From Hymenobacter metallilatus (GTDB lineage Bacteria > Bacteroidota > Bacteroidia > Cytophagales > Hymenobacteraceae): DNA of 64,000 nucleotides. This document shows positions 1 through 64,000 of the stretch, piece after piece; positions within the stretch are counted from its first letter, which is position 1, and each line of letters starts with the position of its first letter. The stretch covers positions 62,001 to 126,000 of the forward strand of contig NZ_RWIS01000013.1 in NCBI RefSeq assembly GCF_003944705.1. The letters are read 5' to 3'. The notes beneath the pieces are model-generated. The model worked only from the letters and a program-made list of their open reading frames with translations, was not told the DNA's origin and did not search any database. Made by a program: the position numbers and the translations under genes.

Positions 1-136
1 TCTGGGCCATGTTCTTCAGCTCCTGCATGCCTTTACGCACACGGGTACCAGCGGCCGAGTTGCCTTTGTCGTAGAATTTCTCGAAGTCAGCTTCCAGCGA
101 CATCACGAGGTCCTTCAGTTGGCCAAAATTGCTCAT
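1..136 (-). CDS. Histone H1-like protein, N-terminal part (runs off window)
   Basis: The gene reads leftward from an ATG at 136 and leaves the window after about 45 codons. The peptide begins MSNFGQLKDLVMSLEADFEK and continues with FYDKGNSAAGTRVRKGMQEL. This matches the start of the small histone H1-like (Hc1-type) proteins that are common in Bacteroidota, whose missing C-terminal part is normally a lysine-rich, DNA-binding tail. The expected role is nucleoid binding. The call rests on the N-terminal motif only, because the basic tail lies outside the window. A promoter match lies at 181-210, giving a leader of about 40 nt. Confidence 0.75.
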   Translation of the reverse strand, partial: MSNFGQLKDLVMSLEADFEKFYDKGNSAAGTRVRKGMQELKNMAQ

Positions 137-180
137 TGTTGGGAGGGGTTAGTTGGTGTGGAAAAAGTGTTTAACCGGCC

Positions 181-210
181 CTAATATACAGGGATTTCAA
201 ATACAAGCAA
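181..210 (-). promoter_or_regulatory. Bacteroidota-type promoter of the histone H1-like gene
   Basis: On the minus strand, TTG (210-208) is followed after 19 bp by TATATTAG (188-181), one mismatch from the TAnnTTTG -7 element. It lies in an AT-rich stretch about 45 bp upstream of the start codon. The match is by eye. Confidence 0.5.
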
Positions 211-326
211 GTTGACAAGTTTTTTTCTTAATGGCCTTTTCCAGCCACTAAGGGCCTATTTTACCTCAAAACATCTTCTCCAAAGCCCTCCCTCACGCGA
301 GACATATATTGAAATAGTCCTAAAAC

Positions 327-359
327 AAAAAGCCAGCTTCCGGAAAGAAGCTGGCTTTT
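327..359 (-). terminator. Intrinsic terminator after serine palmitoyltransferase
   Basis: A 10-bp stem AGCCAGCTTC / GAAGCTGGCT with a 6-nt loop has A/T tracts on both sides. It sits just downstream of the stop codon of the minus-strand gene at 379. Confidence 0.8.
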
Positions 360-378
360 GCACTTAGCGAAGCTAAGA

Positions 379-1629
379 CTAGCGTTGCAGGCCCTCGGGC
401 ACTTCAGCCTTGGAATAAAGTCCTTTGGCCAGCTTCTCCTGTACTGCTTCAAAGGCCTTGATGGTAATGGCCACATCGTCGAGGGTATGCACGGCCGTTG
501 GAATGATACGCAGCATAATCACTCCCTTGGGTACCACCGGATATACCACAATAGAGCAGAAAATGCCGTGATTCTCACGTAGATCGAAGGTTACCTGCGT
601 GGCATCCGGGATTTGGCCTTCCAGCAGCACCGGCGTTACGGGCGAAGTAGTGGTGCCGATATTGAAGCCTTTTTCGCGCAGGCCGCTTTGCAGGGCACGT
701 ACCACCGTCCACAGATTTTCCTTAAGCTCAGGGCGGGTGCGCAGCAGCTCCAACCGCTTCAAAGCGCCCACTACGAGCGGCATGGGCAGGCTTTTGGCGA
801 AAATCTGGCTGCGCATGTTGTAGCGCAAATATTCAATTACGTTCTCGGGGCCGGCCACGAAGGCACCAATGCTGGCCATGCTCTTCGCAAACGTCGAAAA
901 ATAAAGGTCAATACCGTCCTGTACGCCCTGTTCTTCGCCCGTTCCGGCACCCGTAGTGCCCATGGTACCGAAGCCGTGGGCATCATCCACGAACAAACGG
1001 AACTGGTATTTCTCCTTCAACGCTACCACCCCGCGCAGGTCGCCCTGGTTACCCGACATGCCGAACACGCCCTCGGTAATGACCAGGATGCCGCCGCCGG
1101 TTTCGTCGATGATGCGCTGGGCGCGCTCCAGTTGCTTCTCCAGGCTCTGCATGTCGTTGTGCACGTACACAAAGCGCTTGCCCGCGTGCAGACGTACGCC
1201 ATCAATAATGCAGGCGTGCGACTCGGCGTCGTACACAATCACATCGTGGCGGCCCACCATGGCGTCGATAATGCTTACTACGCCCTGGTAGCCGAAGTTG
1301 AGCAGCATGCAGTCGGGCTTCATCACAAACTCGGCCAGCTCGTTTTCCAGCTGCTCGTGCAGGTTGGAGTTGCCGCTCATCATGCGGGCACCCATGGGCA
1401 GGGCCATGCCGTACTCGGCCGCGGCGTCGGCGTCGGCCTTGCGCACCTCGGGGTGGTTGGCCAGGCCCAGGTAATTGTTCAGGCTCCAGGTGAGAACCTC
1501 TTTGCCGCGGAAAATCATGCGGGGCTTAATCTCGCCTTCCAGCTTAGGGAAGGTGAAATAGCCGTGCGCGTAGTGTGAATGGCTACCCAGCGGGCCGCGG
1601 TTGGCGGCAATCTTCTCAAATAGATCCAC
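379..1629 (-). CDS. spt: Serine palmitoyltransferase (alpha-oxoamine synthase family)
   Basis: This 416-residue PLP enzyme is of the alpha-oxoamine synthase family. It would condense serine with a long-chain acyl thioester to 3-ketosphinganine, the first step of sphingolipid synthesis, in the cytoplasm. Visible features are NNYLGLANHP near residue 51, the VDDAHGFG motif around 214-221 (Asp/His contacting the cofactor) and the Schiff-base lysine in STFAKSMAS (Lys249). Length and motifs fit bacterial serine palmitoyltransferases better than KBL or BioF, but the exact acyl substrate cannot be read from sequence. The gene stands alone, divergent from accC, with a good promoter at 1718-1748 and a terminator at 327-359. 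Confidence 0.85.
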   Translation of the reverse strand: MDLFEKIAANRGPLGSHSHYAHGYFTFPKLEGEIKPRMIFRGKEVLTWSLNNYLGLANHPEVRKADADAAAEYGMALPMGARMMSGNSNLHEQLENELAEFVMKPDCMLLNFGYQGVVSIIDAMVGRHDVIVYDAESHACIIDGVRLHAGKRFVYVHNDMQSLEKQLERAQRIIDETGGGILVITEGVFGMSGNQGDLRGVVALKEKYQFRLFVDDAHGFGTMGTTGAGTGEEQGVQDGIDLYFSTFAKSMASIGAFVAGPENVIEYLRYNMRSQIFAKSLPMPLVVGALKRLELLRTRPELKENLWTVVRALQSGLREKGFNIGTTTSPVTPVLLEGQIPDATQVTFDLRENHGIFCSIVVYPVVPKGVIMLRIIPTAVHTLDDVAITIKAFEAVQEKLAKGLYSKAEVPEGLQR

Positions 1630-1717
1630 GAGGGAACAGGTTGAATGTGAAACGAAAACAAGCGGTTATGCTTGGGGGGCATAACGCTCGGGGAATGTAC
1701 AAAGTTATGGCAATCCG

Positions 1718-1748
1718 CAAAGGTAGCCCGCCGCGGGCAGGCATCCAA
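1718..1748 (-). promoter_or_regulatory. Promoter of serine palmitoyltransferase
   Basis: TTG (1748-1746), a 20-bp spacer and TACCTTTG (1725-1718) exactly fit the Bacteroidota sigma consensus TTG-N19-21-TAnnTTTG on the minus strand. The predicted leader is about 80 nt. Confidence 0.7.
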
Positions 1749-1808
1749 CCTTATAGGAATTGACCCGGCGCGTTTTCTGGTGCGGCCGGAATGGCGTTTC
1801 TTTGCTCG

Positions 1809-1900
1809 TAGTTGTTAGTTTTTCGTTGTCAGTTGTCAGGTCGATACCCACCCTAGATACTGGCAGTACTAACAACCAGCAACTGACAACCGACAACTAT
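1809..1900. repeat. Inverted pair of heptamer repeats (GTTGTCA type)
   Basis: Four imperfect heptamers GTTGTTA, GTTTTTC, GTTGTCA, GTTGTCA (1811-1838) face about four complementary ones (1871-1900), separated by about 30 bp. The right arm ends 3 bp before the accC start codon, so a transcript starting upstream would fold the accC leader into a long imperfect hairpin. Confidence 0.75.
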
Positions 1901-1903
1901 AGC

Positions 1904-3412
1904 ATGAAGAAAATCACCAAGCTGCTGGTCGCCAACCGCGGCGAAATTGCCCTGCGCGTGCTGCGCTCCGCCCGGGAAATGGGCCTGCAAACCGTGGCCA
2001 TTTACTCCGAAGCCGACCGCAACGCATTGCACGTGCGCTACGCCGACGAGGCCGTGTGCGTGGGCCCGCCCGCCAGCAAAGACAGCTACCTGCGCGGCGA
2101 CAAAATCCTGGAAGTATGCCGCCAGCTGGGCGTCGATGCCATTCACCCCGGCTACGGCTTCCTGAGTGAAAACGCCGAATTCGCCCGCATGGTGAAGGAA
2201 GCGGGCCTGATTTTCGTGGGTCCTTCGCCGGAAGCCATGGATGTGATGGGCGACAAGCTTTCAGCCAAGCAGGCCGTGAAAGCCTACAACATTCCGTTGG
2301 TGCCGGGCCTGGATGAAGCCATCAGCGACGTGCAGGAGGCCAAGCGCGTGGCCGAGCAGGTGGGTTTCCCGGTGCTCATTAAGGCTTCGGCCGGCGGCGG
2401 CGGCAAAGGCATGCGCCTGGTGTACCAGCCCGAGGAGTTTGAGGAGCAGATGCAGCTGGCCGTGAATGAGGCCGTGTCGGCCTTCGGCGACGGGGCCGTG
2501 TTTATTGAAAAGTTCGTGACCGGGCCGCGTCACATCGAAATTCAGGTACTGGGCGACGAGCACGGCAACATTGTGCATCTGTTTGAGCGGGAATGCTCGA
2601 TTCAGCGCCGCCACCAGAAGGTGATTGAGGAAGCGCCTTCCTCGGTGCTCACGCCCGAGCTGCGCGCCGAAATGGGCCGCTGCGCCGTAGATGTAGCCCG
2701 CGCCTGCAACTACACCGGGGCCGGCACCGTGGAGTTCCTGCTCGACGACCAGCGCAACTTCTACTTCCTGGAAATGAATACCCGCCTGCAGGTGGAGCAC
2801 CCCGTAACGGAGCAGATTACGGGCCTGGACCTGGTGAAGGAGCAGATTAAAGTAGCCCAGGGCCAGCCCCTCGCCTTCCGCCAGGAAGACCTCACCATCA
2901 CCGGCCACGCCCTGGAGCTGCGCGTGTACGCCGAAGACCCGCAGAACAACTTCCTGCCCGACATCGGGACACTGACCACCTACGTGCGTCCCCAGGGCCC
3001 CGGTGTGCGGGTCGATGACGGCTTTGAGCAGGGCATGGACATTCCGATTTACTACGACCCCATGATTGCCAAGCTCGTCACCTTCGGGGCCACCCGCGAG
3101 GAGGCCATTGCCCGGATGCTGCGCGCCATTGAGGAGTACCAGATTACCGGCATCGAAACCACGCTGGGCTTCGGCCGCTACGTGCTGCAGCACCCGGCCT
3201 TCGTGAGCGGCAACTTCGACACCAACTTCATCAAGGACCACTTCACCCCCGAGTCCCTGAAACCCGCTGCCCCGGACGAAGCCACCGCCAAGCTGGCCGC
3301 CGTGCTCACCGCCATGCTCCTGACGGAGAAAAAGCCCGCCACCGCCGCCTCGGCCGATGCGACGGCCGCAACCGGCTCAGCCTGGAAGCGGAACCGGTTA
3401 GGGGTGCGGTAG
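1904..3412 (+). CDS. accC: Acetyl-CoA carboxylase biotin carboxylase subunit
   Basis: This 502-residue biotin carboxylase carries out ATP-dependent carboxylation of biotin on the carrier protein. It supplies acetyl-CoA or acyl-CoA carboxylase. Seen are the N-terminal LLVANRGEIALRV motif, the ATP-grasp glycine loop SAGGGGKGMR around residue 162-171, ERECSIQRRHQK near 225-237, and EMNTRLQVEHPVTE near 290. The open frame extends upstream to 1760, but the conserved family start is at the ATG at 1904; the upstream part is repeat-derived. The C-terminal tail after about residue 455 is Ala/Thr-rich and not conserved. A carrier-protein gene (accB) is not adjacent, so the partner is unknown. Confidence 0.92.
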   Translation: MKKITKLLVANRGEIALRVLRSAREMGLQTVAIYSEADRNALHVRYADEAVCVGPPASKDSYLRGDKILEVCRQLGVDAIHPGYGFLSENAEFARMVKEAGLIFVGPSPEAMDVMGDKLSAKQAVKAYNIPLVPGLDEAISDVQEAKRVAEQVGFPVLIKASAGGGGKGMRLVYQPEEFEEQMQLAVNEAVSAFGDGAVFIEKFVTGPRHIEIQVLGDEHGNIVHLFERECSIQRRHQKVIEEAPSSVLTPELRAEMGRCAVDVARACNYTGAGTVEFLLDDQRNFYFLEMNTRLQVEHPVTEQITGLDLVKEQIKVAQGQPLAFRQEDLTITGHALELRVYAEDPQNNFLPDIGTLTTYVRPQGPGVRVDDGFEQGMDIPIYYDPMIAKLVTFGATREEAIARMLRAIEEYQITGIETTLGFGRYVLQHPAFVSGNFDTNFIKDHFTPESLKPAAPDEATAKLAAVLTAMLLTEKKPATAASADATAATGSAWKRNRLGVR

Positions 3413-3426
3413 AATGTAGTTTGACA

Positions 3427-3467
3427 CAAAAAGGCTGCCCGGTTACGTAACCGGGCGGCCTTTTTTA
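3427..3467. terminator. Bidirectional terminator between accC and a convergent lipoprotein gene
   Basis: The arms AAAAAGGCTGCCCGGTTA and TAACCGGGCGGCCTTTTT form an 18-bp stem with one mismatch and a 2-nt centre. There are A and T tracts at both ends, so it can serve accC (+) and the gene ending at 3484 (-). Confidence 0.85.
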
Positions 3468-3483
3468 TATTCTATTAATGATG

Positions 3484-3954
3484 CTAGTCACCCATTGTGT
3501 ACCTCGCACTATTAGTAGGGTAGTCCGGATTTTGCGAGGGAGTGTTGCGGTCCAGCTCAGCCGAAGCTTTTAATTGGCCATTTACCCAAATCTCTCCGCG
3601 TAGCTGACTGGTTGTACGTGGTACAATGCCAGACCCTGTTGTGGCTTTATCAAAGCCTAAACCAACGGCAACTGTTTCGCCTGTTTTTAGACTTGTAATC
3701 GTTTCCGCTTCTTCAATCCCGTTATCGGGTAAGCTAGCATCCAACAATACTGCCCTAGGCTTATCTAGTCGTGTAATAGAAACTAATCCGCCAGCACCTA
3801 ACCCACCAGCATCTGTGCTAATTATTTTGACCTTGACTACATACTGAGGTGTAGGCTCTGGTTTGTCGTCCTGTGAGCCGCAGGATGCGAGAATAATGAG
3901 GAACGGTAACAGCCAAGCACAAGCCGTATGCTTGTTGAGAAGTGAGGTAAACAT
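3484..3954 (-). CDS. Hypothetical lipoprotein, AT-richer than its neighbours
   Basis: This 156-residue protein has a lipoprotein signal peptide: a hydrophobic stretch ends in the lipobox ILASC (Cys25), followed by a polar Asp/Pro-rich linker. The mature part (about 40-156) is rich in Gly, Thr and Ser, probably beta-stranded, and has no motif I recognise. The region is visibly lower in GC than the surrounding genes and uses many A/T-ending codons, which may mean recent acquisition. It is convergent with accC and shares the terminator at 3427-3467. No function is proposed. Confidence 0.65.
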   Translation of the reverse strand: MFTSLLNKHTACAWLLPFLIILASCGSQDDKPEPTPQYVVKVKIISTDAGGLGAGGLVSITRLDKPRAVLLDASLPDNGIEEAETITSLKTGETVAVGLGFDKATTGSGIVPRTTSQLRGEIWVNGQLKASAELDRNTPSQNPDYPTNSARYTMGD

Positions 3955-4116
3955 CAGTAGATATTCTTCAGAGTAGATTGCGCTTTCGGGTAATAAAGGT
4001 ACTCAGGAGTCAGTGCACATGCGCTACCGACTATCAAGAGTCAAGTATTTCATAAGGTAAGTACAGCAGTCCATCATTAATGGTAGAATAGCCAAAACCA
4101 CAAGTCTACACTTTGC

Positions 4117-4575
4117 TCATGCCAGCAGCCGCGCCTGATTCGCTACATTAATCAAAGCCGGCGCATTCTTCAATGTAGCCAGCACGACTTCTTTAGCGGC
4201 TTGCTGCAACTCGTTGCGGCTGATGTCGCGGGCTTCTTCGCGGACCAGCTCGGTGAGGGCGTGGAGGGCGAATTGCAGGGCCTGTCGCCGGGGCCGCTCC
4301 GCCCGCAGCTCCTGGCGCACCTCGGCAAAATGGGCCTGAATTTTCAGCCGCCGCAGGTGAAACACCGAGTCGCTGCACACCTGGGGCTGGATGGTATCGA
4401 GCAGCTTGAATAATGGGAGCAGCTGGGTGGCGGTGGTAGCGGCCGCCCCGGCCAGGCGCTGGCGGCGGCCGGGGCCAGTGATGGGCGAGGCAACAGTATC
4501 GGAGCGCTGTTCAGGACTAAGGATAGACATCAGGAGGAAGCGAGTAACGGGGCGGGTGAGGCGTGTTATTTTCAT
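4117..4575 (-). CDS. Hypothetical protein
   Basis: The protein has 152 residues if it starts at the ATG at 4575; an internal ATG at 4530 gives 137. The open frame reaches 4626, but that start would overlap the upstream gene. The sequence from about residue 30 looks helical and charged, with a segment resembling FHLRRLKIQAHFAEVRQEL and no signal peptide or membrane helix. It lies directly downstream of the membrane protein ending at 4611 on the same strand and is probably co-transcribed. I do not recognise a family. Confidence 0.5.
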   Translation of the reverse strand: MKITRLTRPVTRFLLMSILSPEQRSDTVASPITGPGRRQRLAGAAATTATQLLPLFKLLDTIQPQVCSDSVFHLRRLKIQAHFAEVRQELRAERPRRQALQFALHALTELVREEARDISRNELQQAAKEVVLATLKNAPALINVANQARLLA

Positions 4576-4610
4576 AACAAGATAGCTCAGCGGATAGAAA
4601 TTACCGAAAC

Positions 4611-5303
4611 CTACGCCTGCTTCCACATCAGCCGGGCCGAGGGCGCTACCTCTGCTTCCTTCATAGCCGACTTAGGGGCCCGCCAGCGGCGCAGGGCCCA
4701 GTGCGTGGGCAGGTAGATGACCACCAGCAGCGTCAGCATCCAGCCTACCAGGTAGAGCGGGGCGGGCAGCCAGGTTTGCGGATGGGCATCGTCAAAACCA
4801 AACACGTAGTTGATATTGACGGGAATTTTGGGGTCGGGCACGGTGGCCCCGGCGGGCGGCAGCCAGAAGTAGGCCACCAGGCACAGGCCCCAGGCCAGGA
4901 GCGTCCAGGCGGGCAGGGCGCGCCGGTCGTAGCCCAGGCGCTTCACCAGAAACAGGATGAGGAAAGGCAGCCAGCCGTGGAAGAACGAGAGTCCGCGCAG
5001 AAACAACGAGCGGTTAGGGTCGAACATGTAAGAGGTCATGCCGATAAGGTGATGCCCGAACAGTTCGCCCAGAAAATCGGCGCACCAGAGTACCTGGGGC
5101 AGCAGGATGCCCACGGCGGCCATGGAGGCTGGCAGGCGGCGCTCCGTCCACACGCTCACCAGACACAGCAGCAGCGACACGTCGCAGAAGTACAGGAAGT
5201 TGGTGGGGCCGTAATTCACCCAGTACACCGGCACCATCACCAGCAAGAAGGCAGTGAAGGCCAGTTTCAACCAAAGCGGCAAGCGGGCAGGCGTGGGTAT
5301 CAT
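4611..5303 (-). CDS. Multi-pass membrane protein, function unknown
   Basis: This 230-residue protein has about six hydrophobic helices (for example residues 10-30, 32-50, 60-80, 105-120, 130-150 and 180-200) and an aromatic-rich loop NYGPTNFLYFCDVSLLL near 30-47. It resembles conserved bacterial integral membrane proteins annotated only as membrane-associated protein. No catalytic motif was identified. It starts at the ATG at 5303 and is followed after 35 bp by a hypothetical gene on the same strand. Confidence 0.65.
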   Translation of the reverse strand: MIPTPARLPLWLKLAFTAFLLVMVPVYWVNYGPTNFLYFCDVSLLLCLVSVWTERRLPASMAAVGILLPQVLWCADFLGELFGHHLIGMTSYMFDPNRSLFLRGLSFFHGWLPFLILFLVKRLGYDRRALPAWTLLAWGLCLVAYFWLPPAGATVPDPKIPVNINYVFGFDDAHPQTWLPAPLYLVGWMLTLLVVIYLPTHWALRRWRAPKSAMKEAEVAPSARLMWKQA

Positions 5304-5546
5304 GGAGGCGGGGAAATGAAGTGAGGCAACTTCCCTCCTGCCAGCCGGCGGCTAACTCAGAAGGGATGCCTGAAGTAGCGGATTAGCAACCGGAACGCCA
5401 TTTCAATCCGTTGCTTCATCAGACTTTTAGCATGTACGCAAAACGGCATTAGGCAAGGATTTAAAGAAGTTTTACCGTTTCATAATCAGACTTTCAATAG
5501 CTCCCATAGCGCCCTGAAAACGGTCGTAAATTGGCTGAATTCCATG
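5304..5546. other. Intergenic region without a recognised gene
   Basis: This is the upstream region of the membrane protein gene. I see no credible coding frame or RNA. Together with the terminator and REP element up to 5768, it forms a gene-free gap of about 465 bp. Confidence 0.5.
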
Positions 5547-5573
5547 CAAAAAGCCCAGCCTTCGGGCTGGGGT
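5547..5573 (-). terminator. Intrinsic terminator downstream of bshB1
   Basis: The stem GCCCAGCC / GGCTGGGG with a TTCG tetraloop is followed on the minus strand by a T-tract (TTTTT). It lies beyond the REP element that follows bshB1. Confidence 0.75.
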
Positions 5574-5590
5574 TCGTGGTGATGTTAGGC

Positions 5591-5749
5591 CGTCATGCTG
5601 AGCGTAGTCGAAGCATCTCTACCGCTTCGTTAAGCCATCATCGGCCCAGGGTTTACACCTTGGGTTATGGAGCAGATAACGGTGCTGTCATCTAATTAGC
5701 CAGCGGTAAAGATGCTTCGACTTCGCCTCCAGCTACGCTCAGCATGACG
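5591..5749. repeat. REP/BIME-like inverted repeat, type B (GTCATGCTGAGC)
   Basis: Arms beginning CGTCATGCTGAGCGTAG and ending CTACGCTCAGCATGACG enclose about 80 bp. Each arm continues as TCGAAGCATCTCTACCGC or its complement with small insertions. A second copy of this type is at 29385-29478. It lies in the gap after bshB1. Confidence 0.8.
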
Positions 5750-5768
5750 GGCTATTTCCGCTTGGCGC

Positions 5769-6488
5769 TTATATCAGCTCCGTAATTTCCCGTACGCCCA
5801 GAGGCCGCTCGCGGGTGAAGCCTTCCCCGAACTCCACCCCGATCAGGTGGCCGAACTCCCGGGCGCGGGCTTCCATGAAATTGCTGAACATCTGGCTGGA
5901 TAAATAGGTCTGGGGCTCGGAACTGTTCGGGTTGAAAAACTGCGACTGGTAGGCCTGGATGCTCTCCCACTTCTTGGGCCAGTGAGCCGAAATGTCCACT
6001 ACAAAGTCGGCCGGAATCTGGCGGTCCTGAATGTAGTGAAACACCAGGCGGGGCCGCCAGGGCTGCTGGGGCTGGCCATCGTCGCCGAGGGTTTCAATCA
6101 TGCGCAGCCCGCTCAGAAAGCACGATTCGGAGGCCAGCTGCGCGCCCCGGCCGTGGTCGGGGTGCCGGTCGTGGATGGCGTTGCAGAGGATGATATCGGG
6201 CTGGTAGCGGCGGATGGCGGCAATAACGGGCAGCTGGTGCTCCCGGTCGTTGCGGAAGAAGCCGTCGGGCAGGCCCAGGTTTTCGCGGGCGCTCAGGCCC
6301 AGAATGCGGCTGGCCGCCTCGGCCTCCTGGGCGCGGGTGGCGGGCGTACCGCGCGTGCCCAGCTCGCCCCGGGTAAAATCGACGATGCCGATTTTCTTGC
6401 CGGCCGCCGCCGCCGCCAGTAGCGTACCGGCCGCCGACATTTCTACATCATCGGGGTGCGCCCCCAGGGCCAGAATATCAAGTTTCAT
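5769..6488 (-). CDS. bshB1: Bacillithiol biosynthesis deacetylase BshB1
   Basis: This 239-residue LmbE-like zinc deacetylase should remove the acetyl group from GlcNAc-malate, the second step of bacillithiol synthesis, in the cytoplasm. Metal-site motifs are AHPDD (residues 10-14) and RHPDHG (108-113). FTRGELGTRGT (38-48) and LGLPDGFF (71-78) are typical of BshB1, and the length is normal. The start ATG at 6488 gives the family N-terminus MKLDILALGAHPDD. The gene stands alone, with other bsh genes outside the window. A -7 element TACTTTTG lies at 6593-6600, without a clear -33 TTG. Confidence 0.9.
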   Translation of the reverse strand: MKLDILALGAHPDDVEMSAAGTLLAAAAAGKKIGIVDFTRGELGTRGTPATRAQEAEAASRILGLSARENLGLPDGFFRNDREHQLPVIAAIRRYQPDIILCNAIHDRHPDHGRGAQLASESCFLSGLRMIETLGDDGQPQQPWRPRLVFHYIQDRQIPADFVVDISAHWPKKWESIQAYQSQFFNPNSSEPQTYLSSQMFSNFMEARAREFGHLIGVEFGEGFTRERPLGVREITELI

Positions 6489-6592
6489 TCAGGTAGTAAA
6501 AGAAAGCCTCAATGGAAAACCTGTAGTTCAGCCAGGGCCCTCACGCCGGACCAAGCCCGCCTGAAGAGCCAGGCTCGGGCTACAGTCAGCCG

Positions 6593-6600
6593 CAAAAGTA
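6593..6600 (-). promoter_or_regulatory. Possible -7 element for bshB1
   Basis: TACTTTTG on the minus strand matches TAnnTTTG about 105 bp upstream of the bshB1 start. No good TTG was found at the expected spacing. Confidence 0.35.
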
Positions 6601-6652
6601 GCAGGTACACGGTAGTCTTTTCCCTGGGCGGTATAGATAGCCGCCCAACCAG

Positions 6653-6920
6653 CACGTCATTCCGAGCATGTGGCGTATCAAGCCAGGGTGCGAAGCCGCA
6701 GCCGAGGAATCTCACGTGCTGACGTTGCAGTGGTAACTATCACGCAGAACGTAGCCGGAGGTGAAGTTAAGCATCTCGCGGGCTGACGTCTGAGTAGCAT
6801 TGCAATGTCAGCACGTGAGATTCCTCCTGCCGTCGAAATGACGTTCTAAGGGTTGGTTAGCCTTGCAATGTCAGCACGCGAGATTCCTCGGCTCCGCTGC
6901 GCTGCGCTCGGAATGACGTT
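6653..6920. repeat. Cluster of type A REP units (2 direct, 2 inverted)
   Basis: The unit is about 44 bp, with consensus AACGTC-NTTCCGAGC-GNAGCCGAGGAATCT-CGCGTGCTGACGTT. A direct copy begins at 6654 and a degraded direct copy near 6738. Inverted copies follow near 6805 and 6865. The cluster fills most of the gap of about 480 bp between bshB1 and the serine hydrolase gene; no coding sequence is credible there. Related clusters are at 37055-37259 and 45795-45878. Confidence 0.8.
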
Positions 6921-6967
6921 CTGTTTAGCGTTTGTACCAACTGTCCGCACCCTCTCCCCCAGCCCGG

Positions 6968-8803
6968 CTACGGCTGCAATGCCAGCAGCTTTTCCCGCAC
7001 GTCCTTGTCCTCGGGATACAGCCGCAACGCCTGCTGATAGGCTTCAATGGCTTGCGTCTTGTTGCCCAGGCGGGCGTACAGGTCGCCCCAGCGGGCAAAC
7101 ACCACGGCCGACTGCGGAAACTGCTCCCGAGCCAGCGTAAGCAGGCCCTCGGCGGCGGATAGGTTGGCGGGGCGGGCGTTGAGCAGGTCGTAGGCCATGT
7201 AGGTGAGCTGGTACTCGTTGAGGCGGAGCAGCCGGTAGCCGGCCACCGCCTCCGCAATGCGGCCCCGGCGCAGCAGCTCGCCGGGCAGCAGGTTTTCGGG
7301 GGCGAGGCGGGGCAGCAGCTGGTTGGTTTCCAGAATCCGCAGGCTGGCTACCTGCCCGGCCGCGTTGCGCGTGAACACGCCGCGCATGGCGTAGTCGGTA
7401 AACGCCACCGTGTCAGAGGCTACGGGGTAGGCCAGGATTTCGGCCCCGTCGTTGATGTTTTCCACCAAATGTCCGGCCTCCCGCCGGAACGTCACAACTT
7501 CATCGGGGCCGCGCTGGTAGCGGCCGGCGTAGGCGTCCAGGGCGGCGGGGGCCACGGCCAGGGGGCGGATGGGCTCGGGCAGGAAGGCCGGCCAGCCGTA
7601 TACGGCGGCCACGGCCCGGCGCAGCTCCTTGCCCAGCTCCGAAGCCCCGTTGTTGTTGTTCATCATGATTACCACCCCGTTGCCGCCCGTCACGCTGCCG
7701 AGGGCGTAGGCCAGAAAGCCGGCATTCACGCCCGTGTGCTCGAAGTAGCGGCTGCCGGTGTCGGTGCGGTCGGCGCGTTGCAGCAGGAAGGCCCCCAGCC
7801 CCATCTGCTCCCGGTAGGTGCCCTGCGAGACGTCGGCCGCTGGCGTGAGCATGGCTTGGGCCGAGGCCTGGGTGAGTACCCGCCCCCGGCCCCGGTAGGC
7901 TTCCTGCACTTCCAGCACAAACCGGGCAACGTCGGTGGGCGTGGCGTAGAGGCCGGCCGGGGCCTGCTGCGGGTACACGTAGGGCACGCCCTTAAACCAG
8001 CTGTTTTCGGAATACGCCCAGGCGGCGCGGGCGGCCAGGGCCGGCGGCAAGGGCTGGGCAAACGTGGCGCTGCGCATCTTTAAGGGTCGAAACAGGGCCT
8101 CATCGGTGAGGGTAGCGAAGTCCTGGCCGGTGGCGTCCATCATGGCCAGCTGGGCCACCAGGTAGCCCCCGCCCGAGTACTGAAAGCCCGTGCCCGGCAC
8201 CTTGTTCACCACCACCGCCCGGCTTTCGGCCTGGGGCTGCCCGCTGAGGATGTCCACCACCGACGGCAGCGGCCCTTTCCCGGGTACAAACCCGAAGTAC
8301 GCCGACTGACTGGTGCCGCCCTGGTGGCTCAGCAGCCGCCGCAGCGTTACGGGCTGCTGGCGGGTGAAGTCGTTTTCGGCGAGCCACCACGACTTTAGGT
8401 GGGTGTTGATGGGCGCGTCCAGCGTCAGCTTGCCGGCCTGCACCAGCTGCAACGCCGCCCCGGCCGCTACGAGCTTGGAAATGGAGCCCGCCGAAAACAG
8501 CGTGGCCGGCGTCACCGGAATGCGCTTTGTGGTATCGGCCCAGCCGTAGGCCTTCACCCACTCCACTCGGTAGTTATGGATAACGGCAATGCTCAGTCCG
8601 GGCACGCGGTGGTGCTTCATGCGTTCCAGCAGGTTCCAACCCGGCAGGCCGGCCACCGGCACGTAGGGCATCAGGCTGTTTTCCACGGCCCGGATGCGGG
8701 CAGGCACCGAGGCGGGCAAGGGCGTGGCGGCGGGGGCTTGGGCGAAACCTGGAGCGGAGCCCAGGGTGCTCAGCAGGAGCGGCAGCAGTACAAGCAGGCG
8801 CAT
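6968..8803 (-). CDS. Serine hydrolase (class C beta-lactamase/D-Ala-D-Ala peptidase fold) with C-terminal TPRs
   Basis: This 611-residue exported protein has a signal peptide ending near GFAQA (residue 22). The beta-lactamase-fold domain spans roughly 55-400, with catalytic SISK (Ser107, Lys110), the YSG triad element (Tyr209-Gly211) and an EHTGVNAGF segment in the position of the third motif. A further beta-rich segment follows, and residues about 520-611 form TPR-like helices such as QAIEAYQQALRLYPED. The fold covers esterases, D-aminopeptidases and penicillin-binding proteins, so the substrate is open; envelope or peptide hydrolysis is likely. It follows the AraC-type regulator gene by 30 bp on the same strand and has its own -7 element TAGGTTTG (8829-8836). 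Confidence 0.8.
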   Translation of the reverse strand: MRLLVLLPLLLSTLGSAPGFAQAPAATPLPASVPARIRAVENSLMPYVPVAGLPGWNLLERMKHHRVPGLSIAVIHNYRVEWVKAYGWADTTKRIPVTPATLFSAGSISKLVAAGAALQLVQAGKLTLDAPINTHLKSWWLAENDFTRQQPVTLRRLLSHQGGTSQSAYFGFVPGKGPLPSVVDILSGQPQAESRAVVVNKVPGTGFQYSGGGYLVAQLAMMDATGQDFATLTDEALFRPLKMRSATFAQPLPPALAARAAWAYSENSWFKGVPYVYPQQAPAGLYATPTDVARFVLEVQEAYRGRGRVLTQASAQAMLTPAADVSQGTYREQMGLGAFLLQRADRTDTGSRYFEHTGVNAGFLAYALGSVTGGNGVVIMMNNNNGASELGKELRRAVAAVYGWPAFLPEPIRPLAVAPAALDAYAGRYQRGPDEVVTFRREAGHLVENINDGAEILAYPVASDTVAFTDYAMRGVFTRNAAGQVASLRILETNQLLPRLAPENLLPGELLRRGRIAEAVAGYRLLRLNEYQLTYMAYDLLNARPANLSAAEGLLTLAREQFPQSAVVFARWGDLYARLGNKTQAIEAYQQALRLYPEDKDVREKLLALQP

Positions 8804-8828
8804 AGCAGACAGGGGTTGATGACGGCAG

Positions 8829-8836
8829 CAAACCTA
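8829..8836 (-). promoter_or_regulatory. Possible -7 element for the serine hydrolase gene
   Basis: TAGGTTTG on the minus strand matches TAnnTTTG and would give a leader of about 20 nt. It overlaps the last codons of the upstream AraC-type gene. No clear -33 element was found. Confidence 0.4.
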
Positions 8837-9985
8837 GCCGGTGGCCGCCACCGAATCGTCCCGATGGGTAGCTTGGTACTTCTTTTGGTACTCTTTGGGC
8901 GTCAGGCCGGTCTTTTCCTTGAACACCCGGTTGAAGGTAGTCTTGGAATTGAAGCCCGCTTCCAGGGCCAGGGCCAGCACCGTCAGCCGGCGGGCGTCGG
9001 CCGTCAGCAGCCGGCGCTTCACCTCCTCCAGCCGGTAGCCGTTCACCAGTTCGTAAAATGACTGCCCCAGCCCGGCATTCAGCAGCTGCGACACGGCGTT
9101 GGGCGTCAGGTCCAGCAGCCCGGCCAGGCTGTCCAGGGTCAGGTCGGGGTTGCGGAAGACGTGCTCCTGCTCGAAAGCCGCCACCACCCGCGCCAGCTGC
9201 TCGGGGTTGACTGGCAGCGGTTCTTTGCCGGGAGCGGCCGGGCTCGGGGCGGCCGGCTCCACTTCCAGCCGGGCGGCTTCTGCTTCAGTCGGGGCCGCAT
9301 CAGTCAGATGCAGATCGGGCGTACCGGAATTTTTCAGCCAGCCTACCAGCGCCAGCGCATACGCCAGCACGGGCAGCACCAGGCTGGTGAGGTAGAACTT
9401 GGGCGCTCCGGCGGGCAGGTAGGCGCTATTCACCACCGGGTCGAGGGCAGCAGCCACGTAAAACAGCGCCACGCCCAGCAGCCCCGGCCGCAGCCAGCGG
9501 GCCGACCGGGGCTGCCGGCCCAGGAAGCGCAGCGCCAGCCCCGCGTACACCAGCACCGACAGCACTGCCCCGTAGTGCTCCAGGTAGCGCGTGCAGGGCT
9601 TGTGCACATTCAGCCAAAACCAGGTTTTGGTATCGAACGACTGCACCGCCAGCACCGCATAAAACAGCGCCTGCCCGGCCACCGGCCCGAAGTGCGGCCA
9701 CCGCAGCGGGCGGGCCCCGTACAGCGCCCGCACGTAGCTCAGCAGTAGCGGCCCGAAACCCCAGGAGAAAAACAGCGGCGTGAAGTACAACCACCGGCTG
9801 CGGTAATACACGCCCGAGCGGCTCAGAAAATAATCGACCACTTGCAGTGTGAGGGCCAGCAGCAGCAGCCCCAGCCACCGGTTGCCCGGCCGGCGCGGCC
9901 CTGCCAGCAGATACGCAGCCGTGCTCAGCCCCTGCACAATGCAGAACAGGTGAAACACAACGGCCAGGTCAAGATGGACGAACAT
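8834..9985 (-). CDS. AraC-family regulator with N-terminal membrane domain
   Basis: This 383-residue protein has seven or so hydrophobic helices over about residues 5-225, then an Ala/Pro/Glu-rich linker, and a C-terminal AraC double helix-turn-helix (about 275-375). The second helix-turn-helix carries FNSKTTFNRVFKEKTGLTP, and the first reads as LTLDSLAGLLDLTPNAVSQL. Such membrane-anchored AraC proteins are common in Bacteroidota and are presumed to sense envelope or extracellular signals. The ATG at 9985 starts at MFVHLDLAVVFH; the open frame extends to 10150 but through a non-conserved segment. The neighbouring serine hydrolase, 30 bp downstream, may be a target (inference). Confidence 0.85.
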   Translation of the reverse strand: MFVHLDLAVVFHLFCIVQGLSTAAYLLAGPRRPGNRWLGLLLLALTLQVVDYFLSRSGVYYRSRWLYFTPLFFSWGFGPLLLSYVRALYGARPLRWPHFGPVAGQALFYAVLAVQSFDTKTWFWLNVHKPCTRYLEHYGAVLSVLVYAGLALRFLGRQPRSARWLRPGLLGVALFYVAAALDPVVNSAYLPAGAPKFYLTSLVLPVLAYALALVGWLKNSGTPDLHLTDAAPTEAEAARLEVEPAAPSPAAPGKEPLPVNPEQLARVVAAFEQEHVFRNPDLTLDSLAGLLDLTPNAVSQLLNAGLGQSFYELVNGYRLEEVKRRLLTADARRLTVLALALEAGFNSKTTFNRVFKEKTGLTPKEYQKKYQATHRDDSVAATG

Positions 9986-10108
9986 GGGCAGCGGGCAAGT
10001 ACTCGGCAGCGGCCGGCGCGGGTTGTCAACACCACGGCGCACACCGGCCGCCAAAAGATAGACATTCTTCGCCACGCGGTGGCCCCCACACCTTAAGGAT
10101 AAGACACC

Positions 10109-10147
10109 AAAAAGCCCTGCCGGGATACTACCGCAGCAGGGCTTTTG
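10109..10147 (-). terminator. Terminator after the M23 peptidase gene
   Basis: The stem AAAGCCCTGC / GCAGGGCTTT has flanking A/T tracts and lies 26 bp beyond the stop of the minus-strand gene at 10173. Confidence 0.8.
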
Positions 10148-10172
10148 CAAAAAATGCAGGGAAGAAGCGTGT

Positions 10173-11324
10173 TTACTTGATGCGCAGCGTCCGGCCTACC
10201 CGCAGCACGGCGGTGCCGCCGTTCAGCCGACGAATCTGAGCCTGCGACACGCCGTACTTATCAGCAATTTCCGACAGCGTATCGCCGCTCCGGATCTTGT
10301 GCGACACAATGCGCCGGGCCTGCGTAGGCTTGGCAGCACTACTTCGGCTGCTACTGCCACTGCTACTACCTGCCCCCGGCACGCTGCCGCCCCGGTACTT
10401 CAACGACTTGCTGTAGTAAGCAAACAGGCCCGAGGTTATCTGGAAATTATCCTTGATCAGCCGGTAGTCAGGAAAGTCGTACATCTGCTCCGGGTCGATG
10501 GGGTTGCCTTCGTAACGCACCTCAAAGTGCAGATGGGAGCCGCTGCTGCGGCCCGTGCTGCCGCCCCGCCCAATCAGCTCCCCGGCCTTTACAAACGTGC
10601 CCGGCGTCACCAGAGACTTCTGCAAGTGGCCGTACAGGGTTTCAATGCCGTTGTAGTGGCGCACCATGATGTAGTTACCGTAGCCCGAGCCGTCCCACTT
10701 CACAATGCGTACTACCCCATCAAAGGCCGCTTTCACAGAGTCTCCGGTTTCCAGGTCCAGGTCCACGCCGTAGTGCCAGCGGTACCCTCGGAAGCCGAAG
10801 TCGGAAGTCAGGGGCGTTTTGGCTAGGGGCATTCTGGCGTAGCGCTGCCGCTCCGGCTCCGTCAGCTTCAGGTTCAGCGTATCCTTAATACGGCGTCCAT
10901 CTACGCGGTAGGGGTTGATGTTGTGCGTATCCCAGATGGCGTAGTAGCCCGCCACCTTAATCCAGGAAGAGTCAATTTTTACCTGCTCCGATACCTCCAC
11001 AATTTCCTGGCCGCCCTCATCAAGGGTAGTGGTATCCTCGCTTACGATAGACAGCTTTTTAGCTGGATTAAAGAAGATGGATTTGGCCGCATCAGAATTT
11101 TCCTCGGGCAGCTCCTCCGTTTCAATCAGAATAGTAGTATCGGGCCGCACGTAGCGGATGGTGGGAGTTTTGATGCGGAAAAAATCCTTCCGCTTGCCAG
11201 CCGATCCGGCTTTTGCCTTCGGCTCCGGTGCCTTACGCCGCTGGGCCAGCAGCTGGCCGGGCAAGCTCAGAAACAGCCCGATCAGTAGCAGCGGCAGCAG
11301 CCAATGTTTAACTAAATGCAGCAA
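10173..11324 (-). CDS. M23 (LytM-type) metallopeptidase with LysM domain
   Basis: The mature protein has an N-terminal region of about 150 residues of unknown fold and an M23 peptidase domain (HYGVDLDLETGD and HLHFEVRYEG zinc-site motifs) in roughly residues 180-300. A Ser-rich linker leads to a C-terminal LysM domain (IRSGDTLSEIADKYGVS to the end). It is expected to bind and cut, or regulate cutting of, peptidoglycan in the periplasm. The start is uncertain: I chose TTG at 11324, which gives the signal peptide MLHLVKHWLLPLLLIGLFLS. An ATG at 11426 is in frame, but its extra 34 codons are encoded by a simple repeat (11332-11447) and look spurious. Confidence 0.82.
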   Translation of the reverse strand: MLHLVKHWLLPLLLIGLFLSLPGQLLAQRRKAPEPKAKAGSAGKRKDFFRIKTPTIRYVRPDTTILIETEELPEENSDAAKSIFFNPAKKLSIVSEDTTTLDEGGQEIVEVSEQVKIDSSWIKVAGYYAIWDTHNINPYRVDGRRIKDTLNLKLTEPERQRYARMPLAKTPLTSDFGFRGYRWHYGVDLDLETGDSVKAAFDGVVRIVKWDGSGYGNYIMVRHYNGIETLYGHLQKSLVTPGTFVKAGELIGRGGSTGRSSGSHLHFEVRYEGNPIDPEQMYDFPDYRLIKDNFQITSGLFAYYSKSLKYRGGSVPGAGSSSGSSSRSSAAKPTQARRIVSHKIRSGDTLSEIADKYGVSQAQIRRLNGGTAVLRVGRTLRIK

Positions 11325-11331
11325 GAGCGAA

Positions 11332-11447
11332 AATGGTGAAATGGTGAAATGGTGAGTGGGTGAGTAATGAAATAGTGCAGTAACGTCCGGCGGGCCTGTT
11401 TCGCGCAGGGCCAGCGAAAAACTCATTATTTCACCACTCACCACCTC
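11332..11447. repeat. Inverted pair of octamer repeats (GGTGAAAT type)
   Basis: On the plus strand the left arm reads GGTGAAAT, GGTGAAAT, GGTGAGTG, GGTGAGTA (about 11335-11366). The right arm (about 11421-11447) reads ATTATTTCACCACTCACCAC, its imperfect complement. The right arm ends 3 bp short of the trxB stop codon, and the left arm abuts the start of the M23 peptidase gene. Confidence 0.75.
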
Positions 11448-11449
11448 CC

Positions 11450-12397
11450 CTAATGGTCCCCCAACGCGGCCAGGTACCGCTCAGCATCCAGGGCAGCCAT
11501 GCAGCCGGAACCGGCCGCCGTCACGGCCTGGCGGTAAGTGTAGTCCTGTACATCCCCGCAGGCAAACACCCCATCCACGTTGGTTTTAGCCGTGCCGGGA
11601 ATGGTTTTCAGGTAGCCCTGCTCATCGTGGTGCAGATAAGGCTGGAATATTTTGGAGTTGGGCTCGTGCCCAATGGCCACAAAGAATCCTTCAATGGCCA
11701 AGTCGCGCGTAGTACCATCCAGCACGTTTTTCACGCGGGCACCGTCCACGGCGTGCTCACCCAGAATTTCGTCCGTCACCGTGTTCCACAACACTTCAAT
11801 CTTGGGGTTGTCCAGCACCCGCTTCTGCATGATTTTCGAGGCGCGCATCTCGCCTTTGCGCACAATCATGTACACCTTGTTGCAAAGGTTCGCCAGATAG
11901 GTAGCCTCCTCGGCGGCCGTGTCGCCGGCGCCTACAATGGCTACATCCTTACCCCGGTAAAAGAATCCGTCGCACACGGCGCAGGCCGAAACGCCCGAGC
12001 CGTTCAGGCGCTGTTCCGAGGGCAGGCCCAGCCACTTGGCCGAGGCGCCGGTGGCAATAATAATGGTGTCGGCCGTCAGCTCCAGGTGTTCATCAATCGT
12101 GACCCGGTGTGGGTGGCCCGAAAAGTCTACCGCCGTGGCAATACCATAGCGAATGTCGGTGCCGAAGCGGGCGGCCTGTTTCTTCAGGTCCTCCATCATT
12201 TCCGGCCCCATAATCCCGTCGGGGTAGCCCGGAAAATTTTCTACATCATTGGTGATGGTGAGTTGCCCCCCGGGCTGCAAACCCTGGTACATCACCGGCT
12301 TGAGGTTGGCACGGGCCGCATAAATGGCCGCCGTGTACCCCGCGGGGCCGGACCCGATAATCAGACACTTAATGTGTTCTGGAGAGGGAGTTGTCAT
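11450..12397 (-). CDS. trxB: Thioredoxin-disulfide reductase
   Basis: This 315-residue FAD/NADPH enzyme reduces thioredoxin in the cytoplasm. It shows the FAD-binding IIGSGPAGYTAA (13-24), the redox pair CAVC (Cys139, Cys142), the NADPH-binding VAIVGAGDTAAEEA and the C-terminal FACGDVQDYTYRQA FAD motif. The length is normal for low-molecular-weight TrxB. The ATG at 12397 begins MTTPSPEHIKCLIIG; the frame extends to 12472 without conservation. A -7 element lies at 12454-12461, and a perfect 14-bp palindrome at 12410-12423 sits between it and the start. No thioredoxin gene is adjacent. Confidence 0.93.
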   Translation of the reverse strand: MTTPSPEHIKCLIIGSGPAGYTAAIYAARANLKPVMYQGLQPGGQLTITNDVENFPGYPDGIMGPEMMEDLKKQAARFGTDIRYGIATAVDFSGHPHRVTIDEHLELTADTIIIATGASAKWLGLPSEQRLNGSGVSACAVCDGFFYRGKDVAIVGAGDTAAEEATYLANLCNKVYMIVRKGEMRASKIMQKRVLDNPKIEVLWNTVTDEILGEHAVDGARVKNVLDGTTRDLAIEGFFVAIGHEPNSKIFQPYLHHDEQGYLKTIPGTAKTNVDGVFACGDVQDYTYRQAVTAAGSGCMAALDAERYLAALGDH

Positions 12398-12409
12398 ACA
12401 GAGAATGTG

Positions 12410-12423
12410 GCGGAAGCTTCCGC
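12410..12423. promoter_or_regulatory. 14-bp perfect palindrome in the trxB leader
   Basis: GCGGAAGCTTCCGC lies 12 bp upstream of the trxB start and downstream of its predicted -7 element. It may be an operator or a short RNA hairpin. No regulator is known from the sequence. Confidence 0.35.
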
Positions 12424-12453
12424 TTGCGCTGTAAAGAGAATGAAGAAGGGATG

Positions 12454-12461
12454 CAAAGGTA
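12454..12461 (-). promoter_or_regulatory. Possible -7 element for trxB
   Basis: TACCTTTG on the minus strand is an exact TAnnTTTG match, about 57 bp upstream of the trxB start. The -33 TTG is not clear. Confidence 0.45.
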
Positions 12462-12513
12462 AGCAGGCGCACAAAACGGAGTTTGCTGCACCGTCGTGCT
12501 ACCTATTGTCATC

Positions 12514-12646
12514 TGTCATCCTGAGCATGTCGCGTATCAAGCGAGGACGAAGGACCTTAGCACATCAGGATTGCTATCGAACGGTCTGTTCTTACATGAC
12601 AAGATCTTTCGTCCTCGCTTGATACGCGACATGCTCGGGATGACAG
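12514..12646. repeat. REP/BIME-like inverted repeat, type C (GTCATCCTGAGC)
   Basis: Arms of about 45 bp begin TGTCATCCTGAGCATGTCGC and end GCGACATGCTCGGGATGACA; both contain GTATCAAGCGAGGACGAA or its complement. The spacer is about 45 bp. A related element is at 53005-53110. It fills the gap between trxB and rpoD. Confidence 0.85.
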
Positions 12647-12675
12647 GGCGGTACAGGAAGCCCACGCTACAACAA

Positions 12676-12706
12676 AAAACCCCAACCAATGGTCAGGGTT
12701 TTCTGC
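12676..12706 (-). terminator. Probable terminator after rpoD
   Basis: An imperfect hairpin (AAACCC..ACCA / TGGT..GGGTTT, two internal mismatches) is followed on the minus strand by TTTTTTG. It lies 17 bp beyond the rpoD stop. Confidence 0.6.
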
Positions 12707-12722
12707 GGCGGGGTAAAGTTGC

Positions 12723-13586
12723 TTACCCCAGATAGGGTTTCAGGGCCTTGCTGCGCGAGGTATGGCGCAAACGACGGATGGCTTTTTCCTTGATCTGTCG
12801 CACCCGCTCCCGGGTCAGGTTGAACTTCTCCCCAATTTCTTCCAGCGTGAGGGAGTGTTCCCCGTTCAGGCCGAAATAGAGGGTAATCACGTCGGCCTCC
12901 CGCTTGGTGAGCGTGCTCAAGGCGCGCTGCACCTCCTTGCGGAGCGAGTCATTCATCAGGCCGGTGTCGGGCGATTCTTCGTCCTCATTTTCGAGCACGT
13001 CGAGCAGGCGGTTTTCTTCGCCCTGCACGAACGGCGCGTCCACGGATACGTGGCGACCCGAAATCTTCAGAGTATCCACTACTTCCGAAGTGGTCAGTTC
13101 CAGTACTTCGGCAATTTCTTCGGGCGAGGGCTCCCGCTCAAATTTTTGCTCCAGTTCCGAGAACGACTTGCTGATTTTGTTCAGCGAACCAACCCGGTTC
13201 AAGGGCAGGCGCACAATGCGCGACTGCTCGGCCAACGCCTGCAGAATCGACTGGCGAATCCACCATACGGCGTAGGAAATGAATTTAAACCCCCGGGTTT
13301 CGTCAAAACGCTTGGCGGCTTTAATCAAGCCAAGGTTGCCCTCGTTAATCAAATCGCCTAGGCTCAGGCCCTGGTTCTGGTACTGCTTGGCCACCGACAC
13401 CACGAAGCGCAGGTTGGCTTTGGTGAGTTTTTCCAGCGCTTGCTGGTCACCTTCTTTGATGCGTTGCGCCAGCGTCACCTCCTCATCGGGGGTTAGCAGA
13501 TCCACCTTGCCAATCTCCTGGAGGTATTTATCCAGCGACTGACTTTCGCGGTTGGTGATCTGCTTGCTGATTTTTAACTGTCTCAT
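12723..13586 (-). CDS. rpoD: Housekeeping sigma factor RpoD/SigA
   Basis: This 287-residue primary sigma factor lacks region 1.1, as is normal for Bacteroidota. Seen are region 1.2 ([20 protein letters not shown], 17-36), region 2 with [20 protein letters not shown] and [14 protein letters not shown], region 3, and region 4.2 with [20 protein letters not shown] near residue 246. It recognises the TTG / TAnnTTTG promoters also seen in this window. It starts at the ATG at 13586. It is followed by a weak terminator and a REP element. Confidence 0.96.
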
Positions 13587-13660
13587 TGCGGGCGCGAGAG
13601 AAATGAAGTGTTGAGGCTACTAACGTCGTGTTTGCTCCGATATACGGAGGATACCCAAAC

Positions 13661-13701
13661 GCGGGTACCGGCTCGATTGTGTGCAACACGCCGGTACCCG
13701 C
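13661..13701. other. Long GC-rich hairpin between pnp and rpoD
   Basis: The perfect 11-bp stem GCGGGTACCGG / CCGGTACCCGC with a 19-nt loop lies 21 bp after the pnp stop on the minus strand. There is no clear T-tract, so it may be an mRNA 3'-end stabiliser or a weak terminator. Confidence 0.5.
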
Positions 13702-13721
13702 GAAAGTTCGGGAAGGCCTGC

Positions 13722-15881
13722 TTACGCAGCGCCGTTGGAGTCGGCAGCCCGTTCGGGCTTGGGCAGCAGCACCTTGCGCGACAAGCGGTATTTGCCCGTT
13801 TTCTTGTCGATATCGAGCAGCTTCACGTCAATTTCCTGTCCTACTTCCAGTACCCCTTCCAAGGCTGCCAAGCGTTCATGCGACACCTCCGAAATGTGCA
13901 ACAAACCATCTTTGCCGGGCATAATTTCCACGAAGGCACCGTAGGGCTGAATGCTGCGCACTTTGCCTTTGTAGGTTGCTCCTACTTCCGGCACGGCCGC
14001 AATGGCCTGGATACGGCTGATAGCCGCCTGCATATCCTCCTGGTTGGAGGCGTAGATGCTTACGTGGCCTTTCTCGTCTTTCTCCTCGATGATAACCGTA
14101 GCGTTGGTATCCTTCTGGATCTGCTGAATTACTTTACCGCCTGGCCCGATTACGGCCCCAATGAACTCCTTGTCGATCAGCATTTTGTGCGAACGAGGAG
14201 TATGCGGCTTCAGCTCGGCAGCGGGCTGGCTGATGGTCTTGGCCATTTCGCGCAGGATGTGCAGGCGGCCTTCGCGGGCCTGGTGCAACGCCGCCGTCAT
14301 GATTTCGGCGCTCAGCCCCTGGATTTTGATGTCCATCTGGCAAGCCACGATACCTTTCTCGGTGCCGGTTACCTTGAAGTCCATGTCGCCGAGGTGGTCC
14401 TCATCGCCCAGAATGTCGGAAAGCACGGCGTACTCACCCGTTTCCTTGTCCTGCACGAGGCCCATGGCAATGCCCGAAACGGCAGCACGCACCGGAATAC
14501 CGGCGTCCATCAGGGCCATTGAGCCAGCGCACACCGTAGCCATTGAGCTGGAGCCGTTCGACTCCAGGATGTCCGACACGATGCGTACGGTGTAGGGGTT
14601 CTCGTCGTCGGAAGGCATCACCTTTTTCAAGGAGCGCTGGGCCAAGTTGCCGTGGCCGATTTCGCGGCGGCCGGGGCCGCGGTTAGGCTTTACCTCACCG
14701 GTTGAGAAGGCCGGGAAGTTGTAGTGTAGCATGAACTTGCTGTAGCCCGAGGTCATGGCCGTGTCGATGATCTGCTCATCGAGCTTGGTACCCAGGGCCA
14801 CCGTGGTCAGCGACTGAGTTTCACCGCGGGTGAACAGGGCCGAGCCGTGGGCACCGGGCAGGTAGTTCACTTCGCTCCAGATCGGACGGATCTGCGTCAG
14901 GGCGCGGCCGTCGAGGCGGGTGCGCTCCTTGATCATCATGTCCCGGATAGCTTTTTTCTCGGCCGAAGAGTAATAGCGGCCGAACATCTTCATGTCCAGC
15001 TCGGGCTGCTCTTCCAGCAGCTTCTCAGTCAGGGATTTTTTTACGGCACTGAATGCTTCTTTCCGGCCGGATTTGCTGGTATTGCCCGATTTGGCAATTT
15101 CGTAAGCCTGCTGGTATACGCCTTCGTGAATACGCTTTTTGAGGTCGTCGTTTTCCTCATACTTGGGGTACTCGCGCTTCACGTGGGATTTTTCCACTTC
15201 AGCGGCCAGTTCCTGCTGTACGCGCACCTGCTCCTTAATAGCTTCGTGGGCATAGGCAATGGCTTCCACCATTTCTTCCTCGCTCACTTCGTTCATCTCG
15301 CCTTCCACCATGGCTACCGAGTCGGCCGTGGCACCCACAATCAGGTCGATGTCGGCGCGGGCAATGTCGGCAGTGAGGGGATTGATCTGCAGTTTGCCGT
15401 CGATGCGGGCCACGCGCACCTCCGAGATAGGCCCGGCGAAGGGAATGTCCGAAATCGAGAGGGCTGCCGAAGCCGCCAGCGCGGCCAGCGCGTCGGGCTG
15501 CACCGTTTTGTCGGCCGAAATCAGGGTAATCATCACCTGCACCTCGTAATGATAGTCCTTGGGGAACATCGGGCGGAGGATGCGGTCTACGAGGCGGCAC
15601 ACCAGGATTTCGTAATCCGAGAGGCGGCCTTCCCGGCGCTGGAACGAGCCGGGAATGTTGCCGGCACCCCCGAATTTCTCCTGGTAGTCAACCGACAGGG
15701 GCAGAAAATCCACGTCGCCGCGGGCGCTGGGCTGCGACACGACGGTAGCCAGCAGCATGGCGTCGCCGAGGCGCACCACTACGGCACCATCCGCGAATTT
15801 GGCCAGCTTGCCGGTTTCAATGGAAATCTGCCGCCCATCGGGCAGCGTAATGTGTTTGGTAACCGCGGTGTAATTGGGCAT
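13722..15881 (-). CDS. pnp: Polyribonucleotide nucleotidyltransferase (PNPase)
   Basis: This 719-residue phosphorolytic 3'-5' exoribonuclease is a core part of RNA decay. Two RNase PH-like domains are visible: domain 1 to about residue 215, with [16 protein letters not shown] and [15 protein letters not shown]; domain 2 about 315-550, with [15 protein letters not shown] and [16 protein letters not shown] helical linker lies between them. A KH domain ([15 protein letters not shown] near 580) and an S1 domain ([15 protein letters not shown] near 640) follow. It starts at the ATG at 15881, and full length is normal. It is followed on the same strand by rpoD after a GC-rich hairpin and preceded by rpsO, a common pairing. 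Confidence 0.96.
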
Positions 15882-16025
15882 CTGAGAGGGTTGCTTTTAG
15901 AAAGCGTGCAGCGGGCGAGCAGCCGTAAAACCGAGGCCGGCAGTGACTTCGGTTTGCTCTGATAAGTGGAGTTGTACGGGGGAGTAAACAACGAAACCGG
16001 CAGAATAATGCGGCCGGCTTCGGAC

Positions 16026-16072
16026 AAAAAAAGAGCAGGGAACTTCCCGTGTCGGAAAGCTCCCTGCTCCGG
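16026..16072 (-). terminator. Terminator after rpsO
   Basis: The stem GAGCAGGGA(ACTTCC) / (GGAAAGC)TCCCTGCTC, with an extended imperfect upper part, is followed on the minus strand by TTTTTTT. It lies 9 bp beyond the rpsO stop. Confidence 0.85.
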
Positions 16073-16081
16073 ACCGTGGGC

Positions 16082-16357
16082 TTACTTACGAATGCCCAGC
16101 TCCTTGATGATGGCGCGGTAGCGGTTGATGTCGCGGTGCTGGAGGTAGTCCAGCATCCGACGGCGCTTACCAACGAGCTTCAGCAGACCCAGACGGGTCG
16201 AGTAGTCCTTCTTGTTCACCTTCAGGTGCTCGGTCAGGTGCGAAATGCGGTGCGTGAACAGCGCAATCTGCGACTCGGCCGAACCGGTGTCGTTAGCGGA
16301 CTTCTGCAGGCTGTTCTTTTCGAAAATAGCCTGTTTTGCTTCAGTAGTGAGTTGCAT
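16082..16357 (-). CDS. rpsO: Small ribosomal subunit protein uS15
   Basis: The 91-residue S15 binds 16S rRNA in the central domain. It shows the family pattern, including [20 protein letters not shown] (residues about 23-42), [16 protein letters not shown] and a basic KRRRMLDYL. The ATG at 16357 gives the conserved N-terminus; the frame extends to 16417 without conservation. A -7-like element (16431-16438) and a strong hairpin (16394-16429) lie upstream. Confidence 0.96.
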
Positions 16358-16393
16358 CGGCAGATAGGTTTCCCCGTCTTGGATTAAAAATTG

Positions 16394-16429
16394 AGAAAAA
16401 GAAAAGCCACCCCGCATTTCGGGGTGGCC
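16394..16429 (-). terminator. Hairpin with T-tract between lptF-like gene and rpsO
   Basis: The perfect stem GCCACCCCG / CGGGGTGGC is followed on the minus strand by TTTTCTTTTTC. It most simply ends transcription of the upstream permease gene. It also falls at the predicted 5' end of the rpsO transcript. Confidence 0.75.
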
Positions 16430-16430
16430 G

Positions 16431-16438
16431 CAAAGGTA
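16431..16438 (-). promoter_or_regulatory. Possible -7 element for rpsO
   Basis: TACCTTTG on the minus strand is an exact -7 match immediately upstream of the hairpin at 16394-16429. No clear -33 TTG was found. Confidence 0.35.
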
Positions 16439-16501
16439 GGGATTTCAGATAGTAAAACCGCTTTCTGCGCTGACTTTTTACAATCTCATGCCGGTGCTTG
16501 C

Positions 16502-17935
16502 TTAAAGGGACTTCTTGTAGCCGCGCAACGGCCAGCGGAGCCAGCTTGGTACGAAGCGGTTCCAATCGACTTCCAGCAGGCCGGAGTCGTGACGGGCCTG
16601 GTAGAGGAAGAACAGCCCGATGGGCAGTAGCACCGCCGCCGACAGCCACATGCCTACTCCCACCGGCATTACTACCTCGCGGCCGTATTTTTCGCCCATT
16701 ATTGAAACCACGTAATAAATAATAAAGAAGACGATGGATACCAGAATGGGTACTCCAATTCCGCCTTTTTTGATGATAGCACCCAGCGGCGCCCCAATCA
16801 AAAACATCAGCAGAATAGCGGCGGACTGGGTGTATTTACGGTAGCTCTCGATGCGGTAATTAGCCGTTTCCTTGGTTAGATTATTAAGCCGCTCAGCCGA
16901 GGTACCCAAAAAAGAACGCACATTGCGGGCCCGGTTTGCAGCCTGTTGCGCAATATTCTGGTTTACGGGCCGCAACTCTACGGCTGGCACCTGCCAGTTC
17001 TCAACCCGTTGCAGGGCCACCCGGCCGGTGGTATCAAGGCGCAGATACGTGTAGTAGGGGTTGAGTTGGGGGATGAGATGACGCCGTTCCGTAAACAGGC
17101 GGTTGTGCAGCGAATCGGTATAATGCGATAGTTGCGCCAGGTTCAGCATCATCTTATTGGTGTTGAACAGCTCCTTTTTGGTGCGGTCCATTCCAAACGA
17201 GGCCAGGGAAAACGTAATCAGATTCCGGTCGAAATTCTGACGGATAAAGCTGGCCCCCGACGCATTCTGCGCGTTGGGCTGCTCCACGTACGTGCGGCCG
17301 TGGTACAACTCCAGCCCCAGGTACTGGCCGCCAAAGCGGGTGAACATCCGGCCCGAATCGGCCAGAATTACGGCGTTACCGCCCCGGCTCTGGGTATGGT
17401 CATAAATCATGACCCCCTTGAGTAGGTCGCCATTCTCACCCAGCTTTTTGTTCACTTTAATCGTGTAGCCTGGTATACCGTTGTAAAAAACCCCTTCCCG
17501 AATGTCCAGGGCCAGTTTCTGCTGGCGTACGTCCCAAAGCAGACTATACGCTTCCAGGTTAGCCATGGGCACAATCGTATTATTGAACCAGAAGGCTCCA
17601 CCTGCCAGCAGAACACTGAACACCATCACCGGCCGCAGAATTCGCGTGAGTGAAATGCCCGCCGTTTTAATAGCTGTCAGTTCATGGTGTTCTCCCAGGC
17701 TACCATACGTCATTAGCGAGGAGAGCAGCACGGCTAGCGGCAACGAAATGGGCACAATCAGCACGCTGAAGTAGAACAGCAGCTGAGCAATGACGCCAAA
17801 GCCCAGGTCCTTTCCCACGAGGTCGTCCATGTACTTCATCATGAACTGCATGAGGAAGATGAACTGAACTACGGCGAAGGTGAGCACAAACGGCCCGGCA
17901 AACGCCTGCAGAATAAGTTTATCGAGTTTTTTCAT
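16502..17935 (-). CDS. LptF/LptG-family permease (lipopolysaccharide export)
   Basis: This 477-residue inner-membrane protein is of the YjgP/YjgQ (LptF/LptG) family, the permease half of the LPS export ABC complex. Three N-terminal membrane helices lie at about 12-35, 50-75 and 95-115. A large periplasmic domain spans about 130-370. Three C-terminal helices follow (ILLMFLIGAPLGAIIKKGG near 385, then two more). The EHHELTAIKTAGISLTRIL coupling segment near 82-100 is typical of LptF/G. Bacteroidota often have two paralogues, and which one this is cannot be said. It starts at the ATG at 17935. Confidence 0.85.
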   Translation of the reverse strand: MKKLDKLILQAFAGPFVLTFAVVQFIFLMQFMMKYMDDLVGKDLGFGVIAQLLFYFSVLIVPISLPLAVLLSSLMTYGSLGEHHELTAIKTAGISLTRILRPVMVFSVLLAGGAFWFNNTIVPMANLEAYSLLWDVRQQKLALDIREGVFYNGIPGYTIKVNKKLGENGDLLKGVMIYDHTQSRGGNAVILADSGRMFTRFGGQYLGLELYHGRTYVEQPNAQNASGASFIRQNFDRNLITFSLASFGMDRTKKELFNTNKMMLNLAQLSHYTDSLHNRLFTERRHLIPQLNPYYTYLRLDTTGRVALQRVENWQVPAVELRPVNQNIAQQAANRARNVRSFLGTSAERLNNLTKETANYRIESYRKYTQSAAILLMFLIGAPLGAIIKKGGIGVPILVSIVFFIIYYVVSIMGEKYGREVVMPVGVGMWLSAAVLLPIGLFFLYQARHDSGLLEVDWNRFVPSWLRWPLRGYKKSL

Positions 17936-17990
17936 ACCAGGCAGGCCCGGCCAGTATTTTCCGCTGGCGAAAGGGCGCTACAAACAAAGA

Positions 17991-18036
17991 GGGAGCAAAC
18001 AGGAAACGAAGATACGGCTCGTTTCGTGTCTGCTCC
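17991..18036 (-). terminator. Terminator after the START-like gene
   Basis: The arms GGGAGCA..CAGGAAACGA and TCGTTTCGTG..TGCTCCC form a long, nearly perfect stem. It is followed on the minus strand by TCTTTGTTTG, 22 bp after the stop at 18058. Confidence 0.7.
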
Positions 18037-18057
18037 CCGCCTGCTGGTAAACGCCGT

Positions 18058-18471
18058 TTAGCCGCCTACCTGTTCCCGAAGTTTCTGAATCAGACTATCC
18101 CACATTTCCTGCAACTCAATGGTGTCGGTTTCCTCCGAGTAATCCACCACCCGTAAATACACCTCCTGCGTCAGTTGCGACTCCTCAATCAGAAAATCCA
18201 GGTAGTTGGCATCGGCCGTATGACGTTTGTTTTCATCCAGGAACACGAACCGTACGGAGCGGTTGGTGCGGTGAGACGCCATTTCGGCATGGTGCGGCTG
18301 GTTGTCCCAAATGAAATTATACAAGTGGCCACCCTCGATGCGCACATCCTGGCAAAACCAGTGCGAGAGCCCAGAAGCTGAAGCCAGATACGGATACAGA
18401 ATTTTGGGGGAGGCATTAATGGGGTATTCAACCGTAAAACGGTGTTTAAGGCGAGTGGCAGAAAGCGGCAT
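18058..18471 (-). CDS. START-like (SRPBCC fold) small protein
   Basis: This 137-residue soluble protein resembles the Bacteroidota START-like family. Its pattern is HRFTVEYPINASPKILYPYL at the N-terminus, SHWFCQDVR and FIWDNQ in the middle, and a C-terminal helix ending in QEMWDSLIQKLRE. The fold (helix-grip) binds hydrophobic ligands, but the ligand and role are unknown. It starts at the ATG at 18471. A promoter-like TATATTGG lies at 18531-18538 with a TTG 18 bp upstream of it, back to back with the tRNA-Met promoter. Confidence 0.75.
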   Translation of the reverse strand: MPLSATRLKHRFTVEYPINASPKILYPYLASASGLSHWFCQDVRIEGGHLYNFIWDNQPHHAEMASHRTNRSVRFVFLDENKRHTADANYLDFLIEESQLTQEVYLRVVDYSEETDTIELQEMWDSLIQKLREQVGG

Positions 18472-18562
18472 AAGCAGAACAGCGGTAAGAATTTAGGGGT
18501 CCGCCCTGATTGAAAAAAGCGGCCCGGCAGCCAATATACGCGGGTTTTTTTTTGCACAACAC

Positions 18563-18594
18563 TTGCATTGCTTTAAATCTTGTTCCTACATTTG
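18563..18594 (+). promoter_or_regulatory. Promoter of tRNA-Met
   Basis: TTG (18563-18565), a 21-bp spacer and TACATTTG (18587-18594) match the Bacteroidota consensus. The tRNA starts 13 bp downstream of the -7 element. Confidence 0.75.
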
Positions 18595-18607
18595 CACCAC
18601 CAAACAG

Positions 18608-18681
18608 GGCGGGGTAGCTCAGTTGGTTAGAGCACAGGATTCATAACCCTGAGGTCACGAGTTCAACTCTCGTCCCCGCTA
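18608..18681 (+). tRNA. tRNA-Met (anticodon CAT)
   Basis: This is a 74-nt cloverleaf. The acceptor stem GGCGGGG / CCCCGCT has a G-U first pair and discriminator A at 18681. The D stem is GCTC/GAGC, the anticodon CAT is at 18642-18644 in loop TTCATAA, and the T arm contains GTTCAACTC. No CCA is encoded. The absence of a C1-A72 mismatch and of three G-C anticodon-stem pairs argues against the initiator. Elongator Met is most likely; tRNA-Ile with lysidine-modified CAT cannot be fully excluded. Confidence 0.93.
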
Positions 18682-18686
18682 CACAT

Positions 18687-18724
18687 AAAAACGCCTCTGC
18701 TACCAAGCAGAGGCGTTTTTATAT
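18687..18724 (+). terminator. Terminator after tRNA-Met
   Basis: The 11-bp stem ACGCCTCTGCT / AGCAGAGGCGT with a short loop is followed by TTTTTAT, 6 bp after the tRNA. Confidence 0.9.
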
Positions 18725-19202
18725 TCTATCAATTTATGTCCTGCAATAGCCTCAGCATCTGCCTGACGGCCAATACTGATGGTACCACATATGATTACCA
18801 ATTCAGTTTTTCCTGCGCTGCTCCTGCCTTACTAGGCTCAATTTCGGGGCAAGGGAGAATTACAGAAATTGACTCCTGAGTACGGGTTATATCATGCTCC
18901 TTTTTCGTTAACACTCACCTCCTGTATTTCCCGCCTCCAGCCTGGAGGCAGGCCAAAAAATGAGTATTAACCTGTAGGGCACAGGGTAGTGCGCGAAACA
19001 AAACGCTGAAAGTCTGCCATCCGATTTACTATTCTCCTCCCTACCCTATCCATCCTTTATGGTAATACGGACGCCTTTTATTAATACTCCTACCTGGACC
19101 AAGCGTAAAATATCACGCCGGTAAACCAACTGTTTGTCGGCTGTCTTTATCTGTTAGCCTAAAATAGTTGTGCCTTAAACCGGACTTTATCTTCTTACCC
19201 GG
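18725..19202. other. Intergenic region, AT-richer, no gene recognised
   Basis: About 480 bp between the tRNA terminator and the next gene. It holds a short hairpin GCCTCCAGCCTGGAGGC (about 18943-18959) but no credible coding frame, tRNA or REP copy. Its last part must contain the promoter of the gene at 19203; I see only weak matches. Confidence 0.5.
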
Positions 19203-19631
19203 ATGCAGTATGAATTTAAGAACTCATTTGGCAATACGTTTCTCCTAACCAAATTCGATCCGGGCAATAACTGGATTTATAACGACTGGCAAGGCCTGTT
19301 GTCGATGGAGGGTATTGTGGAGGGCTGCGCCGGGATGCTGAATATTCTGCGTCACACCCACTGCCCCTATATGCTCAACGACAACACCCGGCTACAGGGG
19401 TCGTGGAAGCACGCCAACGATTGGCTGGCTACCACACTCGTGCCGCAGGTGGTGGAGGCCGGACTGCGCTACTACGCACACGTAGCGGCACCCGGGGTGT
19501 TTGGGCAAGCCTCTGCCGAGGATCTGCACCTACGGGTGGGTACTACCTTTGAAATGCGAATTTTTGAAACGCTGGAAGAGGCTCAGGAATGGCTGCGCGA
19601 TATGCAGCACCAAAATCAACCGGCAACCTAA
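19203..19631 (+). CDS. Hypothetical STAS/SpoIIAA-like protein, paralogue of the gene at 45225
   Basis: This 142-residue soluble protein has no signal peptide. It has the pattern NNWIYNDWQG (about 22-31), ILRHTHCPYMLNDNTRLQG (49-67), a central Trp/Pro region and a C-terminal FETLEEAQEWL helix. The alternation of strands and helices and the CPYxLxD segment recall small STAS-like proteins repeated many times in Hymenobacter genomes (from memory). The gene at 45225 shows the same landmarks (CGCPYWLLD, TTAVQWL). Function is unknown, possibly regulatory. It is convergent with rplT across the terminator at 19661-19698. Confidence 0.65.
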   Translation: MQYEFKNSFGNTFLLTKFDPGNNWIYNDWQGLLSMEGIVEGCAGMLNILRHTHCPYMLNDNTRLQGSWKHANDWLATTLVPQVVEAGLRYYAHVAAPGVFGQASAEDLHLRVGTTFEMRIFETLEEAQEWLRDMQHQNQPAT

Positions 19632-19660
19632 CCACTTTATTCACTCCGCCTGAGTTATAA

Positions 19661-19698
19661 CACAAAGGCCGGCTCTTCCCAGAGCCGGCCTTTGTAAT
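19661..19698. terminator. Bidirectional terminator between the STAS-like gene and rplT
   Basis: The perfect stem ACAAAGGCCGGCTCT / AGAGCCGGCCTTTGT has a CCC loop. It lies between two convergent stop codons. Confidence 0.85.
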
Positions 19699-19714
19699 AA
19701 AGCATAGAACATGC

Positions 19715-20059
19715 TTATTTGATTTTCTCCACAATCCCTTTGAAGGCCTCGGGGTGATTCAGGGCCAGGTCAGCCAGTACCTTGCGGTTCAGCTCGATGC
19801 CAGCCTTTTTCAAACCACCCATGAACTGGGAGTACGACAGGCCGTGCTCACGGGCACCAGCATTGATACGCTGAATCCAGAGGGCACGGAACTCACGCTT
19901 CTTAACTTTACGGTCACGGTAAGCGTAGAGCAGGCCTTTCTCTACGGCGTTTTTGGCAACGGTCCATACGTTTTTGCGGCGGCCATAATAGCCTTTCGCC
20001 AAACGCATTACTTTTTTCCGACGGTGGCGCGAGGCCGCGTGGTTTACACTTCTTGGCAT
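19715..20059 (-). CDS. rplT: Large ribosomal subunit protein bL20
   Basis: The 114-residue L20 begins [20 protein letters not shown], with [20 protein letters not shown] and [20 protein letters not shown], all family-typical. It is needed for early 50S assembly. It is the last gene of the infC-rpmI-rplT operon. The 169-bp gap to rpmI is unusually wide because an AT-rich inverted repeat (20136-20232) sits there. Confidence 0.97.
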
Positions 20060-20135
20060 AACCAGAGTTGTTTTTGGCGGCCGGCGGCGGATGAATGCCG
20101 CAGCTTGAGGTTCCTACCGGACGCCTGGTGAAAAA

Positions 20136-20232
20136 GAATTAAAAATTAAAAACTGTGAATTAAAAATCAGACAATGGAGCGGCACAAACGGCCTGAGCCA
20201 TTTCGAATTTTTAATTCTGCATTTTTAATTAA
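20136..20232. repeat. AT-rich inverted simple repeat inside the rpmI-rplT gap
   Basis: Copies of AATTAAAAA (20136-20170) face complementary TTTTTAATT copies (about 20205-20232) across about 35 bp. The right arm provides the rpmI stop codon (20229-20231). It could form a long A-U hairpin in the operon mRNA. Confidence 0.7.
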
Positions 20233-20423
20233 AGAGTAAGCATATCCTTTACGCGGTTCATATCAGCCGAGGAAACCAGGCCTACATGCGTGAGGGCACG
20301 CTTCTGCTTAGTGGTTTTCTTGGTCAGGATGTGGCTTTTGAAGGCGTGCTTACGCTTGATTTTGCCGGTGCCGGTCAGCGAGAAACGCTTCTTGGCGCCG
20401 GACTTGGTCTTCATTTTCGGCAT
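20229..20423 (-). CDS. rpmI: Large ribosomal subunit protein bL35
   Basis: The 64-residue L35 begins [20 protein letters not shown] and continues with the basic [17 protein letters not shown]. Size and sequence are normal. It is the middle gene of infC-rpmI-rplT. Its stop codon lies within the arm of the simple repeat at 20136-20232. Confidence 0.96.
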
Positions 20424-20515
20424 TGTGGTGGTGATAAAGGGTGAAAAACTGCGGCGGTCGGCTGCCTAGGGCCGGTGCGCCAGCGTACAAATGGAACCGA
20501 AGTCCCGGGTAAAGC

Positions 20516-21157
20516 TTATTCAGCAGCCTTTTCGGCAGCAGGTTTTGCCTCTTTCGGGGCTGGTGCGCCACCCTCTTTTGGAGCAGCGGGCTTAGCTGGC
20601 TTGGCCGGAGCCACAGCTTTAGGCGCCAGGTACAGGAACATGCGTTTGCCTTCCAGCTTGGGCAACTGCTCTACTTTGCCAAGGTCCTCGAGGGCCTGAG
20701 CAAACTTAAGCAGCAGAATTTCGCCTCGCTCTTTAAAGACAATGCTTCGGCCTACGAAATGAACATAGGCCTTAATTTTGGCTCCTTCCCGCAGGAACTC
20801 CTGGGCGTGCTTTAGCTTGAATGCAAAGTCGTGGTCATCGGTGTTGGGTCCGAAACGGATTTCCTTGATGACAACTTTGGTCTGCTTGGCCTTCAGCTCG
20901 CGGGTTTTCTTCTTCTGCTCGTACTTAAATTTCGAGTAGTCGATGACGCGGCATACCGGCGGCACAGCCGTGGGCGAAATTTCGACGAGGTCCAGGTTTT
21001 GCTCCTGGGCAAAGCGACGGGCCTGCTCAATGGGGTAAATGCCCTGCTCCACGTTGTCGCCAACGAGGCGGACTTCACGGGCCGTAATCTTCTGGTTGAT
21101 TTTGAACGGCTCCTCGACCTGAGCACGAGGGATATAGCGGCGGTTGGGGGTAGCTAT
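20516..21157 (-). CDS. infC: Translation initiation factor IF-3 with an ATA start codon
   Basis: IF-3 has 213 residues: N-domain ([20 protein letters not shown], then [12 protein letters not shown]), linker, C-domain ([32 protein letters not shown]) and an extra Ala/Lys/Pro-rich tail of about 35 residues. The conserved N-terminus can only be read from ATA at 21157-21155. An in-frame TAA lies five codons upstream, no ATG, GTG or TTG lies between, and AAGGAG sits 8 nt before ATA. A start at the first in-frame GTG (21052) would delete most of the N-domain. Rare start codons in infC are known to allow autoregulation by IF-3. The gene leads the operon with rpmI and rplT. Confidence 0.95.
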
Positions 21158-21162
21158 GGCGG

Positions 21163-21172
21163 TTTCTCCTTA
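21163..21172 (-). promoter_or_regulatory. Shine-Dalgarno deciding the infC start
   Basis: The minus strand reads TAAGGAGAAACCGCC directly before ATA. AAGGAG is a strong ribosome binding site, unusual in this Bacteroidota-like window, and it overlaps the in-frame TAA. Confidence 0.75.
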
Positions 21173-21471
21173 GGGTGAAAATCGGGTTTGAGGCGTGACT
21201 GACAGGACGCACAGAGGTCCTGATGGGTTCAATCAGCGTGCGAATATCCGGCATTTTTTCCGAATGCTCAAAAAACGCTATACAAAATTGCCGGAGCAGC
21301 AACAGCAAATCACAGGGTTTCCCGAGGTAGAAAGGCCCGGCCAGTCATCCTTTTCCCCTACTATAAGCATCTGAATTCAGCTAAGCTATACTGAACACTT
21401 GTAAGCAGACAACATGCTGCACCTGCTGCCCGAACGATACAGCTGAGGCAACGCCGTTTGAGCGAGAATCA

Positions 21472-21551
21472 CAAAGCATAACTCCTAACGTCTAAAAAGC
21501 CCCTGCCGCGTAACCGGCAGGGGCTTTTTAGACGTTAGGAGTTATGCTTTG
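21472..21551. terminator. Perfect 37-bp inverted repeat carrying the thrS terminator
   Basis: The left arm 21472-21508 and right arm 21515-21551 are perfectly complementary over 37 bp, with a 6-nt loop CGTAAC. The core AAAAAGCCCCTGCCG / CGGCAGGGGCTTTTT is a classic terminator. The pairing continues 17 bp beyond the T-tract (TAGACGTTAGGAGTTATG...). It lies about 40 bp after the thrS stop and about 315 bp before infC. Confidence 0.9.
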
Positions 21552-21583
21552 CAGAGGACGGATTGCTTCGCCCCTAGTTTCAG

Positions 21584-21612
21584 CAAAGGTAGTTAGTGCG
21601 TGGCTTCGGCAA
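21584..21612 (-). promoter_or_regulatory. Promoter-like site across the thrS stop codon
   Basis: On the minus strand, TTG (21612-21610), 18 bp and TACCTTTG (21591-21584). It points at the 37-bp palindrome about 35 bp downstream and then at infC. It could drive a short attenuated leader RNA or be chance. Confidence 0.3.
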
Positions 21613-23560
21613 TTACGGTTTTGCCGTCCATCATGTCCTGCACCTGTTGCTGGAAGCTACTGATGAATTCTGCAATTGGCATACTACCAACATCACCCTG
21701 GCCGTGGCGCCGCACGGATACTACCCCGTCGGCCTGTTCCTTTTCGCCCACAATCAGCATGTAGGGAATTTTACCTACTTCCGCGTCGCGAATTTTCCGG
21801 CCGATTTTCTCGTCGCGGTGGTCCACCGTACCGCGCAACTCGGCCTGCACCAACTGGTCGTACACCTGCTGGGCGTAGTCGTGGTACTTTTCGGAAATGG
21901 GCAGTACGGCAAACTGCTCGGGCGAGAGCCAAAGCGGGAAGTTGCCGGCGCAGTGCTCAATGAGTACGGCCACGAAACGCTCCAGGGAGCCGAACGGCGC
22001 GCGGTGAATCATGACGGGGCGCTGGCGGGAGTTATCGGGCGCCACGTATTCCAGGTCGAACCGCTCGGGCAGGTTATAGTCTACCTGAATAGTACCCAGC
22101 TGCCACTTGCGGCCCAGCGCATCCCGCACCATAAAGTCGAGCTTGGGACCGTAGAAAGCCGCTTCGCCCAATTCGGTTACGGTGTTCAGGCCCTTCTCCG
22201 TAGCTGCCTCAATGATAGCCTGCTCGGCCTTGGCCCAGTTCTCATCGTTACCGATGTACTTGGTTTTGTTTTCCGGGTCGCGCAGGGAAATCTGGGCGGT
22301 GAAGTCGGGAAAGTCAAGGGCCCGCAGCACGTACAGGACGATGTCGATGACCTTCATGAACTCCTCTTTCACCTGATCGGGCCGGCAGAAGATGTGGGCG
22401 TCATCCTGGGTGAAGCCCCGCACCCGCGTGAGGCCGTGCAGCTCCCCACTCTGCTCGTAGCGGTATACGGTGCCAAACTCAGCCAGGCGCACCGGCAGGT
22501 CGCGGTACGAGCGGGGCTTGGTTTTGTAGATTTCGCAGTGGTGGGGGCAGTTCATGGGCTTGAGGAAGAATTCCTCGCCCGGATTCGGCGTTTTGATGGG
22601 CTGGAAGGAGTCGGCGCCATATTTTTCGTAGTGGCCGCTGGTCACGTACAGTTCCTTGGAGCCAATATGGGGCGTGACTACCGGCGAGTAGCCAGCCTTT
22701 ATCTGGGCCCGACGCAGGAATTGCTCCAACCGCTCGCGCAGGGCAGTGCCCTTGGGCAGCCACAGGGGTAGCCCCGCTCCTACCTTCTCGCTGAACGCAA
22801 ACAGCTCCAGCTCCTTGCCCAGCTTGCGGTGGTCACGGCGCTTGGCTTCTTCCAGTTTCTCCAGGTATTCCGTTAGCTCCTTGGCCTTGGGGAAGGTGAT
22901 GCCGTAGATGCGCGTGAGCTGCTTGTTCTTCTCGTCGCCGCGCCAGTAAGCTCCAGCCACGTTGAGCAGCTTCACGGCCTTAATGGGCGAGGTATCAGGG
23001 ATATGGGGGCCGCGGCAGAGGTCGGTGAACTCACCTTGGGTGTAAAAGGTGATGGAACCATCGTCGAGGCGCTCCAGCAGATCCAGCTTATAGGGGTCCT
23101 GCTTCTCGGTGAAATAGGCAATGGCGTCGGCCTTACTTACCTCCTTGCGCTCAAACTGGCTTTTTTTCTTGGCCAGCTCCAGCATTTTCTTCTCGACCTC
23201 CGGTAGGTCGTCGGTGGAGATGGTGCGGCCCTCGCCCAGGTCAATGTCGTAGTAAAAACCGTTTTCAATGCTGGGTCCAATCCCCAGTTTCACACCGGGG
23301 TACAGGGCTTCGAGGGCTTCGGCCATGAGGTGAGCCGAGGAGTGCCAGAAGGTGGACTTGCCTTCGGGGTCATTCCAGGTAAGGATGGCTACCTGAGCAT
23401 CCTGGGTGATGGGGCGGTGCAGGTCGCGCACTTCGCCGTTGACGCGCACGCCAAGGGCATTACGGGCGAGGCCTTCACTGATGCCAGCGGCAACGTCGTA
23501 GCCCGTGGCGCCATCTACAAACTGGCGCACCGAGCCGTCGGGGAGGGTGATATTGAGCAT
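21593..23560 (-). CDS. thrS: Threonyl-tRNA synthetase
   Basis: This 655-residue class II synthetase charges tRNA-Thr. It has an N-terminal TGS domain ([20 protein letters not shown]), an editing domain with [11 protein letters not shown] near residue 73, and a catalytic core with [11 protein letters not shown] (zinc Cys about 336), [16 protein letters not shown] (motif 2) and [16 protein letters not shown] (motif 3). A C-terminal anticodon-binding domain follows. It starts at the ATG at 23560, and the length is normal. It is followed by the perfect palindromic terminator, then infC. Confidence 0.97.
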
Positions 23561-23613
23561 AAAAAAGATGCGTAATGGCTATACAAACAGCCGTGAAGCC
23601 GCAAGGTACGGAA

Positions 23614-23719
23614 AGGGTGAAGTTGTGAAAGGTGAAATTGTGAGTTTAATAGTCGGTTGGAGCCGCTCGCGCAGTTGGAACTTAAACTTCCCACTGCACT
23701 AGCTCACCATTTCACCTAA
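23614..23719. repeat. Inverted pair of GGTGAAAT-type repeats between a TPR gene and thrS
   Basis: The left arm (23614-23650) has GGTGAAGTTGTGAAAGGTGA; the right arm (23698-23719) has CTCACCATTTCACC and overlaps the stop codon of the TPR lipoprotein gene (23716-23718). It is the same sequence type as 11332-11447. Confidence 0.65.
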
Positions 23720-24843
23720 AATCCCGAGGTTGGGCGTAGGGTGCTGATAGGCTCGACGGCCTCCACGGCGGCGCGGCGAACGGGCCGCTCTTCCACCACA
23801 ATTCCCCGGGCGCGGTTGCCCACTTTCCAGGCCTTATAGGTCCAGTGGCGGTTACCAGGATTCTCAGCAACCAGCACCCGGTACTGATCAGCAGCCTCGG
23901 CGTAGCGTCCCAGGCTTTCGAAGCTCTCGGCCAGCATCTGGCGGGCATTTTCGAGACGGGGAGAGCGGCGCAAAGCCCGCTGCAGATGGGGCACGGCCTG
24001 CGCATAGCGGCGGGTTTTGAAAGCTGCCAGGCCCAGGCGGTAATCGGCGCGGTAGAACGTGGTATCCATCTGCACGGTGCGGGCGTAGATGCGGGCGGCG
24101 CTGTCGGGCTGGTTCTGGAGCTCAAACTGGCGGCCGTAGTCGTAGAGCAGCGGGCCGTAGGCGGGCGCCAGCTTGAGTCCGCGGGCGGCATACTGAGCGG
24201 CCTGAGCGGGCTGACGAAATGCGTTGAGCAGAAAGGCCAGCTGGTGCAGGGTTTCGGGTTGGCGCGGGTCGCGGGCAAGGCTGGCGCGGAGGTAGTCGAG
24301 GGCCTGCACCGTATCCTGAAGGCCGATATACGCCACACCTTTATAGAACAAGGCGGCGGGCTGATCGGGCTCCTGCTGCAGGGCCCGGTCAAGCTGGTCG
24401 AGGGCATCCTGGTAGCGGCGGGCGGCCAGGTGCATCTCCCCTACCAGCAGGTTCAGCTCCGGCGAAGCAAAGCCCCGGCGAGCTGCCTCATCAGTAGCGG
24501 CCAGCGCCGACTTGATGCGGCCCTGAGCCCGCAGGGCGCGGGCTTTGGTAAAGTAAAACTCGCCGGGGGCATCGTCCAGCTCCAGGGCTTGGTTGATGTC
24601 GCTCAGCGCGGGCTCCACCTGCCCGGCATCCAGCCGAAATGCGGCCCGGCGCGCGTAGAGCGACGCATTACGAGGCTGGCGGATAATGGCACCGTCCAAC
24701 TCCGCCGCCTGAATATGGGGCCCGCTCTGCACGGTTTTCAGATTTACCATGCGCTCAGGCCGCTCCGTGGGCGTATCGGTGCAGGCGGCCAGCATTCCAG
24801 CAGCCAGCACGAGAGAAAACCGGAAAAAGCGAGAACCAGGCAC
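23716..24843 (-). CDS. TPR-repeat lipoprotein
   Basis: This 375-residue exported lipoprotein has signal helix FFRFSLVLAAGMLAAC, with lipobox LAAC at Cys21. From about residue 55 to 345 it consists of TPR-like helix pairs (for example EPALSDINQALELDDAPGEF, YQDALDQLDRALQQEPDQPA, YAQAVPHLQRALRRSPRLEN). It probably scaffolds protein contacts at an envelope membrane; the partner is unknown. It is divergent from nothing and stands between thrS and a second TPR gene on the same strand. The stop codon lies in a simple repeat. Confidence 0.8.
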   Translation of the reverse strand: MPGSRFFRFSLVLAAGMLAACTDTPTERPERMVNLKTVQSGPHIQAAELDGAIIRQPRNASLYARRAAFRLDAGQVEPALSDINQALELDDAPGEFYFTKARALRAQGRIKSALAATDEAARRGFASPELNLLVGEMHLAARRYQDALDQLDRALQQEPDQPAALFYKGVAYIGLQDTVQALDYLRASLARDPRQPETLHQLAFLLNAFRQPAQAAQYAARGLKLAPAYGPLLYDYGRQFELQNQPDSAARIYARTVQMDTTFYRADYRLGLAAFKTRRYAQAVPHLQRALRRSPRLENARQMLAESFESLGRYAEAADQYRVLVAENPGNRHWTYKAWKVGNRARGIVVEERPVRRAAVEAVEPISTLRPTSGF

Positions 24844-24901
24844 GATAGGTACTGTACTAAATAACCCTCGTAAAGATACAGGGCAAAATTGGCAACGGGC
24901 G

Positions 24902-25780
24902 TCAGAGCCGTTTCAGGCGGTGATGCACCTGCCGCCGCAGCCGACGGTTCAGCTGTTCCAGCATTCGGCGGCAGCGCCGGCTGATTTCCAGCTCATCGGC
25001 CGTAACCGGCGTGAGGGCCACGGCTTCCTGCAGCACGGCAGTGGCCCGGGTTTGCTGGCTCCGGTTCAGATATACCCGGGCCAGATCATAGGCAAACTGA
25101 ATCCGCTTGGGCTCCAACTCGTGGGCTTTCCGCAGGGCATCGACGGCCATAAAGGTACTGGCACTGGCGGGCACTCCACCCAAAAAAATCCGGCTGAATA
25201 TCCGCTCCGGAATGTTGTAATGATCCACGCGGTAGTGCCAGCGGCCCAGCAGCTGCCAGGCATCGGCCCAGTCGGGCCGCAGCTCCGTGGCCCGGAACAC
25301 GTGGCTGCGCATCTCGCGGTAGGCCAGCAGCCGGCCGCGGGCCGAGAGCAAGGTGGCTTGGTTGGCCAAGGTAAGGGCTTCGGCATAGTGACCCTCCGCC
25401 CCATCGGGCTGCACCACCAGGGCCCGGTTGGCATACAGGCGGGCGGCGGCGAAGTACGCCGATTTGCGGGTTTCGTCGGTATAGCGGGACCCGATGCGCA
25501 CGCTCAGCACGGCGGCCTGCCACAATGCCTCATACGTAGCCGGAGCTTTGCTCAAAATCTGCTCATACTTGCTCAGCGCCTCCGATTCATGATACTCGGC
25601 CTGCAGGCGGCCCGCTTCGCTCAGGAGCTGGACAATGGCCGGATCGGGAGCAGCCGTTCCTCCGGCAGGCCGGGCAGATTTACCGGATTTAGCGGGCGGC
25701 TGGGCCAGCAGGTTGGGGGCCAGTACTAACCACCAGCTCAGCAGCACCCAGCGGGCTAGGCAGCAAAACACGTGTGGCAT
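24902..25780 (-). CDS. TPR protein resembling RMDN (regulator of microtubule dynamics) family
   Basis: This 292-residue exported protein has a signal peptide (ARWVLLSWWLVLAPNLLAQ). The helical repeat region has the landmarks WADAWQLLGRWHYRV, ERIFSRIFLGGVPASASTF and KAHELEPKRIQFAYDLARVY. That order (WxLLGRW, a conserved glycine/proline loop, then A.EL.P..I......LA.VY) is what I recall for the RMDN family, shared by animals and some bacteria; the bacterial role is unknown. I chose the ATG at 25780. The frame reaches 25861, but that start lies inside a palindrome and adds a non-signal segment. Confidence 0.7.
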   Translation of the reverse strand: MPHVFCCLARWVLLSWWLVLAPNLLAQPPAKSGKSARPAGGTAAPDPAIVQLLSEAGRLQAEYHESEALSKYEQILSKAPATYEALWQAAVLSVRIGSRYTDETRKSAYFAAARLYANRALVVQPDGAEGHYAEALTLANQATLLSARGRLLAYREMRSHVFRATELRPDWADAWQLLGRWHYRVDHYNIPERIFSRIFLGGVPASASTFMAVDALRKAHELEPKRIQFAYDLARVYLNRSQQTRATAVLQEAVALTPVTADELEISRRCRRMLEQLNRRLRRQVHHRLKRL

Positions 25781-25856
25781 ATGCACGGAGGTGGTAAAGG
25801 GGAAAAACGCCGGCAGGGTATTGCCCTGGTAGCAACCGTAAAGTTGGGTAATTGGC

Positions 25857-25898
25857 AGCATAACGGCCGCTCATCCGGAAATGAGCGGCCGTTATGCT
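25857..25898. terminator. Perfect 18-bp inverted repeat after parC
   Basis: AGCATAACGGCCGCTCAT / ATGAGCGGCCGTTATGCT with a 6-nt centre lies 27 bp after the parC stop on the minus strand. It lacks a T-tract, so it could be a terminator-like or mRNA-end hairpin. Confidence 0.6.
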
Positions 25899-25924
25899 GG
25901 CGCGGCAAGAAAACTTCTGCAATT

Positions 25925-28873
25925 CTAGAACAGCTTCAACTGCGACTTAGGCGTTTTCAGTACGGCCTGGGCCTGGGCTACGTCGGCGGCCGAAATATCC
26001 ACGTCGCCGAGGGGTTCCGACAGGGGCTCCGCGTCAGCCGGGGCAGTAGCGGCGGCAGCACGCGGAATAGTAGCCGGACCCGCTTTTTTCTTGGCAGCCT
26101 TGCGCTCGGGCTCGGGCCCTTCGTCGGTGAGCAGCGTGAGGGCGTGGATTTTAAAGTAGTTGAGCTTGTTGCCCATGGCCTTCCAGCCTTTCACGTCAAT
26201 GAACTCGTGGAGCCGCAGCTTCTCGGTTTCCTTGTCGGCCTTTTTGTCGCGCTGGAGCTTGATTTCCACCTGCGGCTCGGCAAAGGCCGTGACGGCCAGC
26301 AGCTTGGAGCCGGGCGTTTCGCTGATGAAGGTGAAGCGCTTTTTCAGGGTAGCCGTTTCAATGTTGAACCGCTTCACGTAGTGCGTCTTCGACTCGCCCT
26401 CGTAGTACACGGCACTCAGTACCGTATCGGGTTCCAGCTTGCGCAGCAGCACCATATTGGTCATATCGAACTGCAAAGACAGCTCGGGCGGCACCACCTC
26501 GTAGCTGCCATCCTTGTACACCCGCAACAGCGTATCCTCGGTGTCGAAGGCTCCCAGGTAGCGGCCGTGGCCGGCGTGGTTAAGGCGGCCCACCACGCTG
26601 TCAAAGAACAGCTCCCGCCCGCCCAGCGTGGAGTCGCCGAGGCTTTTCTGGGTGATTTTCTTGATGGGCTGCTTGGTGACGATGTTGCCCATGGAGCCCT
26701 TGCCCTTGATGGCCAGCTCGGCAAAGTCGAAATCGAACTGCTTGACGCGGGCTGGGGCCTTATCGGACAGCTGCACGCTCACCACCTCCGACTCGGAGTT
26801 GGGGTTAGCCGTGAGGTAGAGCGTTTTGGTGCCCTTGGTGCCTTTGGTGAGGTCGTACACTTTGTCGCGGGTGATGCCCGTGACCAGGAACCGCTTGGCG
26901 AAGCTGATGCCCGAGGCCCCGTCGAGGTACACCATGTTGTATACCAGCCGGTCGTCGTTCTTGTTGTACACGCCTACGTGCAGAATGTCCTTGCCCACGA
27001 AGGTCTTCTCCGCAATTCTGGACACCGTAAACGTGCCGTCGCGGCGGATGGCAATGATGTCGTCGAGGTCGGAGCAGTTGGTGACTTCCACGGCTTTTTC
27101 GTCTTTTTTGAGGCCGTAGCCTACAAAACCGTCCTGGTAGTTCACGTAGAGCTTCTGGTTGGCCACGGCCACTTTCTGGGCCGTTACCACGTCAAAGGTG
27201 CGCAGCTGGGTTTTCCGCTCCCGGCCCGCGCCGTACTTTTTCAGCAGGCCCTCGAAGTAGTTGATGGCGTAGCGGGTGAGGTGGGCCAATTGGTCGGCCA
27301 CTTCGGTTAGCTCGGTTTTCAGGCGATGAATGTATTCCTCAGCCTTGAACCCATCGTACTTGCTGATGCGCTTGATGCGGATTTCGGTCAGGCGCGTGAG
27401 GTCATCCTCGGTGATGGCGCGGCGCAGCACGATGCGCGTGTCGTTGGCCTTCTCCTTCTCCCCTTCAATGCGCACAAACTTGCGCAGGCCGGCATCAATG
27501 GTTTGCAGAATATCTTCCCAAGTTTCGCACTCCTCGATTTTGCGGTAGATGCGGTTTTCGATGAAAATCTTCTCCAGAGAAGCCGAATGCCACTTTTCCT
27601 GCAACTCCTCCTGGCGGATTTCCAGCTCCCGCTCCAGCAGCCGCACCGTTTTCTGGGTGCTCAGCCGCAGCATGTCCTCCACCCCTACGAAGCGCGGCTT
27701 ATCCTCGATGATAACGCAGGTGTTGGGCGAGATGCTGATTTCGCAGTCGGTGAAGGCGTAGAGGGCATCCATGGTGAGGTCAGGACTCACGCCGGTGGGC
27801 AGGTGCACCTGAATTTCCACCTCGGCGGCCGTGTTGTCGACCACCTTCTTAATCTTGATTTTGTTGGCTTCCGAGGCCTTCACGATACTCTCCATCAGCG
27901 CCGTGGTGGTGGTGCCGTAGGGAATGTCGCGGATGACGAGCATGGTCTTGTCGGCCTTCTCGATGGTAGCCCGCAACCGTATTTTGGCCCCGCGCAGGCC
28001 GCCGTTGTAGTTGGTCACGTCGCAGAGGCCGCCGGTCGGGAAGTCCGGGAACAGCTGGATGTCGCGGCCCCGCAGCACGTCGATGCTGGCTTTGCACAGC
28101 TCGCGGAAGTTGTGGGGCATGATCTTGGTGCTCAGACCCACGGCAATACCTTCCACGCCCTGAGCCAGCAGCAGCGGGAACTTCACAGGCAGCGTGGTAG
28201 GCTCCCGCTTGCGGCCGTCGTAGCTCATCTGCCACTCCGTAATGTCGGGGTTGAACACCACATCCAGCGCAAACTTGCTGAGGCGGGCCTCGATGTAGCG
28301 GGGTGCGGCGGCCCCGTCGCCAGTGCGGATGTCGCCCCAGTTGCCCTGGGTTTCAATCAGCAGGTCCTTCTGGCCCAGGTTCACCATGGCGTCGCCGATG
28401 CTGGCGTCGCCGTGGGGGTGGTACTGCATGGTTTGCCCGATGACGTTGGCTACTTTGTTAAAGCGGCCGTCGTCCATTTCCTTCATGGCGTGCAGAATGC
28501 GGCGCTGCACGGGCTTGAGGCCGTCTTCGATGGCCGGCACGGCCCGCTCCAGAATCACGTAGCTGGCGTAGTCCAGAAACCAGTTCTGGTACATGCCATT
28601 CACGGTGGCCACGTCGTGAATCGTCTCGCCGGGCGCGAATTTGGGCTCCTCCTCGGGGGCAGCTTCCTCTTCGGCAGGCCCGGCGGCGGTGGTTTCGGCG
28701 GCAGCCATTTCCAGCAGCAGCTCCCCGGTTTCACTCACGCTGAGTTGGGTGGTACCATCGTGGTCGGCGGTTGGTGCAGCGGAGGCCGCACCAAAATCCA
28801 GGGAGTCGCCGGCGCCAAAGAGGTGGGGCTGCTCGGTAGAATTTGGATCCTGGGGAATATTGTCTTCTGACAC
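25925..28873 (-). CDS. parC: DNA topoisomerase IV subunit A (GyrA/ParC family)
   Basis: This 982-residue type IIA topoisomerase subunit has breakage-reunion core motifs: DGLKPVQRRILHAM near 117-130, YHPHGDASIGDAMV (151-164) and catalytic Tyr193 in APRYIEARLS. A coiled-coil gate follows, and the C-terminal part (about 560-910) is a pinwheel-like beta region. Residues 1-80 form an acidic, low-complexity extension absent from typical ParC, and the last 70 residues are Ala/Lys-rich. ParE is at 39471 on the same strand, so the pair is read as topoisomerase IV. It starts at the ATG at 28873. Confidence 0.88.
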   Translation of the reverse strand: MSEDNIPQDPNSTEQPHLFGAGDSLDFGAASAAPTADHDGTTQLSVSETGELLLEMAAAETTAAGPAEEEAAPEEEPKFAPGETIHDVATVNGMYQNWFLDYASYVILERAVPAIEDGLKPVQRRILHAMKEMDDGRFNKVANVIGQTMQYHPHGDASIGDAMVNLGQKDLLIETQGNWGDIRTGDGAAAPRYIEARLSKFALDVVFNPDITEWQMSYDGRKREPTTLPVKFPLLLAQGVEGIAVGLSTKIMPHNFRELCKASIDVLRGRDIQLFPDFPTGGLCDVTNYNGGLRGAKIRLRATIEKADKTMLVIRDIPYGTTTTALMESIVKASEANKIKIKKVVDNTAAEVEIQVHLPTGVSPDLTMDALYAFTDCEISISPNTCVIIEDKPRFVGVEDMLRLSTQKTVRLLERELEIRQEELQEKWHSASLEKIFIENRIYRKIEECETWEDILQTIDAGLRKFVRIEGEKEKANDTRIVLRRAITEDDLTRLTEIRIKRISKYDGFKAEEYIHRLKTELTEVADQLAHLTRYAINYFEGLLKKYGAGRERKTQLRTFDVVTAQKVAVANQKLYVNYQDGFVGYGLKKDEKAVEVTNCSDLDDIIAIRRDGTFTVSRIAEKTFVGKDILHVGVYNKNDDRLVYNMVYLDGASGISFAKRFLVTGITRDKVYDLTKGTKGTKTLYLTANPNSESEVVSVQLSDKAPARVKQFDFDFAELAIKGKGSMGNIVTKQPIKKITQKSLGDSTLGGRELFFDSVVGRLNHAGHGRYLGAFDTEDTLLRVYKDGSYEVVPPELSLQFDMTNMVLLRKLEPDTVLSAVYYEGESKTHYVKRFNIETATLKKRFTFISETPGSKLLAVTAFAEPQVEIKLQRDKKADKETEKLRLHEFIDVKGWKAMGNKLNYFKIHALTLLTDEGPEPERKAAKKKAGPATIPRAAAATAPADAEPLSEPLGDVDISAADVAQAQAVLKTPKSQLKLF

Positions 28874-29349
28874 GGTAGGGTGTGGCGCTTGCCACCGTTA
28901 TTGTTCTTGTACCTCTCTTCCGGCCATTCAGGCGGAAGGCTATGCTGCACTGCGGTTTAGAGCCGGACGGTCGTGCACCGGGGCGTTGGCGCACGAAATC
29001 GGGGGAAAAGCTACAAATAAAATCAGCAGCTTCCGGACCATGCTAATGACCGGCCCCAAGCTCAAAAGTACCGTTGGCCGCGCAGAATGCAATATTCGCA
29101 ACGACCAACCGCCCTTTCAAAGTTCCTAATTTCATTAGCCAAAAGCAAGTACAAGCATGGGAAATCCTATTTCACGCTCTGAAACGAATGAACCCTGGTT
29201 GACCGAGCAATTATTATACTAACATAATTAGCAAATGCTTCCTTCGCAAATCGTTCAGAGTGGCTCCAGGCAATGTTTAGAGAGTGGAAGGCACAGCATC
29301 TCCCTGAATTGGTTGGCTGGGCATCCGTTGCGGAGAGTGGAAGCCGTGC
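28874..29349. other. Intergenic region upstream of parC, no gene recognised
   Basis: It holds the parC promoter region. I see no credible coding frame, and no strong promoter match. The sequence is AT-richer between about 29130 and 29260. Confidence 0.5.
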
Positions 29350-29350
29350 T

Positions 29351-29503
29351 AGGATGTGTCTGGAAAGTCGTTTTAAGCCTCATGGTCGTCATGCTGAGCT
29401 TGCCGAAGCATCTCTACCATTTCGACAGGTACCATTCAACAAAGCGGCAGAGATGCTTCGGCAAGCTCAGCATGACCGTTCTGGAGTTTTTAGACACAGC
29501 CTT
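29351..29503. mobile_element. Possible MITE carrying a type B REP
   Basis: The outer ends AGGATGTGTCTGGAAA (29351-29366) and TTTTTAGACACAGCCTT (about 29487-29503) are imperfect inverted repeats, resembling ends of IS5-like elements. Between them lies a REP (29385-29478): GTCATGCTGAGCTTGCCGAA then complement. Both flanks are TA-rich, but no exact target duplication is seen. There is no coding capacity. Confidence 0.45.
29385..29478. repeat. REP/BIME-like inverted repeat, type B
   Basis: The arms GGTCGTCATGCTGAGCTTGC and GCAAGCTCAGCATGACC continue as CGAAGCATCTCTACC or AGAGATGCTTCG with about 35 bp between. It is the same type as 5591-5749. Confidence 0.85.
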
Positions 29504-29722
29504 AACAAGTGAATAGACGTGCTGTAGCGCAGCCACCGGTTGGGGGCAGACCGTGTGTCGCCAGGGACTACCTACCGCGTAGCGGGGCCCAAGTTGTCCG
29601 TCGGTTGGGTGTATCGGTTCAGGCGGCTTCCGGCGTTAGTCAGCGGCGGCCATGCTGAGGCCCATGTTCCTATTCAAAGACCACTCAAAGGGACAGATGA
29701 TTCACCCACAAAAGCCCATAAC
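29504..29722. other. Intergenic region downstream of the giant T9SS gene, nothing recognised
   Basis: GC-rich sequence without a credible gene. Short frames here lack conserved features. Confidence 0.4.
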
Positions 29723-29757
29723 GCAACAGGCCCACCCCAGCGGGGCAGGCCTGTTGA
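29723..29757 (-). terminator. Possible terminator after the T9SS protein gene
   Basis: The stem CAACAGGCC / GGCCTGTTG with a GC-rich loop lies 22 bp after the stop at 29779. It is followed on the minus strand by a weak TTTTG run. Confidence 0.5.
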
Positions 29758-29778
29758 TGCAAGCAGAAAAGATGGGGT

Positions 29779-32700
29779 TTAGGGCACGATGCAGCGGGCC
29801 TGCTGCTGCCCGGCGGCCGTACGGTAGCGGACGTGGTAAAGGCCCCGGGGCAGGCCCGTCAGGGAGAGGCGGCCGGGAGTACCGGGTGCTACGGCCGGTT
29901 GCGCCCGAACCACCTGCCCTACTGCGTTTAGTACTTCCACAGTGGCTGCTGTGGCCGGACCGGTGTATTGGTAGCTAACGGCGCCATCTTCGGCCAGCGT
30001 GGGGTATACCGCAAATTGGGCTTCCGGCACTTCACCAACGGCCAGGGTGCGCACCTGCGAGAAGGAAGCCGTGCCATTGGCATCTACCTGGCGGAGCCGG
30101 TAGTACACGAGCGGAGTATGGTAGCGGCTCAGGCCGGCATCCCGGAAGGAATAGGCGTGGGCCTGGGTTGAGCTACCCTGCCCGGCTACCCGTCCCAGGG
30201 ACCGGAACGTGCGGCCATCGGCGGATGACTCGACCTCGAAATAGGCATTGTTCAGTTCCTGGGCCGTTGCCCAGCGCAGCAGGGCGTCAGCGCCTTGCCG
30301 CTCGGCCGTGAAATCCGTAAGCTTAACGGGTAAGGGGTTGGAGCGGGCGCCCAGCGTCCAGATGGAGAAATGCTCGACTCCGGTGGCCGTAACCGTGTTG
30401 GCCGCGGGACTGGCACTGGCTACATTGATCCGGTCCCAGGGTCCCGAGGTACCGGTGCTGGAGCGGAAAATACCCAGGTCCGTTTCGGTGATGCCGTTCA
30501 ACTCTGCATCCAGATAGCCCAGCTCCACGGTTACCTCCAGCCCGGCGTTGGTAGTGGGCTGAATATCATAGTAGCGGCTGATGCTTTTGCTGGTTCCCTG
30601 ACCACTGAGAGCCGTGCCCGTAGTGCGCAGTACCACCGTCGAGCCGGGACTAACGGAGCCAGCGGCTGGTGTCAGCCTCAGTCCCAGCCCACCAAAGGAC
30701 TGCGTGGCGCCCGGCGCGAGGGCGCGGGTAGTAGCAACGATGCCGGTCACGTAGCTGGTAGCCGTTTCGCTGAGGGTGGCCGTGCTGCCCAGAGCCACCT
30801 GGTAGGAGTCGGTCAGGAGGCTGCCGCTGCTGAGCGTCAGAGCCACGCCTACGGGCATGTTCTGGGCCAGTTGCACCAGACCACTGGCTTTGTTTACAGA
30901 AACGGTGGTGAAGCCGGTAGCCGTGGTGCCGCCCAGGGTTTGAGTAGCTGCCGATCCGGTAAATACCACTGGTCCGGCCAGGGTAGCGGTACCGTTGTTG
31001 ATCCAGTCGCCGTGAATCTGCAGGGTAGCGCCCCCAGCCGTGGCCAGAGTGGCCCCGCTGGCAATTGTGAGGTTCTGGGCAGTATAGGTGCCGGCGGGCA
31101 GGCTGGGGTAGCGGCCCAGGCCGGCCGGAATAACGACGCTGGTAGCAGCATCGGGCACTTTACCGTAGCTCCAGTTGGCGCAGTCGGTCCAGGCAGAGCT
31201 GGCGCTGCCATTCCAGGTGGTAGTAGGCGTGGCGGGTACGCTTACCGTTACAAAGGCCGACTGCGTGGTGGTGTTGCCCGAGGCATCAGATACGGCTACT
31301 GTTACGGTTTGCGGCGTACCTACCTGGGCGCAGGTAAACGTAGCGGGCGTAATCACCACTGAGCTAACGGCGCAGTTGTCGGTAGCCCCGGTGTACACCT
31401 GGCTCTGGCTGAGCGTAGCCGTGCCGGAGGCACTCAGAGTAAGCGAGGCCGGCTGGGTAAAGGCACTGTTGTTGGGCACCAGAATGTAGAGGCGCTTCAC
31501 GGTGTAGGTGCTGGCATTGTAGGCAAAAGTCCAGTCGGGGTGGCCGCTGCCTCCCACCTGGCTACCAATGCCCAGGTCACCGATTCCGCCCCCGTCGCCG
31601 TTGCTGCCCCAGTTGTTGTAGGCCAGCAGGGTTTGAGCGTTGGTTACGTTATGCACCTGGAAGGAGCCGTAGTTGCGGTTGGCAGCCGGCAGGTCGCCGA
31701 AATCATAGAGGCTACCGCTGGCTCCGGGCACATTGCTGGCATTGGTGGGCTGGTAATCGGTGGTCCACATTTCCAGACGGCCGGTGCCCAGGCTAGTGCC
31801 CGTGGTAACGCCCGCGTTGCTGCTGGCAAACACGTTCAGGTTGCTCACGTTCTGGTTCCAGGCCACGTTATTGGCCGTCGGGTTAGGCATACCCAGCTGC
31901 GCCAGTGTGGAAGCGAAGTTGTCCATAGAGGCCCACACCCACTTCGTAACACCTCCGCTCTGCAGCTCCATAAAATAGGCCACGCGGGCGGGCCGGGCAA
32001 TGCTTACGCCCGAGTTGTTTACAGCGTAGGGAATGGACGATAAGCCATTAAAGCTGGCCGCGTTGGGAATATTAAGCTGGTAGAGTACGCCATAGTTGCC
32101 GGCCTCGGGTACATTGCTGGTGGCCAGCGCCGGGGCGGCGGGCAATGGGCCACTGCCGGCGGCGGCCGGCGCTGTATTATCAGTTACTGCTACAAGGGCC
32201 TGGGCCGTGCTGGTAGCCCCGCTGGCATCCGTTACGGTCAGGGTAACCGGCAAGCCAGGCGTAACCGGAGCACCCGGTGTGAGCCAGTTGGGGCTGCTGA
32301 AGAGCGTACCGGGGCTGTTAGACGCCGAGGCATCAGTTACGGTAGCACCGGATCCTTCATTGAGGCGGTAATATGCCACCAGGCCGCTGGTGCTGCCGGG
32401 CAGGCTGGCCGCGCGGGCGGTGCTGATTTGCGCAGCCGTACGGGCCACATTCCATACCCGAACCTCATCCAGGCGACCGGTAAGGAACTCGTTGGCTTGC
32501 GGGAATGAGCGTTGGGCCATGCGCCAGGTGGTACCCGTAGTATTGAAAGCCGAGGGGTTCAACTGCACGTCGAGCGCACCGTTTACGTAGAGCTTGAGGG
32601 TAACACCATCGTAGGTAGCAGCCACATGGTTCCAGGCATTCACCGTCAGGACCACATTACCACGCAGGTCGTTGTTTTCGCCCACGTAGTAGAGTCTGCC

Positions 32701-35700
32701 GCCATTAATCAGCAGGCCCGAGCGTTGGTTAATGGTGGGCGTACCATAATTAAAGATAACGCCGTTGGCCCCGGCCGCCGTGGGATATACCCAGGCTTCC
32801 AACGTACGGGCCGCGTTGCCCAGGGGCAGGTTAGCATTGGTTCCCTGCACATACTGGGTCGTGCCGTTGAAGCTCAAGGCCGCATTGGTTCCCGCAGGCA
32901 CCGCATCGGCGCAGCTGAACGCAGTAGTCGACAGGCTCAAGGCAGCGGGCGTAGCCGGACCACAGTTGGCAGTGCTGCCGTTGTTCACGGCTGTAGCTGC
33001 CACCGAAGCCGCACCACTGGCATTGAGTGTCACCGTCACGTTCTGGGCTACGGCCACCGGGGCCGCGCAGGTAGCAGCACTGATAGTGCCGGAATATGCC
33101 CCCTGGCCGCTAACGGAAGTTTTATCGGCCCGCAAGCGGTAGTAATACGTAGTACTGGCGGTCAGACCGGTAATGGGTTGGCTGGTAGCGCCAGCTGCCG
33201 GGGTGAGCGTGCTTACGCCCGATGCAAACGTGGCCGAAGTGGAGTAATCGAGTACATAACTGGTAACCGTACCCACTGCCGGAGCCGTCCAGGTGGCCGT
33301 AAAGCCGGTGCTACCAATAGTGGTAGCAGCCGTGGCCGTGGGCACTACCAGAGCGTAGCTTTCCAGGTAATTTGAGGTGGTGGTGCCAGTCAGCGCAAAA
33401 TTGGTGAGCGTGCCCGTAAAGGCGTTGTTGCTCTGGTCATAGAGCGTAGTCAGGCCCGCGTTGTTACCGCCGGCGGCGCCCTGGTCGAAGCTCAGGTACA
33501 GGCTCAGGCTGGCCGGCACGCTGGCAGTGGTGCTGAGCATATCGGCCTGCACCTGGGCCTGCGTGAGGGCAGCAGTATACATGCGCACCTCATCGAGCTT
33601 GCCATTAAAGAAGCGTTGCGGACTACCACTGAGCCAGCTACCAATGCTGTAGGGAGTTGCCGCTACCGCTACGGCCGTTGTGTACGTTCCCGTATGGTTC
33701 AGTACCCCGTTCACGTAAAATCTTACCGTTCTGGCGCTGGCCGAGTACACAACAGCTACGTGCGACCAACGGCCGGTAGGCAGGGCTGTAGTTGAAACCA
33801 CATCTACCGGACTGTTACCATTCACACTGAAGCCCAGGTTGTTACCATAGAACTGGCAATGCATGGCTTGGCCCGGGAAATTATCAGCCATTATTAGCGC
33901 ATCCAGGGAGCCACTAAAGGCCGCTGGATTCACCCAGGCTTCCAGGGTAAGCTCCGCCGTGGCAGGCAAAGTGCTAGCCATGCGCACGTAGTCATCGGTT
34001 CCATCGAAGGCCAGGGCATTGCCAGGCGGTGGCAGGAAAACGAAGGCCGTACTGGTTACCGTACCCCCCGGCGTAGTTACCAGACTCGTGCCGGTAGCCG
34101 TAGCGCCAGCCGGTACCCGAAAGGTAATGCTGGTGGCCGTATTGGTAAGAATTGTAGCCGCCGCACCGTTGATAGTCAGGGCCGTAGCTCCGGCCAGGTT
34201 GGTACCGGTGAGTGTAGCGGGCAGGCCGGCCCCCGCCGGATTGGGGCTGAAGCTGGTAATAGTGGGAGCCGGCGGCTGGTTGAGGCGCAGCTCTACTGCC
34301 GTGCTGCCGTTGTTGCCCACAAACAGGTCCAGGTCACCGTCGTTGTCGATGTCGGCCAGTACCGGGCTGTACCGGTCGCCGCCCAGGGCCAGATTGGTAG
34401 TGCCGCTGAAGGTGCCGCTGCCGTTATTAAAGCGAATACTGGCGGTGCCATTAGGCGAGCTATTAAAATTCGCCGTAGCCAGGTCCAGGTCACCGTCACT
34501 GTCCAAATCACCCAGAGTAATGCCCTGGGGTGAGGGACTCACGGTAATTTCCTGATTCGCAGCAAAAAGGCCAGTACCGCTGTTCAGGCGGATACTCACT
34601 GTACCGCTTCCCAGGTTGGATACCGCCATATCCAGGTCTCCGTCGCCGTCCAGGTCGCCCAGGGAAATGCGGCCGGGGTTAGTACCTACGCCCGGGTTAT
34701 AGGAGCCACTGAATGAGCCGCTGCCGTCGTTCAGGCGCACGGCCACCGAGTTGGAGTTGTAACATGGAGCCAGCAGGTCCAGGTCGCCGTCGGCATCCAC
34801 ATCACCCAGGGTCAACCCAAAGCAGCTGGAGCTCACTCCGATAACCTGAGCACTACTGAAGGAGCCGCTACCGGAGTTTATCAGTACGGTGATGGAGCTA
34901 TTGTTGGCCACGAAGTTCACTACCAGCGCATCCAGGTCGCCATCGGCATCCACATCGCCCAGGGTCAGCGCATACGGTGTGCCGATGCTCAGATCCTGGC
35001 CGCCAGAAAAGGTGCCGCTGCCGTTGTTCAGCCGGACGCTTACCTGTCCGCCGGAGAAATTTCCGGTCATGATATCCAGGTCACCATCGGCGTCCAGGTC
35101 GCCCAGCGCCAGCGTGTTGGGGCTGATGGGTACCGAAGCGGCCGTGCCAGCCGTAAAGCCACCGGCACCATTGCCGAGCAGTACGTTTACCGTATTGCCG
35201 CTACCCGCCGTGAGCAGGTCAAGGTTACCGTCGCCGTTCACGTCGCCTACACTCAGGGAGCGGGGCGAGAATCCCCCGTTAATTGTGGTACTGGCAGGAA
35301 AGTTTCCCCGGCCCGAACCACCGGCAGCCGTTGTAAACTGATACACCTGCTTGTTGGTGGTAGCGGCGCCCCCAGTGCTGGTTACAGTGGCCGGAATGCT
35401 GGTAAACACCGTTTCACCGGGTTCAAAGCTCACGCTGGGGTCGAAGGTGACGGTGCTGCCGCTGGTGCTGTAGGTGCCGGCTTTCCGCCCCCCGGCCTGG
35501 GCCGAGAACACCCGGATAGTGCTGGCCGTAGCCGAGTTGATATTCTGGGAAAAACCAACCTGCACGTTGCTGCCCGCAGCGGCCGTTTTGGCATTGCGCA
35601 CGGGCGCCAGGCTGGTTACAGCCGGTGGGTCGACGGTAAATGCAGTGGAGGTGAAGGTGGCGTAGGTACCGTCGTTGGCCGGCTGAATGCTGCCAACCAG

Positions 35701-36261
35701 TACGCCGTCGATATATACATTCAGGTTCTGGTTGTTGCTGGAGCAGCAGTTGCGTTGCGCTACCTGAAAGCGGACCCGGTACTGCCCCGTGCCGAGAGTA
35801 AGGGTTTGCTGAATCTGCCCGTTGGCCGTACCCGCCGTGCTCTGCACAAACGCCACGGCAGAGCCGTTGGGCGTAATGGGTGCGCCAAAGCCTCCTCCAT
35901 TCAGGGCAATACCCGAGCGGGAATTGAACGCCCATGATGCTCCGGCGGGCGCGTAACCATAGCTGCCGTTGCCTAATGCGCCGTAGCTTTCAAAACTGGG
36001 GTTGGTCACGGCCCCGCTTATCACAATGCCATCCGACACCCGCACAATTTCTACCAGATCAACGAAGGCCGTCACGTCGGCGCTGGTGTTGCCCGTACCC
36101 TGAATCAGGAGGACAGGATTGGCGGCCCAAGCGGATGCAGAGCTGGTCAGCAGCAGTAACAGCAGCAGCCAGGCGCTCCGCCAGGCCGGGTGGCGAGAGG
36201 GAGTGGTGGTTAGCTGCGTAGTGGGGTAAACCCCACGAATGAGTAGAGGTGTTCGGTGCAT
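29779..36261 (-). CDS. Giant secreted multidomain protein with type IX sorting domain
   Basis: This 2160-residue protein has a signal peptide to about 47 (ending SASAWA). Domains: a jelly-roll-like module (48-215), a Big_5-type Ig domain (215-315) and seven FG-GAP/VCBS repeats with DxDGDLD calcium loops (330-660), predicting a seven-bladed propeller. Then come an IPT/TIG domain (665-745), a LamG (746-950), a fibronectin III (970-1065), a second LamG (1120-1320), two HYR-like segments (about 1335 and 1605), and a long beta region from TTTWNGSASSAWTDCANW (1680). A C-terminal T9SS type A sorting domain (about 2080-2160) starts FAVYPTLAEDG. Expected fate: outer-membrane passage by the Por system and surface attachment or release. 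It is a probable adhesin or glycan-binding protein with no catalytic domain seen. It is placed just after a two-component regulator. Confidence 0.85.
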   Translation of the reverse strand: MHRTPLLIRGVYPTTQLTTTPSRHPAWRSAWLLLLLLLTSSASAWAANPVLLIQGTGNTSADVTAFVDLVEIVRVSDGIVISGAVTNPSFESYGALGNGSYGYAPAGASWAFNSRSGIALNGGGFGAPITPNGSAVAFVQSTAGTANGQIQQTLTLGTGQYRVRFQVAQRNCCSSNNQNLNVYIDGVLVGSIQPANDGTYATFTSTAFTVDPPAVTSLAPVRNAKTAAAGSNVQVGFSQNINSATASTIRVFSAQAGGRKAGTYSTSGSTVTFDPSVSFEPGETVFTSIPATVTSTGGAATTNKQVYQFTTAAGGSGRGNFPASTTINGGFSPRSLSVGDVNGDGNLDLLTAGSGNTVNVLLGNGAGGFTAGTAASVPISPNTLALGDLDADGDLDIMTGNFSGGQVSVRLNNGSGTFSGGQDLSIGTPYALTLGDVDADGDLDALVVNFVANNSSITVLINSGSGSFSSAQVIGVSSSCFGLTLGDVDADGDLDLLAPCYNSNSVAVRLNDGSGSFSGSYNPGVGTNPGRISLGDLDGDGDLDMAVSNLGSGTVSIRLNSGTGLFAANQEITVSPSPQGITLGDLDSDGDLDLATANFNSSPNGTASIRFNNGSGTFSGTTNLALGGDRYSPVLADIDNDGDLDLFVGNNGSTAVELRLNQPPAPTITSFSPNPAGAGLPATLTGTNLAGATALTINGAAATILTNTATSITFRVPAGATATGTSLVTTPGGTVTSTAFVFLPPPGNALAFDGTDDYVRMASTLPATAELTLEAWVNPAAFSGSLDALIMADNFPGQAMHCQFYGNNLGFSVNGNSPVDVVSTTALPTGRWSHVAVVYSASARTVRFYVNGVLNHTGTYTTAVAVAATPYSIGSWLSGSPQRFFNGKLDEVRMYTAALTQAQVQADMLSTTASVPASLSLYLSFDQGAAGGNNAGLTTLYDQSNNAFTGTLTNFALTGTTTSNYLESYALVVPTATAATTIGSTGFTATWTAPAVGTVTSYVLDYSTSATFASGVSTLTPAAGATSQPITGLTASTTYYYRLRADKTSVSGQGAYSGTISAATCAAPVAVAQNVTVTLNASGAASVAATAVNNGSTANCGPATPAALSLSTTAFSCADAVPAGTNAALSFNGTTQYVQGTNANLPLGNAARTLEAWVYPTAAGANGVIFNYGTPTINQRSGLLINGGRLYYVGENNDLRGNVVLTVNAWNHVAATYDGVTLKLYVNGALDVQLNPSAFNTTGTTWRMAQRSFPQANEFLTGRLDEVRVWNVARTAAQISTARAASLPGSTSGLVAYYRLNEGSGATVTDASASNSPGTLFSSPNWLTPGAPVTPGLPVTLTVTDASGATSTAQALVAVTDNTAPAAAGSGPLPAAPALATSNVPEAGNYGVLYQLNIPNAASFNGLSSIPYAVNNSGVSIARPARVAYFMELQSGGVTKWVWASMDNFASTLAQLGMPNPTANNVAWNQNVSNLNVFASSNAGVTTGTSLGTGRLEMWTTDYQPTNASNVPGASGSLYDFGDLPAANRNYGSFQVHNVTNAQTLLAYNNWGSNGDGGGIGDLGIGSQVGGSGHPDWTFAYNASTYTVKRLYILVPNNSAFTQPASLTLSASGTATLSQSQVYTGATDNCAVSSVVITPATFTCAQVGTPQTVTVAVSDASGNTTTQSAFVTVSVPATPTTTWNGSASSAWTDCANWSYGKVPDAATSVVIPAGLGRYPSLPAGTYTAQNLTIASGATLATAGGATLQIHGDWINNGTATLAGPVVFTGSAATQTLGGTTATGFTTVSVNKASGLVQLAQNMPVGVALTLSSGSLLTDSYQVALGSTATLSETATSYVTGIVATTRALAPGATQSFGGLGLRLTPAAGSVSPGSTVVLRTTGTALSGQGTSKSISRYYDIQPTTNAGLEVTVELGYLDAELNGITETDLGIFRSSTGTSGPWDRINVASASPAANTVTATGVEHFSIWTLGARSNPLPVKLTDFTAERQGADALLRWATAQELNNAYFEVESSADGRTFRSLGRVAGQGSSTQAHAYSFRDAGLSRYHTPLVYYRLRQVDANGTASFSQVRTLAVGEVPEAQFAVYPTLAEDGAVSYQYTGPATAATVEVLNAVGQVVRAQPAVAPGTPGRLSLTGLPRGLYHVRYRTAAGQQQARCIVP

Positions 36262-36331
36262 AGAGTAGAGAAAAGGGTACGAACAAGGGAAAGCCCGGCA
36301 GGCGCTCCGGATGGGGCTGCCGGGCCGGAGG

Positions 36332-36955
36332 TTAGCGACGGTAGCCGCGGGCCAGCAGCTCGGCCTTGGAGTTGACCTGCAGCTTGCGGTACACCTGCCG
36401 GATGTGGCTGCGCACGGTGTCGATGCTCAGAAAGAGCCGGTCGGCAATGCGCTGGTAGCTCAGACCATCCTCAATGCCGCGCACGATGTCCTGCTCCCGG
36501 GCCGTGAGGGGCTCCAGCGCCGGACGCGGAACTGGCTGGAAGTGGCGGATCACGTGGCGGGCAATGCTGGGCGACATGGGCGAACCGCCGGCCGCCACCT
36601 GCAACAAGTGCTCCTTGAGCAGCGTCAGGGGCGTGTCCTTCTCCAGGTAGCCCACGGCCCCGGCGCGTAAGGCCTCAAATACCCGCTCGGCATCGGTGTA
36701 CACGCTTAGCATCACCACTTCAACGCCGGGCAGGCGCTGCCGCAAATGGGCCAGCCCCTCAATGCCCGACATACCCGGCAGACCGATATCGGAGAGGACG
36801 AGTGTGGGCGGCACGGCCAGAACCTCTACCCCCGCCAGGAAATCCTCGACGGAGGCAGTGCTGAGTACGCACGTAAACTCAGGTTGCGCGCACAGGTAGC
36901 CGGTTAGCGCCTCCCGAATAGTAGGCTGGTCTTCGATGATGCCGAGGGTAATCAC
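36332..36955 (-). CDS. NarL/FixJ-type response regulator
   Basis: This 207-residue regulator has a receiver domain (IIEDQ at 6-10, phospho-acceptor Asp56 in LVLSDIGLPG, switch Ser/Thr in VVMLSVYTD, Lys in GYLEKDTPL) and a C-terminal LuxR helix-turn-helix (LTAREQDIVRGIEDGLSYQR then IADRLFLSIDTVRSHIRQVY). The start is a GTG at 36955, giving MITLGIIEDQP; an in-frame ATG at 36991 would add 12 unconserved residues. It lies 70 bp upstream of the giant T9SS gene and downstream of the histidine kinase gene at 37280, its likely partner. Confidence 0.9.
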   Translation of the reverse strand: MITLGIIEDQPTIREALTGYLCAQPEFTCVLSTASVEDFLAGVEVLAVPPTLVLSDIGLPGMSGIEGLAHLRQRLPGVEVVMLSVYTDAERVFEALRAGAVGYLEKDTPLTLLKEHLLQVAAGGSPMSPSIARHVIRHFQPVPRPALEPLTAREQDIVRGIEDGLSYQRIADRLFLSIDTVRSHIRQVYRKLQVNSKAELLARGYRR

Positions 36956-37054
36956 GCTACAAAGGTTAGGTTTTCGGCAGTGCCAGGCCATAGCATGGAC
37001 ATGTGAAATTGCCGGGCACGGCTCAGGCTTGAGAAGGGCATTCTGCGCAAATAG

Positions 37055-37259
37055 AACGTCCTTCCGAGCGAAGCCGAGGAATCTCGCGTACTGACGTTGG
37101 GGGTTACTTTGACAACCTCAGCACGCGAGATGCCTCGGCTTCGCTCGGAAGGACAGTTACCACTACAACGTCAGCACGCGAGATTCCTCCTTGGTCGGAA
37201 GGACAGTTACCTTCTAACGTCAGCACGCGAGATGCCTCGGCTTTGCTCGGAAGGACGTT
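37055..37259. repeat. Cluster of four type A REP units
   Basis: One direct unit (37055-37098) and three inverted units (37114-37158, 37167-37208, 37216-37259), each about 42-45 bp, are bounded by AACGTC/GACGTT-like ends and contain TTCCGAGCGAAGCCGAGGAA. Together with flanks they fill the gap between the histidine kinase and regulator genes. Confidence 0.9.
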
Positions 37260-37279
37260 CTGCCAACTTACCCACTCTC

Positions 37280-39274
37280 CTATCCCAGCGGCAGGCGGGC
37301 CAGCACCCGGAAGCCCTGCTCCAATGAATCGTAGCTGACGGTGCCGGCGGCGGCGGCGGCCCGGGCCTGCATATTGCGTAGGCCCTGTCCGGCAGGGCGT
37401 ACTGGCAGTGGCCCGCCCCGGCCATCGTCGAGCACTTCCAGCTGCAGCTGGCGGCCAAGTAGCTGCAAGCGCACCGTGACCAGGGTGGCCTGGGCGTGCT
37501 TTACCGCGTTGTGCAATGCTTCCTTATAAATCAGATACAGAGCCTGACGGGTGCTGAGCGGCACAGCTACCGTAAGCAAGGCCGGGTCGGCGAAAAAATC
37601 CAGCTCCAACCCGGCCGGGGGCAATACCTGGTGGGCATGGTCGCGCATGCGGTCTAGTACGCTGATAAACGAATCATTGCGGGCATCAATGCCCCACACT
37701 ACGTCGCTCATCTGCCGGGCGGCCATGCGGCTGGTTTCGGCCATATGGTCGAGGTGGCCGCGCTGCTGCTCGGGCGGGTACAGGCCTTCGCGTAGCATTG
37801 TACTCTGCAGAGAAATCTGGGTGAGCAGGGAGCCCACATCATCGTGCAGGTCGGCGGCCAGGCTGGTGCGTAAGGCAGCCTCCCGAGCCGTCTGCCGCCG
37901 CCGATACTGCCACACCCCACCCACGGCCAGCAGAGCCAGAAGCAAGCCCACCCCAACCAAAACCGCCACCTGCCACTGCTGGCGGAGCCGGGCCAGTTGC
38001 CGTTCCTGTTCCTGCAGCTTCGTGCGCTGGGTCAGGAGCTGAATCTTAGCTTTCTGTTGCCGCAGCTTGTTGCGGTACTGCAGCGCAATGGTACGGCGGC
38101 TTACTTCGGCCCCACTCAAACTGTCGCGCGTGGCCATGAAGAGTTGCTGCGCCTGGTAGGCTTGTGCGTACCGGCCCTGAGCAGCGTAGGCACGAGCCAA
38201 TACCTCATGGGCGTCGCGGATGCCCTCCGGTACCCGAATTGCTCTGGCTACCTGCAAGCCTTGGCGGGCAAACTGTACGGCGCTATCGGGGCGGGACAGC
38301 CGTAGGCTGCTACGGGCCAGCAACACCAGCACCCGGGGCACAGCCAGCGGTAGCACCCGCATAGCCTGAGGCAGTGCGGGACGGGCACGGGCCAGGGCTG
38401 CTTCGTAGCCACCCTGCTGCTCATCCATCTCCGCCAGGTTGATTTCCATGCGCAGGATTTCGGGAGCCAGGTTCAGCTTTTTGCTGATTACCATACTCTG
38501 CCGGTAAAACTGCCGGGCCTCCTCCCAGCGCCGCTGCTGCCGCCGCACCTCACCCAACTCCCCGTATATCAGGTTCAGTCGGTCGGGATAATCGTAGCGT
38601 AACGATACCTCCAGGGCGTGCTGCAGATATTCCTCGGCAATGGCCAGCTCCCCAATCTGCCGGTACACGTTGCCAATCTGAATCTGAAGACTTGTATAAA
38701 AGCGGCGGGTGTCCCCATAGTCGTACCTTGGCGACACCCGGAAATAATATGACAGGGCAGTGGCGTACTGGCCCTGCTGAGCGGCAATTTTGGCGAACCG
38801 GCCTACGCAGCGAATCTGACCACCAATATTGTGGATGCGGGTAAACTCGGCTTCGGAACGCTGCAGCCAGTGTTTGGCTTCCTCGTAGTCACCCACCAGA
38901 ATGTAGCCGTCGGCCACATCCAGCATTGTTTCCGCCTTATAGTCGCGGTAATTCAGCTGCTGGGCCAGGCGGAGGGCCTCTTTCAGCACGGGCAGTCCCG
39001 CCCGTACATCGCGCTGCTGGATTTCCCAGGCCAAGCGGGTCATGTAGTCAATCTTGATAGTATCCAGCGTGTGGTGGGCCGCTACCAGGGCGCGCAAACT
39101 ATCAATGCGGCGCTGACTGGTGCGCTGTACACTCAGGGCCGATAGTTCCGGCGGAACTCCGCTTGCCGCTGCCTTGGCCGCCCGTAGTGGTGCCGGAGCG
39201 GCCGGGGCCGCTCCTCTCAACTGCCCGGTTAACAGCAGTAGCAGCATGAGTCCACCAAGAAGAAATCGGGTCAT
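37280..39274 (-). CDS. Sensor histidine kinase with N-terminal TPRs (HisKA_3 type)
   Basis: This 664-residue protein has a signal peptide, a periplasmic TPR region (about 70-400), a coiled coil near 400-430, one membrane helix (about 435-460: VAVLVGVGLLLALLAVGGVW) and a NarX-type kinase. The kinase has DLHDDVGSLLTQ (phospho-His about 474), then HATPase with LYLIYKEALHNAVKHA, DDGRGG and GQGLRNMQARA. It should phosphorylate the NarL-type regulator at 36332. The ATG at 39274 begins the signal peptide MTRFLLGGLMLL; the longer frame to 39313 is less likely. The TPRs suggest sensing of a protein or peptide in the periplasm. Confidence 0.88.
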   Translation of the reverse strand: MTRFLLGGLMLLLLLTGQLRGAAPAAPAPLRAAKAAASGVPPELSALSVQRTSQRRIDSLRALVAAHHTLDTIKIDYMTRLAWEIQQRDVRAGLPVLKEALRLAQQLNYRDYKAETMLDVADGYILVGDYEEAKHWLQRSEAEFTRIHNIGGQIRCVGRFAKIAAQQGQYATALSYYFRVSPRYDYGDTRRFYTSLQIQIGNVYRQIGELAIAEEYLQHALEVSLRYDYPDRLNLIYGELGEVRRQQRRWEEARQFYRQSMVISKKLNLAPEILRMEINLAEMDEQQGGYEAALARARPALPQAMRVLPLAVPRVLVLLARSSLRLSRPDSAVQFARQGLQVARAIRVPEGIRDAHEVLARAYAAQGRYAQAYQAQQLFMATRDSLSGAEVSRRTIALQYRNKLRQQKAKIQLLTQRTKLQEQERQLARLRQQWQVAVLVGVGLLLALLAVGGVWQYRRRQTAREAALRTSLAADLHDDVGSLLTQISLQSTMLREGLYPPEQQRGHLDHMAETSRMAARQMSDVVWGIDARNDSFISVLDRMRDHAHQVLPPAGLELDFFADPALLTVAVPLSTRQALYLIYKEALHNAVKHAQATLVTVRLQLLGRQLQLEVLDDGRGGPLPVRPAGQGLRNMQARAAAAAGTVSYDSLEQGFRVLARLPLG

Positions 39275-39385
39275 GCAGGTAAGTAGCTGAGCCTGGGGAA
39301 AAAGGTGGTACAATATACGGCATTTCGGATACTGCTTCTGTACAGCCCCGGGCTCAGCCTGCCCATATAGGCAGGGCGCAGCCAG

Positions 39386-39452
39386 GCCAGCTCCTACCCA
39401 AACTGCCCCCTCTGGCGCGCGGCCGGAGGGGGCAGTTTGGGTAGGAGCTGGC
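39386..39452. terminator. 31-bp near-perfect hairpin after parE
   Basis: The arms 39386-39416 and 39422-39452 (GCCAGCTCCTACCCAAACTG... and complement) pair over 31 bp with one G-U type mismatch and a 5-nt loop. It lies 18 bp beyond the parE stop; there is no long T-tract, so termination is inferred from position. Confidence 0.7.
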
Positions 39453-39470
39453 TCTAAAGTTCAGGAGCTA

Positions 39471-41384
39471 TCAGGCCAGGTCGGCTTCGGCTACCTCCGC
39501 CATTGGCAGCACATCCGAGGTTATCAGGTCCTTCTCCTGGCGCAGGTTATCAATGATGAATTCCTGGCGGGCGGGCGTATTTTTGCCCATGTAATAGGTA
39601 AGCACCTGCTGAATGCTGCGGTCCGACTGCAGAATGACGGGCTCCAGCTTGATGTTGTCACCAATAAACTTCCCAAACTCGTCGGGGCTGATTTCGCCCA
39701 ACCCCTTAAAGCGCGTTACTTCGGGGTTGCGGCCCAGCTGCCGCATGGCAGCCTGCTTTTCCTGCTCGTTGTAGCAGTAGATGGTGGTTTTTTTGTTGCG
39801 CACCCGGAAGAGCGGGGTTTCCAGGATGAACACATGGCCATTACGCACCAGATCGGGGAAAAACTGCAGGAAGAAAGTAAGCAGCAGCAGCCGGATGTGC
39901 ATCCCATCCACGTCGGCGTCGGTGGCAATAACCACGCGGTTGTAGCGCAGCCCCTCAATACCTTCCTCAATGTTGAGGGCGTGCTGGAGCAGGTTCAGCT
40001 CCTCATTTTCATATACAATTTTCTTCTTCAGCCCGAAGCAGTTCAGGGGTTTGCCGCGCAGGCTGAACACGGCCTCCGTTTCTACATTCCTGCTTTTGGT
40101 GATGGAGCCCGAGGCCGAGTCGCCCTCGGTGATAAATAAGGTGGTGAGCAGCGCTTTCTCCTCAACCTTGGATTCGCCCAGGTGCAGGCGACAGTCGCGC
40201 AGCTTACGGTTGTGCAGGTTGGCTTTTTTGGCTCGTTGGTTGGCCAGCTTTTTCACCCCGGCCATGTCCTTCCGCTCCCGCTCACTCTGCTCAATGCGTT
40301 TCTTCAGGGCTTCGGCGGCAGCCGGATTTTTGTGCAGGTAGTTATCCAGGTGCTCCTTCACGTAGTCCAGAATGAAGCCCCGCACGGTGGGGCCATCGGG
40401 GCCCATGTTGAGGCTGCCCAGCTTGGTTTTGGTCTGGCTTTCGAACACAGGCTCCTGCACCCGCACCGAAATGGCCGCCACAATGGAGCCCCGGACGTCG
40501 GCCGCGTCGTACTCCTTTTTATAGAACTCACGCACGGTTTTCACCACGGCTTCGCGGAAGGCGGCCAAATGGGTACCGCCCTGGGTGGTGTACTGCCCGT
40601 TCACGAAGCTGTAGTACTCCTCGCCGTAGTCGTTGCCGTGGGTAATGGCCAGCTCGATATCCTCCCCTTTCAGGTGAATGATATCGTAGCGCATGGCCTC
40701 GGGGTCGGCCTTGCGGGCCAGCAGGTCCTTGAGGCCGTTTTCGGAGTGGTAGCGCTGGCCGTTGAAGTTGATGGTGAGGCCCGCGTTGAGGTAGCAGTAG
40801 TTCCAGATCTGGCTTTCCAGGAACTCAGGAATGAAGCGGTAGTTGCGGAAGATGCTGTCGTCGGGTTGGAACACCATCAGCGTGCCGTTGCGCTGGCTGG
40901 TGGGCTGAGGCTGGGCGTCGGTTTTGAGCAGGCCCTGCTCAAACTCGGCAGCCTTCATTTGCCCATCCCGCACACTCTGCACCAGGAAATAATTGCTGAG
41001 GGCATTAACCGCCTTGGTGCCGACGCCGTTCAAGCCCACAGACTTCTGAAAGACTTTGCTGTCATACTTGCCGCCCGTGTTAATCTTGCTGACTACCTCC
41101 ACCACTTTGCCCAGCGGAATGCCCCGGCCATAGTCGCGCACCTGCACCCGGCTATCGGATATCTTGATGTCGATGGTACGGCCATAGCCCATCACGTGCT
41201 CATCAATGGAGTTGTCAATTACCTCCTTTACCAGCACATAAATGCCATCATCGTAGCTGGAGCCGTCGCCGAGCTTCCCAATGTACATACCCGGGCGCAG
41301 GCGGATGTGCTCCCGCCAATCGAGGGAGCGGATGCTGTCTTCGGTGTATGCGTGTGGAGCGGGAGATGCTTGCTGTTCAGCCAT
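39471..41384 (-). CDS. parE: DNA topoisomerase IV subunit B (GyrB/ParE family)
   Basis: This 637-residue ATPase subunit has GHKL motifs ([43 protein letters not shown]), a transducer and a TOPRIM region with TEGDSASGS and [17 protein letters not shown]. The C-terminal tail carries YKGL-type RFKGLGEIS. The ATG at 41384 begins [11 protein letters not shown]; the frame continues to 41402. It pairs with the ParC-like subunit at 25925, about 10.6 kb away on the same strand. GyrB versus ParE is decided by length and partner; both names are possible. Confidence 0.88.
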
Positions 41385-41578
41385 TGGAAAACCAGAAATC
41401 AAATTTGAGGTAAAATAACGCAGAAAATTGTCCGCTTCCGCGCTTTAGTTTCGCTAGTAAAGTTAGCAAATTCCCTGGCTTTCCGCGCCTGACCGAGGTG
41501 ATTTTTACCCTAATTCGGCCCCTAAACCGCCTACACTTCCCTCCACTCCCCTACCCCGTCTCCCAATTTCATTAGCAC

Positions 41579-42763
41579 ATGCTACACCCTAACGCACAGC
41601 ACAACCTGCCCCCCTCGGGTCACAAACCCAATCAGGTAGTCAAGCAGACGCCCCTCATCCAGTTTGCCTTCTTTATGCTGGCCCTGGTGCTACTGGTATA
41701 TTCCCTGAAAGTACTGGATGATATTCTGCTGCCTTTGTTATTCTCGGCGGTATTTACGCTCCTGCTGCTGCCTATTTGCCGGTGGCTGGAGCTGCGGGGG
41801 CTGCCGCGGGTACTGGCCATTGTGCTGTGCCTGCTCCTGGTACTGGCCGTCTTTACGGGTGTTATTCTGGGGTTTGGCTCCCAACTGGCGCAGTTCAAGA
41901 ATGAGATACCCAAGCTGCAGGCCAAGCTGATGGAGTTTTTCACTGATGCGCAGGAATGGGCCCATCAAAAATTCGGCTACCAGCCCATGAGCATCAACGA
42001 CCTGAAGGAAACGTCCATCAAGGCCCTGAAGAAATCGGGCGGCACGTACCTGGGTACCACCCTCAATACCACCACGGCCGTGCTCAGCAACCTGGCTCAG
42101 GTGCTGATTTATATTTTCTGCTTTCTGTACTACCGCGACCATCTGCGGCAGTTTATGTTCCGGTTTGTGGCGCCCGACAAGCGTACCGGCGTGCTGCACA
42201 CCGTCGATAACATCCAGACGGTAGTGCAGGCCTATATTTCGGGGCTGTTTAAGGTAATTGTTATTGTCTCCATCCTCAACGGCATCGGGCTGCTGGCGCT
42301 GGGGGTCAAGTTTGCCATCTTCTTCGCCATTTTTGCCTCGGTACTGGCCGTTATTCCCTATATCGGCATTATGATTGGGGCCACGGTACCGGCCATTATT
42401 ACGCTGGTAGAAACCGGCTCGCCGTTGCAGGCGGCGCTGGTAATTGGGGTGTTTGTGGTGGTGCAGTTTCTCGAGGGCAACTTTATTACGCCCATGATTA
42501 CCGGCTCCCAGGTGAGCATCAACCCGCTGGCGGCTATTCTTGCCCTGATATTGGGCGGGGAGATGTGGGGCACGCCGGGTATGATTCTGAGTATTCCGCT
42601 GATGGCCGTAGCCAAAGTAGTGCTGGATGCCAACAAAACTACCGAGCCCTGGGGCTTCCTGCTGGGCGATACTGCCGAGGGCGAAGACTCGGTGAAACCG
42701 GAAACCAAGCAGCCGGGAGGTTTACAGAAGCTCTGGCAGCGGATGATGGGCAAGGCGGCGTAG
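41579..42763 (+). CDS. AI-2E family transporter (TqsA/PerM type)
   Basis: This 394-residue integral membrane protein has about eight helices: two N-terminal pairs (28-48, 52-70, 77-98), a cytoplasmic or periplasmic segment (100-150), and helices around 160-180 and 210-325, including IPYIGIMIGATVPAIITL. FLEGNFITPMITG (about 300-312) is a hallmark of the family. Members export autoinducer-2, sodium or other solutes; the substrate is unknown here. It starts at the ATG at 41579, with a Lys-rich C-terminal tail. It is divergent from parE. Confidence 0.85.
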   Translation: MLHPNAQHNLPPSGHKPNQVVKQTPLIQFAFFMLALVLLVYSLKVLDDILLPLLFSAVFTLLLLPICRWLELRGLPRVLAIVLCLLLVLAVFTGVILGFGSQLAQFKNEIPKLQAKLMEFFTDAQEWAHQKFGYQPMSINDLKETSIKALKKSGGTYLGTTLNTTTAVLSNLAQVLIYIFCFLYYRDHLRQFMFRFVAPDKRTGVLHTVDNIQTVVQAYISGLFKVIVIVSILNGIGLLALGVKFAIFFAIFASVLAVIPYIGIMIGATVPAIITLVETGSPLQAALVIGVFVVVQFLEGNFITPMITGSQVSINPLAAILALILGGEMWGTPGMILSIPLMAVAKVVLDANKTTEPWGFLLGDTAEGEDSVKPETKQPGGLQKLWQRMMGKAA

Positions 42764-42961
42764 GCCGCTGGTTAGGGACTATGGCCCCCCTCAGGCTGCC
42801 GGCCGCCTGGAGGGCTTGCGTTGTAGCAGATGCATGGTTTGGAGCAGCTAACCCTAAATTTTGTACGTAACCTCCTTTTGCTAAGCCACGGTATACTCCC
42901 AGAGTGCCAGCATTGGCTGGGCATATCATACGTTCCATACCACCCTAATTTTCTTTCCATC

Positions 42962-43432
42962 ATGGCTACTATCACCGGCGAAACTGCCCGCGCATACAAC
43001 GACCTCGTAGAAATCAACAAAACGGCTGCCAAAGGCTATCAGGAAGCCGCTGAAGGTGTCAGCAGCCCCGATCTGAAATCGAAACTCAGCGAGCTGAGCC
43101 AGCAGCGGGCCCAGTTTGCCTCCGACCTTAGCCGGCAGGCCAGCCAGTACGGCATCAACCCCGAAAATGAATCGACCATTGAGGGCGTGGTAGCCGATGC
43201 CGCTGCCGCCGTACACCGGGGCTGGATCAACATCAAATCGGCCATTACGGGCCAGGACGACTCGGCCATCCTGGGCGAGTGTGAAACCGGCGACGCTACG
43301 GCGCTGCAAACCTACGAAACGGCACTTCGTTCCAGCGAATTGCCCGTAGAGGCCCGTAACATCATCCAGAAGCAGCACGGCGAAATTCTGTCGGCGAAAA
43401 ACTGGGTTACGCAGCAGAAAGGTACCCACTAG
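42962..43432 (+). CDS. PA2169-family four-helix-bundle protein (DUF2383)
   Basis: This 156-residue ferritin-like four-helix protein has landmarks YNDLVEINKTAAKGYQEAAE (14-33), LKSKLSELSQQRAQFASDL, VHRGWINIKSAI and ILGECETGDATALQTYETAL. This pattern is typical of DUF2383. The function is unknown, often linked to stress. The ATG at 42962 begins MATITGETAR; the frame extends upstream to 42830 without conservation. It is followed by a terminator at 43457-43486. Confidence 0.85.
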   Translation: MATITGETARAYNDLVEINKTAAKGYQEAAEGVSSPDLKSKLSELSQQRAQFASDLSRQASQYGINPENESTIEGVVADAAAAVHRGWINIKSAITGQDDSAILGECETGDATALQTYETALRSSELPVEARNIIQKQHGEILSAKNWVTQQKGTH

Positions 43433-43456
43433 CCTCGCCTGAATCCCGCAAGAACT

Positions 43457-43486
43457 AACAGCCCGCCATTTGGCGGGCTGTTTTGC
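43457..43486 (+). terminator. Terminator after the PA2169-family gene
   Basis: The perfect stem ACAGCCCGCCA / TGGCGGGCTGT is followed by TTT, 24 bp after the stop codon. Confidence 0.85.
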
Positions 43487-43605
43487 GTTGGAGCAACGGC
43501 TGCTTTTTCCCGACCGGGCACCATACAGTTGGTTAGTACCGCTTGCTCTGGGACTGGCTGCACTTCCCGGCTAAGCTATTTAGCTGCTGCAACCATCTAA
43601 CCGGG

Positions 43606-43613
43606 TATCTTTG
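43606..43613 (+). promoter_or_regulatory. -7 element for the DnaQ-UvrC fusion gene
   Basis: TATCTTTG is an exact TAnnTTTG match, 47 bp before the TTG start codon. The -33 element is imperfect (TTTAG about 22 bp upstream). Confidence 0.45.
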
Positions 43614-43660
43614 TTAGCAATTTGTTTAGCTCTGTACGACGCACCTCCTAGCCTATTCCT

Positions 43661-45145
43661 TTGTACGCCATCATCGACCTTGAAACTACCGGGGGCCAAC
43701 CCGCCCAGGACCGCATCACCGAAATTGCCATTTACATTCATGATGGCGAAAAGGTGGTGGATGAGTTCAGCACGCTGCTTAACCCGGGCCGGGCTATTCC
43801 CTTCTTTATCACCCAGCTCACCGGTATTACCGATGATATGGTGCGTGATGCCCCGAAATTTCATGAAGTGGCCCGGCGGATTGTGGAAATAACCGAGGGT
43901 TGTGTGTTCGTGGCCCATAATGTGCGCTTCGATTACTCCTTTCTGAAGAAGGAATTTGCTGATTTAGGCTACAACTACTCCCGCAAAACCCTGTGTACCG
44001 TACGCCTGAGCCGCTCCCTGATGCCCGGCCAGCCCAGCTACAGCCTGGGTAAGCTGTGCCAGAATATTGGCATTCCCTTGCAGGACCGGCACCGGGCTAC
44101 CGGCGACGCTGCCGCCACTGCCATTCTGTTTGGCCGCCTGCTAGCCATCAGTCAGCAGCAGGATGCCGCTGCAAGCCTGCACCCCGCGGAAGTACTGGCC
44201 GCCGTAGATGCTAATGCCCCGGCTGGGCAACGCCCCGCTGGCGCCCAAGCCAGGCAGCCCTCGGCCCGTAAAATAAAGGCCGTACAGGAGGCCATTAAAA
44301 CAGCCTTGCTCCCGCCCAACATCACCCCTGAGAAAGTAGCCTCCTTACCGCAGGAAGCGGGCGTGTATTATTTCCATGATGAGGCCGGGGAAGTAATTTA
44401 TGTGGGCAAGAGCATTAACATTTACAAGCGAATCCAGCAGCACTTCGCCGTTGATTACAAGTCACGCAAGAGCATCGAGTTCAAGAATTCCATTTCCGAT
44501 ATTACCTGGGAGCTGACGGGCTCCGAACTGGTTGCCCTGCTCTACGAGTCGCACGAAATAAAGCGCCTGAAGCCGCTGTACAACCGGGCCCAGCGCCGCT
44601 CCGTGTTCCCGGCCGGTATTTTCCTGCGCACCGACGAAAACGGTTACAAGCGCCTGTACTACGGCCGCGCCGACGACCATGCCGAGTCGCACCCGCTTAT
44701 TGCTCTGGGCAACCAGTACAAAGCCAAGGGGTTTCTATTTCATAAGGTAGCCAAGTTCAACCTCTGCCAGAAACTCTGTGACCTGTATAAGACGCAGGGC
44801 TCCTGTTTCGACTACCAGGTGCACCGCTGTAAGGGCGCCTGTCTGGGCCTGGAGCCTGCCGAGGAGTACAACCAGCGCGTAGAGGCCGCCATTGAGTCCT
44901 TCACCTATGAGCACGGCTCATTTGTGGTGATTGGACAGGGCCGCCGGCCCGACGAGAAAAGCCTGGTGGTGGTGGAAAATGGCCGTTACATTGGCTTTGG
45001 CTACGTGGATGAAGCCTTTTCGGCCCGCCGCTTCACCGATTTCCGGGACGCCGTGACGCGCTACCACGACAATAAGGACGTGCAGCAGATAATCCGCCAG
45101 TACCTGCGCACCGAGCACAAGGACAAGGTGAAAGTATTTAAGTGA
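43661..45145 (+). CDS. DEDDh exonuclease fused to a UvrC/Cho-like GIY-YIG nuclease
   Basis: This 494-residue protein has an N-terminal DnaQ-like 3'-5' exonuclease domain (AIIDLETTGG, acidic residues Asp6 and Glu8; HNVRFDYSFL near 92; HRATGDAAAT near 146). A GIY-YIG nuclease follows at about 233-320 (AGVYYFHDEAGEVIYVGKS), then a UvrC-type region with the cysteine cluster CQKLC..GSC..RCKGAC near 366-390. There is no UvrC helix-hairpin-helix tail. The start codon is TTG at 43661, just before the DEDDh motif. Such fusions are known in several phyla and are thought to act in DNA repair; the substrate is unknown. Confidence 0.88.
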   Translation: MYAIIDLETTGGQPAQDRITEIAIYIHDGEKVVDEFSTLLNPGRAIPFFITQLTGITDDMVRDAPKFHEVARRIVEITEGCVFVAHNVRFDYSFLKKEFADLGYNYSRKTLCTVRLSRSLMPGQPSYSLGKLCQNIGIPLQDRHRATGDAAATAILFGRLLAISQQQDAAASLHPAEVLAAVDANAPAGQRPAGAQARQPSARKIKAVQEAIKTALLPPNITPEKVASLPQEAGVYYFHDEAGEVIYVGKSINIYKRIQQHFAVDYKSRKSIEFKNSISDITWELTGSELVALLYESHEIKRLKPLYNRAQRRSVFPAGIFLRTDENGYKRLYYGRADDHAESHPLIALGNQYKAKGFLFHKVAKFNLCQKLCDLYKTQGSCFDYQVHRCKGACLGLEPAEEYNQRVEAAIESFTYEHGSFVVIGQGRRPDEKSLVVVENGRYIGFGYVDEAFSARRFTDFRDAVTRYHDNKDVQQIIRQYLRTEHKDKVKVFK

Positions 45146-45148
45146 GCC

Positions 45149-45220
45149 GGTAAAAGATGAGACTGTGAAATGGGTGGAATCGTGAAACGAGGTCTTCCAT
45201 CCCCTGCTCTCATTTACCAC
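45149..45220. repeat. Inverted simple repeat between convergent genes
   Basis: The left part GGTAAAAGATGAGACTGTGA (from 45149) faces CTGCTCTCATTTACC (about 45206-45220). The left arm also carries GTGAAAT units like those at 11332 and 23614. It occupies nearly the whole gap between the two stop codons. Confidence 0.5.
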
Positions 45221-45224
45221 GGCG

Positions 45225-45647
45225 CTACTTCTGCCGCTGTAACAGCTGCAGCCATTGCACGGCCGTTGTCTCGTCGTTGAAGCGGCGCATCTGGTAGGTG
45301 CGCTGCTGGTCCTGCTCGGCGGCCTGGAACGCCGAAAGGCTGTCGGTAAGCTGCTGATAGCTGGGCGACAACAGCTGACTCATATATACTGGCTTACCCA
45401 GCAGTTCGGCCAGGTGGGGGAAAAATTCCTCCAATCCCCAGCGTGTAGTCTCCTCATCGGCGGGCAGGCGGCGGCGCCCATCCAGCAGCCAGTATGGGCA
45501 CCCGCACTGCCGGGCGGCTTCCAGAATAAGCTGGTACCCCAGCCGGGTTTCCGGCCCCGAAACGGGTCGTAACCAACGGACAACCAGAAAATCAAGGTCG
45601 TCGCGGTAGGTCAGGTGAAGAAAATCCGGGGCTGCAAACGCGCGCAT
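45225..45647 (-). CDS. Hypothetical STAS-like protein, paralogue of the gene at 19203
   Basis: The protein has 140 residues from the ATG at 45647 (the frame continues to 45683). Landmarks are DFLVVRWLRP near 20, CGCPYWLLDGRRRLP near 49, FFPHLAELLGKPVYMSQLLSP and the C-terminal TTAVQWLQLL. The order matches the gene at 19203, and I read both as one lineage-expanded family. There is no signal peptide. It is convergent with the DnaQ-UvrC gene. A 19-bp exact tandem duplication (45669-45706) covers its upstream region. Confidence 0.6.
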   Translation of the reverse strand: MRAFAAPDFLHLTYRDDLDFLVVRWLRPVSGPETRLGYQLILEAARQCGCPYWLLDGRRRLPADEETTRWGLEEFFPHLAELLGKPVYMSQLLSPSYQQLTDSLSAFQAAEQDQQRTYQMRRFNDETTAVQWLQLLQRQK

Positions 45648-45668
45648 GAGGGCTAAATAGAGCCCCAA

Positions 45669-45706
45669 TATATGTACGAACAACGGCTATATGTACGAAC
45701 AACGGC
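45669..45706. repeat. Exact 19-bp tandem duplication upstream of the gene at 45225
   Basis: TATATGTACGAACAACGGC occurs at 45669-45687 and again at 45688-45706. It lies 22 bp upstream of the chosen start and may alter promoter or operator spacing. Confidence 0.9.
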
Positions 45707-45794
45707 CTGCACGGTACGCCCATGCGAAAGTTCTGGCTGGCCACCAGCCAGAGCGTGTGTACCGTTGGCAAACTGCCCTTAAACGTGCGGCAGA

Positions 45795-45878
45795 AACCGT
45801 GCTTCCGAGCGTGCCAAGGAATTTCGCGGGCTGAGGTTGTAAATTAATTCAGACGTTGGCACACTCGGAAGGATGGGC
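45795..45878. repeat. Degenerate type A REP pair
   Basis: The direct unit AACCGTGCTTCCGAGCGTGC...GCGGGCTGAGGTT is followed by an inverted piece GACGTTGGCACACTCGGAAG. It lies in the gap between the gene at 45225 and the lipoprotein gene ending at 45904. Confidence 0.7.
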
Positions 45879-45903
45879 TTTTCAGAATGACCGTAAGCAT
45901 AGC

Positions 45904-47502
45904 CTAATACAGCCGGTGGCGCAACAGCCAGCCGGCCGCGTCAAACTCCTCAGCTCGGGGCTGGTATTTTTCTACTTTAAGTATACCGGTCCGCAGGGTA
46001 TTACCGTCGCCGCTGTCGTACACGGTGAGGCGGCTGCGCAGGCGGCGGGTCGGTACGGGGGTGGCCTCTATCAAATCCTGGCCGGCCCCATCGTACACGC
46101 CAATTTCCAGGTGAGCATCCGGCTCCCCTCGCAATTCAAACTCATCATTGCCGCCCAGCCCAAACAGCTTGAGGGAGCGGGTTTCGGGGTGTAGGAAGGT
46201 GCGTTGCCAAAGCAGAGTAGCGCCGTGGGGCGTGAGGTGGAACACCTGCACCCGAACGTTGCCGGCCCCGGCCGGCTCCAGCACAAACCGCTCGGCTTCG
46301 TCGGTGCCGGGCAGCTCCACGTCGCGGGCCAGCAGCTCGTAGAACCGCTCAGCCACGGCGGGCAGCTGCTCCCGGCGGCTGCGCAGCTTGCGGCTGAAAT
46401 CGGGGCTGCTCATGTGCTGCACCTCCTGGGGCCACACGGCCAGGGCCCGGGCAATGGCAGCATCGGTGAGGGAGCCCCGGAGCGAATCGGCCACCTGCCG
46501 GAAATCCTCCCGGCTCAGATAAGCCAGCAACGACTTGTCCATGGGGCGGGCCGCCTGGTTAAGACCTTCCACGTCGGCCAGCCGGATTTTCTCGTGAAAG
46601 CTCTGATAGTTGGATTTCACCCAGCCAATCATGTGGGTCAGCAGGCCATCATCGAACTTAAAGAACGCATGGTCCCGGTCGCGCGGAATTGCCCGGTACA
46701 CGGTGCCGCCGCCCTTCGCCGCGAAGCTGGCCCAGCGCCACTGGTCTTCGCGCCGGCTCCAGTCGCCCAGCCACATATCAAACAGCCGGCTGCGCAAGTA
46801 CTGGCGGGCATCTACCCGAAACCGGGAGCTGGCTACTAAGTTGGTAAACACTTTGCGGGAGCTTTCCACGGCGCCAGAGTTGCCAAAGCTGCGCACGGTG
46901 CGCTGGTCGCCCTCGGGCCGCTCCTCAAAGAGGTATAATGCATTAGCAAAACTTTGCCGGTACTCCCCAAGGGCCGGGTCGTCGGCCACGTAGATCAGGC
47001 GTGGATTGGTGTGATAGAGGCCGGCCGCCTCGGCCAGCGGGGCCACAATGTAGGCCCCATACGGATGAATAACGCTGGTCTGGTCCTTCATCAGGCGGCC
47101 GATGGGCCCATTTTGCAGGCCTTCGGGCAGTGCCTTCGTGGCGTCTTTATCCACGGAGCGCAACACATACTGCACTCCGTTACGGTCAACCAGGCGCAGG
47201 TTTTTGGTTTGGAAAGAGCCACCTTCCCGCACCGGGGTGAGGCCGCCGGGTACGGCCGTGCGCAGGTTGAACACGGGCGCGGTTACGGGCAGGGCCCAGA
47301 GTGCCCGGTAGTGAGTACCCCAAAAAAACCGGTGCAGCGCCCCGCGCGTGTACTGAGGCCCAGCCGCTACCTGCACCGTAGAATCGGGCCGAATGGGTGG
47401 GGCGGCCGTGGGCCGGGGCTGGGCCGGGGCCTGGCAGGAGGCCAGTAATAAGCCGCCGCTCAGGCAAGTGGCCAGCCAGGAGGCAGGAGAAGGTAACGGC
47501 AC
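45904..47502 (-). CDS. Lipoprotein with kinase-like motifs, paralogue of the divergent gene
   Basis: The protein has 532 residues from the GTG at 47502; a TTG at 47553 is also in frame. Lipobox LLLASC near residue 22. A long conserved domain carries VLRSVDKDATKALP (about 111-124), TSVIHPYGAYIVAPLAEAAG, LFEERPEGDQ, LFDMWLGDWSRREDQWRWAS (about 236-255) and IPRDRDHAFFKFDDG (about 264-278). It ends with a beta-rich region to RAEEFDAAGWLLRHRLY. The GDWxRxxxQWxW and PxDRDxxFF motifs recall the catalytic loop and metal motif of CotH/Fam20-type kinases. That is inference only. From memory, this domain is the middle part of composite Bacteroidota proteins with an N-terminal phosphoesterase and a C-terminal outer-membrane barrel. 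Confidence 0.6.
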   Translation of the reverse strand: MPLPSPASWLATCLSGGLLLASCQAPAQPRPTAAPPIRPDSTVQVAAGPQYTRGALHRFFWGTHYRALWALPVTAPVFNLRTAVPGGLTPVREGGSFQTKNLRLVDRNGVQYVLRSVDKDATKALPEGLQNGPIGRLMKDQTSVIHPYGAYIVAPLAEAAGLYHTNPRLIYVADDPALGEYRQSFANALYLFEERPEGDQRTVRSFGNSGAVESSRKVFTNLVASSRFRVDARQYLRSRLFDMWLGDWSRREDQWRWASFAAKGGGTVYRAIPRDRDHAFFKFDDGLLTHMIGWVKSNYQSFHEKIRLADVEGLNQAARPMDKSLLAYLSREDFRQVADSLRGSLTDAAIARALAVWPQEVQHMSSPDFSRKLRSRREQLPAVAERFYELLARDVELPGTDEAERFVLEPAGAGNVRVQVFHLTPHGATLLWQRTFLHPETRSLKLFGLGGNDEFELRGEPDAHLEIGVYDGAGQDLIEATPVPTRRLRSRLTVYDSGDGNTLRTGILKVEKYQPRAEEFDAAGWLLRHRLY

Positions 47503-47654
47503 GAACTGGTACGTTTGGATCAGGTTTGGGAGCCACTCCAACAAGAGCGGCAAGGCTTATAGCGCAAACCACCCCCCGGCGGTTATCCAGGGGCGCATTG
47601 ACTTTTCTGTGAAAGTTGCGTTGAAGGAACCCAAGCTGCGCTTTTCTGCCCTGC

Positions 47655-49250
47655 ATGACTGCACGTTTCTCCTCCCTTTTTCTGCTGCTGGCCGCTGCCT
47701 CCTGCAGCCGCGACACCTACTTCCAGCCCGATGCCCGGGTTGACTATGCCTCGCCGCTGCCCCCCGGTACCGATAGTGCCCGGGTAACGGCGGGCCGCCA
47801 TTACCGGCGGGGGCCGGTGGGCCGCTTTTTTCTGGGCAGCCACTACCGGCGGGCCTGGGCCCAGCCAGTGCTGTTACCGGTATTCAACCCCCAAACTGCC
47901 GTGCCGGGCGGCTTGCGCTTCGGCAAAGTTGGGGGCGGCTTTCAAACCACCAGCATGACGCTGCTGGGCCCCGACGGCCGCGGCTACGCCCTGCGCAGCA
48001 TCGACAAAGACCCCTACCGCACCCTGCCCAAGGCACTGCGCCAGGGGTTTATACTCACCACCGTGCGCGACGCCACCTCGGCGGGTATGCCCTACGGTGC
48101 CTTTGTAGTGCCCCCGTTGGCCGCTGCGGCTGGCCTGCCGCATACATCACCCCGGGCATTTTATGTTCGCCCCGATGAGGATGGGCTGGGTGAAGCCTCC
48201 GAGCGGTTCCGGGGCAAAGTGGTGCTGCTGGAAGAGAAATTCGAAGGCAAGCAGAATATAGCCGGACCAGTGGCCGGGGCCCAGGACTTGGAAGAATCGG
48301 AAGACGTGCTGGAGGCCCGGTACGCCTCGCCCCAGCATCGGCTGGATGGGGAAACCTACGTGCGCGCCCGCCTGCTGGACCTGTGGCTGGGCGACTGGGA
48401 CCGGCACGAGGGCCAATGGAGCTGGGCCGGCTACCGGCAGGCCACTGGCTATACACTCTGGAAACCCGTTCCCCAAGACCGGGACCAGGTTTTTTTTCGC
48501 TTTGATGATGGGGTGATACCGTGGCTAATAAGCCGGCTGGCGGCCAAGTTCCGGACATTTAAGCCCCGCTATGAGAGCATAGAAGGCTACACCCGTAATG
48601 CGGTTTTCATAGATGAGCGGGCCCTGGCGGCGGTACCCCGCAGCAGTTACCTGCAGGCGGCCCGGGACTTGCAGCTCCGCCTCACCGACGCCGTGCTGGA
48701 ACAGGCAGTGCGGCAGGGTCTACCACCCGAAGTGTACCGCCTGGAAGGCCGGAATATAATAACTGCCCTGCAGGCCCGCCGGACCGCCCTGCCTCAGGCT
48801 GCCGCCGACTTTTACCGGCTGAAAGCCCGCACGGTAATGGTAGCAGGCACCGATGAAGACGAGCGGTTTGTGGTGGAGCGCCTGCACGATACGGCCACGG
48901 TGGTATCGGTGTACACGCTGCCGCTGAACCGCCAGAATCCGGCGGCCTCGTTGCAGTACCGGCGCAGCTTCAACCCGGCCTATACCCGCACAGTGGTTTT
49001 GCACGGCTTACAAGGCAAGGATGAGTTTCTGGTATCGGGCACGGTGCACCGCTCACCGGTACTGGCTGTGTACGGCGGCCCCGATGCCGACCTGCTTCAG
49101 GACTCCTCCCGCGTGGCCGGTCTGCGCAAGCGTACCCGTTTTTTCGATACCAAACGCAACAACAGCCTGCAACCCGGCCCCGAAACCAAAGACCGCACCG
49201 ACCACAGCGTCCGGTCCCATGCCTTCGACCGGGACGGCTCGGGAAGGTGA
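47655..49250 (+). CDS. Lipoprotein with kinase-like motifs, probably 3'-truncated paralogue
   Basis: This 531-residue lipoprotein (signal FSSLFLLLAAASC, Cys17) is homologous over its length to the divergent gene at 45904. Shared landmarks: GLRFGKVGGGFQTTSMTLLG, YALRSIDKDPYRTLPKAL (about 110-128), LLDLWLGDWDRHEGQWSWAG (about 240-259) and VPQDRDQVFFRFDDG (about 272-286). The motifs suggest an atypical kinase fold (inference). The C-terminus stops abruptly at HAFDRDGSGR, with the TGA immediately before a heptamer array. In relatives, as I recall them, the sequence continues into an outer-membrane barrel, so truncation at the repeat is likely. The 152-bp gap to the paralogue is the shared promoter region. 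Confidence 0.6.
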   Translation: MTARFSSLFLLLAAASCSRDTYFQPDARVDYASPLPPGTDSARVTAGRHYRRGPVGRFFLGSHYRRAWAQPVLLPVFNPQTAVPGGLRFGKVGGGFQTTSMTLLGPDGRGYALRSIDKDPYRTLPKALRQGFILTTVRDATSAGMPYGAFVVPPLAAAAGLPHTSPRAFYVRPDEDGLGEASERFRGKVVLLEEKFEGKQNIAGPVAGAQDLEESEDVLEARYASPQHRLDGETYVRARLLDLWLGDWDRHEGQWSWAGYRQATGYTLWKPVPQDRDQVFFRFDDGVIPWLISRLAAKFRTFKPRYESIEGYTRNAVFIDERALAAVPRSSYLQAARDLQLRLTDAVLEQAVRQGLPPEVYRLEGRNIITALQARRTALPQAAADFYRLKARTVMVAGTDEDERFVVERLHDTATVVSVYTLPLNRQNPAASLQYRRSFNPAYTRTVVLHGLQGKDEFLVSGTVHRSPVLAVYGGPDADLLQDSSRVAGLRKRTRFFDTKRNNSLQPGPETKDRTDHSVRSHAFDRDGSGR

Positions 49251-49410
49251 GGGATGAAGGATGAAGGATGAAGGATGAAGGATAAGGGATAAAGGACAAG
49301 GGACAATAATCTAACGGTGTCCTTTATCCCTTATCCTTTATCCCTTATCCTTCATCCCTTATCCTTCATCCCTTATCCTTCATCCCTTATCCTTCATCCC
49401 TTATCCTTTT
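49248..49410. repeat. Inverted heptamer arrays (GGATGAA / TTCATCC)
   Basis: About eight heptamers GGATGAA to GGACAAT (49252-49307) face about thirteen heptamers TCCTTTA/TCCCTTA/TCCTTCA (49320-49410), with a spacer of about 12 bp. The left array starts at the TGA of the lipoprotein gene; the right array encodes the last residues KDKG and the stop of topoisomerase IB. Confidence 0.95.
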
Positions 49411-50521
49411 CCAACTCCGCCAGCATGTCCAGCACCATATGTTCGGTGGGGGTTAGCAGGTCGTTTTCCGAAGGGTCCGCATCGTGGCGGCGTAGGTAGT
49501 CGATGAGTTTGTCGGAGTTAAACAGCTCGATGACCTGCGGGTGGATGTAGTATTTGGAGCACACGGTGGGCGTGTTGCCCAGGTTTTCGGCTACATCCTT
49601 CACCGCACGCTTCAGCGTTTTGGGCTTGGGAAAATCCGGCTCTTCGTCCAGTATCCGTTCCAGGCACTCCACCATCTTCACGGTACCACCCCAGGTCCGG
49701 AAATCCTTGGCGGAAAGGCTCAGGCCTGTTACCTCGTGCAGGTAGTCGTTTACGTCGCCCGATTCCAGCTCCTGCCGGTGGCCGTCGGGAGTGTAGTACT
49801 GAAACAGGTGCTGCCCCGGTATTTCCTTGCATTTCTGTACCAGCCGGGCCAGCTTCCGGTCATGAATGGTGAGGTCGTGCGGCACGCCCTTCTTCCCCAC
49901 AAAGCTGAAGCGCACATCGGCCCCACTCACCTGCACGTGCTTGTCGCGCAGGGTGGTAAGGCCGTACGTTTTGTTTTTCTTGGCGTACTCCTTATTGCCC
50001 ACCCGCATAAACGACTGGTCCATCAGGGTAAGCACCAGGGCCACCACCTTCTGTTTGTCCAGCTGAGGCCGCTGCAAATCCTGGTGCATACGGGCGCGCA
50101 GCTCGGCCAGCTTCTCGCCAAAAGCCCGCAGCCGGCTGAATTTGGTAAGGGAGCGAGCCTGGTCCCAGGCCGGATGGTAGAGGTACTGCTTCCGGCCTTT
50201 CGCGTCGCGGCCGGTTACCTGCAGGTGGGTGGTGGCGGAAGGCGAAATCCATACCTCCGTCCAGGCCGGCGGAATCACGAAGCCCCGAATCCGGGTCAAC
50301 GTTTTTTCATCCTTCACCGGCTCTCCCTTAGCTGTCTGATACGCAAAGCTGCCGTTGCTGGTGGGTACGCGGGTAAGGCCGGGTTTAGTATCGGGGAGGT
50401 AGCGCAGGCCGGCCAGCTCGGCCTGCCGGGCCGGATCCTTGTAGAGCACATGCGCCTCCTCCAGGGGGGTGAGGCGCTTTTTTTTGATTTTAGGGCGGGG
50501 GGTGGAAGTGGCCGTTGCCAT
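49394..50521 (-). CDS. DNA topoisomerase IB (poxvirus-like)
   Basis: This 375-residue type IB topoisomerase nicks one strand, forms a 3'-phosphotyrosine and relaxes supercoils without ATP. It has an N-terminal domain with YLPDTKPGLTRV and RIRGFVIPPAWTEVWISP. The catalytic domain contains RVGNKEYAKKNKTYGLTTL, FVGKKGVPHDL, DFRTWGGTVKMVE, and VCSKYYIHPQVIE near the end, where Tyr325 is the likely nucleophile. The ATG at 50521 begins MATATSTPRPKIKKKRL; the frame reaches 50587. The last two heptamers of the adjacent repeat encode its C-terminal residues. Bacterial homologues are sporadic and often laterally acquired. Confidence 0.9.
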   Translation of the reverse strand: MATATSTPRPKIKKKRLTPLEEAHVLYKDPARQAELAGLRYLPDTKPGLTRVPTSNGSFAYQTAKGEPVKDEKTLTRIRGFVIPPAWTEVWISPSATTHLQVTGRDAKGRKQYLYHPAWDQARSLTKFSRLRAFGEKLAELRARMHQDLQRPQLDKQKVVALVLTLMDQSFMRVGNKEYAKKNKTYGLTTLRDKHVQVSGADVRFSFVGKKGVPHDLTIHDRKLARLVQKCKEIPGQHLFQYYTPDGHRQELESGDVNDYLHEVTGLSLSAKDFRTWGGTVKMVECLERILDEEPDFPKPKTLKRAVKDVAENLGNTPTVCSKYYIHPQVIELFNSDKLIDYLRRHDADPSENDLLTPTEHMVLDMLAELEKDKG

Positions 50522-50809
50522 AGAGCGGTAGAAACGTAAAAATCCGTTGATAGTAACGGAGCCTCTCTCTACGCAGGAATGCCGCACAGGGTGCCAGCCA
50601 CCTGCCAGCGGGCCACTCGCCGGACAGTCGGTACCGGGGCCGGCTGCTTTTTTTCAGGCTGATTCTGCGGGCTGTAGCCCTGGCTGGCGGCTGCCCCATG
50701 TAACACCTGCTGCCGGCCGGCCGTTAGGAGGCTGCAGCTCTGGCATTGTTTTCTCTAAGAAGCCTGCATTCTGTTCCTTTTCCTTCCCATTTCAATTTCT
50801 CGCGAAGTC

Positions 50810-51619
50810 ATGCGAAATATGTTGCAAAAAACCGGCCTGCTTGCGGGCCTTGCCCTTACGCTGGCAGGTGCTGCCTCCTGCTCCAAAGACGGCGACGGAG
50901 TACTGTTGTTTTCCGTGGAAGACGACAAAGCCCTGGGTGAAAAAGTAGCCGCCCAAACCGATTCCACCTTCCGGGCCAAGGGCCAGCTGCTGGAACCCGG
51001 CAGCAACCCTCAGGCTTACGCCGCCCTGGGCCGTATTGTAACGCGGGTGTTGGATAACGGCAAGCTCCAATACCGCAACGAGTTTCCCTGGGATGTAAAA
51101 ATCATCCGCGACGATGCCACTCAGAATGCCTTTGCCACGCCCGGCGGCCATATTTACGTGTACTCGGGCCTGATTAAGTTTCTGGATAACGAAACCCAGC
51201 TGGCCGGGGTGCTGGGTCACGAAATTGCTCACGCCGACCGGCGCCACACCTCCCGCCAGCTGCAGAGCCAGTATGGCATTAGTGTGCTGCTAAGCCTGCT
51301 GCTGGGTGAGAATGAGAATACGCTGGTAAATGTGGCCGCCAGCCTGGGCCAGCTCAAATTCAGCCGCGACTACGAAACCGAGGCTGATGCTTACTCCGTG
51401 GAATACCTGAACGGAACGAACTACTATGCCTGCGACGGAGCGGCCGGCTTCTTTATCAAGGCTCAGAATGAAGGGCAGCAGAACCCCCCGGAATTTTTGA
51501 GCACCCACCCCGACCCCGGCTCCCGCATTCAGAATATCCAAACCAAAGCCGACCAGCTGAGCTGCCGCAACCGCTCGGCCGGCAACTCCGATTTTGCCGC
51601 GTTGCGTAGCGCGCTGTAA
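50810..51619 (+). CDS. M48-family metalloprotease lipoprotein
   Basis: This 269-residue protein has lipobox GAASC (Cys24). The M48 zinc site is HEIAH (His137, Glu138, His141), with the third ligand Glu191 in YETEADAYSV. NAFATPGGHIYVYSGLI precedes the zinc motif as in BepA/LoiP-type proteases, and PPEFLSTHPDPGSRIQ is the usual C-terminal motif. The expected role is periplasmic quality control of outer-membrane proteins. A second M48 protease is at 57714. It starts at the ATG at 50810 and is followed by a terminator. Confidence 0.88.
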   Translation: MRNMLQKTGLLAGLALTLAGAASCSKDGDGVLLFSVEDDKALGEKVAAQTDSTFRAKGQLLEPGSNPQAYAALGRIVTRVLDNGKLQYRNEFPWDVKIIRDDATQNAFATPGGHIYVYSGLIKFLDNETQLAGVLGHEIAHADRRHTSRQLQSQYGISVLLSLLLGENENTLVNVAASLGQLKFSRDYETEADAYSVEYLNGTNYYACDGAAGFFIKAQNEGQQNPPEFLSTHPDPGSRIQNIQTKADQLSCRNRSAGNSDFAALRSAL

Positions 51620-51641
51620 AACACCTGCTAGTTCAGTAAAT

Positions 51642-51676
51642 CAGGCTCCCGGAGAATTCTTCGGGAGCTTTTTTTA
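51642..51676 (+). terminator. Terminator after the M48 lipoprotease gene
   Basis: The stem GCTCCCGGAGAA / TTCTTCGGGAGC (imperfect at the top) is followed by TTTTTTTAT, about 25 bp after the stop. Confidence 0.85.
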
Positions 51677-51767
51677 TCTGTTTTCTACAGTTTCGCACCC
51701 TGGCACAACACAGCCCTAGTGGTTTTGCGTAGGCAAACCACTGGTAAACCGCTTTATACTACGCCTG

Positions 51768-52952
51768 ATGGCTCCACTTCTAAGCAAACTCAACGACTGG
51801 GCCGAACGGGCCGACGATGCCCTGACCCGCACCCGCGCCCGCCTGGGCCTGCTGCATCCGTTGCAACTGGTACCCTACCGCAGCTACGGCACCCCGGAGC
51901 GCCTGTACGTGAAAGGCCGCCTGCTTACTGATAAGGGCATTAGTGAGGCTGACCCAGCTGATTCGCGCTGGCACAACCTGCTGAATATGTACCGGCGCTT
52001 CGACAGCAACGAAATCAGCGGGGCCCAGCTCAGCGTGCTGCCCGCCGATGGCTCCGACCACACTGTGGTATCGGATGAGGAGGGCTATTTCACCTTGAAT
52101 CTGGCTCCTAAGGCGCTGCCCGAGCCCGTTGACTACCTGTGGTATCCGGTAGAGGTACTACTGCGCCGGGCACCGGCCCCGTTCCCGACGCCCCCGGCCC
52201 TCACCACCCGGGCCATGGTGCTCATTCCCCCTCCCGACGCGGAATACGGCATCATTTCCGACCTCGACGACACAGTAATTCAGACCTCGGCCACCGATTT
52301 GCTGCGCATGGCCCGTACGGTACTACTGCGCAATGCCCGCTCCCGGCTGCCCTTCAAAGGCGTGGCCGAGTTCTACCGGCAGTTACAATTGGGCCGTAAC
52401 GGCAAGCGCAACAACCCTTTCTTCTACGTATCCTCCTCACCCTGGAATCTGTATGACTTGCTGGAGGATTTCCTGCACCTGAACGAAATTCCGCCCGGGC
52501 CGCTGCTGCTCCGGGACATGGCCCTTAAGCGCAAGCAGGCTGGGGCCGAGTCGGAGCACCATGGCCACAAGCTCAAGGAAATTGACAACCTGCTCCTCAC
52601 CTACCCCAAGCTGCCCTTTGTGCTCATTGGCGACTCAGGCCAGGAGGATGCCAATATTTACCGGGAAGTTGTGCGCCGTCACCCCGGCCGTGTGCTGGCC
52701 ATCTACATCCGCGACGTGAACCTGCCGGACCGGGCGGCCATGGTGCAGAAAGTATCTGAGGAGCTGCACAACGATAAAGTGGAAATGCTGCTGGTGAAAG
52801 ATACCGTGCAGGCTGCCCAGCACGCCGCTAACACGGGGCTGGTATTTCAGGCCGCCGTACCCGCCGTGGAGCAGGAAAAGCAAAAGGATGAAGCCGCCCC
52901 CGAAGCCGCCGACCTGGACGGCGAAGGCTCCGGTGAACCAGTAATGCAGTAG
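51768..52952 (+). CDS. App1-like phosphatidate phosphatase domain protein (DUF2183)
   Basis: This 394-residue cytoplasmic protein has a beta-rich N-terminal half (residues 35-155) and a HAD-type App1 domain. The domain has IISDLDDTVIQT (DxDxT motif about 164-168), FFYVSSSPWNLYDLLEDFL near 220 and VLIGDSGQEDANIY near 285. App1 homologues dephosphorylate phosphatidic acid or related lipids; the bacterial substrate is not established. It starts at the ATG at 51768. The Glu/Ala-rich tail after about 365 is not conserved. The TAG stop is the first element of an octamer repeat. Confidence 0.87.
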   Translation: MAPLLSKLNDWAERADDALTRTRARLGLLHPLQLVPYRSYGTPERLYVKGRLLTDKGISEADPADSRWHNLLNMYRRFDSNEISGAQLSVLPADGSDHTVVSDEEGYFTLNLAPKALPEPVDYLWYPVEVLLRRAPAPFPTPPALTTRAMVLIPPPDAEYGIISDLDDTVIQTSATDLLRMARTVLLRNARSRLPFKGVAEFYRQLQLGRNGKRNNPFFYVSSSPWNLYDLLEDFLHLNEIPPGPLLLRDMALKRKQAGAESEHHGHKLKEIDNLLLTYPKLPFVLIGDSGQEDANIYREVVRRHPGRVLAIYIRDVNLPDRAAMVQKVSEELHNDKVEMLLVKDTVQAAQHAANTGLVFQAAVPAVEQEKQKDEAAPEAADLDGEGSGEPVMQ

Positions 52953-53158
52953 AGTGACGGAGTAGCTGAGTGACAGAGTAGCGGAGGACCTGAGTAGGAA
53001 GACTCAGTCATTCTGAGCGCAGCGAAGGACCTTATCCCGTTGGAACGACAACCGTAGCCACTACTCGTTCCAGCGGGATAAGGTCCTTCGCTATGCTCAG
53101 GATGACCGAGACCAGCTGAACAATTACTCCGCTACTCAGCTACTCAGCTACCCGCTCA
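52950..53158. repeat. Inverted octamer arrays bracketing a REP element
   Basis: The left array GAGTGACG, GAGTAGCT, GAGTGACA, GAGTAGCG, GAGGACCT, GAGTAGGA starts at the App1 stop codon (52950-52952). The right array ACTCCGCT, ACTCAGCT, ACTCAGCT, ACCCGCTC ends on the stop codon of the gene at 53156. Between them lies the REP at 53005-53110, so the whole gap between two convergent stops is repeat. Confidence 0.92.
53005..53110. repeat. REP/BIME-like inverted repeat, type C
   Basis: The arms CTCAGTCATTCTGAGCGCAG and CTATGCTCAGGATGACCGAG each continue as CGAAGGACCTTATCCCG or complement. The centre is about 25 bp. It is the same type as 12514-12646. Confidence 0.88.
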
Positions 53159-53608
53159 GCTCGAATGGTCGGCTACTACTACCCACTGGCCGTTGATGCG
53201 GCGGAACACCAGCAGGAAATGGCCCTGTAAGTCGCCGGCTGAGGGACGGGCCAGATGCCAGCGGCCAATCACCTGCGCGGCATCGGGGCTGAGGGGTTGC
53301 ACGCGCAGGTTGCTGAAATCAAGCTGGCCCATGGCAGCCGGCGTGGGGTAGCTGCGGCGGTAGTTGTCGAGGGTGCGCTGCCAGCCGTAGGTCAGACCGC
53401 TTTTGCCAATGAACACCAACGAATCGTTCTGCCAGTAGCCCTGCATGAAGCCCGCTACATCGCCCCGGTTCCAGGCGGCCGTTTGGGTAGTAAGCACCTC
53501 CAGGATAGCCCGGCGGGCGGCAGCCGTATCGGCGGTGGAAGGCGGCCGGGTGGTAGTGCAGGCGCTGCTAAGCAGCAAAGCGCCGAGCGGGAAGTACATA
53601 GATTTCAT
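53156..53608 (-). CDS. SnoaL/DUF4440-like lipoprotein
   Basis: This 150-residue protein has lipobox LLSSAC (Cys17). The NTF2-like (SnoaL, DUF4440) fold shows AILEVLTTQTAAWNRGDVAG, FMQGYWQNDSLVFIGKSGLT, TLDNYRRSYPT and the C-terminal FRRINGQWVVVADHSS. Such domains bind small ligands or act as stress-response lipoproteins; the substrate is unknown. The ATG at 53608 gives the signal peptide MKSMYFPLGALLLSSAC; the frame extends to 53758 through a REP. Its stop codon overlaps an octamer repeat. Confidence 0.82.
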   Translation of the reverse strand: MKSMYFPLGALLLSSACTTTRPPSTADTAAARRAILEVLTTQTAAWNRGDVAGFMQGYWQNDSLVFIGKSGLTYGWQRTLDNYRRSYPTPAAMGQLDFSNLRVQPLSPDAAQVIGRWHLARPSAGDLQGHFLLVFRRINGQWVVVADHSS

Positions 53609-53640
53609 AAGCGGAAGCGGCTGGACAGTGTGCAAAATAA

Positions 53641-53752
53641 CGACGTAGCGCGGGCTTCCGCCCGTGGCTCTTTCCAATGAGTTGCGCATCGGGCCTTGAA
53701 GCCGTAACCAGCTGCGGGCAGAAGCCCGCGCTGCGGCTTGCCTACGCAGTTT
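53641..53752. repeat. Palindromic element type D (GCGCGGGCTTCCGCCCG)
   Basis: The arms GTAGCGCGGGCTTCCGCCCG (about 53645) and CGGGCAGAAGCCCGCGCTGC (about 53714) form a long imperfect hairpin with about 45 bp between. It lies between the mtgA stop and the start of the gene at 53156. Confidence 0.7.
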
Positions 53753-53761
53753 TGCCAACGG

Positions 53762-54511
53762 TTATTTCTCCATTAACTCCCGCACGTACACTGAGCCGCG
53801 CAGCTGCCGCATCCGGCGGAGTACGCGCCGCTGCTTGGCCCGGGCCTGGGGCCCCGGGTTGCTGGCCCGAAACCGCAAGGGGTTGGGCAACACTCCCGCC
53901 AGCAGGGCAGCCTCCTGGGGGTTCAACTCGCGGGCCGACTTATGAAAATACCGCTGGGAAGCCGCCTCGGCCCCGAAAATACAGTCGCCCATTTCGGCTA
54001 CGTTCAGGTACATTTCCATGATGCGGCGCTTGTTCCAGAGCAGCTCAATGAGCAGGGTAAAGTAGGCTTCGGCTGCTTTGCGCACGTAGCTGCGCCCGTG
54101 CCACAGAAACACGTTTTTGGCAACCTGCTGCGAGATAGTGCTGCCCCCGCGCAGTTGCTTCTTGCCGCTCATGTTCGATTTAGCTGCCTTCATCAGGGCG
54201 TCGCCGTCGAAGCCGTGGTGCAGCAGGAAGCGCTGGTCTTCGGCTGCTACCAGGGCCAGCGGCAGCTGCGGCGACACCTCCTCCAGGCTCAGAAACTGGT
54301 AACGAATACACCGATCGGCTTCCTGAATGCCGTAGTAGCCTTTGCCCACCGGCGCGTGGGCGCGGCGGTCCAGCATCAGCCAGGTGGCCGGCGGGCTTAC
54401 CCAGCGGTAAATCAGTACCCAGGCCACCGAGGTCAGAAACAACGCGGCCACTACCTGAAGTGCTATCCTGCCGACCCGGCGAGCGGTTTGCCTGTAATCC
54501 GTCACGAGCAT
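53762..54511 (-). CDS. mtgA: Monofunctional peptidoglycan glycosyltransferase
   Basis: This 249-residue GT51 enzyme polymerises lipid II into glycan strands at the inner membrane. One N-terminal helix lies at about 14-36. GT51 motifs are VAAEDQRFLLHHGFD (catalytic Glu91), RGGSTISQQVAKN, RKAAEAYFTLLIELLWNK and EMYLNVAEMGDCIFG. There is no transpeptidase domain, so it is MtgA rather than a class A penicillin-binding protein. It starts at the ATG at 54511 and is divergent from the Lon-type gene at 54777. Confidence 0.93.
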   Translation of the reverse strand: MLVTDYRQTARRVGRIALQVVAALFLTSVAWVLIYRWVSPPATWLMLDRRAHAPVGKGYYGIQEADRCIRYQFLSLEEVSPQLPLALVAAEDQRFLLHHGFDGDALMKAAKSNMSGKKQLRGGSTISQQVAKNVFLWHGRSYVRKAAEAYFTLLIELLWNKRRIMEMYLNVAEMGDCIFGAEAASQRYFHKSARELNPQEAALLAGVLPNPLRFRASNPGPQARAKQRRVLRRMRQLRGSVYVRELMEK

Positions 54512-54776
54512 TTTTGCCTGAGGTGTGCCGGCTTCCCAGCGGAAAGCCAGCCGTAAAAATAGCGCCCGGGGGCGGACAATAGACTACGGGGGCCGGATTT
54601 CTGCTACTGCTCGCGAGCCAATCTGCTTGCAAAGCTGTTATAGGAGCAGCACGCTGGCTGACCGATGCCCTGGGTCACGTCAGGATTATTTCCGCATATT
54701 GGCTCCGCGCCCCGGTGCGCCGGCCGCAACCGGTATTTCTGCCTCTGCCCTCTTCTCACTCTACCCACCCACTGCA

Positions 54777-55409
54777 ATGCGTCAGCTGGCCCTGTTTCCA
54801 CTTAACCTGGTTGTGTTCCCCGGCGAGAAACTCAACCTGCACATTTTCGAACCCCGCTACCGCCAGCTGGTGCATGACTGCCTCCAGGACAACATCACCT
54901 TTGGCATTCCGCCCTACATCAACGGGGGAGTGAGCACCCTGGGCACGGAAATGCGGCTGGTCAGCATCGAGAAAACCTACCCATCCGGGGAAATGGATAT
55001 TCGCACCAAAGCCATTGGGCTATTCCAGGTGCGGGAGTTTTTCCATGAGCTGCCCGGCAAGCTCTACGCCGGCGCCAACGTGGAGCCGCTGCCCGACGAT
55101 ACGGCGGCCGATGTGGTAATGCACCACCAGACCCGGACGCTGATTCAGCAGCTGTACGAGATTCTGGGGTTGCGGCGGCTGCTGCTGGAGCTACCCGACA
55201 ACTTCCGCTCCTACGAAGTAGCTCACCACCTGGGCATGAGCACTGAGCAGGAATACCAGCTGCTGGAAGCGGCCACCGAGGTAGAACGCCAGCAGCTGGT
55301 GCTGGCCCACCTCGACCACGTGCTGCCGGTACTGCAGGAAACCGAGCGGCTCAAGGAGCGGGTGCGCCTCAACGGGCATTTCAAAAACCTGACTCCGCCC
55401 GCATTCTGA
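54777..55409 (+). CDS. Lon N-terminal-like substrate-binding domain protein
   Basis: This 210-residue cytoplasmic protein consists of a LON substrate-binding (PUA-like) domain: LALFPLNLVVFPGEKLNLHI at the start, FEPRYRQLVHDCL, FGIPPYINGG, then a helical C-terminal part. There is no AAA or protease domain. Stand-alone LON-domain proteins are common; the function is unknown. The ATG at 54777 (MRQLALFPLN) is the conserved start; the frame extends to 54525 without conservation. Confidence 0.85.
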   Translation: MRQLALFPLNLVVFPGEKLNLHIFEPRYRQLVHDCLQDNITFGIPPYINGGVSTLGTEMRLVSIEKTYPSGEMDIRTKAIGLFQVREFFHELPGKLYAGANVEPLPDDTAADVVMHHQTRTLIQQLYEILGLRRLLLELPDNFRSYEVAHHLGMSTEQEYQLLEAATEVERQQLVLAHLDHVLPVLQETERLKERVRLNGHFKNLTPPAF

Positions 55410-55504
55410 GGCTTTTCCGGCGGTAGGCGGCGGATTATGGCCCCTATGGCACCAACTACCAGGGGTTTGCGTACAGTACTAACTACTCACGCTATACGTT
55501 TGCT

Positions 55505-56725
55505 GTGCCGGTATTCTCATTTGCGCCGTACGCTCTGATTTTTCTGGCGGGACTTCTCTTGCTCTGGCTCCTGCGCCGGTACGTGCAGGAGCGCCGCTAC
55601 CGCCGCCGGCCCTACGTGGCCCCGGCCTGCAACGACTGGGCCCGGCAGCCGCTGCCGGCGGAAGCCCCGGTTCATCGGGTGGCCTTGCTCGGCGACCCGG
55701 GCGCCGTGGCCACCACCGGCCCCGACCCCGTTTTGCAGCTGCTGGAAAGCTGGCAGCAGGAAACCGGTCCGGCCGGCACCATCATTCTGCTCGGCGACAA
55801 TATCTACCCCGTGGGAATGCCCGCGCCCGACCACCCAAAGCGGGCCCTGGCCGAAGCCCGCTTCGATGCGCTTCTTACTTCGCTAGGCCGCTTTCCGGGC
55901 CAAGTGGTGCTGCTCAGCGGCAACCACGACTGGAACAAAGGCCGCTCCGACGGCTGGCAGTACCTGCGCCGGCAGGAAGCCTACGTACGGGCAAAGCTGC
56001 CCACGGCCCACTACCTGCCACTGGATGGCGCGCCGGGCCCCGTATCCTTGCAGTTGGCTCCCGGTGTACTACTGGTGGTACTGAATACGCAATGGTGGGT
56101 GCAGCGCGGCCCCCGCCCCACCGCCGACACCAAGGAGCCTTTCCGCCAGCTCCGGCAACTGCTGGAAGCCAACCGCCACCAGCGGGTGCTGGTGGCCGGG
56201 CATCATCCGCTGTATTCCAACGCCCTGCACGGCGGCAAGTTTACGGCCAAGCAGCACATCTTTCCGCTGACTACCGTGCACAAGCAGGCCTACGTGCCCC
56301 TGCCGTTGGTGGGTTCTCTGCTGCCTTTGTACCGCAAGCTGCTGGGAGCCGCCGAAGACATGGCCCACCCCCGCTACCGCAAAATGCGCCGCCGCCTGCT
56401 GCGCGTACTCCACGACTTTCCGGATGTGGTGTATGCCGCCGGCCACGACCATAACCTGCAGTATTTCCAGCGCCAGGGCGGGCACTACCTGGTAAGCGGG
56501 GCGGGCAGCAAAACGGCCTTCGTGCAGAAGGGCGGCCGGGCCACCTTCGTGCACGAGCACACCGGGTTTTTCAGTCTGGACTTCTACCCCCAGCACACCT
56601 GGCTGCGTACTCTGGAGCCCGGCAACGCCACCGAGGTATTCCGGTTGCAACTGTACCCGGCACCAGCGGCCGCCCCGCCGGTAGTGCCGCTGCCCCGGCA
56701 GGTGGAGCAGCTGCTCAGCCGCTAA
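55505..56725 (+). CDS. Calcineurin-type metallophosphoesterase, membrane-anchored
   Basis: This 406-residue protein has an N-terminal membrane helix (about 8-24) and then a metallophosphoesterase domain with VALLGDPG (about 59-66), IILLGDNIYPVGMP (93-106), SGNHDWNKG (138-146), VAGHHPLYSN (230-239) and YAAGHDHNLQ (310-319). All five blocks of metal ligands are present. The start is a GTG at 55505. From memory, this domain is usually the N-terminal part of large outer-membrane proteins whose middle domain resembles the lipoproteins at 45904 and 47655. Here it stands alone. The stop overlaps that of the convergent lipid kinase by 4 bp. Confidence 0.87.
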   Translation: MPVFSFAPYALIFLAGLLLLWLLRRYVQERRYRRRPYVAPACNDWARQPLPAEAPVHRVALLGDPGAVATTGPDPVLQLLESWQQETGPAGTIILLGDNIYPVGMPAPDHPKRALAEARFDALLTSLGRFPGQVVLLSGNHDWNKGRSDGWQYLRRQEAYVRAKLPTAHYLPLDGAPGPVSLQLAPGVLLVVLNTQWWVQRGPRPTADTKEPFRQLRQLLEANRHQRVLVAGHHPLYSNALHGGKFTAKQHIFPLTTVHKQAYVPLPLVGSLLPLYRKLLGAAEDMAHPRYRKMRRRLLRVLHDFPDVVYAAGHDHNLQYFQRQGGHYLVSGAGSKTAFVQKGGRATFVHEHTGFFSLDFYPQHTWLRTLEPGNATEVFRLQLYPAPAAAPPVVPLPRQVEQLLSR

Positions 56726-57627
56726 GCCGCAGCGGGCGGCGGCACCAGCACCCGCAGGCTGCCGGGCTGAATGTGGACCTCCACCGGCGTAGGCAGCTGA
56801 TGCGGCTCCCCATCCACCTGCACCAGCACCTCCGTGGCCCCCGGCACCGTAATGCGGGCCCAGCGGCAGGGCAGCCGCCGGGTGTAGTCCGAATCGTCAA
56901 AGTCACTAGTATATAGGCGGTAGAGCAGGCCGGGCGCGGCGGTATTCGGAAACGGGGCAATCAGGCACAGCTCAAACTGTCCGTCATCGAGCTGGCTATG
57001 GGGGTTGATAACCACGTTGCTCCCGAACGTAGTAGCATTGGCTATGGTCAGCATAAAGGCCTCGCCAGTCCAGGTTTCCCGGTCGGTTTCGATGTGGTAG
57101 GCGGCCGGCTGGTAGGCGGCGTACTCCTGGGTAGCAATGCGCACGTAGGCTCCGGGGCCGCGGGCATTGCCCTGGTCAAATTTCTGTACAATCAGGGCAT
57201 TAAAGCCAATATCGGCCAGATGGGCGGCAAACAGCCCCCCAACCCGCAGCGTATCCAGGGTGCGGATGGTGTAGTCCCAGGTTAGGCGCAGGGCGGCTGT
57301 TACCTCCTGTGGAATGCCTACGTCCTTCGACAGCCCATTGCCCGAACCCAGCGGGATAATCCCCAGGGGCAGACTACTGCCACTTACGGCCTCGGCCACC
57401 AGACTCACGGTACCATCACCACCAGCCGCAAATACGGCATCGTAGGGGTGCCGGCCAAGGTGCTGCTGCAATTGGGCCAGGTCCTGCTGGCCGGTGGTAT
57501 GAAAAAATGATGCCGTACGGCCCCGCTCGGTACAATACGCCGCTATGGTTGCTTCCAAGTCCGTTTTGTCGACGTCGCCGGAAATGGGGTTAAGCACAAA
57601 CAAGAGGTGGCGAAGTTGCGCAGGCAT
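56722..57627 (-). CDS. Diacylglycerol kinase-family lipid kinase
   Basis: This 301-residue cytoplasmic or membrane-associated kinase has FVLNPISGDVDKTDLE at the N-terminus, the nucleotide-binding AAGGDGTVSLVAEA (GGDGT at 69-73), and PLGIIPLGSGNGLSKDVGIP. A C-terminal beta-sandwich follows with HSQLDDGQFELCLI. The family phosphorylates diacylglycerol or sphingoid lipids; with serine palmitoyltransferase in the same genome, a sphingoid substrate is possible but unproved. It starts at the ATG at 57627. Its stop codon TAG overlaps the TAA of the convergent phosphoesterase gene. Confidence 0.85.
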   Translation of the reverse strand: MPAQLRHLLFVLNPISGDVDKTDLEATIAAYCTERGRTASFFHTTGQQDLAQLQQHLGRHPYDAVFAAGGDGTVSLVAEAVSGSSLPLGIIPLGSGNGLSKDVGIPQEVTAALRLTWDYTIRTLDTLRVGGLFAAHLADIGFNALIVQKFDQGNARGPGAYVRIATQEYAAYQPAAYHIETDRETWTGEAFMLTIANATTFGSNVVINPHSQLDDGQFELCLIAPFPNTAAPGLLYRLYTSDFDDSDYTRRLPCRWARITVPGATEVLVQVDGEPHQLPTPVEVHIQPGSLRVLVPPPAAA

Positions 57628-57661
57628 ACGAGTAATAAGTGAAAAACGAACCGCTACACCT

Positions 57662-57691
57662 ATAAAAACATAGCCAGCAATACGCTGGCTA
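57662..57691 (-). terminator. Terminator after the second M48 protease gene
   Basis: The stem TAGCCAGC / GCTGGCTA with a 5-nt loop is followed on the minus strand by TGTTTTTATA. It lies 22 bp after the stop at 57714. Confidence 0.85.
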
Positions 57692-57713
57692 GGTAGAATG
57701 GTATAGATGGCCG

Positions 57714-58523
57714 CTAGGGCTTCAGGTTGGCCGGCAGCCCCTGCGGGTAGTCAGCTGCAATATCGCGCTGTAGCTCCTGAATACGGTTGCCGGGGTTGGG
57801 GTGAGTGCTCAGGAATTCGGGTGGATTACTGCCACTGTTTGCCTGTTCTAGAACCTGCATCACCTGAATCATGGACCGGGGGTCGTAGCCGGCGGAGGGG
57901 GTAAAGTCAACGGCCAGCTTATCCGCTTCCAACTCGTCTTCGCGGCCGTAGCGCAGCGTCAGGAGCTTGCCTACCATGGCGGCGGCGGCAGCACTGGCGG
58001 CGGTGCCAGGACGGTCCGGGTCGTAGAGGCCAATGGCAGCGGCACCGGTCAGGCCGTTGGTCAGCTGCGACTTGGCCACCTGCTCAGCGGAGTGCCGGGC
58101 CACCACATGCCCGATTTCATGGGCTAGCACGCCGGCCACCTGGCCTTCGGTTTTCAGGTTTTTCAACAGGCCGGCCGTGATAAACACCTGCCCGCCCGGC
58201 AGCGCAAAGGCGTTGATGGTATTCTCATCGGCCAGCAGATGGAACTGAAATTTGTAGGGCGTCTGGCTGGCTTTGGTGCTGCGCACTATCTGCTGACCTA
58301 TGCGCTCCACGGCGGCTCCAGCCTGCCGGTCCGGATGGATGCCGCCGTACTGCTGGGCCATTTCGGGGGCTGCCTGCAGGCCCAGGGCTATTTCCTGCTC
58401 CGCCGACATGTTCACGTGCTGAACTTCGCCGGTTACCTCATTTTTCTGGGTATTGCAGTAGTAGGGAATGAACGCAAAGGCGGCCATTACCAGGGCTATT
58501 ATGTAGCGAAGATTGCCTCTCAT
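57714..58523 (-). CDS. M48-family metalloprotease
   Basis: This 269-residue exported protein has an N-terminal hydrophobic helix (7-22, followed by Cys23). The M48 zinc site is HEIGH (His135, Glu136, His139), with INAFALPGGQVFITAGLL upstream, YGREDELEADKLAVDF for the third ligand and PEFLSTHPNPGNRIQE at the C-terminus. It resembles BepA/LoiP-type periplasmic proteases. The helix followed by Cys could be a lipoprotein signal, but the lipobox (PYYC) is poor. The ATG at 58523 is chosen over the longer frame to 58646. It is a paralogue of the gene at 50810. Confidence 0.88.
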   Translation of the reverse strand: MRGNLRYIIALVMAAFAFIPYYCNTQKNEVTGEVQHVNMSAEQEIALGLQAAPEMAQQYGGIHPDRQAGAAVERIGQQIVRSTKASQTPYKFQFHLLADENTINAFALPGGQVFITAGLLKNLKTEGQVAGVLAHEIGHVVARHSAEQVAKSQLTNGLTGAAAIGLYDPDRPGTAASAAAAAMVGKLLTLRYGREDELEADKLAVDFTPSAGYDPRSMIQVMQVLEQANSGSNPPEFLSTHPNPGNRIQELQRDIAADYPQGLPANLKP

Positions 58524-58713
58524 GATGGGGTGTAGGGAAGGGAGTGGAGAAGTGCGAAACCCGGACAAAACGGCCGGCACGCCTTGTAACGCGCCGTTTT
58601 CCTTAGGGTTGCCCGGGCGCTTGAAACCCAAATTCCCGGGATGCACGTATCAGCCCGTATTCCGCTGCCTTCAGTCGGTAGCCTCCCGCCTTCATTGTAA
58701 CCTCCCCTTTATT

Positions 58714-58908
58714 ATGAATCAGAAACGCACTTTCGGCAGCATTCTTACTGTGCTCGGTATCATCGGCATTATTCTGGGAGCCTTGGGCTTCCTGGGCATT
58801 GGCGGCCTGGGCCTCAGTAAAATGAACTCGCTGGTCCCCTTTGTGGTAGGCCTGATCTTCTTTTTTGCCGGCATCAACCTGGTCCGCACCACCGGCGACC
58901 GGGCTTAG
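58714..58908 (+). CDS. Small two-helix membrane protein
   Basis: This 64-residue protein has two hydrophobic helices, SILTVLGIIGIILGALGF (9-26) and LVPFVVGLIFFFAGINLV (40-57), separated by a Gly/Ser/Lys loop. The ATG at 58714 gives MNQKRTFGS; a longer frame from 58513 overlaps the divergent protease start and is not credible. The function is unknown. It is followed by a strong bidirectional hairpin. Confidence 0.75.
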   Translation: MNQKRTFGSILTVLGIIGIILGALGFLGIGGLGLSKMNSLVPFVVGLIFFFAGINLVRTTGDRA

Positions 58909-58922
58909 TCCACTCCTACTAC

Positions 58923-58970
58923 CACGCGGCCCCGCCTCTGCCTGAAGCAGAAGCGGGGCCGCGTGTTGTT
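58923..58970. terminator. Bidirectional terminator hairpin
   Basis: CACGCGGCCCCGCCTCTGC / GCAGAAGCGGGGCCGCGTG form a 19-bp stem with one mismatch and a 5-nt loop. It lies between the small membrane protein gene (+) and the L,D-transpeptidase gene (-); a T-tract (TTGTT) lies on the plus side. Confidence 0.75.
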
Positions 58971-58993
58971 CAGTAACGAAGGTACCCAGGCTG

Positions 58994-59815
58994 CTAGCCG
59001 GGGTGCTGGAGCAAGCCTTTGTACTGGGCAAATGCCAGCAGGGCGCCGTCCAGCTGCAGCCACTGCGACTGATAGGCAGTAGCTGTAGGGCCGTTGGCAA
59101 ATACCACTGAGCCTCCCTTGATGGTACGAATGATACCAGGCGTTTGGGCCACCGGTAGGGCCGGGCAACCCTGGCTGCGGCCCAGGCGGCCGTGCTGACG
59201 TACAAATGCCTGGCTCACGTAGTCGGCCCCGTGTACCACCACTGAGCGGGAAAGCGCATTGGTATTATAGCCGGTGTCTACCCCGTGTAGCTTCAGCGAC
59301 AGGCCGTGCTTCCCTTGATAGGTGTTGCCCGTAATATAGAAGCCCAGGCTGCTCATCTCGGAACCTTCCCGGTTGGAAAATGACTGTGCAAACTCCTCGC
59401 CGGTGTTTTTGCCGTGCGCCACCAGCGTATGATGCACCAGCCGCCCCTGGGCCAGGTCAACCACCCACAGCCGCTCCCGCGTACTGGACTGGCTAAAGTC
59501 GATGATGGTAATGGTATGGCACCGGTTGCTGATGGTACCGCGCTGCTGCAGGTTATAGAAGCCTACCAATGCCTTGCGGTATGTGGTAAGAGGCAAGCCG
59601 GCCGCCAGCAGCCCCGCGTGGGTGTAAGTAGCGGCTATATGCTGCTCGAAAGCAGCCATGTACATGGTGCGCACCGGGGCACTCAGCCCAGTTGGGGCGG
59701 GAGCTTCATCTACCAGAGGAACTGCCGTACCAGCCGCTGTAATGGCAGCTGCCGGGGCAAACCAGGAGAAACACGTCAGAAACAAACCGGTGGCAACAGT
59801 CGGCAAATTCGTCAT
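58994..59815 (-). CDS. Murein L,D-transpeptidase catalytic domain protein
   Basis: This 273-residue exported protein has a signal peptide (LFLTCFSWFAPAAA, cleavage near 25). Residues 45-105 form a helical linker. The YkuD-like core carries IIDFSQSSTRERLWVVDL, the substrate segment VVVHGADYVSQAF, and the catalytic SQGCPALP (Ser-x-Gly-Cys). It resembles the murein L,D-transpeptidase family that forms or edits 3-3 cross-links, but whether it cuts or joins is not readable. It starts at the ATG at 59815. Nearby cell-wall genes include mtgA and the M23 peptidase. Confidence 0.85.
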   Translation of the reverse strand: MTNLPTVATGLFLTCFSWFAPAAAITAAGTAVPLVDEAPAPTGLSAPVRTMYMAAFEQHIAATYTHAGLLAAGLPLTTYRKALVGFYNLQQRGTISNRCHTITIIDFSQSSTRERLWVVDLAQGRLVHHTLVAHGKNTGEEFAQSFSNREGSEMSSLGFYITGNTYQGKHGLSLKLHGVDTGYNTNALSRSVVVHGADYVSQAFVRQHGRLGRSQGCPALPVAQTPGIIRTIKGGSVVFANGPTATAYQSQWLQLDGALLAFAQYKGLLQHPG

Positions 59816-59932
59816 CGGCTAAACTAGTCGGGGCGAAGGAAATTGAGGTAGCTTGCGCAGCGGCACTGCTATGGGCTAGCCAAAAATAGCACTTTTACTT
59901 TAAGCAACCTTGCCACGGTCAACTACTTACCC

Positions 59933-60340
59933 ATGAAAACCGTTCCTACTTCCTTGATTAGGCCAATTTTTTTTCTCTGCACCCTGCTGGCTCTGGCAGG
60001 CTGCGGTCATGCATTGCCTCCCCTGCCCGACTTCGATTCGGCCAGTTGGCGAACCGACCAGTATGGTTGCCGCAACCAGCGGGCAGCCCAAGTACCTGTG
60101 CTGGAAAAACACCGGAATGATTTGTATGGCGCCCGAATCAACGATATTACCACTCTACTTGGTCATCCTGATGAGGAAGAGCTTGGTGAGCAAAGCGACA
60201 AAATATACATCTACTACGTGTCAGCGGGCATGCAGTGTGCTCCTGGTCATCCTCGCTCCTCCCGCAACCGGCTGCTCATCAGGAGTGGTGCCACTGGCAC
60301 CGTCACCGAATTAATCCTACCAGTGCTCAAAAAAGATTAA
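59933..60340 (+). CDS. Hypothetical small lipoprotein
   Basis: This 135-residue lipoprotein has lipobox LALAGC (Cys24). The mature part contains DFDSASWRTDQYGCRNQR (conserved-looking start), a short helix-loop ARINDITTLLGHPDEEELG, then KIYIYYVSAGMQC and GATGTVTELILPV. The helix-then-beta order is BamE/SmpA-like, but I do not claim homology. It starts at the ATG at 59933. The coding GC is lower than nearby genes. Confidence 0.7.
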   Translation: MKTVPTSLIRPIFFLCTLLALAGCGHALPPLPDFDSASWRTDQYGCRNQRAAQVPVLEKHRNDLYGARINDITTLLGHPDEEELGEQSDKIYIYYVSAGMQCAPGHPRSSRNRLLIRSGATGTVTELILPVLKKD

Positions 60341-60559
60341 ATATAACTATTTATATAATTACAACTCCTCACTTTTGTCCTCCAACTCTGGGGCAAGAAT
60401 ATTCTTCCTCTAACTACTGAGGTGTAGTGTGCAGGTTGGCCGTTAGTGGTTAGTTGGAAACCAGTGTGGCTAAAATTGCGCTTGCCTTCCAGGCACTACC
60501 TTTCACCTACTTGTCTGATTGGGTCGCAACTGTCCTTGCGTGTACCTCCTAATCAGCAT
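60341..60559. other. AT-rich intergenic stretch without a gene
   Basis: Nothing recognised apart from the palindrome that follows at 60560. Confidence 0.5.
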
Positions 60560-60617
60560 CCCCTAACAAAAAACGGCCATCTGCTCCCGGGAGCAGATGG
60601 CCATTTTTTGTTAGGGG
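60560..60617. terminator. 58-bp near-perfect palindrome acting as terminator
   Basis: The arms 60560-60588 and 60589-60617 pair over 29 bp with a single mismatch and no loop (centre CTCCCGGGAG). The GGCCATCTGCTCCC stem is flanked by A6/T6 tracts, and the pairing continues through CCCCTAAC. It lies 17 bp after the stop of the gene at 60634. Confidence 0.85.
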
Positions 60618-60633
60618 CGTGTGCCGGAACTGG

Positions 60634-61038
60634 CTAGCCCAGCCCCCCATCAGTAGGGTTAGCCGGTTGCGCTGGCACCGCGTCGCGCTGCCGGTCGTCA
60701 TGGAACAAGCTTAGTTGAGATGGTGTCAGGATGCGGCTACACTCTGTCTCGTACTGAGACTCTAGCTCCGCTAGTTTGGCGTTGCGCTCCAGGGGAGAGT
60801 CATGGTACTGCCACTGAATGTCTTCAATCCGGGCCAGTTTGATCTTGTTCACGGCGCGAAGCTGAATAATCTGTGCTTCATTCAGGTGCAGCTGCTCACT
60901 CATAGCGCGGGTGAGTCTTTCAACCTGAGTAGCGGAAGTCTCAGTCGACCCCGGCCGCTCGGCGTACCGGTCTTTCAGTTGAGCGTGGGCGGCTGGGCCA
61001 AAGCCAACCAGAAAAAAGAGAAAAAAAAGAGCTTTCAT
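60634..61038 (-). CDS. Hypothetical periplasmic helical protein (Spy/LTXXQ-like)
   Basis: This 134-residue protein has a signal peptide (ALFFLFFLVGFGPAAHAQ). The mature part is helical and charged: ERLTRAMSEQLHLNEAQIIQ, LRAVNKIKLARIEDIQWQYH, LERNAKLAELESQYETECSR, ILTPSQLSLFH. The repeated LNExQ/LTPxQ pattern is what Spy/CpxP-like (LTXXQ) proteins show. A weak chaperone or sensor role is possible, but the match is only by pattern. The ATG at 61038 is chosen; the frame to 61140 runs through an AT-rich leader. Confidence 0.65.
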   Translation of the reverse strand: MKALFFLFFLVGFGPAAHAQLKDRYAERPGSTETSATQVERLTRAMSEQLHLNEAQIIQLRAVNKIKLARIEDIQWQYHDSPLERNAKLAELESQYETECSRILTPSQLSLFHDDRQRDAVPAQPANPTDGGLG

Positions 61039-61140
61039 GAGAAACGGTGGAAAGCAGGCAGGTAAGTAATATAAGAACAGTACTGAGGGTGTAAACCAAA
61101 TTTTCCTAAGGAAAATTCCATCAACCCCACCGTTCTTCAA

Positions 61141-61245
61141 TACAAAAATATATTTTTTAAGTCATAAATGCAAGATGATATAAATTTATAACACAATTTT
61201 TTATAGAAATAATTATCAATTATACTCACTGCCTGATATAGCAAA
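61141..61245. other. AT-rich spacer between two minus-strand genes
   Basis: About 100 bp with long A/T runs, far AT-richer than the window. It probably holds the promoter of the gene at 60634; no clear TTG/TAnnTTTG pair was found. Confidence 0.4.
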
Positions 61246-61272
61246 GAAAGCCAGGCAATCTGCCCGGCTTTC
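61246..61272 (-). terminator. Terminator after the DUF4199 gene
   Basis: The stem GAAAGCC(A)GGCA / TGCC(C)GGCTTTC is followed on the minus strand by TTTGC. It lies 23 bp after the stop at 61296. Confidence 0.75.
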
Positions 61273-61295
61273 ATACAACGTTGGGGTGGGCGGGT

Positions 61296-61769
61296 TTATT
61301 CTAGGCCCGTCATAGGCTTATGGTCCGGGCTCTTGTAGTACTGCATGGCAATGAGGGAGATAATAACCCCGGTCATAGCTCCCTGCAGAATAATGGCCAA
61401 AAAGGCTATGGTTACCGACAAATCGAAGCCGAACAGATCCTGCGCCCGGATACCATCCATAATGTGCCGATTGAGCACACCAGCGTACAGGATAAAGAAA
61501 AAGCCGAATGCAACGGAGGCAACACCAGCCGTAATAATACCGGTGCCGAAACCATGCAGGTAGGGCATGCGGCCGTGTCGGCTGCGCTTATAGTGCGAAA
61601 TAGCCATGCAAATGCCGATAATCATGATAACGCCATTCAGAAAGCTAAGCTCAATTTGCTCGGACAGGCCGAACAGGGAAGCCAGCAGAAAATATAGCAT
61701 CATGCCTCCGGCCGTAAACAGACCGTAACGGACTCCGTTGGTTTCGGGAGTGAGGTGCGTAGTGGCCAT
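61296..61769 (-). CDS. DUF4199 membrane protein
   Basis: This 157-residue protein has four hydrophobic helices (about 17-34, 42-58, 73-96 and 117-142). The pattern GVRYGLFTAGGMMLYFLL, HYKRSRHGRMPYLHGFGTGI and ALVISL-like last helix is typical of the DUF4199 family common in Bacteroidota. Its function is unknown. It starts at the ATG at 61769, with a terminator at 61246-61272. Confidence 0.82.
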   Translation of the reverse strand: MATTHLTPETNGVRYGLFTAGGMMLYFLLASLFGLSEQIELSFLNGVIMIIGICMAISHYKRSRHGRMPYLHGFGTGIITAGVASVAFGFFFILYAGVLNRHIMDGIRAQDLFGFDLSVTIAFLAIILQGAMTGVIISLIAMQYYKSPDHKPMTGLE

Positions 61770-61994
61770 ACAATGGGTTGATTAAGTGGTGGAAGGGAAA
61801 CCGTGTAGCGGCGTACACCCGGAACTACCTGAGCAAATCAGTGTGTTTACCCACTGATTCTGCGCCGCGTGTCCGGCATAGTGCCTGCTTTCCTTCTATA
61901 CCGCCCTGAGGGGTAGCTGGTTGTACAATTCACGGTTTTTTTTTGCTCCAGGCCGGGTTAGTGGCGAATATCCGTGTGGCCGGGCCATTTTGCG

Positions 61995-62002
61995 TACTTT
62001 TG
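61995..62002 (+). promoter_or_regulatory. -7 element for the ABC-F gene
   Basis: TACTTTTG is an exact TAnnTTTG match, 53 bp before the ATG at 62056. A clear -33 TTG is not seen. Confidence 0.45.
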
Positions 62003-62055
62003 CGGGCCGGCTGGCCAACCATCGGCCCATTCGGGTTTTTCCGTACTACTTTTTT

Positions 62056-63678
62056 ATGATCAGCACCTCCAACGTAAGCCTGCGCTACGGCAAGCGCATC
62101 TTGTTCGAAGACGTTACCATCAAGTTCATGCCCGGCAACGTGTATGGTCTGATTGGAGCCAACGGAGCCGGAAAATCTACCTTTTTAAAAATACTATCGG
62201 GCGAAATTGAGCCGAATACCGGCTCGGTGGATATGCCAAAGGGTGCCCGGCTTTCGGTTTTGAAGCAGAACCAGTTTGAGTACGATGCTTATCCGGTGCT
62301 GCAAACAGTTATTATGGGCCACACCCGCCTCTGGAAGGTGATGGAAGAGAAGGATGCCCTCTATGCCAAAGCGGACTTCTCGGATGCCGACGGCGAGCGG
62401 GCGGCTGAGCTCGAAGGCGAGTTTGCTGACCTGGAAGGCTGGAACGCGGAGTACGAAGCCGCCGAACTGCTCTCCGGCCTCGGCATCGGCGAAGACAAGC
62501 ACCATACCCTGATGGCGGACCTGGGCACCTCCGATAAGGTGCGGGTGCTGCTGGCCCAGGCCCTGTTCGGCAACCCCGACGTGCTGCTGCTCGACGAACC
62601 CACCAACGGCCTCGACGCCGAAACCGTGCTGTGGCTGGAGAACTTTCTGGACTCCTTCCAGAACACGGTAATTGTGGTAAGCCACGACCGGCACTTCCTC
62701 GACGCGGTGTGTAACTACATGGCCGACCTCGACTTCTCGAAAATTACCATGTACCCCGGCAACTACTCGTTCTGGTACGAGAGCAGCCAGCTGGCTTTGC
62801 GCCAGCGCCAGGAGGTGAACAAGAAAACCGAGGATAAGCGCAAGGAACTGGAAGAGTTTGTGCGGCGGTTCTCGGCCAATGCTTCCAAATCCAAGCAGGC
62901 TACTTCGCGCCAGAAGCTGCTCCAGAAACTTACATTGGAAGAAATCAAGCCCAGCTCGCGCAAGTATCCTTACATTGCATTCAAGCCTGAGCGGGAGGCC
63001 GGCAACCAGTTGCTGTCGGTGGAAAACCTGAGCAAATCGGTGGATGGGCAGGTAATTTTCCGCAACGTATCCTTCTCTCTGGATAAGAAGGATAAAGTGG
63101 CCGTTATCAGCCGCGACGACCGGGCGGCCTCCCTCCTGTTCGACATCCTGTTCGAGCAGATCAAGGCCGACAGCGGCAACTACAAGTGGGGCACCACCAT
63201 CACGCCCAGCTACTTCCCCAAGGAAAATACCGAGTTCTTCGACACCGACCTGAACCTGGTGGACTGGCTGCGCCAGTACAGCACCGAAAAGGATGAGTCG
63301 TTTATCCGGGGCTTCCTGGGTCGGATGCTGTTTTCGGGCGAGGAGTCGCAGAAGAAGTCGAACGTACTGAGCGGGGGCGAGAAGGTGCGCTGTATGCTCA
63401 GCAAGATGATGATGGAAGCCGGCAACGTGCTGGTGCTCGACGACCCGACCAACCACCTCGACCTGGAAAGCATTACGGCCCTGGATAACTCCCTGCGCGA
63501 CTTCAACGGCACGCTGCTGTTTGCCTCCCACGATTTGCAGGTGATTCAGTCAGTGGCTAACCGCATCATTGAGCTCACCCCGGACGGTATCATCGACCGG
63601 CGCATGAGTTACGAGGAATACCTGGCCGACGAGAACATCAAAACCCAGCGCCAGCGCATGTATCAGTTGGTGTCGTAA
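62056..63678 (+). CDS. ABC-F family ATPase (YbiT/EttA-like)
   Basis: This 540-residue soluble protein has two ABC domains and no membrane part. ABC-F proteins act on the ribosome in translation or antibiotic protection. Domain 1: IGANGAGKST (33-42), a degenerate signature and VLLLDEPTNGLDAE. A long linker with KTEDKRKELEEFVRRF lies near 258. Domain 2: Walker A is replaced by VAVISRDDRAASLLFDI (about 348), but LSGGEKVRCML and VLVLDDPTNHLDLES are intact. The ATG at 62056 is chosen over an upstream frame to 61921 that lacks the ABC start. The degenerate second Walker A may be a lineage trait, as I recall for Bacteroidota YbiT-like proteins. Confidence 0.87.
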   Translation: MISTSNVSLRYGKRILFEDVTIKFMPGNVYGLIGANGAGKSTFLKILSGEIEPNTGSVDMPKGARLSVLKQNQFEYDAYPVLQTVIMGHTRLWKVMEEKDALYAKADFSDADGERAAELEGEFADLEGWNAEYEAAELLSGLGIGEDKHHTLMADLGTSDKVRVLLAQALFGNPDVLLLDEPTNGLDAETVLWLENFLDSFQNTVIVVSHDRHFLDAVCNYMADLDFSKITMYPGNYSFWYESSQLALRQRQEVNKKTEDKRKELEEFVRRFSANASKSKQATSRQKLLQKLTLEEIKPSSRKYPYIAFKPEREAGNQLLSVENLSKSVDGQVIFRNVSFSLDKKDKVAVISRDDRAASLLFDILFEQIKADSGNYKWGTTITPSYFPKENTEFFDTDLNLVDWLRQYSTEKDESFIRGFLGRMLFSGEESQKKSNVLSGGEKVRCMLSKMMMEAGNVLVLDDPTNHLDLESITALDNSLRDFNGTLLFASHDLQVIQSVANRIIELTPDGIIDRRMSYEEYLADENIKTQRQRMYQLVS

Positions 63679-63697
63679 TTACGTTACTGCAAGCATT

Positions 63698-64000
63698 ATG
63701 AAACGACTTCTGTTCCTGATGCTGATTGGTGGGGCCGGCCTGGTTGGGCTGGCCCCTACCGTTTCGGCCCAAACCACCGATACCACCCGCACGGTGAAGC
63801 CCCAGCTGAACACGGCCCCTCCGGGTTCGGCCCCGCCTCCTCCCACCGCTCCGCCCGTGTACCAGCCGGCGCCGGCTACACCCACTCCTGCACCGGACCG
63901 TAACGTACCGGCCGCCAACGACCCCTACGATCCTAACCGGCCCTCCGGTATGGATTTACCTCAGCGCCCCGGCGTGGCCGCGCCTGCGCCCCCCCTGCGC
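63698..64000 (+). CDS. Secreted proline-rich protein, N-terminal part (runs off window)
   Basis: The frame is open from the ATG at 63698 to the window end (101 codons). It starts with a signal peptide, MKRLLFLMLIGGAGLVGLAP followed by TVSAQ, then a Pro/Ala/Thr-rich region (PPPPTAPPVYQPAPATPT, DPYDPNRPSGMDLPQRPG). The continuing domain is not visible. It starts 19 bp after the ABC-F gene, so co-transcription is likely. Confidence 0.7.
   Translation, partial: MKRLLFLMLIGGAGLVGLAPTVSAQTTDTTRTVKPQLNTAPPGSAPPPPTAPPVYQPAPATPTPAPDRNVPAANDPYDPNRPSGMDLPQRPGVAAPAPPLR

Follow-up and report, generated by a model that had tools for sequence, protein, structure and literature searches.

Two divergently transcribed genes of Hymenobacter metallilatus probably encode a lipid-anchored atypical kinase of the cell envelope, P0002, and a pseudokinase partner that regulates it, P0001. 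Both lie in the window, a stretch of 64,000 nucleotides of contig NZ_RWIS01000013.1 (Table 1). The observed basis of this explanation is the predicted fold of P0002, the conservation of residues, the pairing of the genes and a change from Asp to Ser; from it we infer phosphotransfer, envelope location, a partnership of P0001 with P0002 and the roles of single residues. An initial annotation of the locus had compared both copies to kinases such as CotH and Fam20. Beyond it, we found that P0001 lacks the catalytic Asp, that the domain is common across the phylum, and that in some relatives its chain also includes a phosphoesterase and an Omp85 barrel.

Both ORFs are present where the divergent pair had been annotated, and they are paralogues (199/520 identities, 38%, 314 bits). 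A promoter scan of the intergenic stretch gave no sigma-70-type match. Their description as lipoproteins is likely from the sequence, though unproven: in P0001 no ATG lies upstream of a good lipobox (LASC), and translation may truly begin within the TTG ORF; the lipobox of P0002 (AASC) is weak. Of 168 family ORFs (loci L005-L084), 100 match a relaxed lipobox pattern.

Table 1. Features of the divergent gene pair, in positions of the window.
Feature	Positions	Strand	Description or basis
P0002	47655-49250	+	ORF, 531 aa from ATG; predicted lipoprotein of the envelope; kinase-like domain retaining the catalytic residues D249 and D275
P0001	45904-47553	-	ORF, 549 aa from TTG; predicted lipoprotein, candidate pseudokinase, divergent paralogue
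Intergenic stretch of the divergent ORF pair	47554-47654	.	Between P0001 and P0002
Kinase-like domain of P0002, residues 72-392 (model residues 55-375)	47868-48830	+	VIA-align ranges versus PI4KII, CotH and CtkA
RSIDKD block of P0002 (R114, K118)	47994-48011	+	N-lobe strand; strand 93-98 of the model
Putative catalytic loop GDWDRHEGQWSW of P0002, residues 246-257	48390-48425	+	hhalign to CotH, B. cereus CotH sequence, CtkA alignment
Putative metal-binding loop PQDRDQVFFRFDDG of P0002, residues 273-286	48471-48512	+	D275 kept in 207/207; CotH comparison
C-terminal beta domain of P0002, residues 389-531	48819-49247	+	Model pLDDT 87.5; fold weakly assigned, at most RTX-like
RSVDKD block of P0001, residues 132-137	47143-47160	-	Paralogue alignment
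Altered catalytic loop GDWSRREDQWRW of P0001, residues 263-274	46732-46767	-	Paralogue alignment
Retained metal loop PRDRDHAFFKFDDG of P0001, residues 290-303	46645-46686	-	Paralogue alignment

The AlphaFold2 model of P0002 is of high confidence (pLDDT 94.0, pTM 0.93) and displays a two-lobed kinase fold, with a VIA Z of 14.6 over 252-258 residues. The best structures were PI4KIIb (Z 14.6, rmsd 4.4, 252 aligned) and Bacillus CotH 5jd9 (Z 14.6, rmsd 4.2, 258 aligned), followed by CtkA (Z 13.3, rmsd 4.6, 231 aligned), HipA (Z 11.2) and Fam20 (4kqa, Z 10.5). Foldseek returned five matches at E <= 0.001, namely four HipA chains (best E 3e-4), one of which is entitled MDT protein and is presumably HipA, and one chain of a HipBST complex; PI4KII, Fam20, Rio and others came next. 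Identities to the matched kinase structures were 8-16%, and the TM-scores of the 50 best matches listed were low (0.15-0.30 by query). These low scores, and the lack of a sequence family matching P0001 or P0002, would suit an unrelated fold with a superficial resemblance to kinases, which we regard as highly improbable given the confidence of the model and the kinase structures that fill all 50 of the best matches listed. For the C-terminal beta domain of P0002, Foldseek gave no match under E 0.75, and an RTX beta-roll identity was too weak to claim (VIA Z 5.3-6.5).

No Pfam or NCBIfam model matched P0001 or P0002 at E <= 1. Among the Pfam matches of both proteins and of the 36 family members scanned, HipA_C (PF07804) and the Fam20C model were absent; Fam20C is matched by fold alone. 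CotH was the only Pfam family touched by more than one of the 36 members (4/36, best E 0.021), and in two relatives examined singly its matches (PF08757) scored 14.8 and 13.2 bits, below the gathering cut-off of 23.8 bits. Single members matched unrelated families with E down to 0.0055, and two of the 36 matched NCBIfam TIGR02256 (best E 0.017). Comparison by hhalign of the family profile with an alignment of CotH domains (28 of 30 loci, two dropped) gave a score of 27.8, where 100 column shuffles reached at most 24.0 and reversal gave 16.2, at P 0.0085 and an HH-suite probability of 4.7% (P 0.013 and 3.4% with untrimmed profiles). This weak but above-shuffle match pairs D249 of P0002 with the WD of CotH and D275 with its PxDxD. 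HipA found no support by hhalign (P 0.1). CtkA matched by sequence with E 0.25, second behind a urocanase match (E 0.07); a PDB sequence search with A1 returned four matches, none of them a kinase (best E 0.18), and the PI3/PI4-kinase Pfam model was matched in none of 118 Bacteroidota genomes.

The three shared blocks that had suggested a kinase are present in both proteins as the RSVDKD/RSIDKD, catalytic-loop and metal-loop pairs of Table 1, the third beginning 16 residues past the second. In the family alignment, which retains 207 of 219 ORF matches, R114 and K118 are each kept in 205 rows, D247 and D277 each in 206, and D275 in all 207 (P0002 numbering), so that the shared blocks exceed chance; in a second set of 36 rows of greater diversity, the Lys/Arg and Asp positions are likewise near-invariant. 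Most blocks are missing from one relative (L122). When the acidic pairing between N-lobe Lys and helix C was examined, D139 was kept in 206 of 207 rows beside R114 and K118; the usual N-lobe Lys of P0002 is not clearly identified, with an Arg in the strand and a Lys four residues on. Position 249 is Asp in 126 rows and Ser in 79, and position 254 is Gln in 191 and Gln or Asn in 206. The D-R/H catalytic loop annotated for both copies holds for P0002, where D249 sits at the position of the CotH catalytic Asp and the CtkA DRH and an amide follows five residues on (Q254), and fails for P0001, which has Ser at the 249 position and Arg in place of His. D275 takes the position of the first Asp in the PxDxD of CotH. 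The agreement with CotH and CtkA on the DRH loop and the DRD metal site supports, together with the predicted model, an atypical kinase reading for the fold and residues of P0002, although the sequence signals are weak by themselves. Neither outcome that would have spoken against a kinase, a fold of another kind or variable Lys and Asp positions, was observed for P0002 and its relatives.

According to our analysis, residues 72-392 of P0002 would form an atypical kinase domain of the PI4K/HipA/CotH/Fam20 type, which most likely phosphorylates a target in the envelope with a nucleotide as donor. D249 would act as catalytic base and D275 as metal ligand, and R114 and K118, the invariant Arg and Lys of RS-DKD, are candidate contacts of the nucleotide phosphates. 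Speaking against this reading, the outer envelope is not known to contain a free ATP pool. In P0001, Ser would replace the base with the other active-site residues retained, and the protein is most likely a pseudokinase partner regulating P0002, as Fam20A for Fam20C. D247 is near-invariant, is found in all 79 Ser rows and is kept in P0001 along with the other blocks, so P0001 could act through another residue. It may then be a second active enzyme with a different substrate, using for example D247, and not a pseudokinase. We consider this rather unlikely, as CotH and CtkA have Asn at the D247 position and the catalytic Asp of CotH, placed by spacing (PMC7821199, in the part available), lies two residues further on.

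The pairing of both copies is consistent with a regulating partner. A copy with Asp lies near a copy with Ser in 77 of 80 loci, and 64 of these pairs are divergent; this recalls the kinase Fam20C and the pseudokinase Fam20A. In a quick tree of 44 of the 207 rows with three long branches, the nine Ser rows form one clade (SH-aLRT 89). The named-species scan comprised the best 80 of 219 relatives and is skewed, because all belong to Hymenobacter and related genera; the searches of the phylum balance it. In 56 of the 80 loci, the flanking genes include one that encodes an APP1 phosphatidate-phosphatase domain.

The kinase fold could also serve another transfer reaction, such as AMPylation or polyglutamylation, or the phosphorylation of lipids or glycans. 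The lipid kinase PI4KII ties for best structural match, the neighbouring APP1 genes point in the same direction, and kinase-fold proteins that AMPylate or polyglutamylate are cited in the available part of PMC7948968. However, a tie in fold cannot name a substrate, the matches to CotH and CtkA are of similar quality, and the Asp residues follow each other in the order and at the spacing seen in the protein kinase CotH. We judge this alternative possible and, on balance, unlikely.

Searches of 395 Bacteroidota genomes detected the kinase-like domain in 143. Classified by ORF length, its architectures are the domain by itself, the domain joined to an Omp85 barrel, and the domain flanked by a phosphoesterase on one side and such a barrel on the other. 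Pfam was run on six relatives and reported, over cut-off, PF00149 with Omp85 in one (L114) and Omp85 alone in two. One barrel fusion lacks both the kinase Asp and the phosphatase motifs in 4 of 4 genomes from the window's genus, and the phosphatase motifs are kept in 17 of 17 other distinct fusions. A plasmid search gave five records, from Hymenobacter, Persicobacter and Parabacteroides. A non-enzymatic scaffold or binding module with a co-opted kinase fold, at the POTRA position of other Omp85 proteins, would fit the place of the domain upstream of the barrel in fused relatives with an Omp85 match, as well as the retention of two paralogue lines without the catalytic Asp. It would not need D249, D275 and D277, which are kept at the frequencies given above, and we hold a pure scaffold to be quite improbable.

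Under the preferred kinase reading, the position of the domain between phosphatase and outer-membrane barrel offers a hint of envelope phosphorylation chemistry in bacteria. We tentatively posit, as a doubtful extension, an undescribed outer-membrane module of reversible phosphorylation in Bacteroidota: calcineurin-like phosphoesterase, atypical kinase and Omp85 barrel in one chain, accompanied by free lipoprotein versions, in which twin copies without catalytic sites would regulate intact copies and the cycle would control how outer-membrane components are assembled or modified. Were this so, a large phylum would possess a family of outer-envelope kinases with no name in Pfam or NCBIfam, some sharing a chain with a phosphatase and an outer-membrane barrel. 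The source of the phosphate donor and the control of outer-membrane biogenesis by phosphorylation would then become testable. One paralogue line has lost its two active sites together, a natural experiment that ties the kinase to the phosphatase.

Among the literature matches listed, mostly outside the subscription literature, we found no description of the family, its fusions or comparable envelope kinases. A Riemerella metallophosphoesterase was dropped as a relevant precedent, since two citing papers, in the parts available, list it as a type IX effector. The Omp85 subfamilies 'Metallo' and 'noNterm' are set out in the available text of PMC4104836, whose main text contains no word beginning with kinase or phosph. 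Metallo proteins combine PF00149 and Omp85 in a single chain, as does L114 from the same genome as our pair (PF00149 phosphoesterase, PF01103 barrel); P0001 and P0002 lack this combination and, unlike Metallo and noNterm proteins, carry no barrel. 

HipA/HipT and CtkA have the kinase fold in common with P0002, and to our knowledge they are not outer-envelope proteins. The CtkA alignment places GNFDRHNGNWGF on the catalytic loop of P0002, with the common pattern GN-F-DRH-N-G-N-W. Fam20C and Fam20A are an intact kinase and a catalytically crippled paralogue outside the cytoplasm (PMC4421857 and PMC7948968, in the parts available). By gene proximity and residue loss, P0002 and P0001 resemble them as intact and altered copy, and P0002 also in the fold match to 4kqa; Fam20A has lost a metal-coordinating Glu, whereas P0001 has lost the catalytic-loop Asp.

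CotH resembles P0002 in fold, catalytic Asp, amide at +5, P-x-D-x-D metal loop and the order of these elements. By manual count, the B. cereus CotH sequence has Asn at +5 and Asp at +23 from the catalytic Asp. CotH is inactivated by D228Q and D251A (PMC7821199, available part), two residues that we placed on this sequence by matching the +23 spacing. The Asp-to-Asp spacing is 26 in P0002 versus 23 in CotH, and the Asn at +5 in CotH contrasts with Gln in most family rows. P0002 further differs from CotH in its extra C-terminal beta domain, and the family in its barrel and phosphoesterase fusions.

P0002, the predicted lipoprotein of the divergent pair that retains both D249 and D275, very probably has a kinase fold, judging from its predicted structure. 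Atypical kinase motifs of the CotH/Fam20 type had been proposed in the initial annotation, and HipA, PI4KII, CotH, CtkA and Fam20 are indeed among the best PDB matches of the AlphaFold2 model (pLDDT 94.0, pTM 0.93; input alignment of 123 rows). HipA and HipBST chains ranked highest in Foldseek (E 3.1e-4 to 7.2e-4), followed by PI4KII, Fam20, Rio, protein kinases and small-molecule kinases. For model residues ~55-375, VIA-align gave Z-scores of 14.6 for both PI4KII and CotH, 13.3 for CtkA, 11.6 for actin-fragmin kinase, 11.2 for HipA and 10.5 for Fam20. The titles of the 50 VIA-align matches listed are kinases or kinase complexes, except for LepB and the MDT entries, the latter taken to be HipA. 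LepB is a kinase according to an excerpt of PMC9758233. The TM-scores of this predicted model against kinase structures are low and the identities are 8-16%, so the homology is remote.

Both open reading frames were confirmed at the positions given in the initial annotation and encode paralogues (38% identity) that contain all three of the blocks they had been reported to share, and Pfam and NCBIfam scans of the two proteins gave no match at E <= 1. The expected conservation of Lys and Asp positions was found as near-invariant blocks: R114 and K118 (205/207 each), D139, D247 and D277 (206/207 each), and E193, D242 and D275 (207/207 each; P0002 numbering). This alignment was derived from 219 open reading frame hits, with 12 left out, and comprises 176 short frames, 16 of 820-1149 residues and 15 of at least 1150 residues. 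Because its rows are weighted towards Hymenobacter and relatives, another alignment was built from 36 rows of greater diversity, and it contains the same blocks with the exception of one row (L122), where most are gone.

Position 249 is occupied by Asp in 126 of the 207 rows, Ser in 79, and Gly and Asn in one each, all 79 Ser rows being short frames. Nine Ser rows form a single clade (SH-aLRT 89) beside 11 Asp rows (SH-aLRT 100) in a 44-row tree. Within ~4 kb on each side, a Ser copy lies close to an Asp copy in 77 of 80 loci, which were picked by similarity to P0002, so that Asp copies were guaranteed and Ser copies were not. The arrangement is divergent in 53 of these, divergent with a second Asp copy in 11 and tandem in 13; the Asp copy stands alone in 3/80, and at L081 the two copies are ~2 kb apart. 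Near the pair, genes for topoisomerase IB (61/80), an APP1-domain protein (56/80) and an M48 peptidase (48/80) recur, and the nearness of the first two may be without meaning.

Coordinates of the features discussed (positions in the window unless a locus or contig is named)
Feature	Location	Strand	Remarks
P0001	45904-47553	-	549 aa, catalytic-loop Asp replaced by Ser
P0002	47655-49250	+	531 aa, D249 and D275 intact
C-terminal domain of P0002	48819-49247		GGxGxD-like turns in family consensus
Topoisomerase IB, M48 peptidase and APP1-domain genes	49394-52952		near the pair
Protein of 2160 residues	29779-36261	-	FG-GAP, laminin-G, fn3 and TIG domains
HipA_C matches, window's genome (G000)	C7:30257-30952; C1:124071-124289		two, one a short piece
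Altered fusion, 4/4 genomes	L115:1937-5662 (window's genome); L188/L195; L189/L196; L190/L197		kinase Asp and phosphoesterase motifs lost

A single-sequence search detected the domain in 112 of 296 Bacteroidota genomes, mostly in open frames of ~430-590, 840-960 or 1200-1400 residues, and a profile search detected it in 143 of 395. Four members are present in the window's genome, namely P0001, P0002 and two long chains, L114 and L115. When six relatives were scanned with Pfam, L114 contained a calcineurin-like phosphoesterase and Omp85 over the cut-off and two chains of 870-940 residues contained Omp85; L115 and two short chains had no match over it. The Omp85 subfamilies 'Metallo' and 'noNterm', as they appear in an excerpt of PMC4104836, may correspond to chains of this kind whose middle domain went unnoticed.

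The barrel fusions hold a second intact/crippled pair. One fusion carries ADFGKHEDNWKW in the window's genome and in the three other genomes of the same genus listed by the profile search; their nearest named relatives place these in Hymenobacter. Its phosphoesterase motifs, which include catalytic residues, are changed from GD to GN, GNHD to GDKD and GHxH to AHDF/Y in 4/4 genomes, and from HHP to HQP in 2/4. By the look of the shared motif the four are orthologous and were therefore scored as one event. The phosphoesterase motifs are intact in 17/17 other distinct fusions, 16 of which have the kinase Asp, the chain of L200 being the one outside this count.

The sequence signals are individually weak, mutually consistent and consistent with the fold. 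Comparison with a profile of 28 Bacteroidota CotH domains scored 27.8 (P 0.0085, HH-suite probability 4.7%). None of 100 column shuffles reached this value (maximum 24.0, median 14.5), nor did the profile when reversed (16.2). With untrimmed profiles, P was 0.013 and the probability 3.4%. HipA scored 20.6 (P 0.1). The low HH-suite probability bears on the relationship to CotH; the evidence for the fold does not depend on it. Among Pfam families, CotH alone was hit by two or more of the 36 diverse members (4/36; under the cut-off in the two viewed singly). In a PDB search with their profile, CtkA ranked second of four matches (E 0.25) and was aligned through the loop. The CotH alignment pairs D249 with the WD and D275 with the PxDxD of CotH; B. 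cereus CotH has D, +5 N and +23 D, whereas P0002 has D, +5 Q and +26 D. According to excerpts of the respective papers, B. subtilis CotH is inactivated by mutation of Asp228 and Asp251 (PMC7821199), and D166, N171 and D184 of PKA are counterparts of CotH residues (PMC12189002). CotH-family matches occurred in 46 of 118 Bacteroidota genomes, and none was found in the window's genome, which was searched alongside them.

Lipobox evidence for envelope anchoring is partial. An acidic run after the Cys is a surface-export signal; none occurs in the 40 commonest N-termini listed, which suggests that the family proteins are on the periplasmic face. The C-terminal domain of P0002 gave weak RTX beta-roll matches (VIA Z 5.3-6.5), and Ca binding is possible.

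The kinase superfamily is known, and the family, its phosphatase and barrel fusions and the intact/crippled pairs appear new; no description of this kinase-like family was found among the open-access literature matches listed. The likeliest reading is that P0002 is an envelope phosphotransferase and P0001 its pseudokinase partner, and we regard it as a whole as moderately probable. A possible parallel is Fam20C/Fam20A, with P0002 in the place of the active and P0001 of the inactive protein: according to PMC4421857 and PMC7948968, the inactive paralogue Fam20A activates Fam20C outside the cytoplasm.
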